In this document: positions 1 through 40,179 of the stretch, piece by piece
Position numbering within the stretch: the first letter of the stretch is position 1
How the letters are laid out: the number at the start of each line of letters is the position of its first letter
DNA from: a virus
Length of the DNA: 40,179 nucleotides
Direction: 5' to 3' (one strand)
Virus record (IMG/VR): IMGVR_UViG_3300037674_000070
Location: 1 to 40,179 of that record
Notes under the pieces: model-generated
What the model was told of the DNA's origin: nothing
Database searches by the model: none
What the model saw: only the letters and a program-made list of their open reading frames with translations
Program-made: the position numbers and the translations under genes

Positions 1-320
1 TAAAGCTTAGTTAGTTCGCTTCTGTCATCATTTTCATAAATTATTCTGTCGTAATTCTTCTCAATATCTTTTTGTTTTTTAGCTCTACCCTGCACGTTAT
101 ACCTGGGTTTTTCTTCTTTGATTGCTTTTGATTCTGCAGTCAAAGCTTCCTCTCTTGTGTCGTAATGCTCAGTTTTTAGCGTTGTCATTTCTTTAAACCA
201 ACAAGATTGTCCTTTGTGGCCCTGCATACGATTCATTACTGAACATGATATACCAATATAAAGCAGTTCGTTGCTCTGATTAAATGCTCTGTATAAAGTA
301 GTAAATCCTGCCCTGTACAT
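1..320 (-). CDS. GIY-YIG family endonuclease, cut by window edge
   Basis: The protein starts at the ATG at 320 and is open to base 1, giving about 106 visible residues; the last two bases (TA) could begin a stop, so it may be nearly complete. The GIY-YIG pattern is visible: LY at 9-10 for the GIY strand, YIG at 21-23, Arg31, His35, the expected catalytic Glu63 in an AESKAIK helix, and Asn75 in PRYNV. The family cuts one DNA strand with a metal ion. After the core there is only a short Lys/Asp/Glu-rich tail, so no large DNA-binding domain is seen. A strong ribosome site (GGAGGTGT, bases 325-332) fixes the start. It is downstream of the unknown gene at 446-955, on the same strand, with an inverted repeat between. 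It could be a homing-type nuclease or one that degrades host DNA; I cannot tell which. Confidence 0.85.
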   Translation of the reverse strand, partial: MYRAGFTTLYRAFNQSNELLYIGISCSVMNRMQGHKGQSCWFKEMTTLKTEHYDTREEALTAESKAIKEEKPRYNVQGRAKKQKDIEKNYDRIIYENDDRSELTKL

Positions 321-360
321 TGTTACACCTCCTTACAACAAGGACTTATACGTTGTTATT

Positions 361-402
361 GGTTTATAGGTATACACTATCTCAAATGTATACTTATAAA
401 CC
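361..402. promoter_or_regulatory. 15-bp inverted repeat, operator or hairpin
   Basis: Arms at 361-375 (GGTTTATAGGTATAC) and 388-402 (GTATACTTATAAACC) match as an inverted repeat with one mismatch (G-T) and a 12-base loop. It lies between the two leftward genes. No U-rich run follows on either strand, so I favour an operator or an RNA-processing hairpin over a terminator. A related TTTATA/GGTATA pattern occurs upstream of the other leftward gene at 975-1000. Confidence 0.6.
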
Positions 403-445
403 TATGCACCTATCTAGTTTGATAGATGCTAGGTTTAGGTGAATG

Positions 446-955
446 TTAGCCATTGACTACCGCTTCAAGTTTTTGGATCGGATCAAAGGCTTCTAGTTCT
501 ACTTCGTAGAATTTGCCTACAGCTTCCAACATCTCATCCATAGATAGCCCACTGTTATCGGCTGACTTGATAGCCTTTTCAAACTTCTCTAGTGGCGTAG
601 CTTCAGCAGTAGGTTCGATAGCCAAGTAAAACTCTGGATCAAATGGTGCTTTGTTAGATCCTTTGCGTAGCCCAAAAGCTTTTGATTCTTTGCGTAGTTC
701 TAAGCCTATGCTCTCAGCGTATTCCTTTATGTTCTTTTTTGTGAGTGCTTTAAACTCTTTCGGCTTGTGTAAGTCATTGATTACATTGTATATATGCGTC
801 AATGGTGCAAAGTTTGGGCTATCTTGATTCGCTTGATCTGCTACGAATCCCATACAAGGCGGAAGAACTGCGCTTGCTTTAGCGTTAACAGTATCTTTTG
901 CAATGGTTTTTAGTTGAGATTTAAAGTTAGTGTTTCCAATTTCTGGTATTTTCAT
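446..955 (-). CDS. Hypothetical protein, 169 aa, first gene of the leftward arm
   Basis: I do not recognise the family. The protein is soluble, with no membrane segment or signal peptide. Residues about 1-60 are mixed and contain one Cys (PPCMGF, about 33-38). The middle is Lys-rich (about 63-105) and the C-terminal third is acidic and helical (LEKFEKAIKSAD, DEMLEAVGKFYEVELEAFD). AAGGAAA lies 8-9 bases before the ATG and supports the start at 955. It is the first leftward gene after the long control region, a position where phages often place early host-takeover or regulatory proteins; that role is inferred from position only. A short palindrome at 975-988 sits just upstream. An alternative is a single-strand DNA or recombination accessory protein, but no motif supports that. 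Confidence 0.75.
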   Translation of the reverse strand: MKIPEIGNTNFKSQLKTIAKDTVNAKASAVLPPCMGFVADQANQDSPNFAPLTHIYNVINDLHKPKEFKALTKKNIKEYAESIGLELRKESKAFGLRKGSNKAPFDPEFYLAIEPTAEATPLEKFEKAIKSADNSGLSMDEMLEAVGKFYEVELEAFDPIQKLEAVVNG

Positions 956-974
956 GATGATTTCCTTTTAATAA

Positions 975-988
975 GTTTATTTATAAAC
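975..988. promoter_or_regulatory. Short palindrome upstream of the leftward gene
   Basis: GTTTATTTATAAAC is a perfect inverted repeat (6-bp arms, TT centre), followed by GGTATATG at 993-1000. It lies 20-33 bases upstream of the ATG at 955, where a repressor or activator of the leftward genes could bind. The TTTATA/TATAAA and GGTATA elements recur in the inverted repeat at 361-402. Confidence 0.4.
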
Positions 989-1021
989 GATTGGTATATG
1001 CACACTCCGAAAAATGCACAT

Positions 1022-1040
1022 ATGAAATCGTTTATTTCAT
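1022..1040. repeat. Small hairpin in the control region
   Basis: ATGAAAT (1022-1028) and ATTTCAT (1034-1040) form a perfect 7-bp stem with a 5-base loop. Outside it GCACAT and TATGC can extend the stem with a mismatch. No U-run follows, so it is not called a terminator. It could lie in the leader RNA of the leftward genes. Confidence 0.35.
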
Positions 1041-1199
1041 TATGCTGTAATAGCTTGCTCTCGCAAATTCGCTTTATTATTGCGGCCTTTCCTTATTTAG
1101 TAGGTATCTACCAGTGACAGGGGTCAACCAACACTAGAATCATGGCTGTTCACATCCCAAATAAACTAGGGTATGCATTCATTCGCACTATGTAGCTAG

Positions 1200-1253
1200 T
1201 AAGATTCCTTATCCTCTTAAAAACTTCAGCAATTAAGATTCCTTATCCTCTTA
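1200..1253. repeat. 20-bp perfect direct repeat
   Basis: TAAGATTCCTTATCCTCTTA occurs at 1200-1219 and again without a mismatch at 1234-1253, start to start 34 bp. No gene overlaps it. An exact 20-bp repeat at short distance suggests a protein-binding pair or a recent duplication. Confidence 0.75.
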
Positions 1254-1645
1254 TAGCCTACGAACTACACCTATTGATTGGGCCTTTATAGGTACGCCCT
1301 TTTAACCTTACTCATTCCTGATAGTTACTAGATCTAAAGGTGGTAGCTCTATCAGCCGGTTAATATGTCTTAACTTGGAAACCATTAAACCAGTTAAAAA
1401 TTGAGATGTTGTGAAAGAATAATGGACTGGTATGGAGGAATAATGGAAAGAAAGTGAATTAGGGAGATCTCTTTTAATTAATATTAGATATAAGATATTA
1501 AAAAAGTTTCTTAAATCGGCTCAAATTGCGTCTAATGGGATTTTTTTCAGATCAAGAATTTTGAATATATTTAAAGTTTAAAACTATCTAAATTCTTGAA
1601 ATGATAGATAAAAGCTATCTATTGGGAGTGTGAGAAAATAATATT

Positions 1646-1809
1646 TTAAGTGAGTGCTTACTAACTTATAGATTGTCAATATTGAGAAAAAATGTAAGTA
1701 AGCGTTCACTAACTAAATTTTCAATTGGTCATTTTTCAATATGTAAGTAAGTATTCACTAACAAAAATTAAAAATTTATAAAAATTAAAAATAGTGAGGA
1801 CTTACTAAC
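1646..1809. repeat. Four evenly spaced 20-bp dyads (iteron/operator array)
   Basis: Four related elements start at 1646, 1694, 1743 and 1790, so the spacing is 48, 49 and 47 bp. Each fits the dyad GTNAGTNA-N4-TNACTNAC; the clearest are 1694-1713 (GTAAGTAAGCGTTCACTAAC) and 1743-1762 (GTAAGTAAGTATTCACTAAC). The outer two keep TTACTAAC at 1658-1665 and 1802-1809 and a degenerate left half. Spacers are A/T-rich. Elements 2 and 3 read in the opposite sense to 1 and 4 by their asymmetric bases. Regular dyads next to A/T-rich DNA are typical of replication-initiator or repressor sites. The spacers differ from one another, so this is not a CRISPR array. Confidence 0.75.
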
Positions 1810-1988
1810 CAAATTTTGAATAGGGTCAACAGGGTAGGCAGGAGGCCATGCCACCCCCCCTATATATATAAATGCAATATCATACATTTTCAGAGATTTT
1901 GAGTTGTCAATATAAGGGGAAACAAATGACCCCCTAATACCCCTACTCTACAACAGATATATTAAAAATCTGGGAGCGCAATAGGTAA

Positions 1989-2003
1989 CATAGTTAACCT
2001 ATG
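1989..2003. promoter_or_regulatory. Near-palindrome CATAGTTAACCTATG
   Basis: The element differs from its own reverse complement only around the centre and holds a GTTAAC core. It resembles the palindrome at 2053-2065 and the tandem units at 2121-2180, which suggests one DNA-binding protein recognising all of them. It lies about 300 bp upstream of the small terminase gene. Confidence 0.4.
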
Positions 2004-2052
2004 TAAATAGGAAGGGGAACGAAATAGGGAAAATATTTAGAATAGTGAGAAA

Positions 2053-2065
2053 ATAGTTAAACTAT
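2053..2065. promoter_or_regulatory. Perfect odd palindrome ATAGTTAAACTAT
   Basis: Six-base arms ATAGTT and AACTAT flank a central A. Its reverse complement, ATAGTTTAACTAT, shares AGTTTAACTAT with the second unit of the tandem array (CAGTTTAACTAT at 2141-2152). It therefore looks like an inverted member of the same site family. Confidence 0.45.
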
Positions 2066-2120
2066 GTTAAAACTAATTATAAATAATTATTTATAAATTA
2101 TTGTTTTATTGTGTTTAAAA

Positions 2121-2180
2121 CAGTTTAACGATTTTAAAAACAGTTTAACTATTTAAATACCAGTTTAACTAAGTAACCTA
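2121..2180. repeat. Three tandem 20-bp units with CAGTTTAAC
   Basis: CAGTTTAAC begins at exactly 2121, 2141 and 2161. The first two units continue with a similar (T/G)ATTTxAAA tail; the third diverges after CAGTTTAACTA. A 20-bp period is close to two helical turns, so bound protein would lie on nearly one DNA face. The array ends about 115 bp before the terminase genes and is a candidate operator, activator site or iteron set. Confidence 0.65.
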
Positions 2181-2296
2181 TTTAGAATATTGTATAGCTT
2201 ATATTAAACATAAGCAAGACTTTGTGTTATTTGTTTTCTTGTGGTAGGTTCTATTGAGTCACTTTAACCATTACTGGTACGTTTATTCATTTGCCT

Positions 2297-2743
2297 ATGT
2301 CAGACATCACACAATACATACCTGATAGAAACAGAAAAAGAGAATACACAGAGAAACAACAAAGCTTTCTTGATAATCTTGTTTCAGCAGGAGGTGATGC
2401 CAAGATAGCAGCAGACTTAGCAGGGTACGCCCCAGGAGTCTATCCTCAGGTAGTAAGAGCCTTAAAAGAAGAAATCATAGAGCTGGCTTCAGAGATATTA
2501 GCACAATCAGCTCCTAAGGCTGCTATGAAGCTCGTAGAGGTCATGGAAGCTGATGCCCCTATCCCACAGTCAAATGTTAAAGTTCAGGCCGCACAGACGA
2601 TTCTAGACCGCATAGGGCTTGGAAAAGCAGATAGGGTAGACGTTAATCATAATATATCAGACAATACAGGGGCATTATTCATTCTTCCTGCAAAGAAACC
2701 ATCAACAGTAGATGCTGATTATGATGAGATTTCCAAAGACTAA
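2297..2743 (+). CDS. terS: Terminase small subunit
   Basis: The small subunit recognises phage DNA and directs the large subunit to start packaging. The protein (148 aa from the ATG at 2297; a TTG six bases upstream is less likely) has an N-terminal helix-turn-helix-like segment, TEKQQSFLDNLVSAGGDAKIAADLAGYA (about 18-45, given here in pieces: TEKQQSFL, GGDAKIAADLAGY), as in other small terminases. A helical middle and the ending DRIGLGKADRVDVNH are also typical, the latter probably the oligomerisation and large-subunit contact region. It overlaps the large terminase start by about 20-30 bases, as expected for a translationally coupled pair. No strong ribosome site is visible. It is the first rightward gene after the control region. 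The family call rests on motif resemblance and position. Confidence 0.85.
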   Translation: MSDITQYIPDRNRKREYTEKQQSFLDNLVSAGGDAKIAADLAGYAPGVYPQVVRALKEEIIELASEILAQSAPKAAMKLVEVMEADAPIPQSNVKVQAAQTILDRIGLGKADRVDVNHNISDNTGALFILPAKKPSTVDADYDEISKD

Positions 2744-4541
2744 ACCTAAAGGCAAAGGGTTAACACCTTTTGGCTATGTCTACAATGAAGACACTAAACT
2801 ACTGGAAGCTATTCCAGGTCATCTAGAAACACTGGAAGAAGCTTTACAGCTTTTTGAAAAAGAAGAACTGACTTCATTACGACAGGCAATAGATTATATT
2901 AAATCTAAAATACCTGACGCTAAGATATCTCATCAGACATTCTCTAACTACTTACAGAAAGAAGGTAAGCAGCGTAGACAATACACCTATCACTCTGCTG
3001 TCAAAAAAGACAAAGATGCTAAACAACGCATCAGACAGGATAGAAAGCGTGTTAAGCAGTTAGAAGGTAAATTATCTACAACTAAACAACGACTAAGAGA
3101 CAAAGAAAAAGTATTTAAGAAACTAAGTGAAGAACCTGATAAATCTACCATACATGGTAAAGTTGTAGACATAGAGCCTATATCAGACGTATTTAAAAAT
3201 GATATAGAGCAAGCAGTTGTGTTTGCTCCTAATGAAGGACCACAAACAGAATTCCTGGCCGCATCAGAAACAGATGTACTCTATGGGGGAGCAGCAGGAG
3301 GAGGTAAGTCTTATGCGATGCTTGTAGATCCCCTACGATACGCACACAGAGCTGTTCACAGAGCATTGATTATCAGACGTTCCATGCCGGAACTAAGAGA
3401 ACTCATAGATAAATCAAGAGAACTCTATCCTAAAGCCTTTCCAGGTTGTAAATACAGAGAAGTGGAGAAAATGTGGAATTTTCCTTCAGGAGCCAAAATA
3501 GAGTTTGGTTTCCTTGAAAGGGATGCAGATGTGTATCGTTATCAGGGACAAGCTTATAGCTGGATAGGGTTTGATGAGATTACACACCTGCCAACAGAGT
3601 TTAGCTGGAATTATCTGGCTTCAAGATTAAGAACTACTGATTCAAAGATAATCCCTTATATGCGTTGTACTGCCAACCCTGGCGGTGTAGGAGCACATTG
3701 GGTAAAGAAAAGATATATTGATCCCTGTATACCTGATACTAGCTTTGAAGGGGCTGATGGACTAACAAGAAAGTTTATCCCTGCCAGATTAGAAGATAAT
3801 CCTTATTTAGCAGAAGATGGTCGTTATGAACAGATGCTTAAAGCCTTGCCTCCTACACAGCGTAAACAACTGTTAGAGGGTAATTGGGATGTTAATGAGG
3901 GAGCAGCATTTACAGAATTCAATATTGACATACATGTTATCCCTCCTTTTCAGATTCCTTTCAATTGGGAAAGAGCAAAAGGCATTGACTATGGCTATGC
4001 CAGTGAGTCTGCCTGTATATGGGCTACAGTCGATTCTACTGATGGCACACTTATTGTATATAGGGAATTATATCAAAAAGGACTAACAGGACAGGATCTT
4101 GGGTATGCAATTACAGAAATGGAAATGCAAGATCCTTTTTCAGTTCCAGGTGTTCTTGATACTGCTGCATGGAACAGAACAGGGACTACTGGTCCTACTG
4201 TAGGAGAGACTCTGGTTAAACAGGGACACAAGCTAAGAAGATCTGATAAAAACAGAATTCAAGGGAAAATACAGATACATGAGTATCTGCGTATACAGGC
4301 AAGCGGCAGACCAAAAATACAGATATTTAATACCTGTCCGAATTTAATAAGAGAATTACAAAGTATTCCTCTTGATCAGTCTAATCCTGAAGATGTAGAC
4401 ACCAAAGCACAGGACCACGCTTACGATGCTTTAAGATATCTGATTATGTCCAGACCAAGAGTTAATGATCCTGTATCTCAACTTAGGCATTTAAGATTAG
4501 AACAGGCTTATACTCCTGCAGATAATATTTTTGGATATTAG
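2712..4541 (+). CDS. terL: Terminase large subunit with recombinase-like N-terminal segment
   Basis: This is the ATPase and nuclease motor that pumps DNA into the prohead. Numbered from the ATG at 2712, Walker A is GGAAGGGKS (192-200), Walker B is YSWIGFDE (282-289) with the catalytic Glu289, and the coupling motif is CTANPGG (319-325). The RNase H-like nuclease shows GIDYG with Asp426, VLDTA with Asp483, and DHAYDALRY with Asp568/Asp572. ATGs at 2721 and 2724 are also possible starts. At 609 aa it is longer than many terminases because of about 140 extra N-terminal residues. Residues about 17-82 (TPFGYVYNEDTK, LTSLRQAIDYI, ISHQTFSNYL) resemble the Recombinase DNA-binding domain of large serine recombinases, followed by a charged coiled coil (about 95-140). 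That resemblance is by eye. The ATPase and nuclease assignment is firm. Confidence 0.96.
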   Translation: MLIMMRFPKTKPKGKGLTPFGYVYNEDTKLLEAIPGHLETLEEALQLFEKEELTSLRQAIDYIKSKIPDAKISHQTFSNYLQKEGKQRRQYTYHSAVKKDKDAKQRIRQDRKRVKQLEGKLSTTKQRLRDKEKVFKKLSEEPDKSTIHGKVVDIEPISDVFKNDIEQAVVFAPNEGPQTEFLAASETDVLYGGAAGGGKSYAMLVDPLRYAHRAVHRALIIRRSMPELRELIDKSRELYPKAFPGCKYREVEKMWNFPSGAKIEFGFLERDADVYRYQGQAYSWIGFDEITHLPTEFSWNYLASRLRTTDSKIIPYMRCTANPGGVGAHWVKKRYIDPCIPDTSFEGADGLTRKFIPARLEDNPYLAEDGRYEQMLKALPPTQRKQLLEGNWDVNEGAAFTEFNIDIHVIPPFQIPFNWERAKGIDYGYASESACIWATVDSTDGTLIVYRELYQKGLTGQDLGYAITEMEMQDPFSVPGVLDTAAWNRTGTTGPTVGETLVKQGHKLRRSDKNRIQGKIQIHEYLRIQASGRPKIQIFNTCPNLIRELQSIPLDQSNPEDVDTKAQDHAYDALRYLIMSRPRVNDPVSQLRHLRLEQAYTPADNIFGY

Positions 4542-4660
4542 TTGTAAATAATATTTATTGTATTATTCTAAATAATAGTTTATATAAGCTACCTCTGGTA
4601 ATAAGATTTAAACAATACAGAAAATTTTAAATATCCCCATAGGGAGGAGACAAGACAAAA

Positions 4661-5251
4661 ATGGCTAATCCAGTTTATAACGTAAGAGACACAGGAAGGA
4701 ACTCAGCAAGAACAACTGATGTTCGTGAGATTGCAGACAATCTTCTGACTTCATGGACTTCTGTAACTACAGGCACAATCGCTGTGACTGCTGATGCAAC
4801 GTATGATGTAAGTTTTACACAACCTGCAGATACTATTATTAAAAATCTTATTGCTATTCCTGCTGGTAACATTGTTACTGCCGGAGCATCAGGTGATGAT
4901 GTAGATTTTGATTTAGGTACTGCTGCTGGCGGTGGACAAATTATTGATGAGGAAGCTATCCTTGATGATGGTGGTTCTGCAGTAACTTGGGCAGCTAACG
5001 CACCACTTTACATTATTCAGAATTCACATGGACACGCAGCTAACCAGTTTGTAAGCACATCAACAACTGCTGGTGTTGTAGGCGGTCCTGCAACAAGTGA
5101 AGCAATTGTTATTGCAGCAACCTTGTATTCAGCATCAGCAAGAACTCTTTATGCTCGTTTGAAGCCTTTGGCTAATGATCTTGCAACTGCTGCAACGACT
5201 GTTACTTATCTTGTTGAGTTCTTGCATCTTGGTGCTACACCTGATCAATAA
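4661..5251 (+). CDS. Probable virion (head decoration or fibre) protein, 196 aa
   Basis: I do not recognise a named family. The protein is rich in Ala, Thr, Gly and Val with alternating hydrophobic stretches (TIAVTADATYDVSF, IVIAATLYSASARTLYARL), the look of a beta-sandwich virion protein. It has no Cys, signal peptide or membrane segment. A strong ribosome site (GGGAGGAGA, about 10 bases upstream) and its own terminator (5300-5332) suggest high expression as a separate unit. It lies between the large terminase and portal, a position where decoration or head-stabilising proteins are found in some phages. A 119-bp AT-rich gap before it is a plausible place for a late promoter. A tail protein is a less likely alternative. 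Function is inferred from composition, expression signals and place. Confidence 0.65.
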   Translation: MANPVYNVRDTGRNSARTTDVREIADNLLTSWTSVTTGTIAVTADATYDVSFTQPADTIIKNLIAIPAGNIVTAGASGDDVDFDLGTAAGGGQIIDEEAILDDGGSAVTWAANAPLYIIQNSHGHAANQFVSTSTTAGVVGGPATSEAIVIAATLYSASARTLYARLKPLANDLATAATTVTYLVEFLHLGATPDQ

Positions 5252-5299
5252 GAACCTTGTTTTGTCTCATGTCGGGAATTTATTTTTCGGCATACTCCT

Positions 5300-5332
5300 G
5301 ACTAGCTCAAGTACGGCCCACTTGGGCTAGTC
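5300..5332 (+). terminator. Hairpin terminator after the putative decoration gene
   Basis: GACTAGCTCAAGT (5300-5312) pairs with ACTTGGGCTAGTC (5320-5332) as a 13-bp stem with one U-G pair and a 7-base loop. TCTTTGATT follows, so the U-run is interrupted and readthrough into the portal gene is likely. It would lower portal expression relative to the upstream gene. Confidence 0.7.
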
Positions 5333-5356
5333 TCTTTGATTAGACGAGAATAATTC

Positions 5357-7549
5357 ATGGCTGAAGACGAAAAGAATTTAACAGCAAATGAGCTTTATTT
5401 TGATAAGGTAGAAAATGAGCAAGGTCTTGAACTTTCGCTTGAAGAAAACCTTAAACAGAATCTTGTTTCGTTATTGACTGATAGATATGTTCGCTCTGTT
5501 GCTTCCAGAGATAATGATGAAAGTCGTTGGATAACTGCGTATCAAAATTATCGAGGAATGTATAACAAAGATATTAGATTCAGAGAGTCTGAAAAATCAA
5601 GAGTCTTTGTTAAAGTTACCAAGACAAAAGTTCTTGCAGCCTTTGGACAATTAGTTGATGTTATATTTGGAGCTAACAAGTTTCCTATTGGTATTTCAGC
5701 AACAAAAATGCCAGAAGGCATTGCAACACATGCCCATCTTGATAACGATACTCCTATTCCTGGGCTTGAAACTTCTATTCCTAGAGAAGGCGGTACTACT
5801 GAAGAAGATGAAAATCCTTTTGATGTAGGTTATGAAGGAGATGGTAAAACTCTTAAACCAGGAGCAACATTTGATAGTGGTAAGTTTGATGTTGTGCCAC
5901 TTGATAAAGCACTTGAAAATGAATTAGTAGATGGTCCTTCTTTAGACCCTACAGCATTCAGAGTTTCTCCTGCAGAAGAATCTTCAAGACGCATGGAAAA
6001 ACTTATCCATGATCAGATTGAAGAATCAAATGGATCAAGTGAAATAAGAAATGCTTTATTTGAATCAGCATTGTTTGGTACAGGTATTGTTAAAGGACCA
6101 TTTAATTTTAATAAGACATTAAATAAATGGGAAGAAGATGAAGAAGGAAACAGAGTATACAGCCCTCTTAATGTAAGAGTGCCTCGTATAGAATTTGTTT
6201 CTATCTGGGATTTCTTTCCTGATCCTAATGCAACAAACATGAATGAATGTGAATATGCTTTTCATCGTCATAAGATGAATAGAACAAAATTGCGTTCACT
6301 TGCGAACATGCCTTATTTTAATAGAGATGCAATTCGTGAAGCTCTTGCTGCTGGACCTAATTATGAAGAAAAAGATTATGAGTCATCATTAAAAGATGAT
6401 TCAAGATCTGAAACTTATGGGGCAGGACAGTATGAAGTTATAGAGTATTGGGGTGTCATGGATGCTGAATATGCTCGACAGATAGGAATGGAAATAGATG
6501 AGAATGTTGATGATCTTGATGAAGTACAGATCAATGCATGGATGTGTAATGGTAAATTACTAAGATCAGTTGTAAACCCATTTACACCTTTTAGAATTCC
6601 TTATCACGCATTTCCTTATGAAAGAAATCCTTACAGCTTCTTTGGTATAGGAGTAGCTGAAAATATGGATGACTCTCAAAAGATTATGAATGGTCATGCT
6701 CGTATGGCAATAGATAATCTGGCTCTTTCTGGTTCATTGGTTTTTGATGTAGATGAATCAGCTCTTGTTGGTGGACAGAATATGGAAATCTATCCTGGTA
6801 AAATATTCAGACGACAAGCTGGAGTTCCAGGTCAGGCAATTAATGGATTAAAGTTTCCTAACACTTCTACTGAAAACATGATGATGTTTGATAAGTTCAG
6901 ACAGCTTGCAGATGAACAAACAGGAATACCTAGTTACTCACATGGCATGACAGGCGTACAGAGTATGACTCGTACAGCTTCAGGGATGTCAATGTTACTA
7001 GGTGCAGCTAGTTTGAATATTAAAACAGTCATAAAGAATCTTGATGATTTTCTTCTTAAACCTATTGGAGAAGCTTACTTTCAATGGAACATGCAATTTC
7101 TTAATGATAAATTGGATGTCAAAGGAGATCTTGAAGTTAAAGCGACAGGCACAAGTAGCTTGATGCAAAAAGAAGTAAGAAGTCAAAGACTCACTACTTT
7201 CTTACAAACTATACAAAACCCTGCTGTAGCTCCTTTCATTAAAGTTAATAAACTAATCAGTGAATTGGCAGTCAGTCTTGAATTAGATCCTGATGAGTTA
7301 ATGAATGATCCTGATGAAGCAGCAATTATGGCAAGAATAATAGGAATGCAAAATGCTGGACAAGCAACTGGCGAAGAAGCTGGCCCCAATAACCAACAAC
7401 AAGGAGCTATGGGAACCCCTGAAGGATTACCTCCAGAAGCTCAAGGACTTGGAGTTACAGGTACTGGTGGGGGCAACATCGGAACAGGAAATATACCGCA
7501 GCCAGGGGAAGGTGAATTTGCTGGTACGCCTAGAGCAGTTGAAGGATAG
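5357..7549 (+). CDS. Portal protein
   Basis: The portal is the dodecameric ring at the head vertex through which DNA enters and leaves. The protein is 730 aa, near the size of P22 portals (about 725). Support comes from position (terminase before, scaffold and capsid after), from an N-terminal helical region (RDNDESRWITAYQNYRGMY) followed by KSRVFVKVTKTKVLAAFGQL typical of large podoviral portals, and from a central DDSQKIMNGHARMAIDNLALS and later TRTASGMSMLLGAASLNIKT, a helical stretch as in portal stems. The last 65 residues (from about 666) are Gly/Pro/Gln-rich with no clear fold; the same bases encode another protein in a second frame (7353-7589). The start at 5357 has only a weak ribosome site. 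Portal versus another head protein is decided by size and gene order. Confidence 0.9.
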   Translation: MAEDEKNLTANELYFDKVENEQGLELSLEENLKQNLVSLLTDRYVRSVASRDNDESRWITAYQNYRGMYNKDIRFRESEKSRVFVKVTKTKVLAAFGQLVDVIFGANKFPIGISATKMPEGIATHAHLDNDTPIPGLETSIPREGGTTEEDENPFDVGYEGDGKTLKPGATFDSGKFDVVPLDKALENELVDGPSLDPTAFRVSPAEESSRRMEKLIHDQIEESNGSSEIRNALFESALFGTGIVKGPFNFNKTLNKWEEDEEGNRVYSPLNVRVPRIEFVSIWDFFPDPNATNMNECEYAFHRHKMNRTKLRSLANMPYFNRDAIREALAAGPNYEEKDYESSLKDDSRSETYGAGQYEVIEYWGVMDAEYARQIGMEIDENVDDLDEVQINAWMCNGKLLRSVVNPFTPFRIPYHAFPYERNPYSFFGIGVAENMDDSQKIMNGHARMAIDNLALSGSLVFDVDESALVGGQNMEIYPGKIFRRQAGVPGQAINGLKFPNTSTENMMMFDKFRQLADEQTGIPSYSHGMTGVQSMTRTASGMSMLLGAASLNIKTVIKNLDDFLLKPIGEAYFQWNMQFLNDKLDVKGDLEVKATGTSSLMQKEVRSQRLTTFLQTIQNPAVAPFIKVNKLISELAVSLELDPDELMNDPDEAAIMARIIGMQNAGQATGEEAGPNNQQQGAMGTPEGLPPEAQGLGVTGTGGGNIGTGNIPQPGEGEFAGTPRAVEG

Positions 7550-7589
7550 CGTGAACGAAGCTAAGAACAGGAGTGAGGATAATGAGTAA
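7353..7589 (+). CDS. Small helical protein overprinted on portal C-terminus, 78 aa
   Basis: This ATG-started frame runs inside the portal gene for 197 bases and ends 40 bases after it. Its sequence looks like a true protein: NNKELWEPLKDYLQKLKDLEL, split here as ELWEPLKDYLQ and LKDLEL, then EQEIYRSQGKVNLLVRLEQLKDSV. I recall this pattern (helix with W/Y and L, then YRxQGK.....L..L) from small proteins encoded next to portal genes in T7-like and marine phages, of unknown function. The stop overlaps the next gene's ATG at 7582. The portal frame over the same bases is low-complexity Gly/Gln/Pro, as expected if this frame carries the constraint. No ribosome site stands out, so translation may depend on the portal message. 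It may be a head assembly accessory. Confidence 0.75.
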   Translation: MLDKQLAKKLAPITNNKELWEPLKDYLQKLKDLELQVLVGATSEQEIYRSQGKVNLLVRLEQLKDSVNEAKNRSEDNE

Positions 7590-8250
7590 CAAAGGTTCAC
7601 TATTAAGAAAAAATTATGCTGAAGGTAAAGAAATAAAAGAGGAAGTAATAGAAGAAACTAGTTCTCCTATAACTACAGAGGAAGGATCATTAATGGTTCC
7701 ACCAGAGATGGAATCAGATATGCCTGAAGATACTTATCCTAATATACCTCCTGAAGAAATGGCAGAAGCTGAAGCATCACAATTACCTGATGCAGAAATG
7801 GAAGATAAATACATGGACTTTGTTCTTGATCAATCTCTGGATGATGAAGAACAGAGTTACTTGATGAACGCTTTAGAAACAGATCCAAAACTAAGTCAGA
7901 TATTTGACAAGGTGATTACGACTGCTTCTGAGTTTACTGGTTCTGGAGAAGTTGAAGGACCAGGAACAGGTGTATCAGACTCAATACCTGCCAGATTGTC
8001 AGATGGCGAGTTTGTATTCACCAAAAAAGCTACCGATCAAATGGGTGCAGACAATCTCCAAGAAATGATGGATGATGCTGAACGTGCCTATGATGGTGGC
8101 ATGATGAGATCACCTAAAAAAGAAGGTGGCATGTTAATGTATAAGCAAAAGGATGAAAATCCTCTTGATTATGAAAAAATAGCTCAAGATGAAATAAAGA
8201 AAAATATGTTGAGAGCTAATCGTGCTCCTAGTTTATTAGGTGGAAATTAA
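7582..8250 (+). CDS. Acidic probable virion protein with SIPARLSDGEFV motif
   Basis: The product is 222 aa from the ATG at 7582, which has GAGG just upstream; a GTG at 7573 is too near the AGGAG to be preferred. It is strongly acidic in residues about 18-80 (EEVIEE, PPEMESDMPEDTYP, PPEEMAEAEA). In the middle is GVSDSIPARLSDGEFVFT (about 130-147), a motif I know from several phage tape-measure and internal virion proteins, where it precedes the KATDQMGADN-type helix. The C-terminus ends PSLLGGN, similar to the PSLLGAR end of the gene at 24075-24623. No membrane segment. It could be a head-internal or ejection accessory, or a scaffold partner. The overlap with the previous stop suggests coupled translation. 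Confidence 0.7.
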   Translation: MSNKGSLLRKNYAEGKEIKEEVIEETSSPITTEEGSLMVPPEMESDMPEDTYPNIPPEEMAEAEASQLPDAEMEDKYMDFVLDQSLDDEEQSYLMNALETDPKLSQIFDKVITTASEFTGSGEVEGPGTGVSDSIPARLSDGEFVFTKKATDQMGADNLQEMMDDAERAYDGGMMRSPKKEGGMLMYKQKDENPLDYEKIAQDEIKKNMLRANRAPSLLGGN

Positions 8251-8255
8251 AATAA

Positions 8256-8329
8256 GGCTACCTTGTATAAGACAAGCCCCGAATTCTTTAGACGTTTAGA
8301 ATTGGCTACCTTGCAAGAAAACAAGCCCC
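8256..8329 (+). repeat. Tandem imperfect hairpin repeats before scaffold gene
   Basis: GGCTACCTTG...CAAGCCCC occurs at 8256-8280 and again at 8304-8329, start to start 48 bp. In each copy CTTG can pair with CAAG and the outer GG with CC. The intervening bases carry AATTCT and AGAATT in inverted order. This fills most of the gap before the scaffold gene. It may be a processing or attenuation site that sets scaffold and capsid message levels; no U-run follows. Confidence 0.6.
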
Positions 8330-8347
8330 TTAGAAAAGGAAAGAGTA

Positions 8348-9217
8348 ATGTCTGAAACAGAAATGATAGAAGAAGAAAGGGAATCTAATCCTTATAATAT
8401 GAAAAAACCTTGGCACAAGGCAGATGGTAAACGTATGCCTCAAGCTGATGAATTGTATTATGATGATGAAGTTCCTAAACCTGAAAAGGCTACCCGACAA
8501 AAAAGAAAGTCGGCCCCTGAAGAAGATACTTCTACTACTAACCATAATTATAAAAAGAGATACGATGATCTAAAGAAACATTACGATCAGAAAATGGGCG
8601 AGTTCAAGCAAAGAGAGTTGGATTTACAAACTCAAATGCAAGAATCTCAACCTAAATACGAAGCTCCTAAATCTCAAGAAGAACTTCAAGAGTTTAGAGA
8701 AGCTAATCCTGATTTGTATGAAACAGTTGAATCTGTAGCGCATAATATTGCATCTGAACAGGTAGAGAATTTGCAACCTCGCCTTTCTGCTATTGAGCAG
8801 CGAGAACGAGAACTTGCAATGCGTGAAGCTGAACAGGCAATGAAACAAAATCATCCTGACTATGATGACATTCGTGGTTCTGATGATTTTCATACATGGG
8901 CTGAAGATCAACCTGATCAAATACAAGATTGGATTTATCGTAATCCTGATAATGTTCAATTAGCATCAAAAGCTATTGATCTTTATAAAATGGAATCTGG
9001 GAAAGGACAAAGCTCTCCAAAAAGACGTTCAAACTCTGCACCGCAGTCTGAAATATCTGCTGCTGATATGGTTTCTACTAAAACAACCAATGTAGAACCA
9101 CAACAAGCAAAGATTTGGACAGAAACTGAAATTGCGAAAATGTCCCTTGATCAGTTTGATAAGCATGAAGAAGAAATTCGACAAGCTATTGATGAGGGAA
9201 GAGTTCGTAAAGGATAA
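8348..9217 (+). CDS. Capsid scaffolding / assembly protein
   Basis: The 289-aa product is very charged, almost entirely helical and free of Cys, as scaffolds are. Residues about 65-105 (YKKRYDDLKKHYDQKMGEFKQ) and about 140-165 (LSAIEQRERELAMREAEQAM) look like coiled coils, and the C-terminus is short, helical and basic (DEGRVRKG), comparable to the capsid-binding ends of P22 and T7 scaffolds. It lies directly before the major capsid gene with a 25-base gap, the standard place. The N-terminal 60 residues are disordered-looking (PEKATRQKRKSAPEED). AAAGGAAAGAG precedes the ATG at 8348. No protease motif is visible. The call rests on composition and gene order. Confidence 0.85.
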   Translation: MSETEMIEEERESNPYNMKKPWHKADGKRMPQADELYYDDEVPKPEKATRQKRKSAPEEDTSTTNHNYKKRYDDLKKHYDQKMGEFKQRELDLQTQMQESQPKYEAPKSQEELQEFREANPDLYETVESVAHNIASEQVENLQPRLSAIEQRERELAMREAEQAMKQNHPDYDDIRGSDDFHTWAEDQPDQIQDWIYRNPDNVQLASKAIDLYKMESGKGQSSPKRRSNSAPQSEISAADMVSTKTTNVEPQQAKIWTETEIAKMSLDQFDKHEEEIRQAIDEGRVRKG

Positions 9218-9242
9218 ATTCTTTTCTTAGGAGAAATATAAA

Positions 9243-10232
9243 ATGGCTTATAACCAATCAGACGCTTTGTTTGAGCCTAGTACAGATACCAATGCTAACT
9301 TTGGTAATTCTGTAGCTAATCAAAACAATTCGTTTTTCTTACCCAAGGTCTATTCCAAGCAGGTTCTAAACTTTTTTCGTAAAGCATCTGTAGCTGAAGC
9401 TATAACCAATACAGATTATGCTGGCGAAATTGCTGGATATGGCGACACAGTAAGAATAATTAAAGAACCCGCAATCACTGTGTATCAGTATGAGAGAGGG
9501 CAGGATGTAACGCAGACTAAGTTGACTGACGCTGAAGTTAGTTTAATCGTAGATACTGCAAACGCATTCAAGTTTATTGTTGATGATATTGAAACTAATA
9601 TGTCTCATGTAAACTTTCGTGATGTTGCTACATCATCTGCTGCCTACGCTTTGCGTGATGCCTTTGATGAAGGTGTAATTGCAGCTATGTTTTCAGGTGT
9701 ATCTTCGTCAAGTCCTAATCATGTATTAGGTTCTGACAATGCAACTGACCTTGCGGCTGGTACTTTTGATGGTACTGGTAACTTAGATATTGGATTTGAC
9801 TCTTCAGAGCATGATCCTATCGATGTTATGGGTCGCATGTCTCGTTTGCTAGATGAGCAAAATGTACCTGAAGAAGGTAGATGGTTCCTTGCTGGTCCTG
9901 ACTTCTATGAAGTCCTGGCTTCAAGTTCTTCCAAGCTACTTTCTGTAGACTATAACGCTGGTCAAGGTTCGATACGGAATGGTCTGGTATCTTCTGGTCT
10001 ATTGCGTGGATTTAATATGTATAAGAGTAATAACATTGCTGATACTTCTAATGCAGCAGGTAAGGTTATTGCTGGACATATTTCATCTACTGCAACAGCT
10101 CAGACGATTACTAGCACTGAAGTAATTCGTGATCCTGACAGCTTTGGAGATATTGTTCGTGGACTTCATGTCTACGGAGCCAAAGTGTTGCGTGGTGAAG
10201 CATTAGTTTCTGCCTTTTACGGCATCGACTAA
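9243..10232 (+). CDS. Major capsid protein
   Basis: The 329-aa protein follows the scaffold gene and is bounded by a strong ribosome site (TTAGGAGA) and a terminator at 10242-10272, as expected for the most abundant virion protein. It reads like the HK97-fold capsids of T7-like marine phages: the N-terminal arm (NNSFFLPKVYSKQVLNFFRK), the E-loop and spine region (GDTVRIIKEPAITVYQYERG, LTDAEVSLIVDTANAFKF), a helical DVATSSAAYALRDAFD, then the A-domain (RWFLAGPDFYEVL, GLLRGFNMYKSNN) and the ending LRGEALVSAFYGID. There is no prodomain with a cleavage site. Shell protein versus decoration is decided by order and by the above pattern. I did not compare with a database. Confidence 0.93.
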   Translation: MAYNQSDALFEPSTDTNANFGNSVANQNNSFFLPKVYSKQVLNFFRKASVAEAITNTDYAGEIAGYGDTVRIIKEPAITVYQYERGQDVTQTKLTDAEVSLIVDTANAFKFIVDDIETNMSHVNFRDVATSSAAYALRDAFDEGVIAAMFSGVSSSSPNHVLGSDNATDLAAGTFDGTGNLDIGFDSSEHDPIDVMGRMSRLLDEQNVPEEGRWFLAGPDFYEVLASSSSKLLSVDYNAGQGSIRNGLVSSGLLRGFNMYKSNNIADTSNAAGKVIAGHISSTATAQTITSTEVIRDPDSFGDIVRGLHVYGAKVLRGEALVSAFYGID

Positions 10233-10241
10233 TATTAAAAC

Positions 10242-10272
10242 ATGGGGGGTTGTTTCGGCAGCTCCCCATTTT
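10242..10272 (+). terminator. Intrinsic terminator after the capsid gene
   Basis: ATGGGGGGTT (10242-10251) pairs with AGCTCCCCAT (10260-10269), a 10-bp stem with two G-U pairs and loop GTTTCGGC, followed by TTTT (10269-10272). This is a standard place for a partial terminator that leaves capsid message in excess of downstream tail genes. Confidence 0.8.
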
Positions 10273-10286
10273 AATAAGGATAGAAT

Positions 10287-10457
10287 ATGCCTCAATTAGG
10301 AAGTGAAAAAGATCCTATAAGGATGAGTGCAAGACGAACTTCTAAAATAAGAGGCCGTTTTCTTAAAAATGAAAATCGTGAAAAATACTCAGATAACTAT
10401 GACAGAATTTTTAGGTCTGATAAATCAAAAGTGAAAGAAGGTAAAATAGATGGCTGA
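10287..10457 (+). CDS. Small basic protein, 56 aa
   Basis: A short ATG-started gene begins 15 bases after the capsid terminator, with AAGGATAG upstream. The protein is rich in Arg, Lys, Ser and Asp (RMSARRTSKIRGRFLK, then ENREKYSDNYDRIF) with no hydrophobic core, Cys or membrane segment. Its end overlaps the next gene by eight bases (ATGGCTGA), and the next two genes are joined the same way, so the three are probably translated as a unit. A head or DNA-associated role is possible from the charge and location, but I do not recognise the family. Confidence 0.65.
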   Translation: MPQLGSEKDPIRMSARRTSKIRGRFLKNENREKYSDNYDRIFRSDKSKVKEGKIDG

Positions 10458-10608
10458 AAATACAGATACTTATAATTCACAAACTTCTTATTCAGATATT
10501 CAGGAACTTGAACGCCATTGTGCTACTAAAAGTAATGTACTGGCAGTAGCTACTGGATATGGTGAAAAAGAACATGCACTTGAAGTCAGAATAAAAGTCT
10601 CTAAATGA
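10450..10608 (+). CDS. Small hypothetical protein, 52 aa
   Basis: The ATG at 10450 lies inside the end of the previous gene. The protein has a Ser/Thr/Gln-rich N-terminus (NTDTYNSQTSYSD) and then ELERHCATKSNVLAVATGYG and HALEVRIKVSK, which could form a small alpha/beta fold. It has one Cys (residue 24). Its TGA is shared with the ATG of the next gene (ATGA), so the order and coupling look maintained. Family not recognised; it may be a small virion or assembly factor. Confidence 0.6.
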   Translation: MAENTDTYNSQTSYSDIQELERHCATKSNVLAVATGYGEKEHALEVRIKVSK

Positions 10609-10751
10609 AAGTAGAAGCACCTAAAGGCTATCATTGGATGAAACAAAAGAAAGGCTATAAATTAATGAAAGATCCTAAAGATGGTTATAAACCTCATAAA
10701 GGCTCAAGTAAGTTTGTAAACTTTCCTATTCAAAAAACTCATAAGAAATAG
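10605..10751 (+). CDS. Small Lys-rich protein, 48 aa
   Basis: It starts on the ATGA overlap with the previous gene. The sequence is compact and repetitive: APKGYHWMKQKKGYKLMKD, then PKDGYKPHKGSSKFVNF and a KTHKK end. I recall small proteins with the same KGYHWM...GYKLMK...HKG pattern from marine phages, encoded between capsid and tail genes, with no assigned role. It is highly basic with aromatic residues, so DNA or capsid binding is plausible. The next gene (tail adaptor) begins three bases after its stop. Confidence 0.65.
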   Translation: MKVEAPKGYHWMKQKKGYKLMKDPKDGYKPHKGSSKFVNFPIQKTHKK

Positions 10752-10753
10752 TC

Positions 10754-11524
10754 ATGGCTGAAACTTATTTAAACTTATCAAATGAATTACTTAGAGAACT
10801 AAATGAAGTTTCTTTAACCAGTTCTACTTTTTCATCTGCTATAGGTATTCAGGCTCATGTTAAAGATAGTATTAATAGAGCTTATCTTGATATTGTAAAT
10901 GAAGAACCTCAATGGCCTTTCCTTGCGACTGCACTTAGCGGTGCAACTGATCCTATGTATGGAAATGTATACATAGAAACAGTAGCAGGAACCAGATGGT
11001 ATTTATTAAAAAGCAGTAGCTCTAGTTTAACTACTGATTATGGTTCTATTGATTGGGATAATTTTCTTTTAACTACTGTAGGTGTATCAGGAGAATCTGC
11101 TCCTTACACAGTTAAAAACCTACGATTTACTACAACAGAAGAATGGAAAGATTATTTCAGAGTAGCTCAGAATAAAGATGATGCTGATACTCAAAATTAT
11201 GGTGTGCCTGACAGAGTAATTAAAAGTCCTGATCTTAGAAAATTTGGATTAAGTCCTATTCCAGATCAAGTATATCGTATATGGTTTTATGCTTATGATC
11301 TTCCTACAGAACTGGATGCTCATGGAGATCAGATAGTATTTCCTAATACTTATAAACCTGTTCTTTTGGCTAGAGCTAGATATTACATTCATCAATTTAA
11401 AGAAAATCCTCAAGCAGCCGCTTTTGCTTCAGAAGATTATAAAAGAGGCTTACGTTTGATGAAATTAAATCTGATGGAATCTACTCCAGGTTACTTTAAA
11501 GACGATAGAATTAGGTTTCTCTAA
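10754..11524 (+). CDS. Head-tail adaptor / tail tubular protein A-like
   Basis: This 256-aa protein sits directly after the head genes and before a 536-aa tail protein, the place of tail tubular protein A (T7 gp11) or a P22 gp4-type adaptor. The pattern fits: an N-terminal LSNELLRELNEVSLTSSTF and AHVKDSINRAYLDIVNEEPQWPF helical part, a beta-rich insertion, then EEWKDYFRVAQN, IKSPDLRKFGLSPIPDQVYRI and WFYAYDLPTELDA, which I know from this family. The C-terminal helices (LLARARYYIHQFKENPQAA, EDYKRGLRLMKLNLME) complete it. Its TAA shares a base with the ATG of the next gene (TAATG). The adaptor binds the portal ring and receives the tail nozzle. Confidence 0.85.
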   Translation: MAETYLNLSNELLRELNEVSLTSSTFSSAIGIQAHVKDSINRAYLDIVNEEPQWPFLATALSGATDPMYGNVYIETVAGTRWYLLKSSSSSLTTDYGSIDWDNFLLTTVGVSGESAPYTVKNLRFTTTEEWKDYFRVAQNKDDADTQNYGVPDRVIKSPDLRKFGLSPIPDQVYRIWFYAYDLPTELDAHGDQIVFPNTYKPVLLARARYYIHQFKENPQAAAFASEDYKRGLRLMKLNLMESTPGYFKDDRIRFL

Positions 11525-13134
11525 TGTCTCAGCCTTTTGCCCTTTCATGTCGAGGTGGTTTAAATGTAAATCTAAATCAACTTGAGTTAATGCGAAACCC
11601 TGGATTGGCTACAGAGTTACTTAACTTTGAAGTTGATCCTGATGGGGGATATAGACGCATTAATGGGTTTAGCCTGTATGGAGGAGGATCTTCAGCAAGA
11701 CCTAATTCTGGTAATGCTATTCTTGGAATGACTGTCTATGCAGATGGTCTTGTTGTCTGTTCAGGCACAGGAATATTTTTTAGTCAGGATGGAACAAGCT
11801 GGTTAACATTGAATAGAGCCAGTGTTTCAGGAAGTGGAGATAACTACAGTACCTTTACAGGGCGTTCAGTATCGGCAAGGTCAAGTCAGGGAAGGACCAC
11901 TTTTGCAATATTTGAAGGTACGTCTGACTATGGGGAACTTCTTATCTGTGATGGAGCCAATAAACCTTTCTTTTTTAAAATGACAGGTACAGGAGCTTTA
12001 TCAGATAGAACTTTCTTTGCAAGTGAAATAACAGTTTCTAGTACAACTGCTCCTACAGTAGGCGTAATGCATGAAAATCATTTTGTAGTAGGAGGAGCAC
12101 CTACAGCTAAAAATACTATTTATTATAGTTCTAATTTTGATGTTGATTCTTTTAGTGGATCAGGAGCAGGAAGTATACAGTTAACAGATGCTGTTGTAGG
12201 GCTTGCCAGCTTTCGTAGTGATCTTATTATATTCTGTAAAAACAGTATTTTTAAGCTTATTAATATAAGTGATAGTGACAATATTGCTATTGTTCCTATA
12301 ACTAAGAATGTTGGTTGTCTGGATGGACATAGTGTTCAGGAAATCGGAGGTGATCTGGTATTTTTAAGCCCTGATGGTATTCGTACTGTAGCAGGTACAG
12401 CTCGTATTGGTGACGTAGAGTTAAGTTCTGTTAGTAGGCAGATACAGAAAATAGTAACTACGATTGCTAATAGTATTAATAGCTACACTATTAGTAGTGG
12501 TGTTCTTAGAAGTAAATCCCAATATAGATTATTTTATACAAATACCAGTTTAAGTGCTGGAGTATCTAAAGGAATTATAGGGACATTAACTCCTAATGGT
12601 TTTGAATGGTCAGAAACCAAAGGAATTCAGGCAAATGGTTTTACATCTAATTTTGATGATGATGGAGTAGAACAAGCTTATCATGGAGATAATACAGGAT
12701 ATATTTATAACCATGATACAGGAAGTACATTTAATACTGCAGGAACTGCTTCAAATATAGAATCTCTTTATTACACACCTGATCTTGATTTTGGAGATAT
12801 TGGTACAAGAAAAACTATTAAATATGTAAAGATGTCACTAACTCCAGAAGGAGAGATACAGCCAGCTTTACATGTTAAGTATGATTTTGAAAGTTCAGAT
12901 ACACCTCAACCTGCTTTATATACTTTAGACAGTATTCCTTTACCAGCTACTTTTGGTAGCTCAGATAGTACTTTTGGTAGTGCTATTTTTGGATCAACAG
13001 CAAATCCTCTTGTAAGACAAGCAGTAGAAGGAAGCGGGTATACGCTATCACTTAGAATTAAAAGTGATGATCAAAAATCTCCTTACTCAATTAATGGGTT
13101 TTATATAGATTATATGCCCTCTGGCAGGAAATAG
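11524..13134 (+). CDS. Tail hub / nozzle-like structural protein
   Basis: The 536-aa protein begins with SQPFALSCRGGLNVNLNQLE and LATELLNFEVDPDGGYRRINGF, an opening I know from podoviral tail proteins that follow the adaptor. The rest is beta-rich with repeated glycine and aspartate turns (DGLVVCSGTGIFFSQDGTSW, LVFLSPDGIRTVAGTARIGD), consistent with a beta-propeller as in P22 gp10 and T7 gp12 nozzle proteins. The C-terminal portion (KYVKMSLTPEGEIQPALHV, GYTLSLRIKSDD) is another beta domain. It likely forms the tube below the adaptor and anchors fibres. Whether it matches gp10 or gp12 more closely cannot be told by eye. It starts on the TAATG overlap. Confidence 0.8.
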   Translation: MSQPFALSCRGGLNVNLNQLELMRNPGLATELLNFEVDPDGGYRRINGFSLYGGGSSARPNSGNAILGMTVYADGLVVCSGTGIFFSQDGTSWLTLNRASVSGSGDNYSTFTGRSVSARSSQGRTTFAIFEGTSDYGELLICDGANKPFFFKMTGTGALSDRTFFASEITVSSTTAPTVGVMHENHFVVGGAPTAKNTIYYSSNFDVDSFSGSGAGSIQLTDAVVGLASFRSDLIIFCKNSIFKLINISDSDNIAIVPITKNVGCLDGHSVQEIGGDLVFLSPDGIRTVAGTARIGDVELSSVSRQIQKIVTTIANSINSYTISSGVLRSKSQYRLFYTNTSLSAGVSKGIIGTLTPNGFEWSETKGIQANGFTSNFDDDGVEQAYHGDNTGYIYNHDTGSTFNTAGTASNIESLYYTPDLDFGDIGTRKTIKYVKMSLTPEGEIQPALHVKYDFESSDTPQPALYTLDSIPLPATFGSSDSTFGSAIFGSTANPLVRQAVEGSGYTLSLRIKSDDQKSPYSINGFYIDYMPSGRK

Positions 13135-13138
13135 ATAA

Positions 13139-16117
13139 ATGGCTTATTCATATACAAGACAAAGTACAATCTCTGATGGAGATACAATCACAGCCGCATT
13201 ATTCAATAATGAATATAACCAGCTTTTAAATTCATTTGCTTATTCATCTAGTGATGCTGCTGCTACAGGACATCGACATGATGGATCATCTGCCCAGGGG
13301 GGTAGTATCTATAAGATTGGCGATCTTGATTTTTTAAACAAGATTGAAGCTGATAGCACTAATAATAGATGGGGTATTTATGTTGAAGTATCTTCTAGTG
13401 CAGTAGAACAAATAAGAGTACAGGATGGAGCTATTGTTCCTGTTACAGATAATGATATTGATCTAGGGACAAGTTCATTAGAGTTTAAAGATGCTTACTT
13501 TGATGGAACAGTTACTACTGATGCTTTAGTTGCAGATACTGCAGATATTAATGGCGGTACAGTTGATGGAGCAACGATTGGAGCAAGCTCTGCTACTACT
13601 ATTGTTGGTACAACTATTACTGCCAATACAGCTTTTGTACCTGATGCCTCAGATGGGGCTGCACTAGGTACTACATCACTAGAGTTTAGTGATCTTTATT
13701 TAGCAGACGGAGCAATAATATATTTTGGTGATGATCAAGATATAAATATTACTCATGTAGCTGATACTGGTTTAACTACTAATGGTACATTTCAAGCAAC
13801 GACTATTACAGCTACAACAGCTTTTGTTCCAGATGCTTCAGATGGTGCTGCTTTAGGCACATCTTCATTAGAGTTTAGTGACCTATTCTTGGCAGATGGG
13901 GCTGTTATTAATTTAGGGGATGATCAAGACACTACACTTACTCATGTAGCTGATACAGGTATTTTACTTAATAGCACTAGACAATTTCAGTTTGGGGACT
14001 CAGGAACTTATATACATCAAAGTGCTGATGGAGTATTAGATTTAGTCTCTGATACAGAAATAGAATTAACTGCTACTACTATTGATATTAATGGTGCTGT
14101 TGATGTAAGCGGTGAAATAGCTGCAGCTTCATTAGATATTTCTGGCAATGTAGACATAGATGGCACAACAAATTTAGATGCTGTAGATATTGACGGAGCA
14201 GTTCAAATAGATGGAGCAACTACATTTGGTGTAGATGACACAGGTGTAGATGTAAAATTCTTTGGAGCTACAGCAAGTGCTTACCTTCTATGGGATGAAA
14301 GTGCAGATAAGTTATTAACTGCTGGTGGAGCAGTTATTGATATAGTTAAAGATAAACTTCTTATTGGTGGAACTGCTGTAACAACAACAGCCGCAGAATT
14401 AAATGTTCTAGATGCGGTAACAGCAGGAACTGTAACAGCTAGTTTAGGTGTTGTTGTTGATTCCAATAAAGATATTGGAACATTTAGAAATATTACTTTA
14501 TCAGGAGAACTTGATGCAGGTTCACTAGATATAAGTGGTAATGCAGACATAGATGGTACTACAAACTTAGACGCAGTTGATATAGATGGTGCAGTACAAA
14601 TTGATGCTACTGTTACTGTAGGTGTCGATGATACTGGTTATGATGTTAAGTTTTTTGGTGATGCAGCAAGTGCATACATGCTTTGGGATGCGTCAGTAGA
14701 TGATTTAATCTTAGGAGGAGCTGCTAGAGTAGTTGTTCCAGATGGTCAATTCGTATTAGGCAGCACAGCAGTCAGTTCTACTGCAGCAGAATTAAATATT
14801 CTAGATGGTAAAAGTTTTGTTGATGAAGATGATATGTCTTCTGACAGTGCTACTGCTATTGCCTCACAACAATCAATTAAAGCTTATGTTGATAACAACG
14901 CTGGAATGAGTAATTGGATATTAGAAGATGGTGATGGTACTGAAGTTACTATTTCTAATGCTAAAGAAGTAAAGTTTGTTGAAGGCGGTGGAATAGATAT
15001 TAACTGGACTGATACAGATAATGGTACTGATGGAGATCCCTATGATCTTACATTTACCATTAATGCAGCCCAGACAGATATTACTTCTCTTTTAGCTACT
15101 GATATTAAAATAGGAGAAGACGATCAGACCAAGATCGACTTTGAAGATGCTGACAAGATTAACTTCTATGCTGGTAATGAAAAGCAATTAATCCTTGAAG
15201 ATGGTGCATTGTACCCAGGCTCAGACAATATCATTGATCTTGGTAAGTCTGACAATGAATTCAAAGATGCTTTCTTTGATGGGACTGTAACTGCAGATGC
15301 TTTCGCAGGGCCATTAACAGGGAATGTAACAGGTAATGCTTCTGGAACTGCTGCAACAGTTACAGGAGCTGCTCAATCTAATATTACATCACTAGGAACG
15401 CTAACTACTTTGACGGTTGACAATGTAATCGTTAATGGCACAACAATAGGCCACACTGACGATACTGATTTAATGACAGTAGCAGATGGCGTTTTAACAG
15501 TAGCAGGTGAAGTCAGTATGACCACCTTAGATATTGGTGGAACTAATGTTACCTCTACTGCAGCAGAACTAAATAAGTTAGATGGTGTAGGGACTCTGAA
15601 GCAAGCAGGATTAGAAACAATCTATGTTCCTGCAGCAGCCATGTATCCAAATTCAACCAATGGATGTGCAGATTTAACACAAGTAGAATTATCTAATGGG
15701 CCTGAATTAAAATGTTTAGATTTTGATGCAAGTTCTGATGAAAATGCACAATTTACTGTAGCCTTCCCTAAAAGCTGGAATGAAGGAACTGTTACTTTTC
15801 AGGCTTTCTTTACAGTAACAGGTACGAATACAGGTACAGTTGCGTGGGGATTATCAGGAGGTTCTACAGTAGACGATGGAAGTATTAATACTGCTTTTGG
15901 AACAAATGTAGTAGCAACTGCTAAAGCTCATAGTGGAACATCTAATGATATGGACGTATCTGCAGTAAGTGGAGCAGTTACTATTGCCAATGCTGCTGCT
16001 GATTCAATGACATTCTTTCAGATAATGCGAGATGTATCTGCTGACGATCAATCAGGAGATGCCAGATTATTAGGCATTAAACTGTTCTTTACAACTGATG
16101 CAGCTAACGATTCTTAG
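13139..16117 (+). CDS. Tail fibre with internal repeats, 992 aa
   Basis: The fibre starts four bases after the nozzle gene. The N-terminus (SYTRQSTISDGDTITAALFNNEYNQLLNSF) is a common marine fibre head that probably binds the virion. The long shaft is repetitive: the VPDASDGAALGTxSLEFSDL unit near residues 167 and 227, with related DIDLGTSSLEFKDAYFDG near 100 and IDLGKSDNEFKDAFFDG near 695; a DISGNxDIDGTTNLDAVDID pair near 333 and 463; and TAAELNxLD near 417, 546 and 804. Asp, Thr, Ala and Gly dominate, as in fibrous beta shafts. The last 160 residues (MYPNSTNGCADLT onward) form a distinct terminal domain with three Cys nearby. I see no depolymerase catalytic motif and no chaperone autocleavage motif. 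It is the main candidate for host attachment. Confidence 0.85.
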   Translation: MAYSYTRQSTISDGDTITAALFNNEYNQLLNSFAYSSSDAAATGHRHDGSSAQGGSIYKIGDLDFLNKIEADSTNNRWGIYVEVSSSAVEQIRVQDGAIVPVTDNDIDLGTSSLEFKDAYFDGTVTTDALVADTADINGGTVDGATIGASSATTIVGTTITANTAFVPDASDGAALGTTSLEFSDLYLADGAIIYFGDDQDINITHVADTGLTTNGTFQATTITATTAFVPDASDGAALGTSSLEFSDLFLADGAVINLGDDQDTTLTHVADTGILLNSTRQFQFGDSGTYIHQSADGVLDLVSDTEIELTATTIDINGAVDVSGEIAAASLDISGNVDIDGTTNLDAVDIDGAVQIDGATTFGVDDTGVDVKFFGATASAYLLWDESADKLLTAGGAVIDIVKDKLLIGGTAVTTTAAELNVLDAVTAGTVTASLGVVVDSNKDIGTFRNITLSGELDAGSLDISGNADIDGTTNLDAVDIDGAVQIDATVTVGVDDTGYDVKFFGDAASAYMLWDASVDDLILGGAARVVVPDGQFVLGSTAVSSTAAELNILDGKSFVDEDDMSSDSATAIASQQSIKAYVDNNAGMSNWILEDGDGTEVTISNAKEVKFVEGGGIDINWTDTDNGTDGDPYDLTFTINAAQTDITSLLATDIKIGEDDQTKIDFEDADKINFYAGNEKQLILEDGALYPGSDNIIDLGKSDNEFKDAFFDGTVTADAFAGPLTGNVTGNASGTAATVTGAAQSNITSLGTLTTLTVDNVIVNGTTIGHTDDTDLMTVADGVLTVAGEVSMTTLDIGGTNVTSTAAELNKLDGVGTLKQAGLETIYVPAAAMYPNSTNGCADLTQVELSNGPELKCLDFDASSDENAQFTVAFPKSWNEGTVTFQAFFTVTGTNTGTVAWGLSGGSTVDDGSINTAFGTNVVATAKAHSGTSNDMDVSAVSGAVTIANAAADSMTFFQIMRDVSADDQSGDARLLGIKLFFTTDAANDS

Positions 16118-16126
16118 GATTATTCA

Positions 16127-16939
16127 ATGTTTGGGTATCGAGTATTAGGTTTTGGTGTAAGTAAGGCTCCTAGAGCAGCCTATTCAGCCGAATATCTTAT
16201 TGTTGCTGGTGGCGGTAGTGGAGGATCTCAGCTAGAAGGCTCTGGAGGTGGAGGAGCTGGTGGTGCTTTAGATTCTTCTTTTACTGCAACGCCTTTACAA
16301 GAATATACCATTACCATAGGGGCTGGAGGTGCTGGAAATGTTAATTCTGTGGGAAATCAAGGATCTAATTCCAGCATAGACTCAACAGCAGCTACAGGAG
16401 GTGGAGGAGGCTCACCTGGAAACGCTGCTGGAGGAGATGGAGGCTCTGGTGGAGGTGGAGGAGGATCTGCCCATAATAATGGAGCTGGTGGTGCAGGAAC
16501 AAGTGGTCAAGGAAATGCTGGAGGAGCAGGTAGCTCTGGAAAGAGAGGCGGTGGCGGTGGAGGAAAAGGCTCTGCTGGTTCAACTCCTCCTGGCAATGGT
16601 GGTACTGGTATAGATTGGAAATCTTTAGGTACTTCTTATGCCTCTGGGGGAGGAGGAGCATCTGCCACAGCTAGTAATGGATCTGCGTCTGCTGGAGGAG
16701 GATCTCCTGGGTTTACCTATCCTGGTTATGGTAGTCAATATACTGCACTTGCTGGGGGAGCGAATACTGGAGGTGGATCAGGAGGAATGAACGGAACCTA
16801 CGGAACTAACGCAGGAGGGGGTAGTGGCATCATTATTATTAGATATGCTGGCGGCCAGCAAGCTACTGGAGGCACAGTCACTTCTGCTGGAGGATATACC
16901 TATCATACCTTCACTTCATCTGGAACATACACAGGCTAA
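16127..16939 (+). CDS. Glycine-rich fibre-tip adhesin-like protein
   Basis: The 270-aa protein starts 10 bases after the fibre. After EYLIVAGGGSGG it is dominated by glycine runs (GGGGAGGAL, GGSGGGGGGS, GKRGGGGGGKG) separated by short loops, and ends with GGGSGIIIIRYAGG and a small beta domain (YTYHTFTSSGTYTG). Runs of this kind form polyglycine-II helix bundles in the gp38 adhesin of phage S16, where loops between them bind the receptor. The LIVAGGGxGG start and GIIIIRY end recur in many environmental phage fibre proteins. Opposite and shifted frames over the same stretch are open only because of the G-rich repeats. It likely defines host range with the preceding fibre. Secreted glycine-rich proteins are another source of such sequence but do not fit this position. 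Confidence 0.75.
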   Translation: MFGYRVLGFGVSKAPRAAYSAEYLIVAGGGSGGSQLEGSGGGGAGGALDSSFTATPLQEYTITIGAGGAGNVNSVGNQGSNSSIDSTAATGGGGGSPGNAAGGDGGSGGGGGGSAHNNGAGGAGTSGQGNAGGAGSSGKRGGGGGGKGSAGSTPPGNGGTGIDWKSLGTSYASGGGGASATASNGSASAGGGSPGFTYPGYGSQYTALAGGANTGGGSGGMNGTYGTNAGGGSGIIIIRYAGGQQATGGTVTSAGGYTYHTFTSSGTYTG

Positions 16940-16942
16940 ACT

Positions 16943-17314
16943 ATGGCTCATTATGCAAAAGTAGTAGATGGAGTGGTTGAAACAGTCATTGTTGCTGAAG
17001 CAGAGCATATTGCAACTCTGGAAGGCACTTGGGTAAAAACCTCTTACAACATGAGAGGAGGAGTTTACTACGATCCTTCAACATCAGGACCAGTAGCCGA
17101 TCAATCAATTGTTAGTGGCGATGCAGCGAGACAACGAAAGAATTATGCAGGAATTGGTTATAGATATGATGGGACAGGCTTCTTTAATCCTGTTAAACCT
17201 TTTAATAGTTGGGTTTTTAACAACTCGACTTATCTTTGGGAAGCTCCAGTAGATCGTCCTGGTCATAATTATGAGTGGGATGAAGCTAATACTAGATGGG
17301 TTGAGATAACATGA
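16943..17314 (+). CDS. Fibre-associated conserved phage protein, 123 aa
   Basis: The protein begins MAHYAKVVDGVVETVIVAEAE and later has QRKNYAGIGYRYDGTGFFNP and KPFNSWVFNNSTYLWEAPVD, a pattern I recognise from cyanophage and other marine phage proteins encoded next to tail fibres. The aromatic-rich C-terminal half (W, Y, F every few residues; HNYEWDEANTRWVEI) resembles a small carbohydrate-binding or fibre-assembly module. It has no Cys or membrane segment. It starts three bases after the adhesin's stop, and its own end overlaps the lipase start by four bases (ATGA). Its exact role is not known; a fibre tip or chaperone is likely from place. Confidence 0.75.
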   Translation: MAHYAKVVDGVVETVIVAEAEHIATLEGTWVKTSYNMRGGVYYDPSTSGPVADQSIVSGDAARQRKNYAGIGYRYDGTGFFNPVKPFNSWVFNNSTYLWEAPVDRPGHNYEWDEANTRWVEIT

Positions 17315-17883
17315 ATCATCAGGATTTAAGCATAATATGCGTTGAAAGTTATAATTCAGTTGATTTTGAAGAATCAAATATAGAAGTAATTATTAGAGAT
17401 AATGTATTTGCTTTTAGAGGGACTGATGAACCTAAAGATGTATTAAGAGATTTAAGAATACTTCCTTGGTGGATGTCAGAGTTAGGCTGGGTTCCTGCAG
17501 GATTTGCTAAAGCTGCAAGAAGGTTAGTACCTAAGTGTTTAGCTGAATGTATGGAAAGAGATATAGAACCAGATGATATAGAATTAACTGGTCATAGTCT
17601 TGGAGGAGCAGTAGCACTTATTGTAGGTGCTTTAATGGTAAGAGATGAAATATATCCTAAACAGATTGTTACTTTTGGTGCTCCTAGATGTGGGAGACTT
17701 AAACTATTAGATAGGATACCTGTTACTTGCTATAGACATGGTAAAGATATAGTACCTTTAGTGCCACCTTTAATGAGGAGACATAAACCATTACAACAAG
17801 AAGGAGTTCCTTCTAGTTTGGTTAAAGATCATTATATGCATAATTATGTATCTCTTAATAAGATTGAAGAGATGTATAAATGA
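17311..17883 (+). CDS. Class 3 lipase-like alpha/beta hydrolase
   Basis: The 190-aa protein has the hallmarks of the Lipase class 3 family, serine esterases that hydrolyse acyl esters. FAFRGTDE (33-40) matches the FRGT oxyanion segment; GHSLGGA (94-100) holds the nucleophile Ser96; TFGAPRCG (121-128) is the usual following strand; YRHGKDIVPLVPP (141-153) holds the acid Asp146; and DHYMHNYV (173-180) holds the catalytic His (177, or 174). All triad parts are present, so it is probably active. It has no signal peptide and is short for the family, so a core with little lid. The start overlaps the fibre-associated gene and the end overlaps the EF-hand protein gene (ATGA), placing it between fibre and lysis functions. 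It might attack host membrane lipids during lysis or act as a virion enzyme; the substrate is not shown. Confidence 0.88.
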   Translation: MNHQDLSIICVESYNSVDFEESNIEVIIRDNVFAFRGTDEPKDVLRDLRILPWWMSELGWVPAGFAKAARRLVPKCLAECMERDIEPDDIELTGHSLGGAVALIVGALMVRDEIYPKQIVTFGAPRCGRLKLLDRIPVTCYRHGKDIVPLVPPLMRRHKPLQQEGVPSSLVKDHYMHNYVSLNKIEEMYK

Positions 17884-18227
17884 ATCCTAAACAATTAGAA
17901 CCAGGATCTCATTATGCTCAGTATGATACTGATGGAGATGGCATAGTTTCAGATGAAGAAATAGCTACAAGTGAAAGGCTTCAGCAATTAGAGATACAGA
18001 ATGAAAAAGCTGATGCTCAAAGGAATATGTGCTGGTTTGCTTTATGGGGAATGCTACTATATCCCTCATTAGTATTAGTAAGTAGTTACTTACAGCTTGA
18101 TAAAGGAGCAGATATATTAGGCTCTATGAGCAGTATATATTATATATCGGTAGCTGGTGTTGTTAGTGTCTGGTTTGGAAGTCAGGCTTATTCTTCATCA
18201 AAGAATGGGAATAATGGAAAAAAGTAG
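17880..18227 (+). CDS. EF-hand membrane protein, holin candidate, 115 aa
   Basis: An exact EF-hand loop, DTDGDGIVSDEE at 16-27 (Asp16, Asp18, Asp20, Gly21, Glu27), lies near the N-terminus and predicts calcium binding. A helical linker (RLQQLEIQNEKADAQRN) leads to two probable membrane segments, about 52-70 (FALWGMLLYPSLVLVSSYL) and 86-106 (YYISVAGVVSVWFGSQAYS), then a basic tail. Two membrane helices next to a lysis-type cluster suggest a class II holin or holin regulator. I recall the same EF-hand plus MxWFALxGMLLYP combination in marine phages without an assigned role. It starts on the lipase stop. A virion membrane-contact protein is the alternative. Confidence 0.75.
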   Translation: MNPKQLEPGSHYAQYDTDGDGIVSDEEIATSERLQQLEIQNEKADAQRNMCWFALWGMLLYPSLVLVSSYLQLDKGADILGSMSSIYYISVAGVVSVWFGSQAYSSSKNGNNGKK

Positions 18228-18447
18228 AGATAAAGGATTGGAATTAGCTTTGGAAGCTCTAGAAAGAATAGCAACACATGAGAAAGAATGTGGAGAGCGT
18301 TGGGCTGAAGCTATGGTAGAGCTAAGAGAGCTTAAAGATGTCACATCTAATCATGCTATACGCTGGGAAAAGTTAGCATGGTTAGTTGTAGGCACAGTTT
18401 TAACTACTGGTATAGCAGCCTGGACTGCAATGATATTTAATTTATAG
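18214..18447 (+). CDS. Holin-like protein (XhlA-type topology), 77 aa
   Basis: I place the start at the ATG at 18214, which has GGGAA upstream and overlaps the previous gene by 14 bases; farther upstream starts would lie deep inside it. The first 50 residues are charged and helical (LELALEALERIATHEKECGE, MVELRELKDVTSNH) and are followed by one membrane helix (LAWLVVGTVLTTGIAAWTAMI) at the C-terminus. This topology matches XhlA-type haemolysin/holin accessory proteins. With the EF-hand protein before it, it may form the membrane-permeabilising pair, although the lysozyme lies 14 kb downstream. Confident as a gene, less so as a holin. Confidence 0.7.
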   Translation: MEKSRDKGLELALEALERIATHEKECGERWAEAMVELRELKDVTSNHAIRWEKLAWLVVGTVLTTGIAAWTAMIFNL

Positions 18448-18459
18448 GAGATACAGAAA

Positions 18460-18726
18460 ATGACACAACCTACAAATACTCAGCATACACCTTCACCTAA
18501 AGTAGCAGGTGGAGCTAATGATATTTATATGCCAGAAAATTCTAAAGTATCGGGCGGGAATAGTAATATATATCTAAATACTCCTCCTTCAGTAGGTGGA
18601 GGAGCTAATGATATTTTACAAAAGGATAACCCTAAAGTAGCAGGTGGGGCTAATGATATCTATCTTTCTGAAAATACACCTACTACTGGTTCAGGTATTT
18701 ATCTTCAAGATAATAAGCCTGTATAA
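18460..18726 (+). CDS. Small repeat protein with VAGGANDIY units, 88 aa
   Basis: The protein is mostly a degenerate tandem repeat: PKVAGGANDIYM, SKVSGGNSNIYL, PSVGGGANDILQ, PKVAGGANDIYL, and a shortened TTGSGIYLQ, spaced about 15-22 residues. Conserved Gly-Gly, Asn and Ile-Tyr fit a small beta-repeat or a flexible binding string. Two of the DNA copies are nearly identical (near 18497 and 18632). A strong ribosome site (AGGAGAT) precedes the ATG, so it may be made in quantity. No signal peptide or membrane helix. The family is unknown to me. It is followed by a large virion gene, so a virion or assembly function is likely. Confidence 0.7.
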   Translation: MTQPTNTQHTPSPKVAGGANDIYMPENSKVSGGNSNIYLNTPPSVGGGANDILQKDNPKVAGGANDIYLSENTPTTGSGIYLQDNKPV

Positions 18727-18745
18727 ATTTAAAGGTTAGGGCGTT

Positions 18746-21700
18746 ATGGCAAAAAGTAAAAAAGCTCTTAAAGCATTAAAGAGGCGAAAAGAAGCTAAAG
18801 GTCGTAGTCGTGTCTTAAAAGAAAGACAGGATTATACTGGAGGTGGGCGAGTAAAAGCTTTTACAGGTATAAATATTGGTCAAGATCAGATAGAAGCTGC
18901 TAGAAAAGCGGCTGAAGAATATCAAAAGAACCAGCAAGCAGAAGCTCAAGCTAATCAAAATAATAATGCTTCAATAGGTAATCAAGGTACTCAAGATCAA
19001 GGTACTCAAGATCAAGATACATCGACTGAAGATAATGCTTTAGCAGCCAGACGCGCTGAGTTACAAAGGCTAGGCACAATTGGCATGGATACTGATGGCG
19101 ATGGAATTATTTCTAGAGCCGAAAGAAATGCGGCCATTGGTGCTCCCCCTCCAAAAACTGCTGAACAGTTAAAAGCAGATGCAGAAGCTAGGGCTAAAGC
19201 CAAAGCGGAAGCAGATGCTAAAGCAGAGGCAGAAGCCAGAGCTAAAGCAGAAGCAGATGCTAAAGCCAAAGCGGAAGCAGAGGCTAAAGCTGCTGTACCA
19301 GTTCAAAAAGTTTCGCCTTCTTTTGGGACTGTTTCTGCTGTTGAACCTAAAACAGGAAAAGTTGATCAAGCTTCAGTAGATTTAAACAATAGTCCTTTTG
19401 ATTATAGTGGATTAAATGTTGATGCTAATACTGAAATAAGAAATATTAGAGTTAATGATGGATCAGGTAATGTTATTGTTCCTGTTCCATTTAGTGCATT
19501 GCCTCCTAATACTCAAGAAATATTAAAAAATATATATAATGCTTTTCCTGATGAAACACAAAGAGCTAAAGAAGCTTTTAATGTTTTAAAAGGAGTGGGA
19601 CTAAAAGAAACCCCTGAAGATGAAGAAGATTTTGAAATTCCAGAAGAAGAAGAACAACCTGAACAAGAAACTGTTCCTTACCCAGGAGAAGATGAAAATC
19701 CTCCTTATGTAGAAAATAGAAAAACATCATTAATGGATAATGATGCTATTTCAAAATTAGATCCAGAAATTCAAAAGTTAAGAAGATATACACAAGGATA
19801 CATTAATCTTGAAGCGTTAAATTTTAATTATGATGAAAGAAAAATATATAACTTCAATATTAATAGGTGGCAAAAAAATAATTCTGAACCACAAAAATAT
19901 GCTACTGCTGGAACTGCAACAGATTTTGGAAATGTTCCTACCCAAGGACAAGAAACAACTAGCGAGTGGAATAAATGGAATTTTGCCAGGTTGCAAAAAC
20001 ATAATGCCATTATTGAGCAAATTTTAAAACTTGATCGATATTGGGATGGAAAAGTAAAACCTCAAAAACCTGTTCCTTTTAAAGACAAAACAGTTGGGCC
20101 ATATACCATACCTGGACTATCTGCTGATCCTGTTGAAAGAGCTGATGTAGCTCAAATAGGCACTGGAGAAGAAACTACAACTGAAGCATTTGGAATAGGA
20201 CAATATCGAAGAAATCCAGATGGTAGTTTAATGTCTGATTCTTCAGGTAATTTAATACCTCTTAGAAGAGCATCTGAATTAACTGATGAAGAAAAAGTAG
20301 CTGTTGAGGATATTGATCCAGACACAGTTACTGCTGAAGAAAGAAGTAAAGTTGATACAAGTGCTGTAAAAACAGCAGCAGAAAACTTAGGTGTTGAAGC
20401 CCCTGCTATAGAAGCTTATACAGCAGCAGAAGCTAACTATTTTACAAAATATCCTGAAGTTAGAGATGCCATTAATCAAGGTATAGCCACTGATATATTT
20501 GATTATCAAAGACGTATAGGTGCTGAAAAAGGATATACATTAGATTTTGATGCAACTCAATATGCAGATGGAACAGTAGATAGATTAAGTGAAGCATTTA
20601 AAACAGAGTTACAAAGAACTCAAGCTGCTGAGAGAGATGCTCAACAGGAACGAGAAGCACTAGGAGTCCAGCCTGAATTTGGTGAAGACCTACGTTCTCA
20701 AGTAGATCCTGTTACTGGTCAAAGAGTAATTCTATCAGCTACACCTGAAGCTGAAAAACAACAACGTCAAGCTATTTTAGAAGAAACTGCTGCAGTAGGA
20801 ACAGAAGCAATTATTCAAGGATCTGTAGGGTATGATGCAGCAGAAAGAAGAGAAGTAAAAGGAGAAGCAGCACAAGGAGCTGCAGTTTCTATGTTGTCTC
20901 AAGTAGGCCAACTACCTACAGAAATATCTGAGGCTATATTAGATAATCCAGCACAAGTAACTGCTCAGATAGATAATAATCCTGTAGAAGTGCAAGCAGC
21001 TATTGCAGCATTGCCACAAGAAGCATTAGTCTCTGTTCAATTAGAAAACTTATTAGCTGGAATAGATGAAGGGGTTACTCCTTCCTGGGCTAGACCTGCA
21101 GTACAAGCAGTAGAGTCCAGATTAAGTGCTAGAGGGTTAAATGTTTCTACAGTAGGTAGAGATGCTTTATTTAATGCAATTATCCAAACATCGTTACCTA
21201 TAGCTCAAAGTAATGCTACAGCTTTACAGCAAAGAGCTAATCAAAATCTATCTAATGAGCAGCAAGCTAATTTACAGCAAGCTTCTCAGGATATGCAGTT
21301 AAGACTTACTAACCTTGCTAATAGACAAGGGGCAGAAACTCAGTCAGCTCAACTTGCTCAACAGATTAATCTTACTCAAGGCCAGTTTACTCAACAGGCT
21401 CAGATGACTGAGGCAGAGCAATTTCAACAAGTAAGACTACAAAGCTTGCAAAATGAACAGCAAGCAGCGATGGCTAACCTTGGTAATGATCAACAGATAG
21501 AACTAGCTAACTTGCAAATTGAAGCAGAAAGATTAGGGGCTAATCAGAATGCTACCAATCAGGAAAGATTAGCTGAAATGCAAGTAGCTGCTAACTTCTT
21601 ACAAAAGAATTCTGAGTTTAAACAACAAATGGAAGTAGCTAACTTATCTAATGATCAACAGATGAGACTAGCTTTTCTTACTGCTAAGAATCAGGCAGAG

Positions 21701-22777
21701 TCTGAAAACCTCAGTGCAGCACAACAGACAGAACTAGCTAATTTAAACAATCGTTTACAAGTTAATAAGATTAGTGCTGATCTTGCACAACAGATGAATT
21801 TGGCTCAGTTAAATGTAGATCAGCAAAGAGCTGTTCAAAATGCAGCTACTGTAGCAAACATTGATCTAACTAAGTTTAATGCTGCTCAACAGATAGAACT
21901 GACTAATAGTAAGTTTATGCAGACTTCTACATTGCAAGATTTAAATAACAGACAACAAGCTGTTATTAGAGATGCTACGTCATTAGCAGGTATGGATTTA
22001 GCTGCAGTAGATGCTCAGACTAAAGTTAGTGTAGAAAATGCCAGAAACTTTTTAGCTATGAATATGGCTAATTTAACTAATGAGCAACAAGCTTATATGC
22101 TGGACTCACAACAAAGACAACAAATTATGTTAAGTGATGTAGCTACTCAAAATGCATCCAGGCAGTTTAATGCGACAAGTGATTTGCAAACTCAACAATA
22201 TACAACAAGTCTTGCGGCCCAGCTTGATCAGTTTAATACTCAACAATTTAATGCCTTAGAGCAGTTTAATGCTTCTGAAGCTAATAGAGTAGAAGCTATT
22301 AATGCAGGTAATGAGCTACAAGCTGAACAGTTTATGGCTCAGATACAGACTCAGATTAGACAATTTAATAGTCAACAGGACATACAAGTAGAACAGTTTA
22401 ATATAGCTAATACTCAAGCAGTAGAGCAGTCTAATGTTGAGTGGAGAAGAAAAGCTAACCTTGCAGATACTGCAGCTACTAACGCAGCTAATCAGCAGCA
22501 AGCAGCTTTTCAGTTTGATTTGAATAAAACTTCATTAGCCCAGGCTTGGCAAACATTAAGAGATCAGGCTAATTTTGATTTTCAAGAATACCAAAGTGGT
22601 CAGGAAAGAAAGATAAGTGCTATTAATGCTATATTAAGTAATGAAGCATTTATGACTGAAAAAGTTTATGCAGGAGAAAGAGCAAAACTTTTTAAAGCTA
22701 TGGATTTCTTTACTACTTCAATAAAAGATATTAGAGATACAGGTGTTCTTGAACTACCTGAAGCTTATAGGGAGTAA
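18746..22777 (+). CDS. Large internal virion-type protein, EF-hand and Gln/Asn-rich, 1343 aa
   Basis: From the N-terminus: a basic start (KKALKALKRRKEAKGRSR); an EF-hand loop DTDGDGIISRAE at 115-126; an Ala/Lys/Glu repeat (about 140-183, AKAEADAKA units) likely a single helix; an acidic stretch (about 288-330); a mixed region; then from about 830 to 1290 a Gln/Asn/Ala-rich repeat (LSNEQQANL, LGNDQQIELANL, LSNDQQMRLAFL, LSAAQQTELANLN) predicted as long helices or coiled coil. No catalytic motif is seen. Size, position between small membrane genes and more giant genes, and this repeat type match internal or DNA-ejection proteins I know in marine podoviruses. It could form a trans-envelope conduit. 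A ribosome site is weak (TTAGGG). Function is inferred. Confidence 0.75.
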   Translation: MAKSKKALKALKRRKEAKGRSRVLKERQDYTGGGRVKAFTGINIGQDQIEAARKAAEEYQKNQQAEAQANQNNNASIGNQGTQDQGTQDQDTSTEDNALAARRAELQRLGTIGMDTDGDGIISRAERNAAIGAPPPKTAEQLKADAEARAKAKAEADAKAEAEARAKAEADAKAKAEAEAKAAVPVQKVSPSFGTVSAVEPKTGKVDQASVDLNNSPFDYSGLNVDANTEIRNIRVNDGSGNVIVPVPFSALPPNTQEILKNIYNAFPDETQRAKEAFNVLKGVGLKETPEDEEDFEIPEEEEQPEQETVPYPGEDENPPYVENRKTSLMDNDAISKLDPEIQKLRRYTQGYINLEALNFNYDERKIYNFNINRWQKNNSEPQKYATAGTATDFGNVPTQGQETTSEWNKWNFARLQKHNAIIEQILKLDRYWDGKVKPQKPVPFKDKTVGPYTIPGLSADPVERADVAQIGTGEETTTEAFGIGQYRRNPDGSLMSDSSGNLIPLRRASELTDEEKVAVEDIDPDTVTAEERSKVDTSAVKTAAENLGVEAPAIEAYTAAEANYFTKYPEVRDAINQGIATDIFDYQRRIGAEKGYTLDFDATQYADGTVDRLSEAFKTELQRTQAAERDAQQEREALGVQPEFGEDLRSQVDPVTGQRVILSATPEAEKQQRQAILEETAAVGTEAIIQGSVGYDAAERREVKGEAAQGAAVSMLSQVGQLPTEISEAILDNPAQVTAQIDNNPVEVQAAIAALPQEALVSVQLENLLAGIDEGVTPSWARPAVQAVESRLSARGLNVSTVGRDALFNAIIQTSLPIAQSNATALQQRANQNLSNEQQANLQQASQDMQLRLTNLANRQGAETQSAQLAQQINLTQGQFTQQAQMTEAEQFQQVRLQSLQNEQQAAMANLGNDQQIELANLQIEAERLGANQNATNQERLAEMQVAANFLQKNSEFKQQMEVANLSNDQQMRLAFLTAKNQAESENLSAAQQTELANLNNRLQVNKISADLAQQMNLAQLNVDQQRAVQNAATVANIDLTKFNAAQQIELTNSKFMQTSTLQDLNNRQQAVIRDATSLAGMDLAAVDAQTKVSVENARNFLAMNMANLTNEQQAYMLDSQQRQQIMLSDVATQNASRQFNATSDLQTQQYTTSLAAQLDQFNTQQFNALEQFNASEANRVEAINAGNELQAEQFMAQIQTQIRQFNSQQDIQVEQFNIANTQAVEQSNVEWRRKANLADTAATNAANQQQAAFQFDLNKTSLAQAWQTLRDQANFDFQEYQSGQERKISAINAILSNEAFMTEKVYAGERAKLFKAMDFFTTSIKDIRDTGVLELPEAYRE

Positions 22778-22784
22778 TTAAACT

Positions 22785-24065
22785 ATGGGATTTTTTAAAA
22801 AAATATTTAAAGGCATTGGTAAAGTTTTTAAGAAAATTGGAAAAGGTATTAAAAGTGCTTTTAAAAAAGTAGGTAAATGGATGGGTAAGCTAGGTATCTT
22901 TGGACAAATAGCTCTGTCGTTTATTCCTGGTTTAAATATATTTGGTAGTTTGTTTTCTAAATTAGGAGGGAATGCATTAAAACTTCTTAGTCAAGGACTT
23001 AAAGGAGCAGGGCAAAAAGGATTACTAGGTAAAATAATCAAAGGTGCTTCATGGATGTTAGATACCCCTAGAAAAATATTAGGAGGTATTACTAAAGGAT
23101 TTAAAACAGTTACCAGTGCAGCTACTAGCTTTGTAAGCAACACTACTAAGTTTATAGGACAGAGGATGGGACTTACAACTACTGGCCCTACTTCATTTTT
23201 TGGTACAGGTGGAGATAGTGTACTTGGTAGAGTAGGCACAGAAGTAAGCAATAACTTTAAATCTTTTCAAGATACTGTTGCAGGAACATTTTCAGGTGTT
23301 GAAGGTAGAGCTGCTGCATTAGATAAACAATTAAATGTAACTAGAATAGGTGGAGTTGAAATAGATAATAGAGACAATAGACTTGATAAATTAAAAGGAA
23401 CTCAAGATCTTTCTGCGGCTGAAACACCAGAGTTTTTAAGTAGGGTTCCAGAAGATGCTATTGAAACTATAGAATTTACACAAGCAGATCAATTAGTAGT
23501 GGATGTTGGGGAAGGTATTAAAAATACATTAGGACAAACTGCAGCCGATAATTTTAATAGTCTTAGAACTAATGGAGGCTATGCTAATTCTGTAGAATTT
23601 TTAAAAGAAGTTCAGGCTAAACCAGGATTTGTTAATGAGTTTATTAACGCAGGTCAAAAACAAAGAGATCAATTTTTTAAATTTAAACAAGGCGAAACAG
23701 ATATTACAAATCCATTTAAAAAATCTTTTTTTAAGATGCCTGACTTGTCAACAGTCCCAGGTGACATTATTAAAGGTTCGGTTGTTTCTGCAGGACAGCA
23801 AGCTTTCTTAGGGGACTCCTCTGCTCTTGAAACACCCACTAGACAAGCTTTTGATATTCAAAATGTCAGAATGGCTAGTCTTTTAGGAATGCCTGGACAA
23901 TCTGATGTTCCTGGTCTTAGTGGAAGTAGAGCTGCTTATGGAATAGCTTCAAGTATAGATCCTTACGCATTTTTATCTCCTATTTATTCTGGAATGAATG
24001 AAGCTGGAATTAATAATGGTTATTTTGGATTTCCTGGTTCAGACTTTGGATTAAGGACTACATAA
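22785..24065 (+). CDS. Virion protein with cationic amphipathic N-terminus, 426 aa
   Basis: The first about 55 residues are an unusually regular Lys/Gly/Phe helix (GFFKKIFKGIGKVFKKIG, then KGIKSAFKKVGKWMGKLG) followed by a hydrophobic stretch (IFGQIALSFIPGLNIFGSLF). Together they look like a membrane-disrupting peptide. The middle is Gly/Ser/Thr-rich (GGITKGFKTVTSAATSF), and the C-terminal half is ordinary soluble sequence without a known motif. It starts eight bases after the 1343-aa gene, within a run of virion-type genes. I infer an internal protein that inserts into the host membrane when DNA is ejected. It has no signal peptide cleavage site. No family name can be given. Confidence 0.7.
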   Translation: MGFFKKIFKGIGKVFKKIGKGIKSAFKKVGKWMGKLGIFGQIALSFIPGLNIFGSLFSKLGGNALKLLSQGLKGAGQKGLLGKIIKGASWMLDTPRKILGGITKGFKTVTSAATSFVSNTTKFIGQRMGLTTTGPTSFFGTGGDSVLGRVGTEVSNNFKSFQDTVAGTFSGVEGRAAALDKQLNVTRIGGVEIDNRDNRLDKLKGTQDLSAAETPEFLSRVPEDAIETIEFTQADQLVVDVGEGIKNTLGQTAADNFNSLRTNGGYANSVEFLKEVQAKPGFVNEFINAGQKQRDQFFKFKQGETDITNPFKKSFFKMPDLSTVPGDIIKGSVVSAGQQAFLGDSSALETPTRQAFDIQNVRMASLLGMPGQSDVPGLSGSRAAYGIASSIDPYAFLSPIYSGMNEAGINNGYFGFPGSDFGLRTT

Positions 24066-24074
24066 GGTAAATTA

Positions 24075-24623
24075 ATGGCAACTGTAGAAGAAGATTTTTA
24101 CAAAATAGGAACATCTTTTAAAAGACCAGTAGCAGGGGAATCTTTAACAAGAAGTCCTGAGAATCAATATTCCTGGGAACAACCTCCTGTTATAACTGAC
24201 CCTGTTGAAGCATCTAGATTTTTCTTTTCTAAGTTACTAGAGCCTCAAGTCTATAACTCTGTGCTTGACTCTGTAGAAGAGGGAACTCCATTAATGGATA
24301 TAGCACAAGTGTTTATGTATCAGGCTTTTACTGAAGGTCTTATTAATCCTGACTTAATGATGACAATGGTAGAACAGGTTGTCTACATGATTGCAGCATT
24401 AGCAGAAAGACAGGGGTTAGATTTTGTTATCCAGAGAGATGATGAAGAAGACATAGAAGAAGAAATGATGACAACAGAACAAATGTCTCAAAACATTCCT
24501 GAAGAAATTACAGAACAACTAGAAGAGGCAGAGTTACCAGAAAGAACTTCTTTATTAGCTGATCCTAGACAAGATGTTCCTGAGGTAGAACAACAACCTC
24601 CTTCTTTATTAGGAGCAAGATAA
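24075..24623 (+). CDS. Conserved marine-phage structural-type protein, 182 aa
   Basis: The N-terminus (FKRPVAGESLTRSPENQYSW) and the helix EASRFFFSKLLEPQVYNSVLD, then LMDIAQVFMYQAFTEGLINPDL and VYMIAALAERQGLDFVI, form a pattern I recall from large marine phages without a firm function. The C-terminal 50 residues are very acidic (DDEEDIEEEMM) and end PPSLLGAR, similar to the PSLLGGN end of the protein at 7582-8250. No membrane segment or Cys. The next gene starts directly at its stop (TAAATGG). A small partner of the giant internal proteins is a reasonable guess from location. Confidence 0.7.
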   Translation: MATVEEDFYKIGTSFKRPVAGESLTRSPENQYSWEQPPVITDPVEASRFFFSKLLEPQVYNSVLDSVEEGTPLMDIAQVFMYQAFTEGLINPDLMMTMVEQVVYMIAALAERQGLDFVIQRDDEEDIEEEMMTTEQMSQNIPEEITEQLEEAELPERTSLLADPRQDVPEVEQQPPSLLGAR

Positions 24624-26504
24624 ATGGCAGAAGGAATATATTCGCTATTAGGTAGAGCCACTACTTCTGATTATAAACGCAGAAAAGATGAAGAACGTAA
24701 GTTTAGAAAAGATCTAAGAAGAGATCAAATGAAAGCTATGTTGCTCAATCCTCTTATAGGTGCAGCAGCAAGTACAGGAATGCAAGCGATTACAGATGTT
24801 TTAGGAGATCGTTTTCTTAGTGATAAAGGACAGAATTTTTTAAATACTGAACAAGGTAGAACACTAGGAACTCAACTAAGAAGTATTGATCAACAGAAAA
24901 AACAAATACAAAGTGAATTAGATTTTTACAATACTCCTGATGCCAGCACAAAAATGGCTGACATAATTTATAAAGAACAAATTGCTAAATTAGGAAAACT
25001 TACTGATGTAGAACAAGGGCAAGTTAAAAGTTTAATTTATGAAGATAAAGATTTAATTACTAATGAATTAAATTCATATCGAACAGCTCTTAAAAATCAA
25101 TTAAACCTTTTAGATACTTCTCCTAGTCCAGAACAAATTGCTTCTAGATTAAAAGATACTAGGTTTTATTATGGAAAAAATAAACTACAAAAACTTTTTT
25201 CAACTGGCTTTAATAAGCTACTTGGAAAAGATATGGAGGAAATTAAACAAAAATCTAGAAATTTTTTAATTACAGGTTCAGAAGATCCTGAGTATAAAAG
25301 TCTTATATTTGAGTTTATGAATGATAGTAAGGCTTTTCGAGCATTAGAAGATGCGTCTGATCAAATCATTACAGGCGATGAAACTTTTGTAAAAAACTTT
25401 ATAGAGAAAATAAAAACAGATCCAGATAGTAGAGAGCTTTATGAAGCTATTCAGGCTAGAAAAGGGCAAGATGCAGATCAAGCCCTTACAGGTCATGCGT
25501 TTTTTCTTGGATTACAACAAAACATAAGTAAAAGTCAACAACAAGCAGAGAAAACTAATACTGTTAATCCTTTAGCAGAGACTTTGGTATATAAGGCTTA
25601 TACTGCTCCAGAAGCTAAAACATTTATAGAGAATAACGATGTTGCAGGATTTAAAATTTTTGTTTTAAAAAATTATTTTCAAGGGCCGAATAAAGATCAA
25701 ACTTTTGATGATTTTAAAAAATCTTCTAGAGCAAGTAGTTTAATTATTAATCAAGCTGAAGAAGAATTAGGAGTCTTACTTAGGAATATTAATCCTGCTA
25801 TAGCTGCTAAAACAACAGGAGAAGTAAAATATATGGATCGCCTTGTTGAAGGAGCATTTTTAGATGCAGAAAAAGCCATATATATATTAGGTTATGAAAG
25901 TCCTGAATTAGGTAATTTTACTACTACAGAGGTAAGGCAAGGAATTAGGAAGTATGTTGCTTCAAGACTTACAGATCCTGTTGTAAATAAAGATAATGAA
26001 TATAGACCTGTTACTCTAAAAGAATTAACTAATGAAGAAAATGCTCAACTGTTAAAAGATTCAATAGCTAGTGTAAGAAAAGATGCTCAGTTAGTCCAAC
26101 GAAACGAAGAAATATCAAAAGAGACTTATGACAAGCTTGAGTTTAATATAAATCAAATTATAGAAAATGTATCAGATGATTCAACTATTGATGCTACTCA
26201 AAAACATAAAATTGCATCTGATAGGCTTAAAACATTTGTTGATAATTTTGGGAATCAAAAATTTAATTCTGAATATGAAGATATTTTTAATGATGAAGTT
26301 ATAAAAGTGCAGAGTTTAATTGATAGTGCGTTCCCAGAGAGACCACCAATAAGAACATCAAGAAAACCTGTAACGGAACCTACTATTCGTGATCCTTTTA
26401 AAGTATTAGGAGAGTATGTTTCAAGTTTAATGGATAGAGAAACAGTATCGCCTAATCCTTTAGGAAGAAGAAGTATTCTTTCTAATCCTGATGATGATCT
26501 TTAA
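24624..26504 (+). CDS. Probable internal virion protein, 626 aa
   Basis: The N-terminus is short and hydrophobic-then-charged (GIYSLLGRATTSDYKRRKDE), with LNPLIGAAASTGMQAITDVLG (about 39-59) as a possible membrane-touching helix. The rest is helical, Lys/Asp/Glu/Gln-rich soluble sequence with no known motif. It begins at the stop of the previous gene and ends two bases before the 1849-aa gene. The position, size and lack of enzymes fit an internal or ejection protein. Arg/Lys-rich pieces near the N-terminus could contact DNA. The family is not recognised. Confidence 0.65.
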   Translation: MAEGIYSLLGRATTSDYKRRKDEERKFRKDLRRDQMKAMLLNPLIGAAASTGMQAITDVLGDRFLSDKGQNFLNTEQGRTLGTQLRSIDQQKKQIQSELDFYNTPDASTKMADIIYKEQIAKLGKLTDVEQGQVKSLIYEDKDLITNELNSYRTALKNQLNLLDTSPSPEQIASRLKDTRFYYGKNKLQKLFSTGFNKLLGKDMEEIKQKSRNFLITGSEDPEYKSLIFEFMNDSKAFRALEDASDQIITGDETFVKNFIEKIKTDPDSRELYEAIQARKGQDADQALTGHAFFLGLQQNISKSQQQAEKTNTVNPLAETLVYKAYTAPEAKTFIENNDVAGFKIFVLKNYFQGPNKDQTFDDFKKSSRASSLIINQAEEELGVLLRNINPAIAAKTTGEVKYMDRLVEGAFLDAEKAIYILGYESPELGNFTTTEVRQGIRKYVASRLTDPVVNKDNEYRPVTLKELTNEENAQLLKDSIASVRKDAQLVQRNEEISKETYDKLEFNINQIIENVSDDSTIDATQKHKIASDRLKTFVDNFGNQKFNSEYEDIFNDEVIKVQSLIDSAFPERPPIRTSRKPVTEPTIRDPFKVLGEYVSSLMDRETVSPNPLGRRSILSNPDDDL

Positions 26505-26506
26505 TC

Positions 26507-29500
26507 ATGGCTACTAAAACAGACCAAGCTTTTCAAAATCCACTTTATTTTGAAGATAAAAAATATTTAGATAATCTAGATAAAATCTTTGAAGCTCCTG
26601 AAACTAAAGCATTTTCTCCAGAAGATGCGCCTACTTCTAGACAACTTTCCTATGGGTTTAGTCAAGGAACTATGTCTTTAGGTAATTTAGGTAGAGTAAT
26701 TAAATCTGGATATGATGCATTAACTAAACCAGGAGACTTTGAACTACACTCCAAACTTAATGAAATAGGAAGACAGTTTGATATAAAAGAAGAGTATCCA
26801 GAATTTGCTGGTATAACTCCTGATAAATATACAACTGCAATGACTGTAGGTGAAGTCAGTAATTATGTATTAGATCCTGTCAACATTGCGTATGCTTTTT
26901 TGCCAGGAGGCATGGCAGCAAGAGCTGGTCAATTTGCAGCCTACGAAGGAGGTCTGGAAACACTACGTCAAACAGCCACTGAAGGTAAAATAACTGACCC
27001 TACTGCTATTGGAGTTACTGCTGCTATTGGTGGTGCAGCATCTTTAGGAATAGATGCAGCGTTAAGAGGATTTTCTAAAGAAGCTAAAGAATTAATTGAA
27101 GAAACTTCAGAAAATGTTGTAAAAACAGAAACATCTGTCGGTACTAAAGTAGACACAGTTACAACTCCTAAAGAAAATTTAGCTCCTGTAGTTACACAAG
27201 CTGATCATGTAAGAGCTTGGTGGAGAAAATCATTACAAGGACAACCAACAGAACTTTCTCAACTTAGACAACGTGCTATAGATGGAGAAAATATCCCACA
27301 AGCAGATTTTGTTAGAGCATTTTGGAGAGCATCAGGAGCTGAAAAAGGAAAGATAAATGCAGATCCTGTGTTATCTACAGTAGAAGTAAAAACAATTCAA
27401 GAATCAGTAGCATCATTAGAAAAGTCAGCAAAAAAACTTTCTTTTGATGAGTTAGGTTATCAAGACAGATTAATTCAAGTATCAAAAGTAGATAATATTC
27501 TTAAAACTTTAGAAAAAAGATTAACTAACCCTAAATATAATAAAACTAAAGTACAGGCTAGAATAACTGAATTAAATCAATATAAGAAAAAACTTGTAAC
27601 TAATATAGATCAAGATGGAATGTCTTTAGTTACATCTAAATCTGATGCTATTTTTGACACCATAGAAGACTTAGCTTCTAAAAATAAACTATCCACAAAT
27701 ATTTTTGCATCGTTGATGGCAGAAGCTGTAAGACCATTAGTAGGTGCAGCAGGGGGCGGTGTAATAGGAAATATGTTTGATGATGATAGTGATCATAATT
27801 GGATGTATTGGGGATTACTTGGAGGGGCAGGATTTGGACATTTAAGCAGAAGATTAAATAAATCAGCAGCTCTAACTGATGTTCAAAAGGCTAATGGTGA
27901 TTTAGTTATTAATGAAGCGTATCACTCATTAGCTGGTAGAGCGATGGCTAAGTTAAAGATTATGACTTCTTCTACTAACGCAACTAAAATGGATGCTGCT
28001 GGAGGCTGGGCTAAAGTAATAGGTAATAAATTATTTAGTCGCATAGGAACAGGAGATGCTTATTCTCTTGAAGCCAAAGTACAAAGATTACATTCTGATT
28101 TTTTTGAAAGATTAAATTCTGTTGTTACATTGCCTGAAGCTAAAAATATTTTAGAACAAGTAGGCACTATAACAGAAAAAAGTATGTTACAGCTTAATGA
28201 AGCTAATAGAACAGTTAATACTGTAGCTGGTGAAGTAATGAGAGGATTTACAGATATAAATTCTCTTAAAGCTGGTTATAAAGGAATAGCAGGAGATTTA
28301 GCTCCTTTAACAAATAATCAATTAATAACTGTTAAAGAAGCAGTTTCTGGTTACAAAGAACAATTAAAGTATGTTAAAGGATTAGTCGAAGATGCAGGTA
28401 TTTCTTTTAAAGATTTAGGAGAAGATTATGGTCTTCCTCAACTGTGGAATATAGCAAAGGCAGATGCAGATTATTTTAGTTTTGTTAAAGATTTAGAAAC
28501 AGCCATTGATATACAGAAAAGAAATGGAGGCAAAAATCTTAATGCAGACAACTTTGCTACTAATGTAACAACTAAACCTGCTTTTAGAGACACAGTTCAA
28601 TCTAGAAGAAGTGATTTTTTTGATCGTGATCCTGAAACAGGACTAACAACATTTAGAAAAGAAGCTGTTTATTTTGAAAATACACGACAATTAACTGATA
28701 AAGCGGCTGTTAAGTTTTTAGCTGAGAAAGGCTGGTTAAAATTAGATGCTCAAGAAGTATTAACTGAGTATGGATTACAAACAATTAAAGTAGCAGAGTT
28801 TGCTAAAACATTTGGACCTAATGGAGAAGTTATTAATCTTGCTTTTAATAGGACTAGAGATGCTTTTAAAAAATCTGCTGTTAATTTAAATCCAAAAGAA
28901 GCTCAAAAGATAGCCTCTGAAAGAGAAAATTATGAAAATTTAATAGTAAATGGAATAGAAGCTTTTTGGGGAAGATATGGTAGACCTCTACAAGGAGAAG
29001 TAGGGCAAACAGCTACAACTGCTGTAAGAACACTTCAAGCATTAGCTAATATGAAGTATCTAACAACTGTTGCTATTGCTAACCTTCCTGATTTATTACA
29101 GCCTTTTATTAATAGTAGTTTTGGTACAGCAGCTAAAGTTGCATTGCAAAAACCTTCAAAAAGTTTTGCAAAGCAAGGAAACTTTAAATATGACAATACT
29201 TGGGAAAGAGAGTTAATGAATTTTACTTCTGGAGGAATGATTGAATCCAGAGGACAAGCATTTTTAGCTAATACTCAAGATATTTATTTTAAATTAGTAG
29301 GTTTAAAAAAAGTTACAAATGTAGCTAGAAATTTTGCTTATGATGTAGGTGTTAATAGAGCCTACAACTTAGCGAAAAAAACTAAACTTAGTAATTCTGA
29401 GCTAAAAGAATTAAAAACAATGGGATTAACTAAGGATAATTTAAAAGTTATTGGAAAACATAAAACTGTAGATGAAGCTTTTGGAGATACTGCAGGAGCG

Positions 29501-32056
29501 AATGTTTTTTTAGATATAGCAGGAAGACAGTCTGCAGATAGAGATGCAATTATACCTTTAATGGGGAATAGATTGTTATTCACTCAACACCACAATCCTT
29601 TTATTAGATCAATGGGTCAATTTTTATCATGGACTATGGGTAAGTCTGCTCAATTAAATAGATTGTTAATTAGAGTAGAAGATGGAGATGCAAGACTAGC
29701 GTTAAAAATGTTAGCTGCTGTTCCTATTTATGCAGGACTTAGAGAAATGAAAGGATTTGTTAATCCTAGTGCTAAAGAAGATCCTTATGAAGATGAAGAT
29801 TATATTGATAAAGCTTTTAGAGGATTAAAAATATCAGGCCAAGTTAATAATTGGGCTGTAGATAAAATAGCTGAAACAATTAAATATAACATTTCATCTA
29901 GAGATAATTTTACTGGTGGATTTTCACCAGCAATGGGATACATGGAAGAATCTATTAAAGCTATAGCCAGTGCTTTAGGTGAAGAAGACTTTGAAGATGC
30001 TGCTAAGAAAATAGGTGAGACTGTTCCTATAGTCTCTCAAGCTATAGATGTAGCAGAAAAGTATGCAGTAGGTGGTGAAGTAGATGTACCTAGAGCAGCA
30101 CCAGAGCCTGATGAAAGAATAGATAAGATGACAGGCTTACCTTACAACATCCAGGCAGGTATCCCTTTTAGAGATGAAGAAGACCCTATTAAAAGACTAG
30201 GACTTGCAGGTGGAGGCATAACTTCTGATCCTTTACAAAGGTTAAAGTTTGGATTAGGCGGTGGTGTCTATAAACTAGGCAAAGCTTTATTGAAAGCTTC
30301 AGGAGATGAAGCAGTAGGTGCATTTGAAAGTACAGCGGCTAAGAATCTAGCTAATGCTACCCCTGATGGAAGTGTAGATGATGTAGCTAAAAGTTTAGAC
30401 GAAAATCTAACGACTGTTTCATTAGATCAGTTTAAAAAATTAAATAAAGGGCGTGACGCAACGATTGCTGAGAACATGGATGAGGCAGATATAGCTGCTT
30501 GGCAAGAAGCTAATAAACTTCCAGAAAGTAAAAGGCAAAAACAAGAGCCAGAAGTTATTGAATCCTTACAGAAAGTATTAGCAGGTAAAAAACCTATAAA
30601 AAAACATAATAAGTTAGTTGATGAGGAATTTCCTCCATTCTTGTATACAAAAGAAAATGCACCTGAGTTCCCCACATTAGTAGAGGTTAAAGGGGCTGTA
30701 GGTAAGAAAACTTTAACAGGTGGTAGAGGCATTATAGATGCTGATATTTCTGTAGATGAAGGGCGTAGAGTTTCTTCTAGGCTAGATATACCAGCGTATG
30801 ATCAAAGAGGTGTCTGGGCTGTAACTTTGCATGAGCCTGGGAAAGGGGGCAAGGCTTTTGCTTATGGACAATCTGCTATATTAAAAAATGTGGAGTTTAC
30901 TACTAATCCAAAAGATGCTTTAGATATTGCAATGGGACAAGCTAAAGGAACTATTGCTCGTATTGAGGGAAATTGGGTTAATCATAATCCTATAGAAACT
31001 TATAGAAGAACTCTGGATTTACTAGATAGTGATGAATGGGTTCAAGTAGGTATGAATCCTTATAAACATTCTTATTTTTATGACAAAGCAACTATGAAGC
31101 CCTTAAAGTCTGCCTCAGAAGTTATACAGGTTGGACCTTTAGTCCTTGCTAAAAAAGATAAAAATTTAATATATGCAAACGCTGATGATTTTAAAGTTGA
31201 TTTAAGTCCTCAAAGTATAAAAGGTAAGAAGAAACTTAGAGATCAAGAAATAAACATAGACAGTGTTTTTTTTATGGAAGGAGGCAAGGTACTTAAAGCC
31301 TTGGCAAGAAAAAAGTTAGCTACAGGAAGGGAAGTAGATCCTTCTATGTTTCGTGCTGATGGTTCTAGAAAATCTGCAATAGGATTTCTTGGGCAAATAA
31401 AGAATAAGATTACAGGGGGAACCATGACTGAGTTCTCTACTGATATGATGTATAAGGGTAAAAAAATTGAAATTCCTACGCTGGTTCCTACACAAAGTAA
31501 AGAAGCTATAGAGTATATGCAAAACATGGAGCCAGAAAAGGGGTGGAACATGGAAAACCCTATGGATAGACAAATAATAAATACGGCTCGTGAACACGCT
31601 AAAAGGCGGTTAGATCAAGGCAAGTTTCAATTTTATGTAGATGAAGAAGAACAAAGACTTAATAAAGCTGAAGGGAGTTCTATAAATCAAAGTAGTTTTA
31701 AAAACATAGCGTATGGGGAAATTTCTAAACTTATAGGATTTAAACCAAAACACTTAAAGTTTGCTATAGATTCTGATAAAGAATATAGCCTTGAATCTAG
31801 ACTGCGTGGTACAGGTGATTCTATTAGACACGTTATGTTAGGTGCTGCTGCATACTATTCGGATAATCCAAAATTGGCTAAAAAAGCTATAGATTTTAGA
31901 GATAAGTATTCTTTTGATGATAAAAGAGGTATACGAAAAGATATTGAAAATAATCAAATAGGTTATGATTTAGCTAAAGAATCTGACTCAATGGAAGAGG
32001 TATTAGAGAAAGCTTTATTTTTAAATGAAGCAGGGAAGCTTGGTAAATTTAAATAA
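26507..32056 (+). CDS. Giant polyvalent ejection-type virion protein, 1849 aa
   Basis: Visible parts: Gly/Ala-rich hydrophobic stretches near 125-190 and 400-430 (PLVGAAGGGVIGNMF) that could enter membranes; a long helical body (about 500-1150) with GIEAFWGRYGRPLQGEVGQT and LANMKYLTTVAIANLPDLLQ, which I recall from large polyvalent phage proteins; PEPDERIDKMTGLPYNIQAG near 1199; a domain with WAVTLHEPG and NPYKHSYFYD (about 1430-1570); EIPTLVPTQSKEAIEYM with NTAREHAKRRLDQGKF (about 1650-1700), known at the ends of other phage virion proteins; and a last segment with SIRHVMLGAAAYY and DIENNQIGYDLAKE (about 1770-1825). Such mosaic proteins are packaged and injected. No active site is certain. 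The lysozyme starts on its stop codon. Confidence 0.8.
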   Translation: MATKTDQAFQNPLYFEDKKYLDNLDKIFEAPETKAFSPEDAPTSRQLSYGFSQGTMSLGNLGRVIKSGYDALTKPGDFELHSKLNEIGRQFDIKEEYPEFAGITPDKYTTAMTVGEVSNYVLDPVNIAYAFLPGGMAARAGQFAAYEGGLETLRQTATEGKITDPTAIGVTAAIGGAASLGIDAALRGFSKEAKELIEETSENVVKTETSVGTKVDTVTTPKENLAPVVTQADHVRAWWRKSLQGQPTELSQLRQRAIDGENIPQADFVRAFWRASGAEKGKINADPVLSTVEVKTIQESVASLEKSAKKLSFDELGYQDRLIQVSKVDNILKTLEKRLTNPKYNKTKVQARITELNQYKKKLVTNIDQDGMSLVTSKSDAIFDTIEDLASKNKLSTNIFASLMAEAVRPLVGAAGGGVIGNMFDDDSDHNWMYWGLLGGAGFGHLSRRLNKSAALTDVQKANGDLVINEAYHSLAGRAMAKLKIMTSSTNATKMDAAGGWAKVIGNKLFSRIGTGDAYSLEAKVQRLHSDFFERLNSVVTLPEAKNILEQVGTITEKSMLQLNEANRTVNTVAGEVMRGFTDINSLKAGYKGIAGDLAPLTNNQLITVKEAVSGYKEQLKYVKGLVEDAGISFKDLGEDYGLPQLWNIAKADADYFSFVKDLETAIDIQKRNGGKNLNADNFATNVTTKPAFRDTVQSRRSDFFDRDPETGLTTFRKEAVYFENTRQLTDKAAVKFLAEKGWLKLDAQEVLTEYGLQTIKVAEFAKTFGPNGEVINLAFNRTRDAFKKSAVNLNPKEAQKIASERENYENLIVNGIEAFWGRYGRPLQGEVGQTATTAVRTLQALANMKYLTTVAIANLPDLLQPFINSSFGTAAKVALQKPSKSFAKQGNFKYDNTWERELMNFTSGGMIESRGQAFLANTQDIYFKLVGLKKVTNVARNFAYDVGVNRAYNLAKKTKLSNSELKELKTMGLTKDNLKVIGKHKTVDEAFGDTAGANVFLDIAGRQSADRDAIIPLMGNRLLFTQHHNPFIRSMGQFLSWTMGKSAQLNRLLIRVEDGDARLALKMLAAVPIYAGLREMKGFVNPSAKEDPYEDEDYIDKAFRGLKISGQVNNWAVDKIAETIKYNISSRDNFTGGFSPAMGYMEESIKAIASALGEEDFEDAAKKIGETVPIVSQAIDVAEKYAVGGEVDVPRAAPEPDERIDKMTGLPYNIQAGIPFRDEEDPIKRLGLAGGGITSDPLQRLKFGLGGGVYKLGKALLKASGDEAVGAFESTAAKNLANATPDGSVDDVAKSLDENLTTVSLDQFKKLNKGRDATIAENMDEADIAAWQEANKLPESKRQKQEPEVIESLQKVLAGKKPIKKHNKLVDEEFPPFLYTKENAPEFPTLVEVKGAVGKKTLTGGRGIIDADISVDEGRRVSSRLDIPAYDQRGVWAVTLHEPGKGGKAFAYGQSAILKNVEFTTNPKDALDIAMGQAKGTIARIEGNWVNHNPIETYRRTLDLLDSDEWVQVGMNPYKHSYFYDKATMKPLKSASEVIQVGPLVLAKKDKNLIYANADDFKVDLSPQSIKGKKKLRDQEINIDSVFFMEGGKVLKALARKKLATGREVDPSMFRADGSRKSAIGFLGQIKNKITGGTMTEFSTDMMYKGKKIEIPTLVPTQSKEAIEYMQNMEPEKGWNMENPMDRQIINTAREHAKRRLDQGKFQFYVDEEEQRLNKAEGSSINQSSFKNIAYGEISKLIGFKPKHLKFAIDSDKEYSLESRLRGTGDSIRHVMLGAAAYYSDNPKLAKKAIDFRDKYSFDDKRGIRKDIENNQIGYDLAKESDSMEEVLEKALFLNEAGKLGKFK

Positions 32057-32502
32057 TGAATAAACAAAACGTATTTGAACAACTAAAAATAGATGAAGGC
32101 ATTAAACATGAATGCTATCTATGTTCAGAAGGCGTACCTACCTTTGGTATAGGTCATAAGATATTAGAATCAGATCCTGAATATGGTAAGCCCCCAGGAA
32201 CAGAAGTAGATGAAGATAGAATATGGGAAGTCTTTGAGACTGATCTGGAAATATCTATTAATGAATGTGAAATAATGTTTGGTAAAAGTATCTGGAGTGG
32301 TTTCCCTGATGAAGTAAAAGAAGTCTGCGTAAACATGATGTTTAATCTTGGTAGGCCCAGGTATAGTGGATTTTCTAAACATATTGCTGCTTTACAATCT
32401 CATAACTGGACTTTAGCAGGGGCTGAAGCTAGAGATAGTAGATGGCATAGACAAGTAGGAGCTAGAGCTGAACGTCTTTGCCTAAGATTAGAAGCTCTAT
32501 AA
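32056..32502 (+). CDS. T4-type lysozyme endolysin (GH24), Cys for Asp
   Basis: The 148-aa protein hydrolyses peptidoglycan at the end of infection or at entry. It matches the GH24 pattern: KIDEG with catalytic Glu14, then Cys23 and Thr29 (Glu-x8-Cys-x5-Thr), and GVPTFGIGH. Further down are MMFNLGRPRYSGFSKHIAAL and DSRWHRQVGARAERL, typical of the family. In T4 the middle residue is Asp20; here it is Cys, a variant known in natural phage lysozymes and reported active in engineered T4. Length is near the T4 enzyme (164 aa). There is no signal peptide or signal-anchor, so release needs a holin or virion delivery. Its ATG overlaps the stop of the giant gene (TAATG). Confidence 0.93.
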   Translation: MNKQNVFEQLKIDEGIKHECYLCSEGVPTFGIGHKILESDPEYGKPPGTEVDEDRIWEVFETDLEISINECEIMFGKSIWSGFPDEVKEVCVNMMFNLGRPRYSGFSKHIAALQSHNWTLAGAEARDSRWHRQVGARAERLCLRLEAL

Positions 32503-32507
32503 TGTAA

Positions 32508-33059
32508 ATGTTTGCTGAACTTGCAGCAATCACCAGTGCTATATCTGCAATCAATAATACTATTTCCACCTTCAAGGAAGGTAAAGCTAATGCCCAGCAA
32601 GCTGCTTCTTTGTTGGGTAAGTTTGGCACGACTGCCCAAAAGCTGGATGATTGGGAAAAGAAGAAAAAACTTAAACGCCCTTTAACCCCTAAAGAGGCGA
32701 TGGATCTCTCTATAAAGCGTAGGGAAATCAAAAACATAGAAAGGAAAATTAAAGACCATCTTATGATGGCTGGCATGTCAGATGTCTGGAGAGATGCTGA
32801 ACGCATCCGACAGGAATCAGAAAGAGAGCACCTTCAGTATTTAAAAGATATCCATAAGAAGCGTAAAGAAAGAAATCGCAAGCTAAAAGAAAGAGCTACT
32901 GCTGCTTTCATTATTATTGCTTTGTTGTTTTTATGCTGGTCTGGATGGTTTCTTTACGGAGCCATAAAAGAATCAAGGATTGAAGCAGCTAAAGAACGTC
33001 TAGAACAGTTAAAAGAAAGACAACGCAACATAAGAAAATGCGGCAGACATAGATGTTGA
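32508..33059 (+). CDS. Charged protein with C-terminal membrane helix, 183 aa
   Basis: It starts six bases after the lysozyme stop. Residues 1-45 (AELAAITSAISAINNTIS, GKANAQQAASLLGKFG) are apolar and helical, then a strongly basic helical region (KLDDWEKKKKLKRPLTPKEA, REIKNIERKIKDH, KKRKERNRKLKER), then one membrane helix (about 131-153, AAFIIIALLFLCWSGWFLYG) and a charged tail ending CGRHRC. I recall the same KLDxWEKKxKxKxPLTPKEA pattern in marine phages, unassigned. The place next to lysozyme suggests a lysis regulator, a holin, or a membrane anchor. It could also be a virion protein. Its end overlaps the next gene by seven bases. Confidence 0.7.
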   Translation: MFAELAAITSAISAINNTISTFKEGKANAQQAASLLGKFGTTAQKLDDWEKKKKLKRPLTPKEAMDLSIKRREIKNIERKIKDHLMMAGMSDVWRDAERIRQESEREHLQYLKDIHKKRKERNRKLKERATAAFIIIALLFLCWSGWFLYGAIKESRIEAAKERLEQLKERQRNIRKCGRHRC

Positions 33060-33268
33060 TGGTATTTTTGTTAGTAGTGGTTGTAGATGGTGAAGTAGTG
33101 TCAGATAATGAGATGCTGTTTAGGGATGTATATAGGTGCAATGTATTTGCAAGTGCAATAGAGCAGGGCAAGTGGAGTCCTAATGATAGACCTTACTACC
33201 GCCAGAAAAATGTTACCGCATATTGTGTCCCTAAGAGAGTTTCTAAAAACCAGCCCCTCTACGAGTAG
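33053..33268 (+). CDS. Small secreted or membrane protein, 71 aa
   Basis: The protein opens with a hydrophobic strand or short signal-like segment (MLMVFLLVVVVDGEV) and continues with FRDVYRCNVFASAIEQGKW and KNVTAYCVPKRV. Two Cys (29 and 58 approximately) could form a disulfide if exported. I recall this layout (short hydrophobic start, two Cys, TAYCVP) in marine phages, function unknown. It starts within the end of the previous gene. Because it lies between lysozyme and spanin genes, a periplasmic lysis accessory is plausible. No ribosome site is clear. Confidence 0.65.
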   Translation: MLMVFLLVVVVDGEVVSDNEMLFRDVYRCNVFASAIEQGKWSPNDRPYYRQKNVTAYCVPKRVSKNQPLYE

Positions 33269-33278
33269 GAGTAGACAT

Positions 33279-33686
33279 ATGTGGCAACTAAGTGCAGGTC
33301 TTGGAATAGCTTTAGTAGTGGTATCAGGTGGTTTTAAATTATATTACGATAAAACTGAAGCTGAAAAAGAAACAATGGCAGCACAGTTAAGACAGTCTGC
33401 AGACAATCAGTTATTACTAGAGAACAGCATTAAGGGTCTTAATGATCAAGTGTTAAAGGCTGAAGAAGATAAAAAAATTACATTTCAAAAGATTAATCTA
33501 TTACAAGAGCAGAACCAGGAAGCTCTTGCAGAAGTTAATAACCTTAAAAGTAAATTTGATAAACACAATATGAATGTTCTTAGTTTAAGAAAGCCTAAAC
33601 TGATAGAGAACATTATTAACAAAGGAACTAAAGGGGTCTTGAATGAATTTGAAACTCTTACTAATCCTGTTAGTAGTATCCAGTAG
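33279..33686 (+). CDS. Inner-membrane spanin-like protein (Rz-type)
   Basis: I place the start at the ATG at 33279 (135 aa), with GGAG 10-14 bases upstream; a frame open farther upstream overlaps the previous gene and adds no recognisable sequence. An N-terminal membrane helix (QLSAGLGIALVVVSGGFKL) is followed by a long coiled coil (EAEKETMAAQLRQSADNQLL, KITFQKINLLQEQNQEAL) in the periplasm, the topology of an i-spanin. The C-terminal part (LIENIINKGTKGVLNEFETL) is the likely contact with the outer-membrane partner. Its last 44 bases overlap the lipoprotein gene in another frame, the arrangement used by many Rz/Rz1 pairs. Spanins fuse the two membranes in the last lysis step, so a Gram-negative host is implied. 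Confidence 0.82.
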   Translation: MWQLSAGLGIALVVVSGGFKLYYDKTEAEKETMAAQLRQSADNQLLLENSIKGLNDQVLKAEEDKKITFQKINLLQEQNQEALAEVNNLKSKFDKHNMNVLSLRKPKLIENIINKGTKGVLNEFETLTNPVSSIQ

Positions 33687-34053
33687 TGGCTGTAGTTTAC
33701 TAGGTAAAGATCCTTATATACCTGAAGTAAAGCCAGTAGAAGTAGTTACTATTACTAAACCTGCTGCTATATATCATCCTCCTTTACCTAATCAGGTAAG
33801 GACAAAACCTGTAGAATGGAGAGTATTGACTCCTGACATTATGGATGAGTATCTTACAGACTTGAAAGAAGGCAACGCACCTACTAATGTATACTATGGT
33901 GTCAGCCCTACAGGGTATGAAAATCTATCAGTTAATATGGCAGAACTTAAAAGATATATACGTCAGGTACTTTCTATAGTCACTTACTATAAAGAATTAG
34001 ATGAGGAAGAAGATGCCAGCAAAGAAGAAAACTCAGACCAGAAAGAAAAGTAA
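33643..34053 (+). CDS. Outer-membrane spanin-like lipoprotein (Rz1-type)
   Basis: The 136-aa protein starts inside the i-spanin gene. A signal peptide (KLLLILLVVSSSGC) ends in a lipobox with Cys17, predicting a lipoprotein sorted to the outer membrane. After it comes a Pro-rich stretch (DPYIPEVKPVEV, KPAAIYHPPLPNQV), common in o-spanins, and a conserved-looking part (LTPDIMDEYLTDLKEGNAPT, MAELKRYIRQVLSIVTYY) that I recall in marine phages. The C-terminus is acidic then basic. It is longer than Rz1 of lambda (60 aa). With the overlapping i-spanin it would complete the two-component spanin. The next gene begins inside its end. Confidence 0.82.
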   Translation: MNLKLLLILLVVSSSGCSLLGKDPYIPEVKPVEVVTITKPAAIYHPPLPNQVRTKPVEWRVLTPDIMDEYLTDLKEGNAPTNVYYGVSPTGYENLSVNMAELKRYIRQVLSIVTYYKELDEEEDASKEENSDQKEK

Positions 34054-34219
34054 AAGTAAAGTTAATGAAGCAGGTAATTATACTAAGCCTACTATGCGTA
34101 AGAACTTATTTAATAAAATTAAAGCAGGTACAAAAGGCGGTAAAAGTGGGCAATGGAGTGCGAGAAAAGCTCAGTTATTGGCTTCTGAATATAAAAAGAA
34201 AGGTGGGGGATACACATAA
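34013..34219 (+). CDS. Small basic conserved phage protein, 68 aa
   Basis: Start at the ATG at 34013, with GAGGAAGA upstream; an upstream in-frame start at 34001 adds only MRKK. The N-terminus is very basic (PAKKKTQTRKKSKSK), then NYTKPTMRKNLFNKIKAGTK and GQWSARKAQLLASEYKKKGG. I recognise the NYTKPxMRKxLFNxIKAGxKGG...GQWSARKAQ pattern as widespread in phages of marine bacteria; its function is not known to me. High charge suggests nucleic acid binding or packaging with DNA. It overlaps the spanin gene and is followed without a gap by the next gene (ATA ATG). Confidence 0.8.
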   Translation: MPAKKKTQTRKKSKSKVNEAGNYTKPTMRKNLFNKIKAGTKGGKSGQWSARKAQLLASEYKKKGGGYT

Positions 34220-34461
34220 TGCCTCTTAAAAAATCACAGAAATCTTTAAAGAACTGGACTAAGCAGAAGTGGCGTACTAAATCAGGTAAACCTAGTGCTA
34301 AAACAGGAGAAAGGTATCTACCTGAAAAAGCTATTAAGTCTCTTAGTAACAAAGAGTATGCAGCCACTACTAAAAAGAAAAGAGCAGATACAAAAAAAGG
34401 CAAACAACATTCAGCCCAACCTAAAAAGATTGCAAAAAAAACTAAATCTTATAGGAAATAA
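34219..34461 (+). CDS. Small basic conserved phage protein, 80 aa
   Basis: The protein has SLKNWTKQKWRTKSGKPSAK, then GERYLPEKAIKSLSNKEYAA and KQHSAQPKKIAKKTKSYRK. This pattern (WRTKSGKxS...GERYLPxxAI.......KKxxG.Q...PKKIAKK) occurs in many phages and is, I believe, the DUF5872 type; I could not check the name. It is extremely Lys-rich with no acidic domain or membrane segment. Its first base is the last base of the previous gene's stop. Three such basic genes in a row suggest a common role, perhaps DNA binding in the head. Confidence 0.8.
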   Translation: MPLKKSQKSLKNWTKQKWRTKSGKPSAKTGERYLPEKAIKSLSNKEYAATTKKKRADTKKGKQHSAQPKKIAKKTKSYRK

Positions 34462-34463
34462 TT

Positions 34464-34757
34464 ATGGCCCATGAAGATAGAAAAAAAGCCATGCTTAAAA
34501 AGCACAGGCTTAAAGGTGTAAACAAACCTAAAAGAACTCCAGATCATAAAACTAAATCTCACATGGTACTAGCTCAAGAAGGACATGAGCTAAAGCTTAT
34601 AAGGTTTGGGCAACAAGGAGTTAGGGGAGCAGGTAAAAATCCTAAGACTGCTAAAGATAAAGCCAGGAAGAAGTCTTACTATGCTAGACATAATGCTCAA
34701 GATGCCAAGCCTTCTAAGATGTCAGCTAGGTACTGGTCACATAAAGTAAAGTGGTGA
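34464..34757 (+). CDS. Small basic conserved phage protein, 97 aa
   Basis: The sequence KGVNKPKRTPDHKTKSHMVL, then KLIRFGQQGVRGAGKNPKTA, KKSYYARHNAQD and MSARYWSHKVKW, matches a family I know from cyanophages and pelagic phages with KxKSHxVxA.EG..xxxIRFGQQGV.GAG and a final RxWxxxxxW pattern. Function unknown to me; the IRFGQQG strand and RH/KW ends are its fixed points. It starts two bases after the previous stop and, like its neighbours, is strongly basic. It has no membrane part. Confidence 0.8.
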   Translation: MAHEDRKKAMLKKHRLKGVNKPKRTPDHKTKSHMVLAQEGHELKLIRFGQQGVRGAGKNPKTAKDKARKKSYYARHNAQDAKPSKMSARYWSHKVKW

Positions 34758-34763
34758 CTGTTT

Positions 34764-34967
34764 ATGATTACTACTTTATATCTTATATCACTACAAGTCT
34801 GGATTAACTTTGATACCTTTGAAGGCGATTATCAACTAGACGATTGTGCCAAAATAAAAGAGCATATACAGGAGAACTTTCCTGTTACAGCTACTTGTGT
34901 AACTGCCTGGGATGATATTCTAATCCATGATTCAAAAGTCTATATTGATAGTTTACAAATCAAATAA
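34764..34967 (+). CDS. Small hypothetical protein with two Cys, 67 aa
   Basis: The last rightward gene before the strand switch. The N-terminus (MITTLYLISLQVWINFD) is hydrophobic and may be a signal or strand; the rest has DDCAKIKEHIQENFPVTATC, where Cys28 and Cys47 could pair, and LIHDSKVYIDSLQIK. It begins six bases after the previous stop, with no visible ribosome site. I cannot name the family. A periplasmic or envelope-associated small protein is possible. No terminator hairpin was seen in the 34 bases before the opposite-strand gene. Confidence 0.55.
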   Translation: MITTLYLISLQVWINFDTFEGDYQLDDCAKIKEHIQENFPVTATCVTAWDDILIHDSKVYIDSLQIK

Positions 34968-35001
34968 CCAGCAATAAACCCTAGACAGAAAGCAAGCTCC
35001 A

Positions 35002-35256
35002 TTAATCCTTGTAAGCCTCATTCTTTTCAGTAGCAGGATCATCAGGAATAAATCTACCAAATTTATCTCTTGCTCTTTTTTTTATGTCAGTTACTTTTTC
35101 ACCAGCTTTTTCTTTAACTTCTTCAAGTCCCTCAGACACAGTATTCTTTACTTCTTCTACTACATCTTCTGTTTTTTTCTTAACATATTTTCCTGATGCA
35201 TTAAAAGTATGCTCAGACTCAGCAAATAAGTTTTTAAACCAGTTTAGTATAGACAT
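35002..35256 (-). CDS. Small amphipathic helical protein, 84 aa
   Basis: The ATG at 35256 has a good ribosome site (AGGAGA) upstream. Residues 1-12 (SILNWFKNLFAES) are amphipathic. The core is a Lys/Glu heptad-like helix (VKKKTEDVVEEVKNTVSEGL, EEVKEKAGEKVTDIKKRARD), followed by KFGRFIPDDPATEKNEA. This looks like YtxH- or apolipoprotein-type membrane-surface helices. It is the last gene of the leftward replication arm, 62 bases after the zinc-ribbon gene. Function unknown; a membrane-associated or coiled-coil interaction role is all that the sequence supports. Confidence 0.65.
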   Translation of the reverse strand: MSILNWFKNLFAESEHTFNASGKYVKKKTEDVVEEVKNTVSEGLEEVKEKAGEKVTDIKKRARDKFGRFIPDDPATEKNEAYKD

Positions 35257-35317
35257 CGTTTTCTCCTGTGTGTAATATCATTATTCCCCTATCTTTTCAT
35301 TCAAATTAGAATTGTGC

Positions 35318-35479
35318 TTAACAGGCTGCGGTAGGGGTTTTACTTTCCCCATAGTATACAAACACCAATGCATTGCATTCGGGACAAGAAAGGTTTGTCA
35401 TCATGGCGTGATCATCGTCATCTTCAAGATCCTGATCACCACCCCAGATAAGTTCAGTTTTACAGACCCAGCAATTCAT
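35318..35479 (-). CDS. Small zinc-ribbon protein, 53 aa
   Basis: This short gene begins at the ATG sharing bases with the thermonuclease stop (ATGA). The protein has CWVC at 3-6 and CPEC at 32-35, the two knuckles of a zinc ribbon, with an acidic linker (DQDLEDDDDHAMM) between and a short C-terminal part. I recall the same NCWxCxTELIWGGD...NLSCPxC arrangement in many marine phages. A DNA- or RNA-binding or RNA-polymerase-binding role would fit a zinc ribbon, but no function is known to me. An in-frame ATG six bases farther upstream is also possible. Confidence 0.8.
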   Translation of the reverse strand: MNCWVCKTELIWGGDQDLEDDDDHAMMTNLSCPECNALVFVYYGESKTPTAAC

Positions 35480-35865
35480 GCCCATACATGGGTCTTCTTA
35501 CTACCATCATATTTGATAGCGTGGCCCTCCTCTATTAATAGTTTACAGATGTTTCTTTTACTGTCGTGAGTAAACATATCAGCCAACAGCCTTCCATATT
35601 TATCTAGTTTGCCTCCATTAAGAGACTCAATATAAATAGCTTTACCACAAAGTACCTTCATTCTGTTCTTAGCTGCTAGGCCCAATACCTTCTCTGCTTT
35701 GTTTCTTGTTCGTGACTCTGGGGTGTCTATACCATTGGCTCTAAGTCTAACCTTACGATAAACACCAAAAGATAAATCCAGTAAGACATCCACAGTATCC
35801 CCATCTACAACACGATCTACTTCAGCTTTGTAGATATATTGTTGTTCTATTTTCTTTTTACTCAT
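35476..35865 (-). CDS. Staphylococcal-nuclease-like thermonuclease
   Basis: The 129-aa protein has the SNase (OB-fold) pattern: RVVDGDTVDV with Asp21, LRANGIDTPES with Arg42, Asp47, Thr48 and Glu50, and DKYGRLLAD with Arg92, matching the catalytic Arg/Glu/Arg and calcium-binding residues of staphylococcal nuclease. The length fits the core domain with no signal peptide, so it acts in the cell. Likely it cuts host or phage nucleic acid for nucleotide recycling or replication. Its start overlaps the DUF3310 gene stop (ATGA) and its stop overlaps the zinc-ribbon start. All key residues are present. Confidence 0.9.
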   Translation of the reverse strand: MSKKKIEQQYIYKAEVDRVVDGDTVDVLLDLSFGVYRKVRLRANGIDTPESRTRNKAEKVLGLAAKNRMKVLCGKAIYIESLNGGKLDKYGRLLADMFTHDSKRNICKLLIEEGHAIKYDGSKKTHVWA

Positions 35866-36239
35866 GGAAACCTGCCCTCTTTTAACTTAGCTATTAATTT
35901 ATCTTTAAACCATTGAGCCTTATTGAGATCTTCCACACCATTCTTATTAGGATACCTCCAATCATATTTCATAATGCTTCCACGCAAGTATCCAATAAAT
36001 TCTTCTGGAGTTAACATAGCTTCAATAGCATCTATACATTCAATAGTATCTGTTTTGTAGTGGCTAGGATTAATTTTATCATCTACTATTGAACCATTAA
36101 AAATTTCATATGCCACTTTCTCCTCCTTCCATTCTTTAGGTTTACCTGCATTATAAGCTCTGTCCCAAGCTTCAGGTGGCTCATCGTCCAGGCTCATTTT
36201 AATATCTGTTTTAGGCAAGCTGTTCTTCCAATCGTTCAT
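35862..36239 (-). CDS. DUF3310 protein (T7 gp1.7-like nucleotide kinase family)
   Basis: I choose the ATG at 36239 (125 aa; GGAAA lies just upstream) over starts farther upstream in the endonuclease gene. The C-terminal part has INPSHYKTDTIECIDAIEAM and EFIGYLRGSIMKYDWRYPNK then GVEDLNKAQWFKDKL, which is the DUF3310 pattern (NPxHY....ECID......G...G...KY..R...K....DL.KA..Y). T7 gp1.7 of this family is a nucleotide kinase, so a nucleotide-metabolism role is plausible. The N-terminal half (SLDDEPPEAWDRAYNAGKP) is acidic and unassigned. It overlaps the endonuclease gene by 29 bases. Confidence 0.82.
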   Translation of the reverse strand: MNDWKNSLPKTDIKMSLDDEPPEAWDRAYNAGKPKEWKEEKVAYEIFNGSIVDDKINPSHYKTDTIECIDAIEAMLTPEEFIGYLRGSIMKYDWRYPNKNGVEDLNKAQWFKDKLIAKLKEGRFP

Positions 36240-36663
36240 CAGATTTCCACTCTTCAGGTAAGGTATCAGAGGTGTACCATTTAAAATTGTTTTTACTGGC
36301 CCACTCTCCATGACTTCTTTTAGTACCGTCTTTTCTTTTTTGGGCAAAAGGCATAGGTAAAGTAGGGTCAGCAAATAAAAAAACTAATTCAGTATTAGGA
36401 GCTAATGTTTTTCTAATCCATACATACTTATTGTATTCAGCGTGATCCCAGAATCTTCCTTTTGCTTCAATCAGAATCTTTTTTTTACCAAACCATTTTG
36501 TAAAATCAGGCTCATATTTATGTTCAATTACATAGTCAACAGTATCTCCATGATGTTCCCAATCTTTAAGAACTGTAGCGTGTAAAGTTCTTTCAAAGGC
36601 AGAATCATATCCACCCTTAGATCTTCTTAAATCAGGTGGACGTTTCTTTCTTTTTCTCTGCAT
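36211..36663 (-). CDS. Endonuclease I, T7 gp3-like Holliday junction resolvase
   Basis: Starting at the ATG at 36663, which shares a base with the previous stop (TAATG) and has GGCAGAGG upstream, the protein is 150 aa, about the size of T7 gp3 (149). The PD-(D/E)xK residues are visible: SAFE with Glu24, HKYEPDFT with Asp53, and LIEAKGRF with Glu66 and Lys68. Further elements, EYNKYVWIRKTLAPNTELVF and SHGEWASKNNFKWY, match the fold of this resolvase. It cuts branched DNA before packaging and helps degrade host DNA. A TTG at 36687 is a less likely start. The N-terminus is strongly basic (QRKRKKRPPDLRRSK). Confidence 0.92.
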   Translation of the reverse strand: MQRKRKKRPPDLRRSKGGYDSAFERTLHATVLKDWEHHGDTVDYVIEHKYEPDFTKWFGKKKILIEAKGRFWDHAEYNKYVWIRKTLAPNTELVFLFADPTLPMPFAQKRKDGTKRSHGEWASKNNFKWYTSDTLPEEWKSDERLEEQLA

Positions 36664-36938
36664 TAACCTCTGCCTGTTTGCTGACAATAATTTTTTACAT
36701 CTAATAATGATATAGATTCTAGTGGTTTAGTTTTAAGAAGTCTTTTTAATATAGACTTCATTCCTTTACTAGACATAGCGATAGCATAATAGTAAGAATT
36801 ATTGTTGGCATACTCTGTTTTAGATATAGAGTTTTTAGTTACTTTGGCCCCTTCTTCATCTGATAAGTTTTCTTTTAACAGAGCCATACAATATTCTTCT
36901 GCTGTTCTATTTAGTTTTTTCATTAGCTTGGCATTCAT
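36663..36938 (-). CDS. Hypothetical protein, 91 aa
   Basis: The family is not recognised. The protein is basic and helical, with LNRTAEEYCMALLKENLSD, YYYAIAMSSKGMKSILKRLL and LLDVKNYCQQTGRG. Two Cys are far apart. It has no membrane segment. It sits between the exonuclease and endonuclease I, joined by ATGA and TAATG overlaps, so it is probably part of the same DNA-processing operon. No function is proposed. Confidence 0.7.
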   Translation of the reverse strand: MNAKLMKKLNRTAEEYCMALLKENLSDEEGAKVTKNSISKTEYANNNSYYYAIAMSSKGMKSILKRLLKTKPLESISLLDVKNYCQQTGRG

Positions 36939-37801
36939 AGTAAAGCCACCTCATCTACTTTAGGTAAAACTGCAACTCTGGTTAAATACTTTAGACCATT
37001 AGAGTATCTAAATGCTCTTAGTCCCTGGCCTCCATTGCTATCCTGCCAACAATCATGTTTGTGAGCGCAGTACACACAACCAACAGCTAACTTCATATTG
37101 CCTGATTTACCTTCAGCTACAGGCTGATAACACAATGCAGGGGGATCGTCTTTAGTTATAGCTTCTTTGATTTTTTCAATCTTGACTCTGGCATTAGGCT
37201 TAACCAGTTCTCCTGGTTCATAAGTAGTAAGCTCTCCTGTCTCTTTATTGATAGCAAGAAAGCCTCCTCTGGTGGTTTCTTCAGCAGTCTCATACGCAGA
37301 CAACTGCATAAGGTAACCAAATGTATCGCTCTCATGCAAAGAATTATCAGCAAACTTCTTGAATGCAAAGTTAGAAGCAGTCTTAATATCCACTACTTCA
37401 CCATTTATCTTGCAGTCAATGTGTCCTTTGATACCATCCAGAGACACTTCTTTCTGCTCATCAGTTACTTTGTTGTCTGTCATTCGTAATAACATTAGAA
37501 CTATTTCTTCTAAGAGATGACCATACAAAAACTTAATGAAAGTCTGTGGAGTTATTCTAGAAGGGAAGCTATTAGTCTTTCTACTATCAAACCAGAGCTG
37601 CCTTAGAGGTTTTCCTATGTTAGACATCCTGATAGTAAACTCATTAGAAGGTTGAGGAGAAGCCCAATGCTTAATAACTTCTTTAATTGCTTCACCTGTC
37701 TGTTCTATAGCTTCATCTGATAAATCAATAGCTCCATCATTCAGTTTATCTAGTTTGTTGTAGATGGATTTCACTATAAGGTTGTCCATAATTGATCCCA
37801 T
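36935..37801 (-). CDS. PD-(D/E)XK exonuclease, Cas4/RecB-like
   Basis: The 288-aa protein has Glu98/Glu99 in GHLLEEIV, GHIDCK with Asp129, VVDIKTAS with Asp138 and Lys140, and YLMQLSAY with Gln166, the RecB-type nuclease core. C-terminally, Cys224 and CVYC-x5-C (Cys242, 245, 251) could hold an iron-sulfur cluster as in Cas4 and AddB-like enzymes. It corresponds by position and type to the exonuclease of T7-like marine phages (the gp6 counterpart), which removes primers and degrades host DNA. An ATG at 37789 with a better ribosome site may be the true start; either start overlaps the zinc-finger gene upstream. Confidence 0.87.
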   Translation of the reverse strand: MGSIMDNLIVKSIYNKLDKLNDGAIDLSDEAIEQTGEAIKEVIKHWASPQPSNEFTIRMSNIGKPLRQLWFDSRKTNSFPSRITPQTFIKFLYGHLLEEIVLMLLRMTDNKVTDEQKEVSLDGIKGHIDCKINGEVVDIKTASNFAFKKFADNSLHESDTFGYLMQLSAYETAEETTRGGFLAINKETGELTTYEPGELVKPNARVKIEKIKEAITKDDPPALCYQPVAEGKSGNMKLAVGCVYCAHKHDCWQDSNGGQGLRAFRYSNGLKYLTRVAVLPKVDEVALL

Positions 37802-37991
37802 TGTTGTTTGTGGTTTTCCAGTAGAGACTTAATAATTTCTGATTAACAAGTCCTATGTAATAGTCTTGATTCTGAGGAGAAAATTTCATATGTCTTTTAC
37901 AACTGTTACAAAAATGTTTTTCTTTCCTGGTAAAATTTTTTGGTATTGTAGTTTTACACTTAATACATGGAGTATGTTTAAATAGATTCAT
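37746..37991 (-). CDS. Small zinc-finger protein, 81 aa
   Basis: The N-terminal part has CIKC at 9-12 and CNSC at 28-31 with basic residues between and after (KNFTRKEKHF, KRHMKF), a four-Cys zinc finger. The remainder (YYIGLVNQKLLSLYWKTTNN) has no motif. It starts on the DNA polymerase stop codon (TAATG) and its 3' end overlaps the exonuclease gene by about 45-56 bases. It may be an HNH-like remnant or a regulator that binds nucleic acid; there is no full HNH motif. It is probably translated from the same message as polymerase. Confidence 0.75.
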   Translation of the reverse strand: MNLFKHTPCIKCKTTIPKNFTRKEKHFCNSCKRHMKFSPQNQDYYIGLVNQKLLSLYWKTTNNNGINYGQPYSEIHLQQTR

Positions 37992-39763
37992 TAGTGTGTC
38001 TCGCTCCAGTTATTACCTACATTGTATTCACCAGTAAGAGGACAATTAAGTTCTAAAGAGTTACCTGCTTGTTCAATAGCAAGCACTCCTAGATTACCTA
38101 CTTGATTAGCTATGGTACACTCAGCTTCTATCTGCCATTCATCATGGACATTAGCAACAAAGTGAGTGTCATAAAGAGATAGGCTATTATTCAATATAAC
38201 CAACGCTTCTTTCATAACGATAGCACCTGCACCCTGCAACAAAGTATTCAAAGCACTATGCTCACTCCTTACTCCAAGCTTTCTGCCATCAAGTCCTTTT
38301 AGATATCCATTTTTTTGGAACGCTCTTGATACTCTATTTCTAAGATCTGCAAATGCAGGGAGATTATCGAAGAAAGATTTTCTAAGTCTCGTTCCAGTTT
38401 CTTTGTTTCCTCCAGCCACACTCCCAAGCTTTTCATCTCCTGCTCCATACAAGAGTGCATAGATGAATGTCTTTGCCTGATCTCTAGATTCAAGTCCTGC
38501 AAGGTGCTGGTTAGCTGTGTGTATGTCTCCTGATATGATTTCATTAGTGTAATCCTTATCATTCATGTAGTGAGCTAACATCCTTAACTCAAGTCCTGAA
38601 GCATCAATACCTACTAACTTATAATTAGAAGGCACTCTCCATAAACCTCTAAAGTCTCTACCATAAGGAGCCTTAACACTAGGCACTTGTGCCATGTTTG
38701 GTTTCCTGTGAGTCATACGTCCTGTCACAGTTCCATTGTGTATGACATGACTGTGTACTCTAAATGTTGAAGGGTTAGCCTCCTCTATCCAAGAGTTAAG
38801 CTGCGCTATGCGCTTCTCTAACAGGAAATAATGCTTAATTAGTTTAGCTTCTGGGATATCTGTGACAGTCTCTAATACTTTCTCATTCAGTATTGCTCTG
38901 CCTTTATCAGTAAACTTAGTAGGCTTCCATCCAAACTCCTGCAAGTATTCAATGAGCTGAATCCTGCTAGATACATTTACCTCTTTAACTTCAGTCCTGA
39001 CAACATGATCTTTATCAGTCTGCTGCATCTCAAGATACTCATCATCAGTTAGCCTAGTGCCTCCACCACATTCAGATACAGCGTTTCTTGCTACGCTGCC
39101 ATCCTTTTTGTACTTAGGATACAGCTTAGTCTCTATGATCTTAGGCTTGAAGACTTCCTTGATACTATTCTCAGTCTTGATGATGTCTTTCTGAAGCTCA
39201 CTCTGAATACCAGAAGCCTTATCGAAGTCCAGTAAGAAGCCATGTCTCTCTTGTTCACCTAATATCTCAGCGACACTATGCTCAAGATCAATACATTTTC
39301 TACTGTATCCTCTAGCTTCTTCTCGTAGCTCATGGAATACCCTGGTGTTCAGCTCTACATCTCTAATGCAATACTTCAGCATCTGCATAGAGTAGTGACT
39401 GTAATCATCAAACTCTATCTTTGGATAACGTAGTAAGGTTCCCCAATCAGCTAGTCTGTGTCCTGGCTTCCTGTCTGGACTACATAATCTGGAAAGAACT
39501 AATGTATCCAGTATCTCTTTACCTTTAGCAAAGTCAGGATAGTCCAGTATCTTTTTTACACAAGGTATGTCAAAGGTCAGAATGTTATGTCCTATTAAGG
39601 TATCTGCAGTATTAAGTAATGCTACAGCTTCATGTAGTTCATTAGGACCAAAGGATTCTATCTCCTCAGTATCTGCATTCTGAACTACAATGCACCATAT
39701 CTTTGTATACTTAACACCATCAGTTTCTACATCGAATACCATTCTTAATTTATCGTCACTCAT
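37991..39763 (-). CDS. DNA polymerase, family A, T7-like, with 3'-5' exonuclease
   Basis: The replicative polymerase, 590 aa (T7 gp5 has 704). The exonuclease is intact: FDVETDG with Asp11 and Glu13, IGHNILTFD with Asp65, YCIRD with Tyr131 and Asp135. The polymerase domain has motif A GIDASGLELRML with Asp387, motif B QAKTFIYALLYGAG with Lys431 and Tyr435, and motif C VHDEWQ with His540 and Asp541. Tyr435 aligns with T7 Tyr526 and E. coli Phe762. Between exonuclease and palm there is a short divergent segment (about 205-285); no clear thioredoxin-binding loop is seen by eye. The start overlaps the helicase stop (ATGA). Confidence 0.97.
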   Translation of the reverse strand: MSDDKLRMVFDVETDGVKYTKIWCIVVQNADTEEIESFGPNELHEAVALLNTADTLIGHNILTFDIPCVKKILDYPDFAKGKEILDTLVLSRLCSPDRKPGHRLADWGTLLRYPKIEFDDYSHYSMQMLKYCIRDVELNTRVFHELREEARGYSRKCIDLEHSVAEILGEQERHGFLLDFDKASGIQSELQKDIIKTENSIKEVFKPKIIETKLYPKYKKDGSVARNAVSECGGGTRLTDDEYLEMQQTDKDHVVRTEVKEVNVSSRIQLIEYLQEFGWKPTKFTDKGRAILNEKVLETVTDIPEAKLIKHYFLLEKRIAQLNSWIEEANPSTFRVHSHVIHNGTVTGRMTHRKPNMAQVPSVKAPYGRDFRGLWRVPSNYKLVGIDASGLELRMLAHYMNDKDYTNEIISGDIHTANQHLAGLESRDQAKTFIYALLYGAGDEKLGSVAGGNKETGTRLRKSFFDNLPAFADLRNRVSRAFQKNGYLKGLDGRKLGVRSEHSALNTLLQGAGAIVMKEALVILNNSLSLYDTHFVANVHDEWQIEAECTIANQVGNLGVLAIEQAGNSLELNCPLTGEYNVGNNWSETH

Positions 39764-40179
39764 AAGATAGTCTCCTCAGTAATTTCCATATCGCTCAGAT
39801 CTAACTCAGTCAATCTACCTGTTACTGTGTCGTAGATAATAGAACCTGCATCTCCTACCTCACCAGAGTATCTGTTCTTGAGGACTCTTAGCTTAGTTGT
39901 TCTAGCTTCACTTTCATCTTCTGCCTGTTGGTTTCTTTCAAGACCAATAACAGAATCAGCTATCTGAGCTATTACATGAGAGCCTCTAAGGTGACTAAGG
40001 TTTATCTCAGCTCCATTCTCATGCCCCTTGTTACCATCAAGTCTTCTTAGGTGAGAGACAGTAACAATAGAGATATCAAGTTCTTCACATAGCTCTCTGA
40101 ACTTATGCATGATCTTGTTGATCTCTGAAGTTTCGTTCTCTCCTCCTGCAGCACTGATCATGTGAATGTGATCAATAAA
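39760..40179 (-). CDS. Replicative DNA helicase (T7 gp4 / DnaB type), cut by window edge
   Basis: Only the last 139 residues are in the window; the frame is open through base 40179. The visible part is the end of a RecA-type hexameric helicase: FIDHIHMISA (Walker B strand), then ISIVTVSHLRRL, INLSHLRGSHVIAQIADSVI and LERNQQ, LKNRYSGEVGDAG and YDTVTGRL, closely following the C-terminal pattern of T7 gp4 (VICHLK, DLRGSGA, IALERNQQ, KxRFTG). Whether a primase domain is present cannot be seen. It is upstream of, and overlaps, the polymerase gene by four bases, matching coordinated replisome expression. Confidence 0.93.
   Translation of the reverse strand, partial: FIDHIHMISAAGGENETSEINKIMHKFRELCEELDISIVTVSHLRRLDGNKGHENGAEINLSHLRGSHVIAQIADSVIGLERNQQAEDESEARTTKLRVLKNRYSGEVGDAGSIIYDTVTGRLTELDLSDMEITEETIL

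Follow-up and report, generated by a model that had tools for sequence, protein, structure and literature searches.

On the evidence of profile comparison and fold modelling, residues ~17-82 at the N-terminus of the large terminase (TerL) studied here have their homologue in the recombinase domain (RD, PF07508-type) of large serine integrases; they correspond to the first two thirds of that domain. Every HMO-2011-type packaging module that could be evaluated has this segment as a domain either fused to TerL or encoded by a separate gene, and more distant TerL proteins lack it. It is therefore a hallmark of the HMO-2011-type packaging module. The sequences and models indicate that it most likely serves the packaging motor as an accessory module that engages DNA; it would bind DNA and might recognize the packaging site.

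The DNA analyzed (the window, 40,179 nucleotides) is a 40 kb fragment of a marine HMO-2011-type phage from IMG/VR. Its nearest named relatives are the Pelagibacter phages HTVC115P, HTVC103P and HTVC104P, with TerL identities of 62-66%. The small terminase gene terS is followed by terL and then by the portal and capsid genes, and TerS homologues lie upstream of terL in the relatives. The coordinates are summarized in Table 1. TerS more likely starts with the ATG at 2297 than with the TTG at 2291. In two relatives (L003 and L004) there is a stop just upstream of the ATG equivalent to that at 2724 in the window and no earlier ATG, so from these sequences TerL probably begins at ATG 2724 rather than at 2712. 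The gene then overlaps terS by 20 nt. The original prediction had spoken of a large terminase, and the ORF at 2712-4541 is confirmed as one. The protein matches Pfam Terminase_6N (PF03237) with E = 1.1e-12 over residues 191-405 and phrog_979 with E = 2.6e-65, residues 390-583 match phrog_5653, and the Walker A motif is invariant or nearly so across 40 TerL sequences. By these matches and the invariant motif residues it has the ATPase with Walker A and the packaging nuclease core of a Terminase_6 large terminase.

Table 1. Features of the terminase genes in the window. Positions are those of the window.
Feature	Position	Strand	Basis
Small terminase TerS, 150-aa ORF	2291..2743	+	phrog_2538 terminase small subunit, E = 9.9e-5
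Large terminase TerL, 605 aa from conserved start	2724..4541 (ORF opens 2712)	+	Pfam Terminase_6N, phrog_979
Short basic N-terminal arm (KTKPKGKG) before PFGY, equivalent to the αE-β6 linker of integrases	2724..2756	+	Charge in 50 homologues; PMC3783163
RD-like domain: β-hairpin (PFGY..L.AIP) followed by three helices, with a helix-turn-helix formed by the last two	2757..2963	+	hhalign, AF2, Foldseek
Hinge, then a long and strongly basic helix (coiled coil), joint between domain and motor	2958..3143	+	AF2, charge
TerL ATPase region	3282..3926	+	Terminase_6N match, Pfam PF03237, residues 191-405
Walker A motif GGAAGGGKS, packaging ATPase	3285..3311	+	Read from sequence

Upstream of terS there is ~1.3 kb of AT-rich sequence without obvious genes (956-2290), which contains two repeat arrays. 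Four near-palindromic copies of AGTRAG..YTYACTAAC are found at ~1649-1810 with a spacing of 47-49 nt, and three exact copies of CAGTTTAAC at 2121, 2141 and 2161 are spaced by exactly 20 nt. The region upstream of terS in many relatives has other arrays of short repeats, often 19-20 nt apart. The region 956-2290 is a candidate packaging, origin or control region.

A single-sequence search with the window domain against Pfam and phage records gave no match. Demonstrating the homology therefore required profiles, and single-sequence searches alone would have led us to dismiss it wrongly. A profile of the domain (A1) was compared with an RD profile of 14 serine integrases gathered from phages, using hhalign. 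The two align over 66 colinear columns with a probability of 95.5 and E = 1.5e-8. In an equivalent run the real comparison scored 42.3, against a maximum of 18.3 for 200 column-shuffled decoys, 16.1 for the reversed profile and 9.1 (P = 0.54) for the TerS of the same phage. When 26 real families of proteins from the loci were compared in this way, the two that contain the domain (separately seeded) scored 41.2 and 39.9, and the 24 unrelated families 13.7 or less. On removal of PFGY the match falls to P = 5.6e-4, so this motif carries much of the signal, but not all.

The serine integrase family phrog_95 was matched by 15 of the 41 aligned members of the domain and the runner-up family by 2 of 41. 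The Pfam family with most member matches was PF07508 (Recombinase), with 3 of 41 and a best E of 0.012, short of its gathering score (14.3 bits for phiM6 against a cut-off of 21.1). The N-terminus of phiM6 TerL matches positions 245-295 of the phrog_95 profile with E = 1.3e-5, and the domains of CRP-738 and of L026 match the same part. Among PDB sequences the SPbeta integrase gave the best match, which begins at its residue 169 (E = 0.076).

The order of motifs originally noticed, PFGY, L..IP, E..L..LF, S-L-R and the T..L helix, is conserved across the aligned domains, and the peptides were correctly placed, residue 17 starting at 2760 and residue 82 ending at 2957. The proposed likeness to a Recombinase domain was borne out by profile search, profile-profile comparison and fold search, but for the first two thirds of the RD only. 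The match stops at the third helix, which is followed by the hinge and coiled coil, and does not include the C-terminal part of the RD with its ..Y.G.. strands. Profile searches of TerL and of the standalone proteins found neither a resolvase catalytic domain in front nor a zinc ribbon behind. Identification of the domain as a TerS is not supported by its hhalign comparison with TerS, and a separate TerS is present.

AF2 modeling on 50 homologues gave a β-hairpin and three helices (E12-15, E20-23, H27-39, H46-56 and H64-73) with a mean pLDDT of 79.8. In a Foldseek search of 350,542 PDB chains large serine integrases, several of them bound to DNA, took ranks 1-7 as well as 9 and 12. Since E is 0.28 at best and TM ~0.5, the evidence lies in the ranking and not in the score; the RD fold is recognized from the hairpin and three helices together with these ranks, at E-values of 0.28 and above. 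With both profile and structural matches, the segment is not a generic helical extension. The top matches among predicted viral structures include entries of 133, 227 and 668 aa, identified by protein length only as HMO-2011 gp53, RHph_N3_13 and CHOED TerL respectively. After the domain, AF2 places a hinge of low confidence at residues 80-90 and a single helix at 91-135 (605-aa numbering), which supports the coiled coil noted there in the original prediction. The AF2 model of full-length TerL was poor, with a mean pLDDT of 56.3.

Four residues, P9, G11, L21 and S45, do not vary among 50 aligned domains. The N-terminal arm has a mean net charge of +2.7 over ~9.5 residues in 50 homologues, the loop +1.0 and H3 +1.4, while the hairpin and H1 are acidic. 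The domain of the window itself has a net charge of 0 over residues 1-78 and is thus neutral as a whole, and its linker leading to the ATPase carries +13 over 62 residues (79-140). Values of dN/dS are 0.07-0.28 in fused and free forms alike, indicating that the domain is under purifying selection, the fused form included.

Going beyond the original prediction, we find that the arm is normally a separate gene beside terL, and that fusion is the minority state. The domain is fused to TerL at 45 loci (the window and several other lineages) and a separate gene at 193, divided as 31 and 112 in the first sets and 14 and 81 in the next set; these are counts and not frequencies, because some contigs recur between sets and sampling was by similarity. 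The collections were searched with a single domain protein. The separate form is an ORF of 75-160 aa directly upstream of terL, touching or usually overlapping it. HTVC115P gp79, HMO-2011 gp53 and CRP-1 gp52 are such genes, all annotated as hypothetical. In the deposited annotations of ctYwJ313 and HTVC033P the gene is missing or wrongly called (L090 from 1700, and L096 from 1706). N-terminal fusions also occur in the TerL of CRP-738, CRP-3, phiM6, RHph_N3_19 and Slicky01, and the TerL N-termini of CHOED and Aeromonas phages have a weak trace of the domain. The HMO-type TerL loci that lack the domain (L025, L078, L190 and L208) are truncated at that end. The domain was absent beside and within ten more distant TerL sequences of 28-49% identity, mostly ≤41%. 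Separate-type TerL proteins (L026, L048 and L039) start with a conserved basic, AT-hook-like tail, KKDGTPRKKxGRPKGSKxR. The tail often fills the place of the domain in separate-type proteins, and is absent from fused proteins of the window type.

On a tree of the TerL core the fused and separate states alternate, with 8 changes by parsimony of which at least 5 are forced by well-supported branches. The junction sequences differ among lineages, and these differences suggest three or four independent fusions. The number is uncertain because recombination between phages could move fused N-termini between TerL cores; the domain tree has too few columns for dating fusions.

We considered a programmed frameshift as the link between the small gene and terL. 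An offset of +1 between the frames is seen in 93 loci, of +2 in 17 and of 0 in 2, and since no single frameshift fits these offsets, overlapping and translationally coupled genes provide the simpler explanation. Rhizobium phage RHph_N3_13 was rejected as a case of fused-to-split conversion. The record annotates its terL as two proteins, but TerL is interrupted by a group I intron (L097 1774-1991; Rfam RF00028, 60.7 bits) located within the Walker A sequence, and the form is fused. A second terL with a group I intron was found in L210 (1293-1566; RF00028, 54.6 bits), and the 867-codon TerL ORF of L188 (815-3412) has an insert with a LAGLIDADG domain, probably an intein. An Arthrobacter gene before terL annotated as an HTH protein gave no match to the domain, and by eye resembles TerS. 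Three loci have, after terS and before the domain gene or terL, a gene whose protein by eye resembles an iron-sulfur scaffold of the IscU/NifU type (L070 2209-2637, L072 2558-2965 and L079 1534-1950).

In the Listeria integrase the αE-β6 linker before the RD runs along the minor groove, and helix αH of the RD recognizes a few major-groove bases (PMC3783163). The basic arm and H3 of the terminase domain correspond in position to these DNA-contacting elements of the RD; this layout of charge, together with the fold, is suggestive of DNA binding. The TerS-binding part of P22 TerL is its first 23 residues (PMC9611059), which places the domain at the recognition end of the motor. We consider it reasonably probable that the domain is an independently folding DNA-binding module, derived from the RD or sharing ancestry with it, that is an obligate partner of HMO-2011-type TerL, free or fused, and loads or holds the motor on DNA. 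This is based on the homology, the predicted fold, the linkage to terL, the switching between fusion and separation, the purifying selection and the absence from distant TerL proteins; the binding of DNA, the identity of that DNA and the loading role are what we infer from them. Only the hairpin and helix-turn-helix core of the RD would have been retained. Most phages would make it as a small protein of its own, and in the window phage a basic helical linker joins it to TerL. The basic arm and third helix could then grip the DNA, which might be the packaging initiation site or DNA passed on by TerS. The long linker would tether the domain to the motor, so that the ATPase and nuclease would be loaded or kept on the right DNA, the arm acting either alone or with TerS.

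More tentatively, the domain could be a third, obligatory component of the terminase, free or built in, whose integrase-type DNA-binding domain would recognize the site where packaging starts and load the motor. For phiM6, packaging from a pac site has been predicted (PMC6256558). In integrases the helix-turn-helix of the RD contacts few base pairs by itself (PMC3783163), which makes site specificity doubtful unless another element contributes.

The domain might instead be an adaptor with an RD fold that no longer binds DNA, but docks TerL onto TerS or the portal. It does lie at the TerL terminus that contacts TerS in P22 (PMC9611059), the gene order is terS - domain - terL, and the hydrophobic residues of the hairpin are conserved. 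Yet in L122-L137, where terS is 1-2.3 kb away behind other genes, the domain gene remains next to terL and not terS, and the basic arm and H3 are located where integrases contact DNA. We think an adaptor of this kind unlikely. Since helix-turn-helix proteins often regulate operons, the separate gene could also be a transcription regulator or other helper that lies beside terL through operon structure only, the fusions being tolerated accidents. That is very unlikely given that fusions occur in several lineages with differing junctions, that the domain is beside or within terL in 238 of 238 counted loci, including 58 on sufficiently long contigs that were retrieved with the standalone protein as query, and that the fused form is also under purifying selection. 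Finally, the domain is short, its single-sequence scores are weak, and winged and MYB helix-turn-helix folds occur further down the Foldseek list, but a generic helix-turn-helix that resembles the RD by chance is scarcely credible when serine integrases fill the first seven PDB ranks and lead both the PHROG and the Pfam families in the number of members matched, when the match is colinear over hairpin and helices with every decoy far below it, and when the phage's own TerS scores so poorly.

HMO-2011-type phages have been described as dominant and broadly distributed in the ocean (PMC9038755). Their packaging module has been described so far as TerS plus TerL, and a conserved third part whose DNA-binding ancestry can be recognized adds to that; in this abundant group it seems to belong regularly to the packaging machinery as an additional part. 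How packaging motors choose and grip their DNA is still debated, and TerS is usually credited with the whole recognition role. A part found both free and fused to the motor offers a ready comparison, as the free protein can be removed, restored or swapped. It would also show the re-use of a site-specific recombination domain for genome packaging. Text searches for terminases with a recombinase domain, in open-licence papers only, found no report of one.

The protein is thus a known type of terminase with a re-used integrase-type DNA-binding module, which is homologous to PF07508 and falls outside strict membership of that family, being incomplete and below the gathering score. It shares the ATPase and nuclease core, Walker A motif and proximity to terS with the large terminases of Terminase_6 and phrog_979, while standard members of these families, including the ten relatives of 28-49% identity, are without the domain. 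The RDs of SPbeta YokA/SprA and the Listeria A118 integrase (PDB 9dxh, 4kis) match it element by element, from the PFGY-type start through β-hairpin, helix and S-turn to the helix-turn-helix of the terminase domain, and are preceded by a comparable stretch that contacts the minor groove in integrases. The terminase domain differs in covering ~66 of roughly 100 RD positions without the later strands, in having no catalytic domain before it or zinc ribbon after it, and in being attached or adjacent to a packaging ATPase. Phage TerS proteins with an N-terminal helix-turn-helix are likewise encoded beside terL and probably engage DNA, but here a separate TerS (phrog_2538) is also encoded, the profiles do not match, and the standalone proteins offer little sequence outside the domain that could form a TerS oligomerization core. 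HNH proteins beside phage terminases are an extra small partner of the two terminase subunits. Neither these nor pUL33 of herpesviruses are known to have any sequence or fold in common with the domain. pUL33 is similar in being an extra small protein that works with both terminase subunits (PMC9611059); the domain differs from third packaging factors of both kinds in being a partner that switches between free and fused states.
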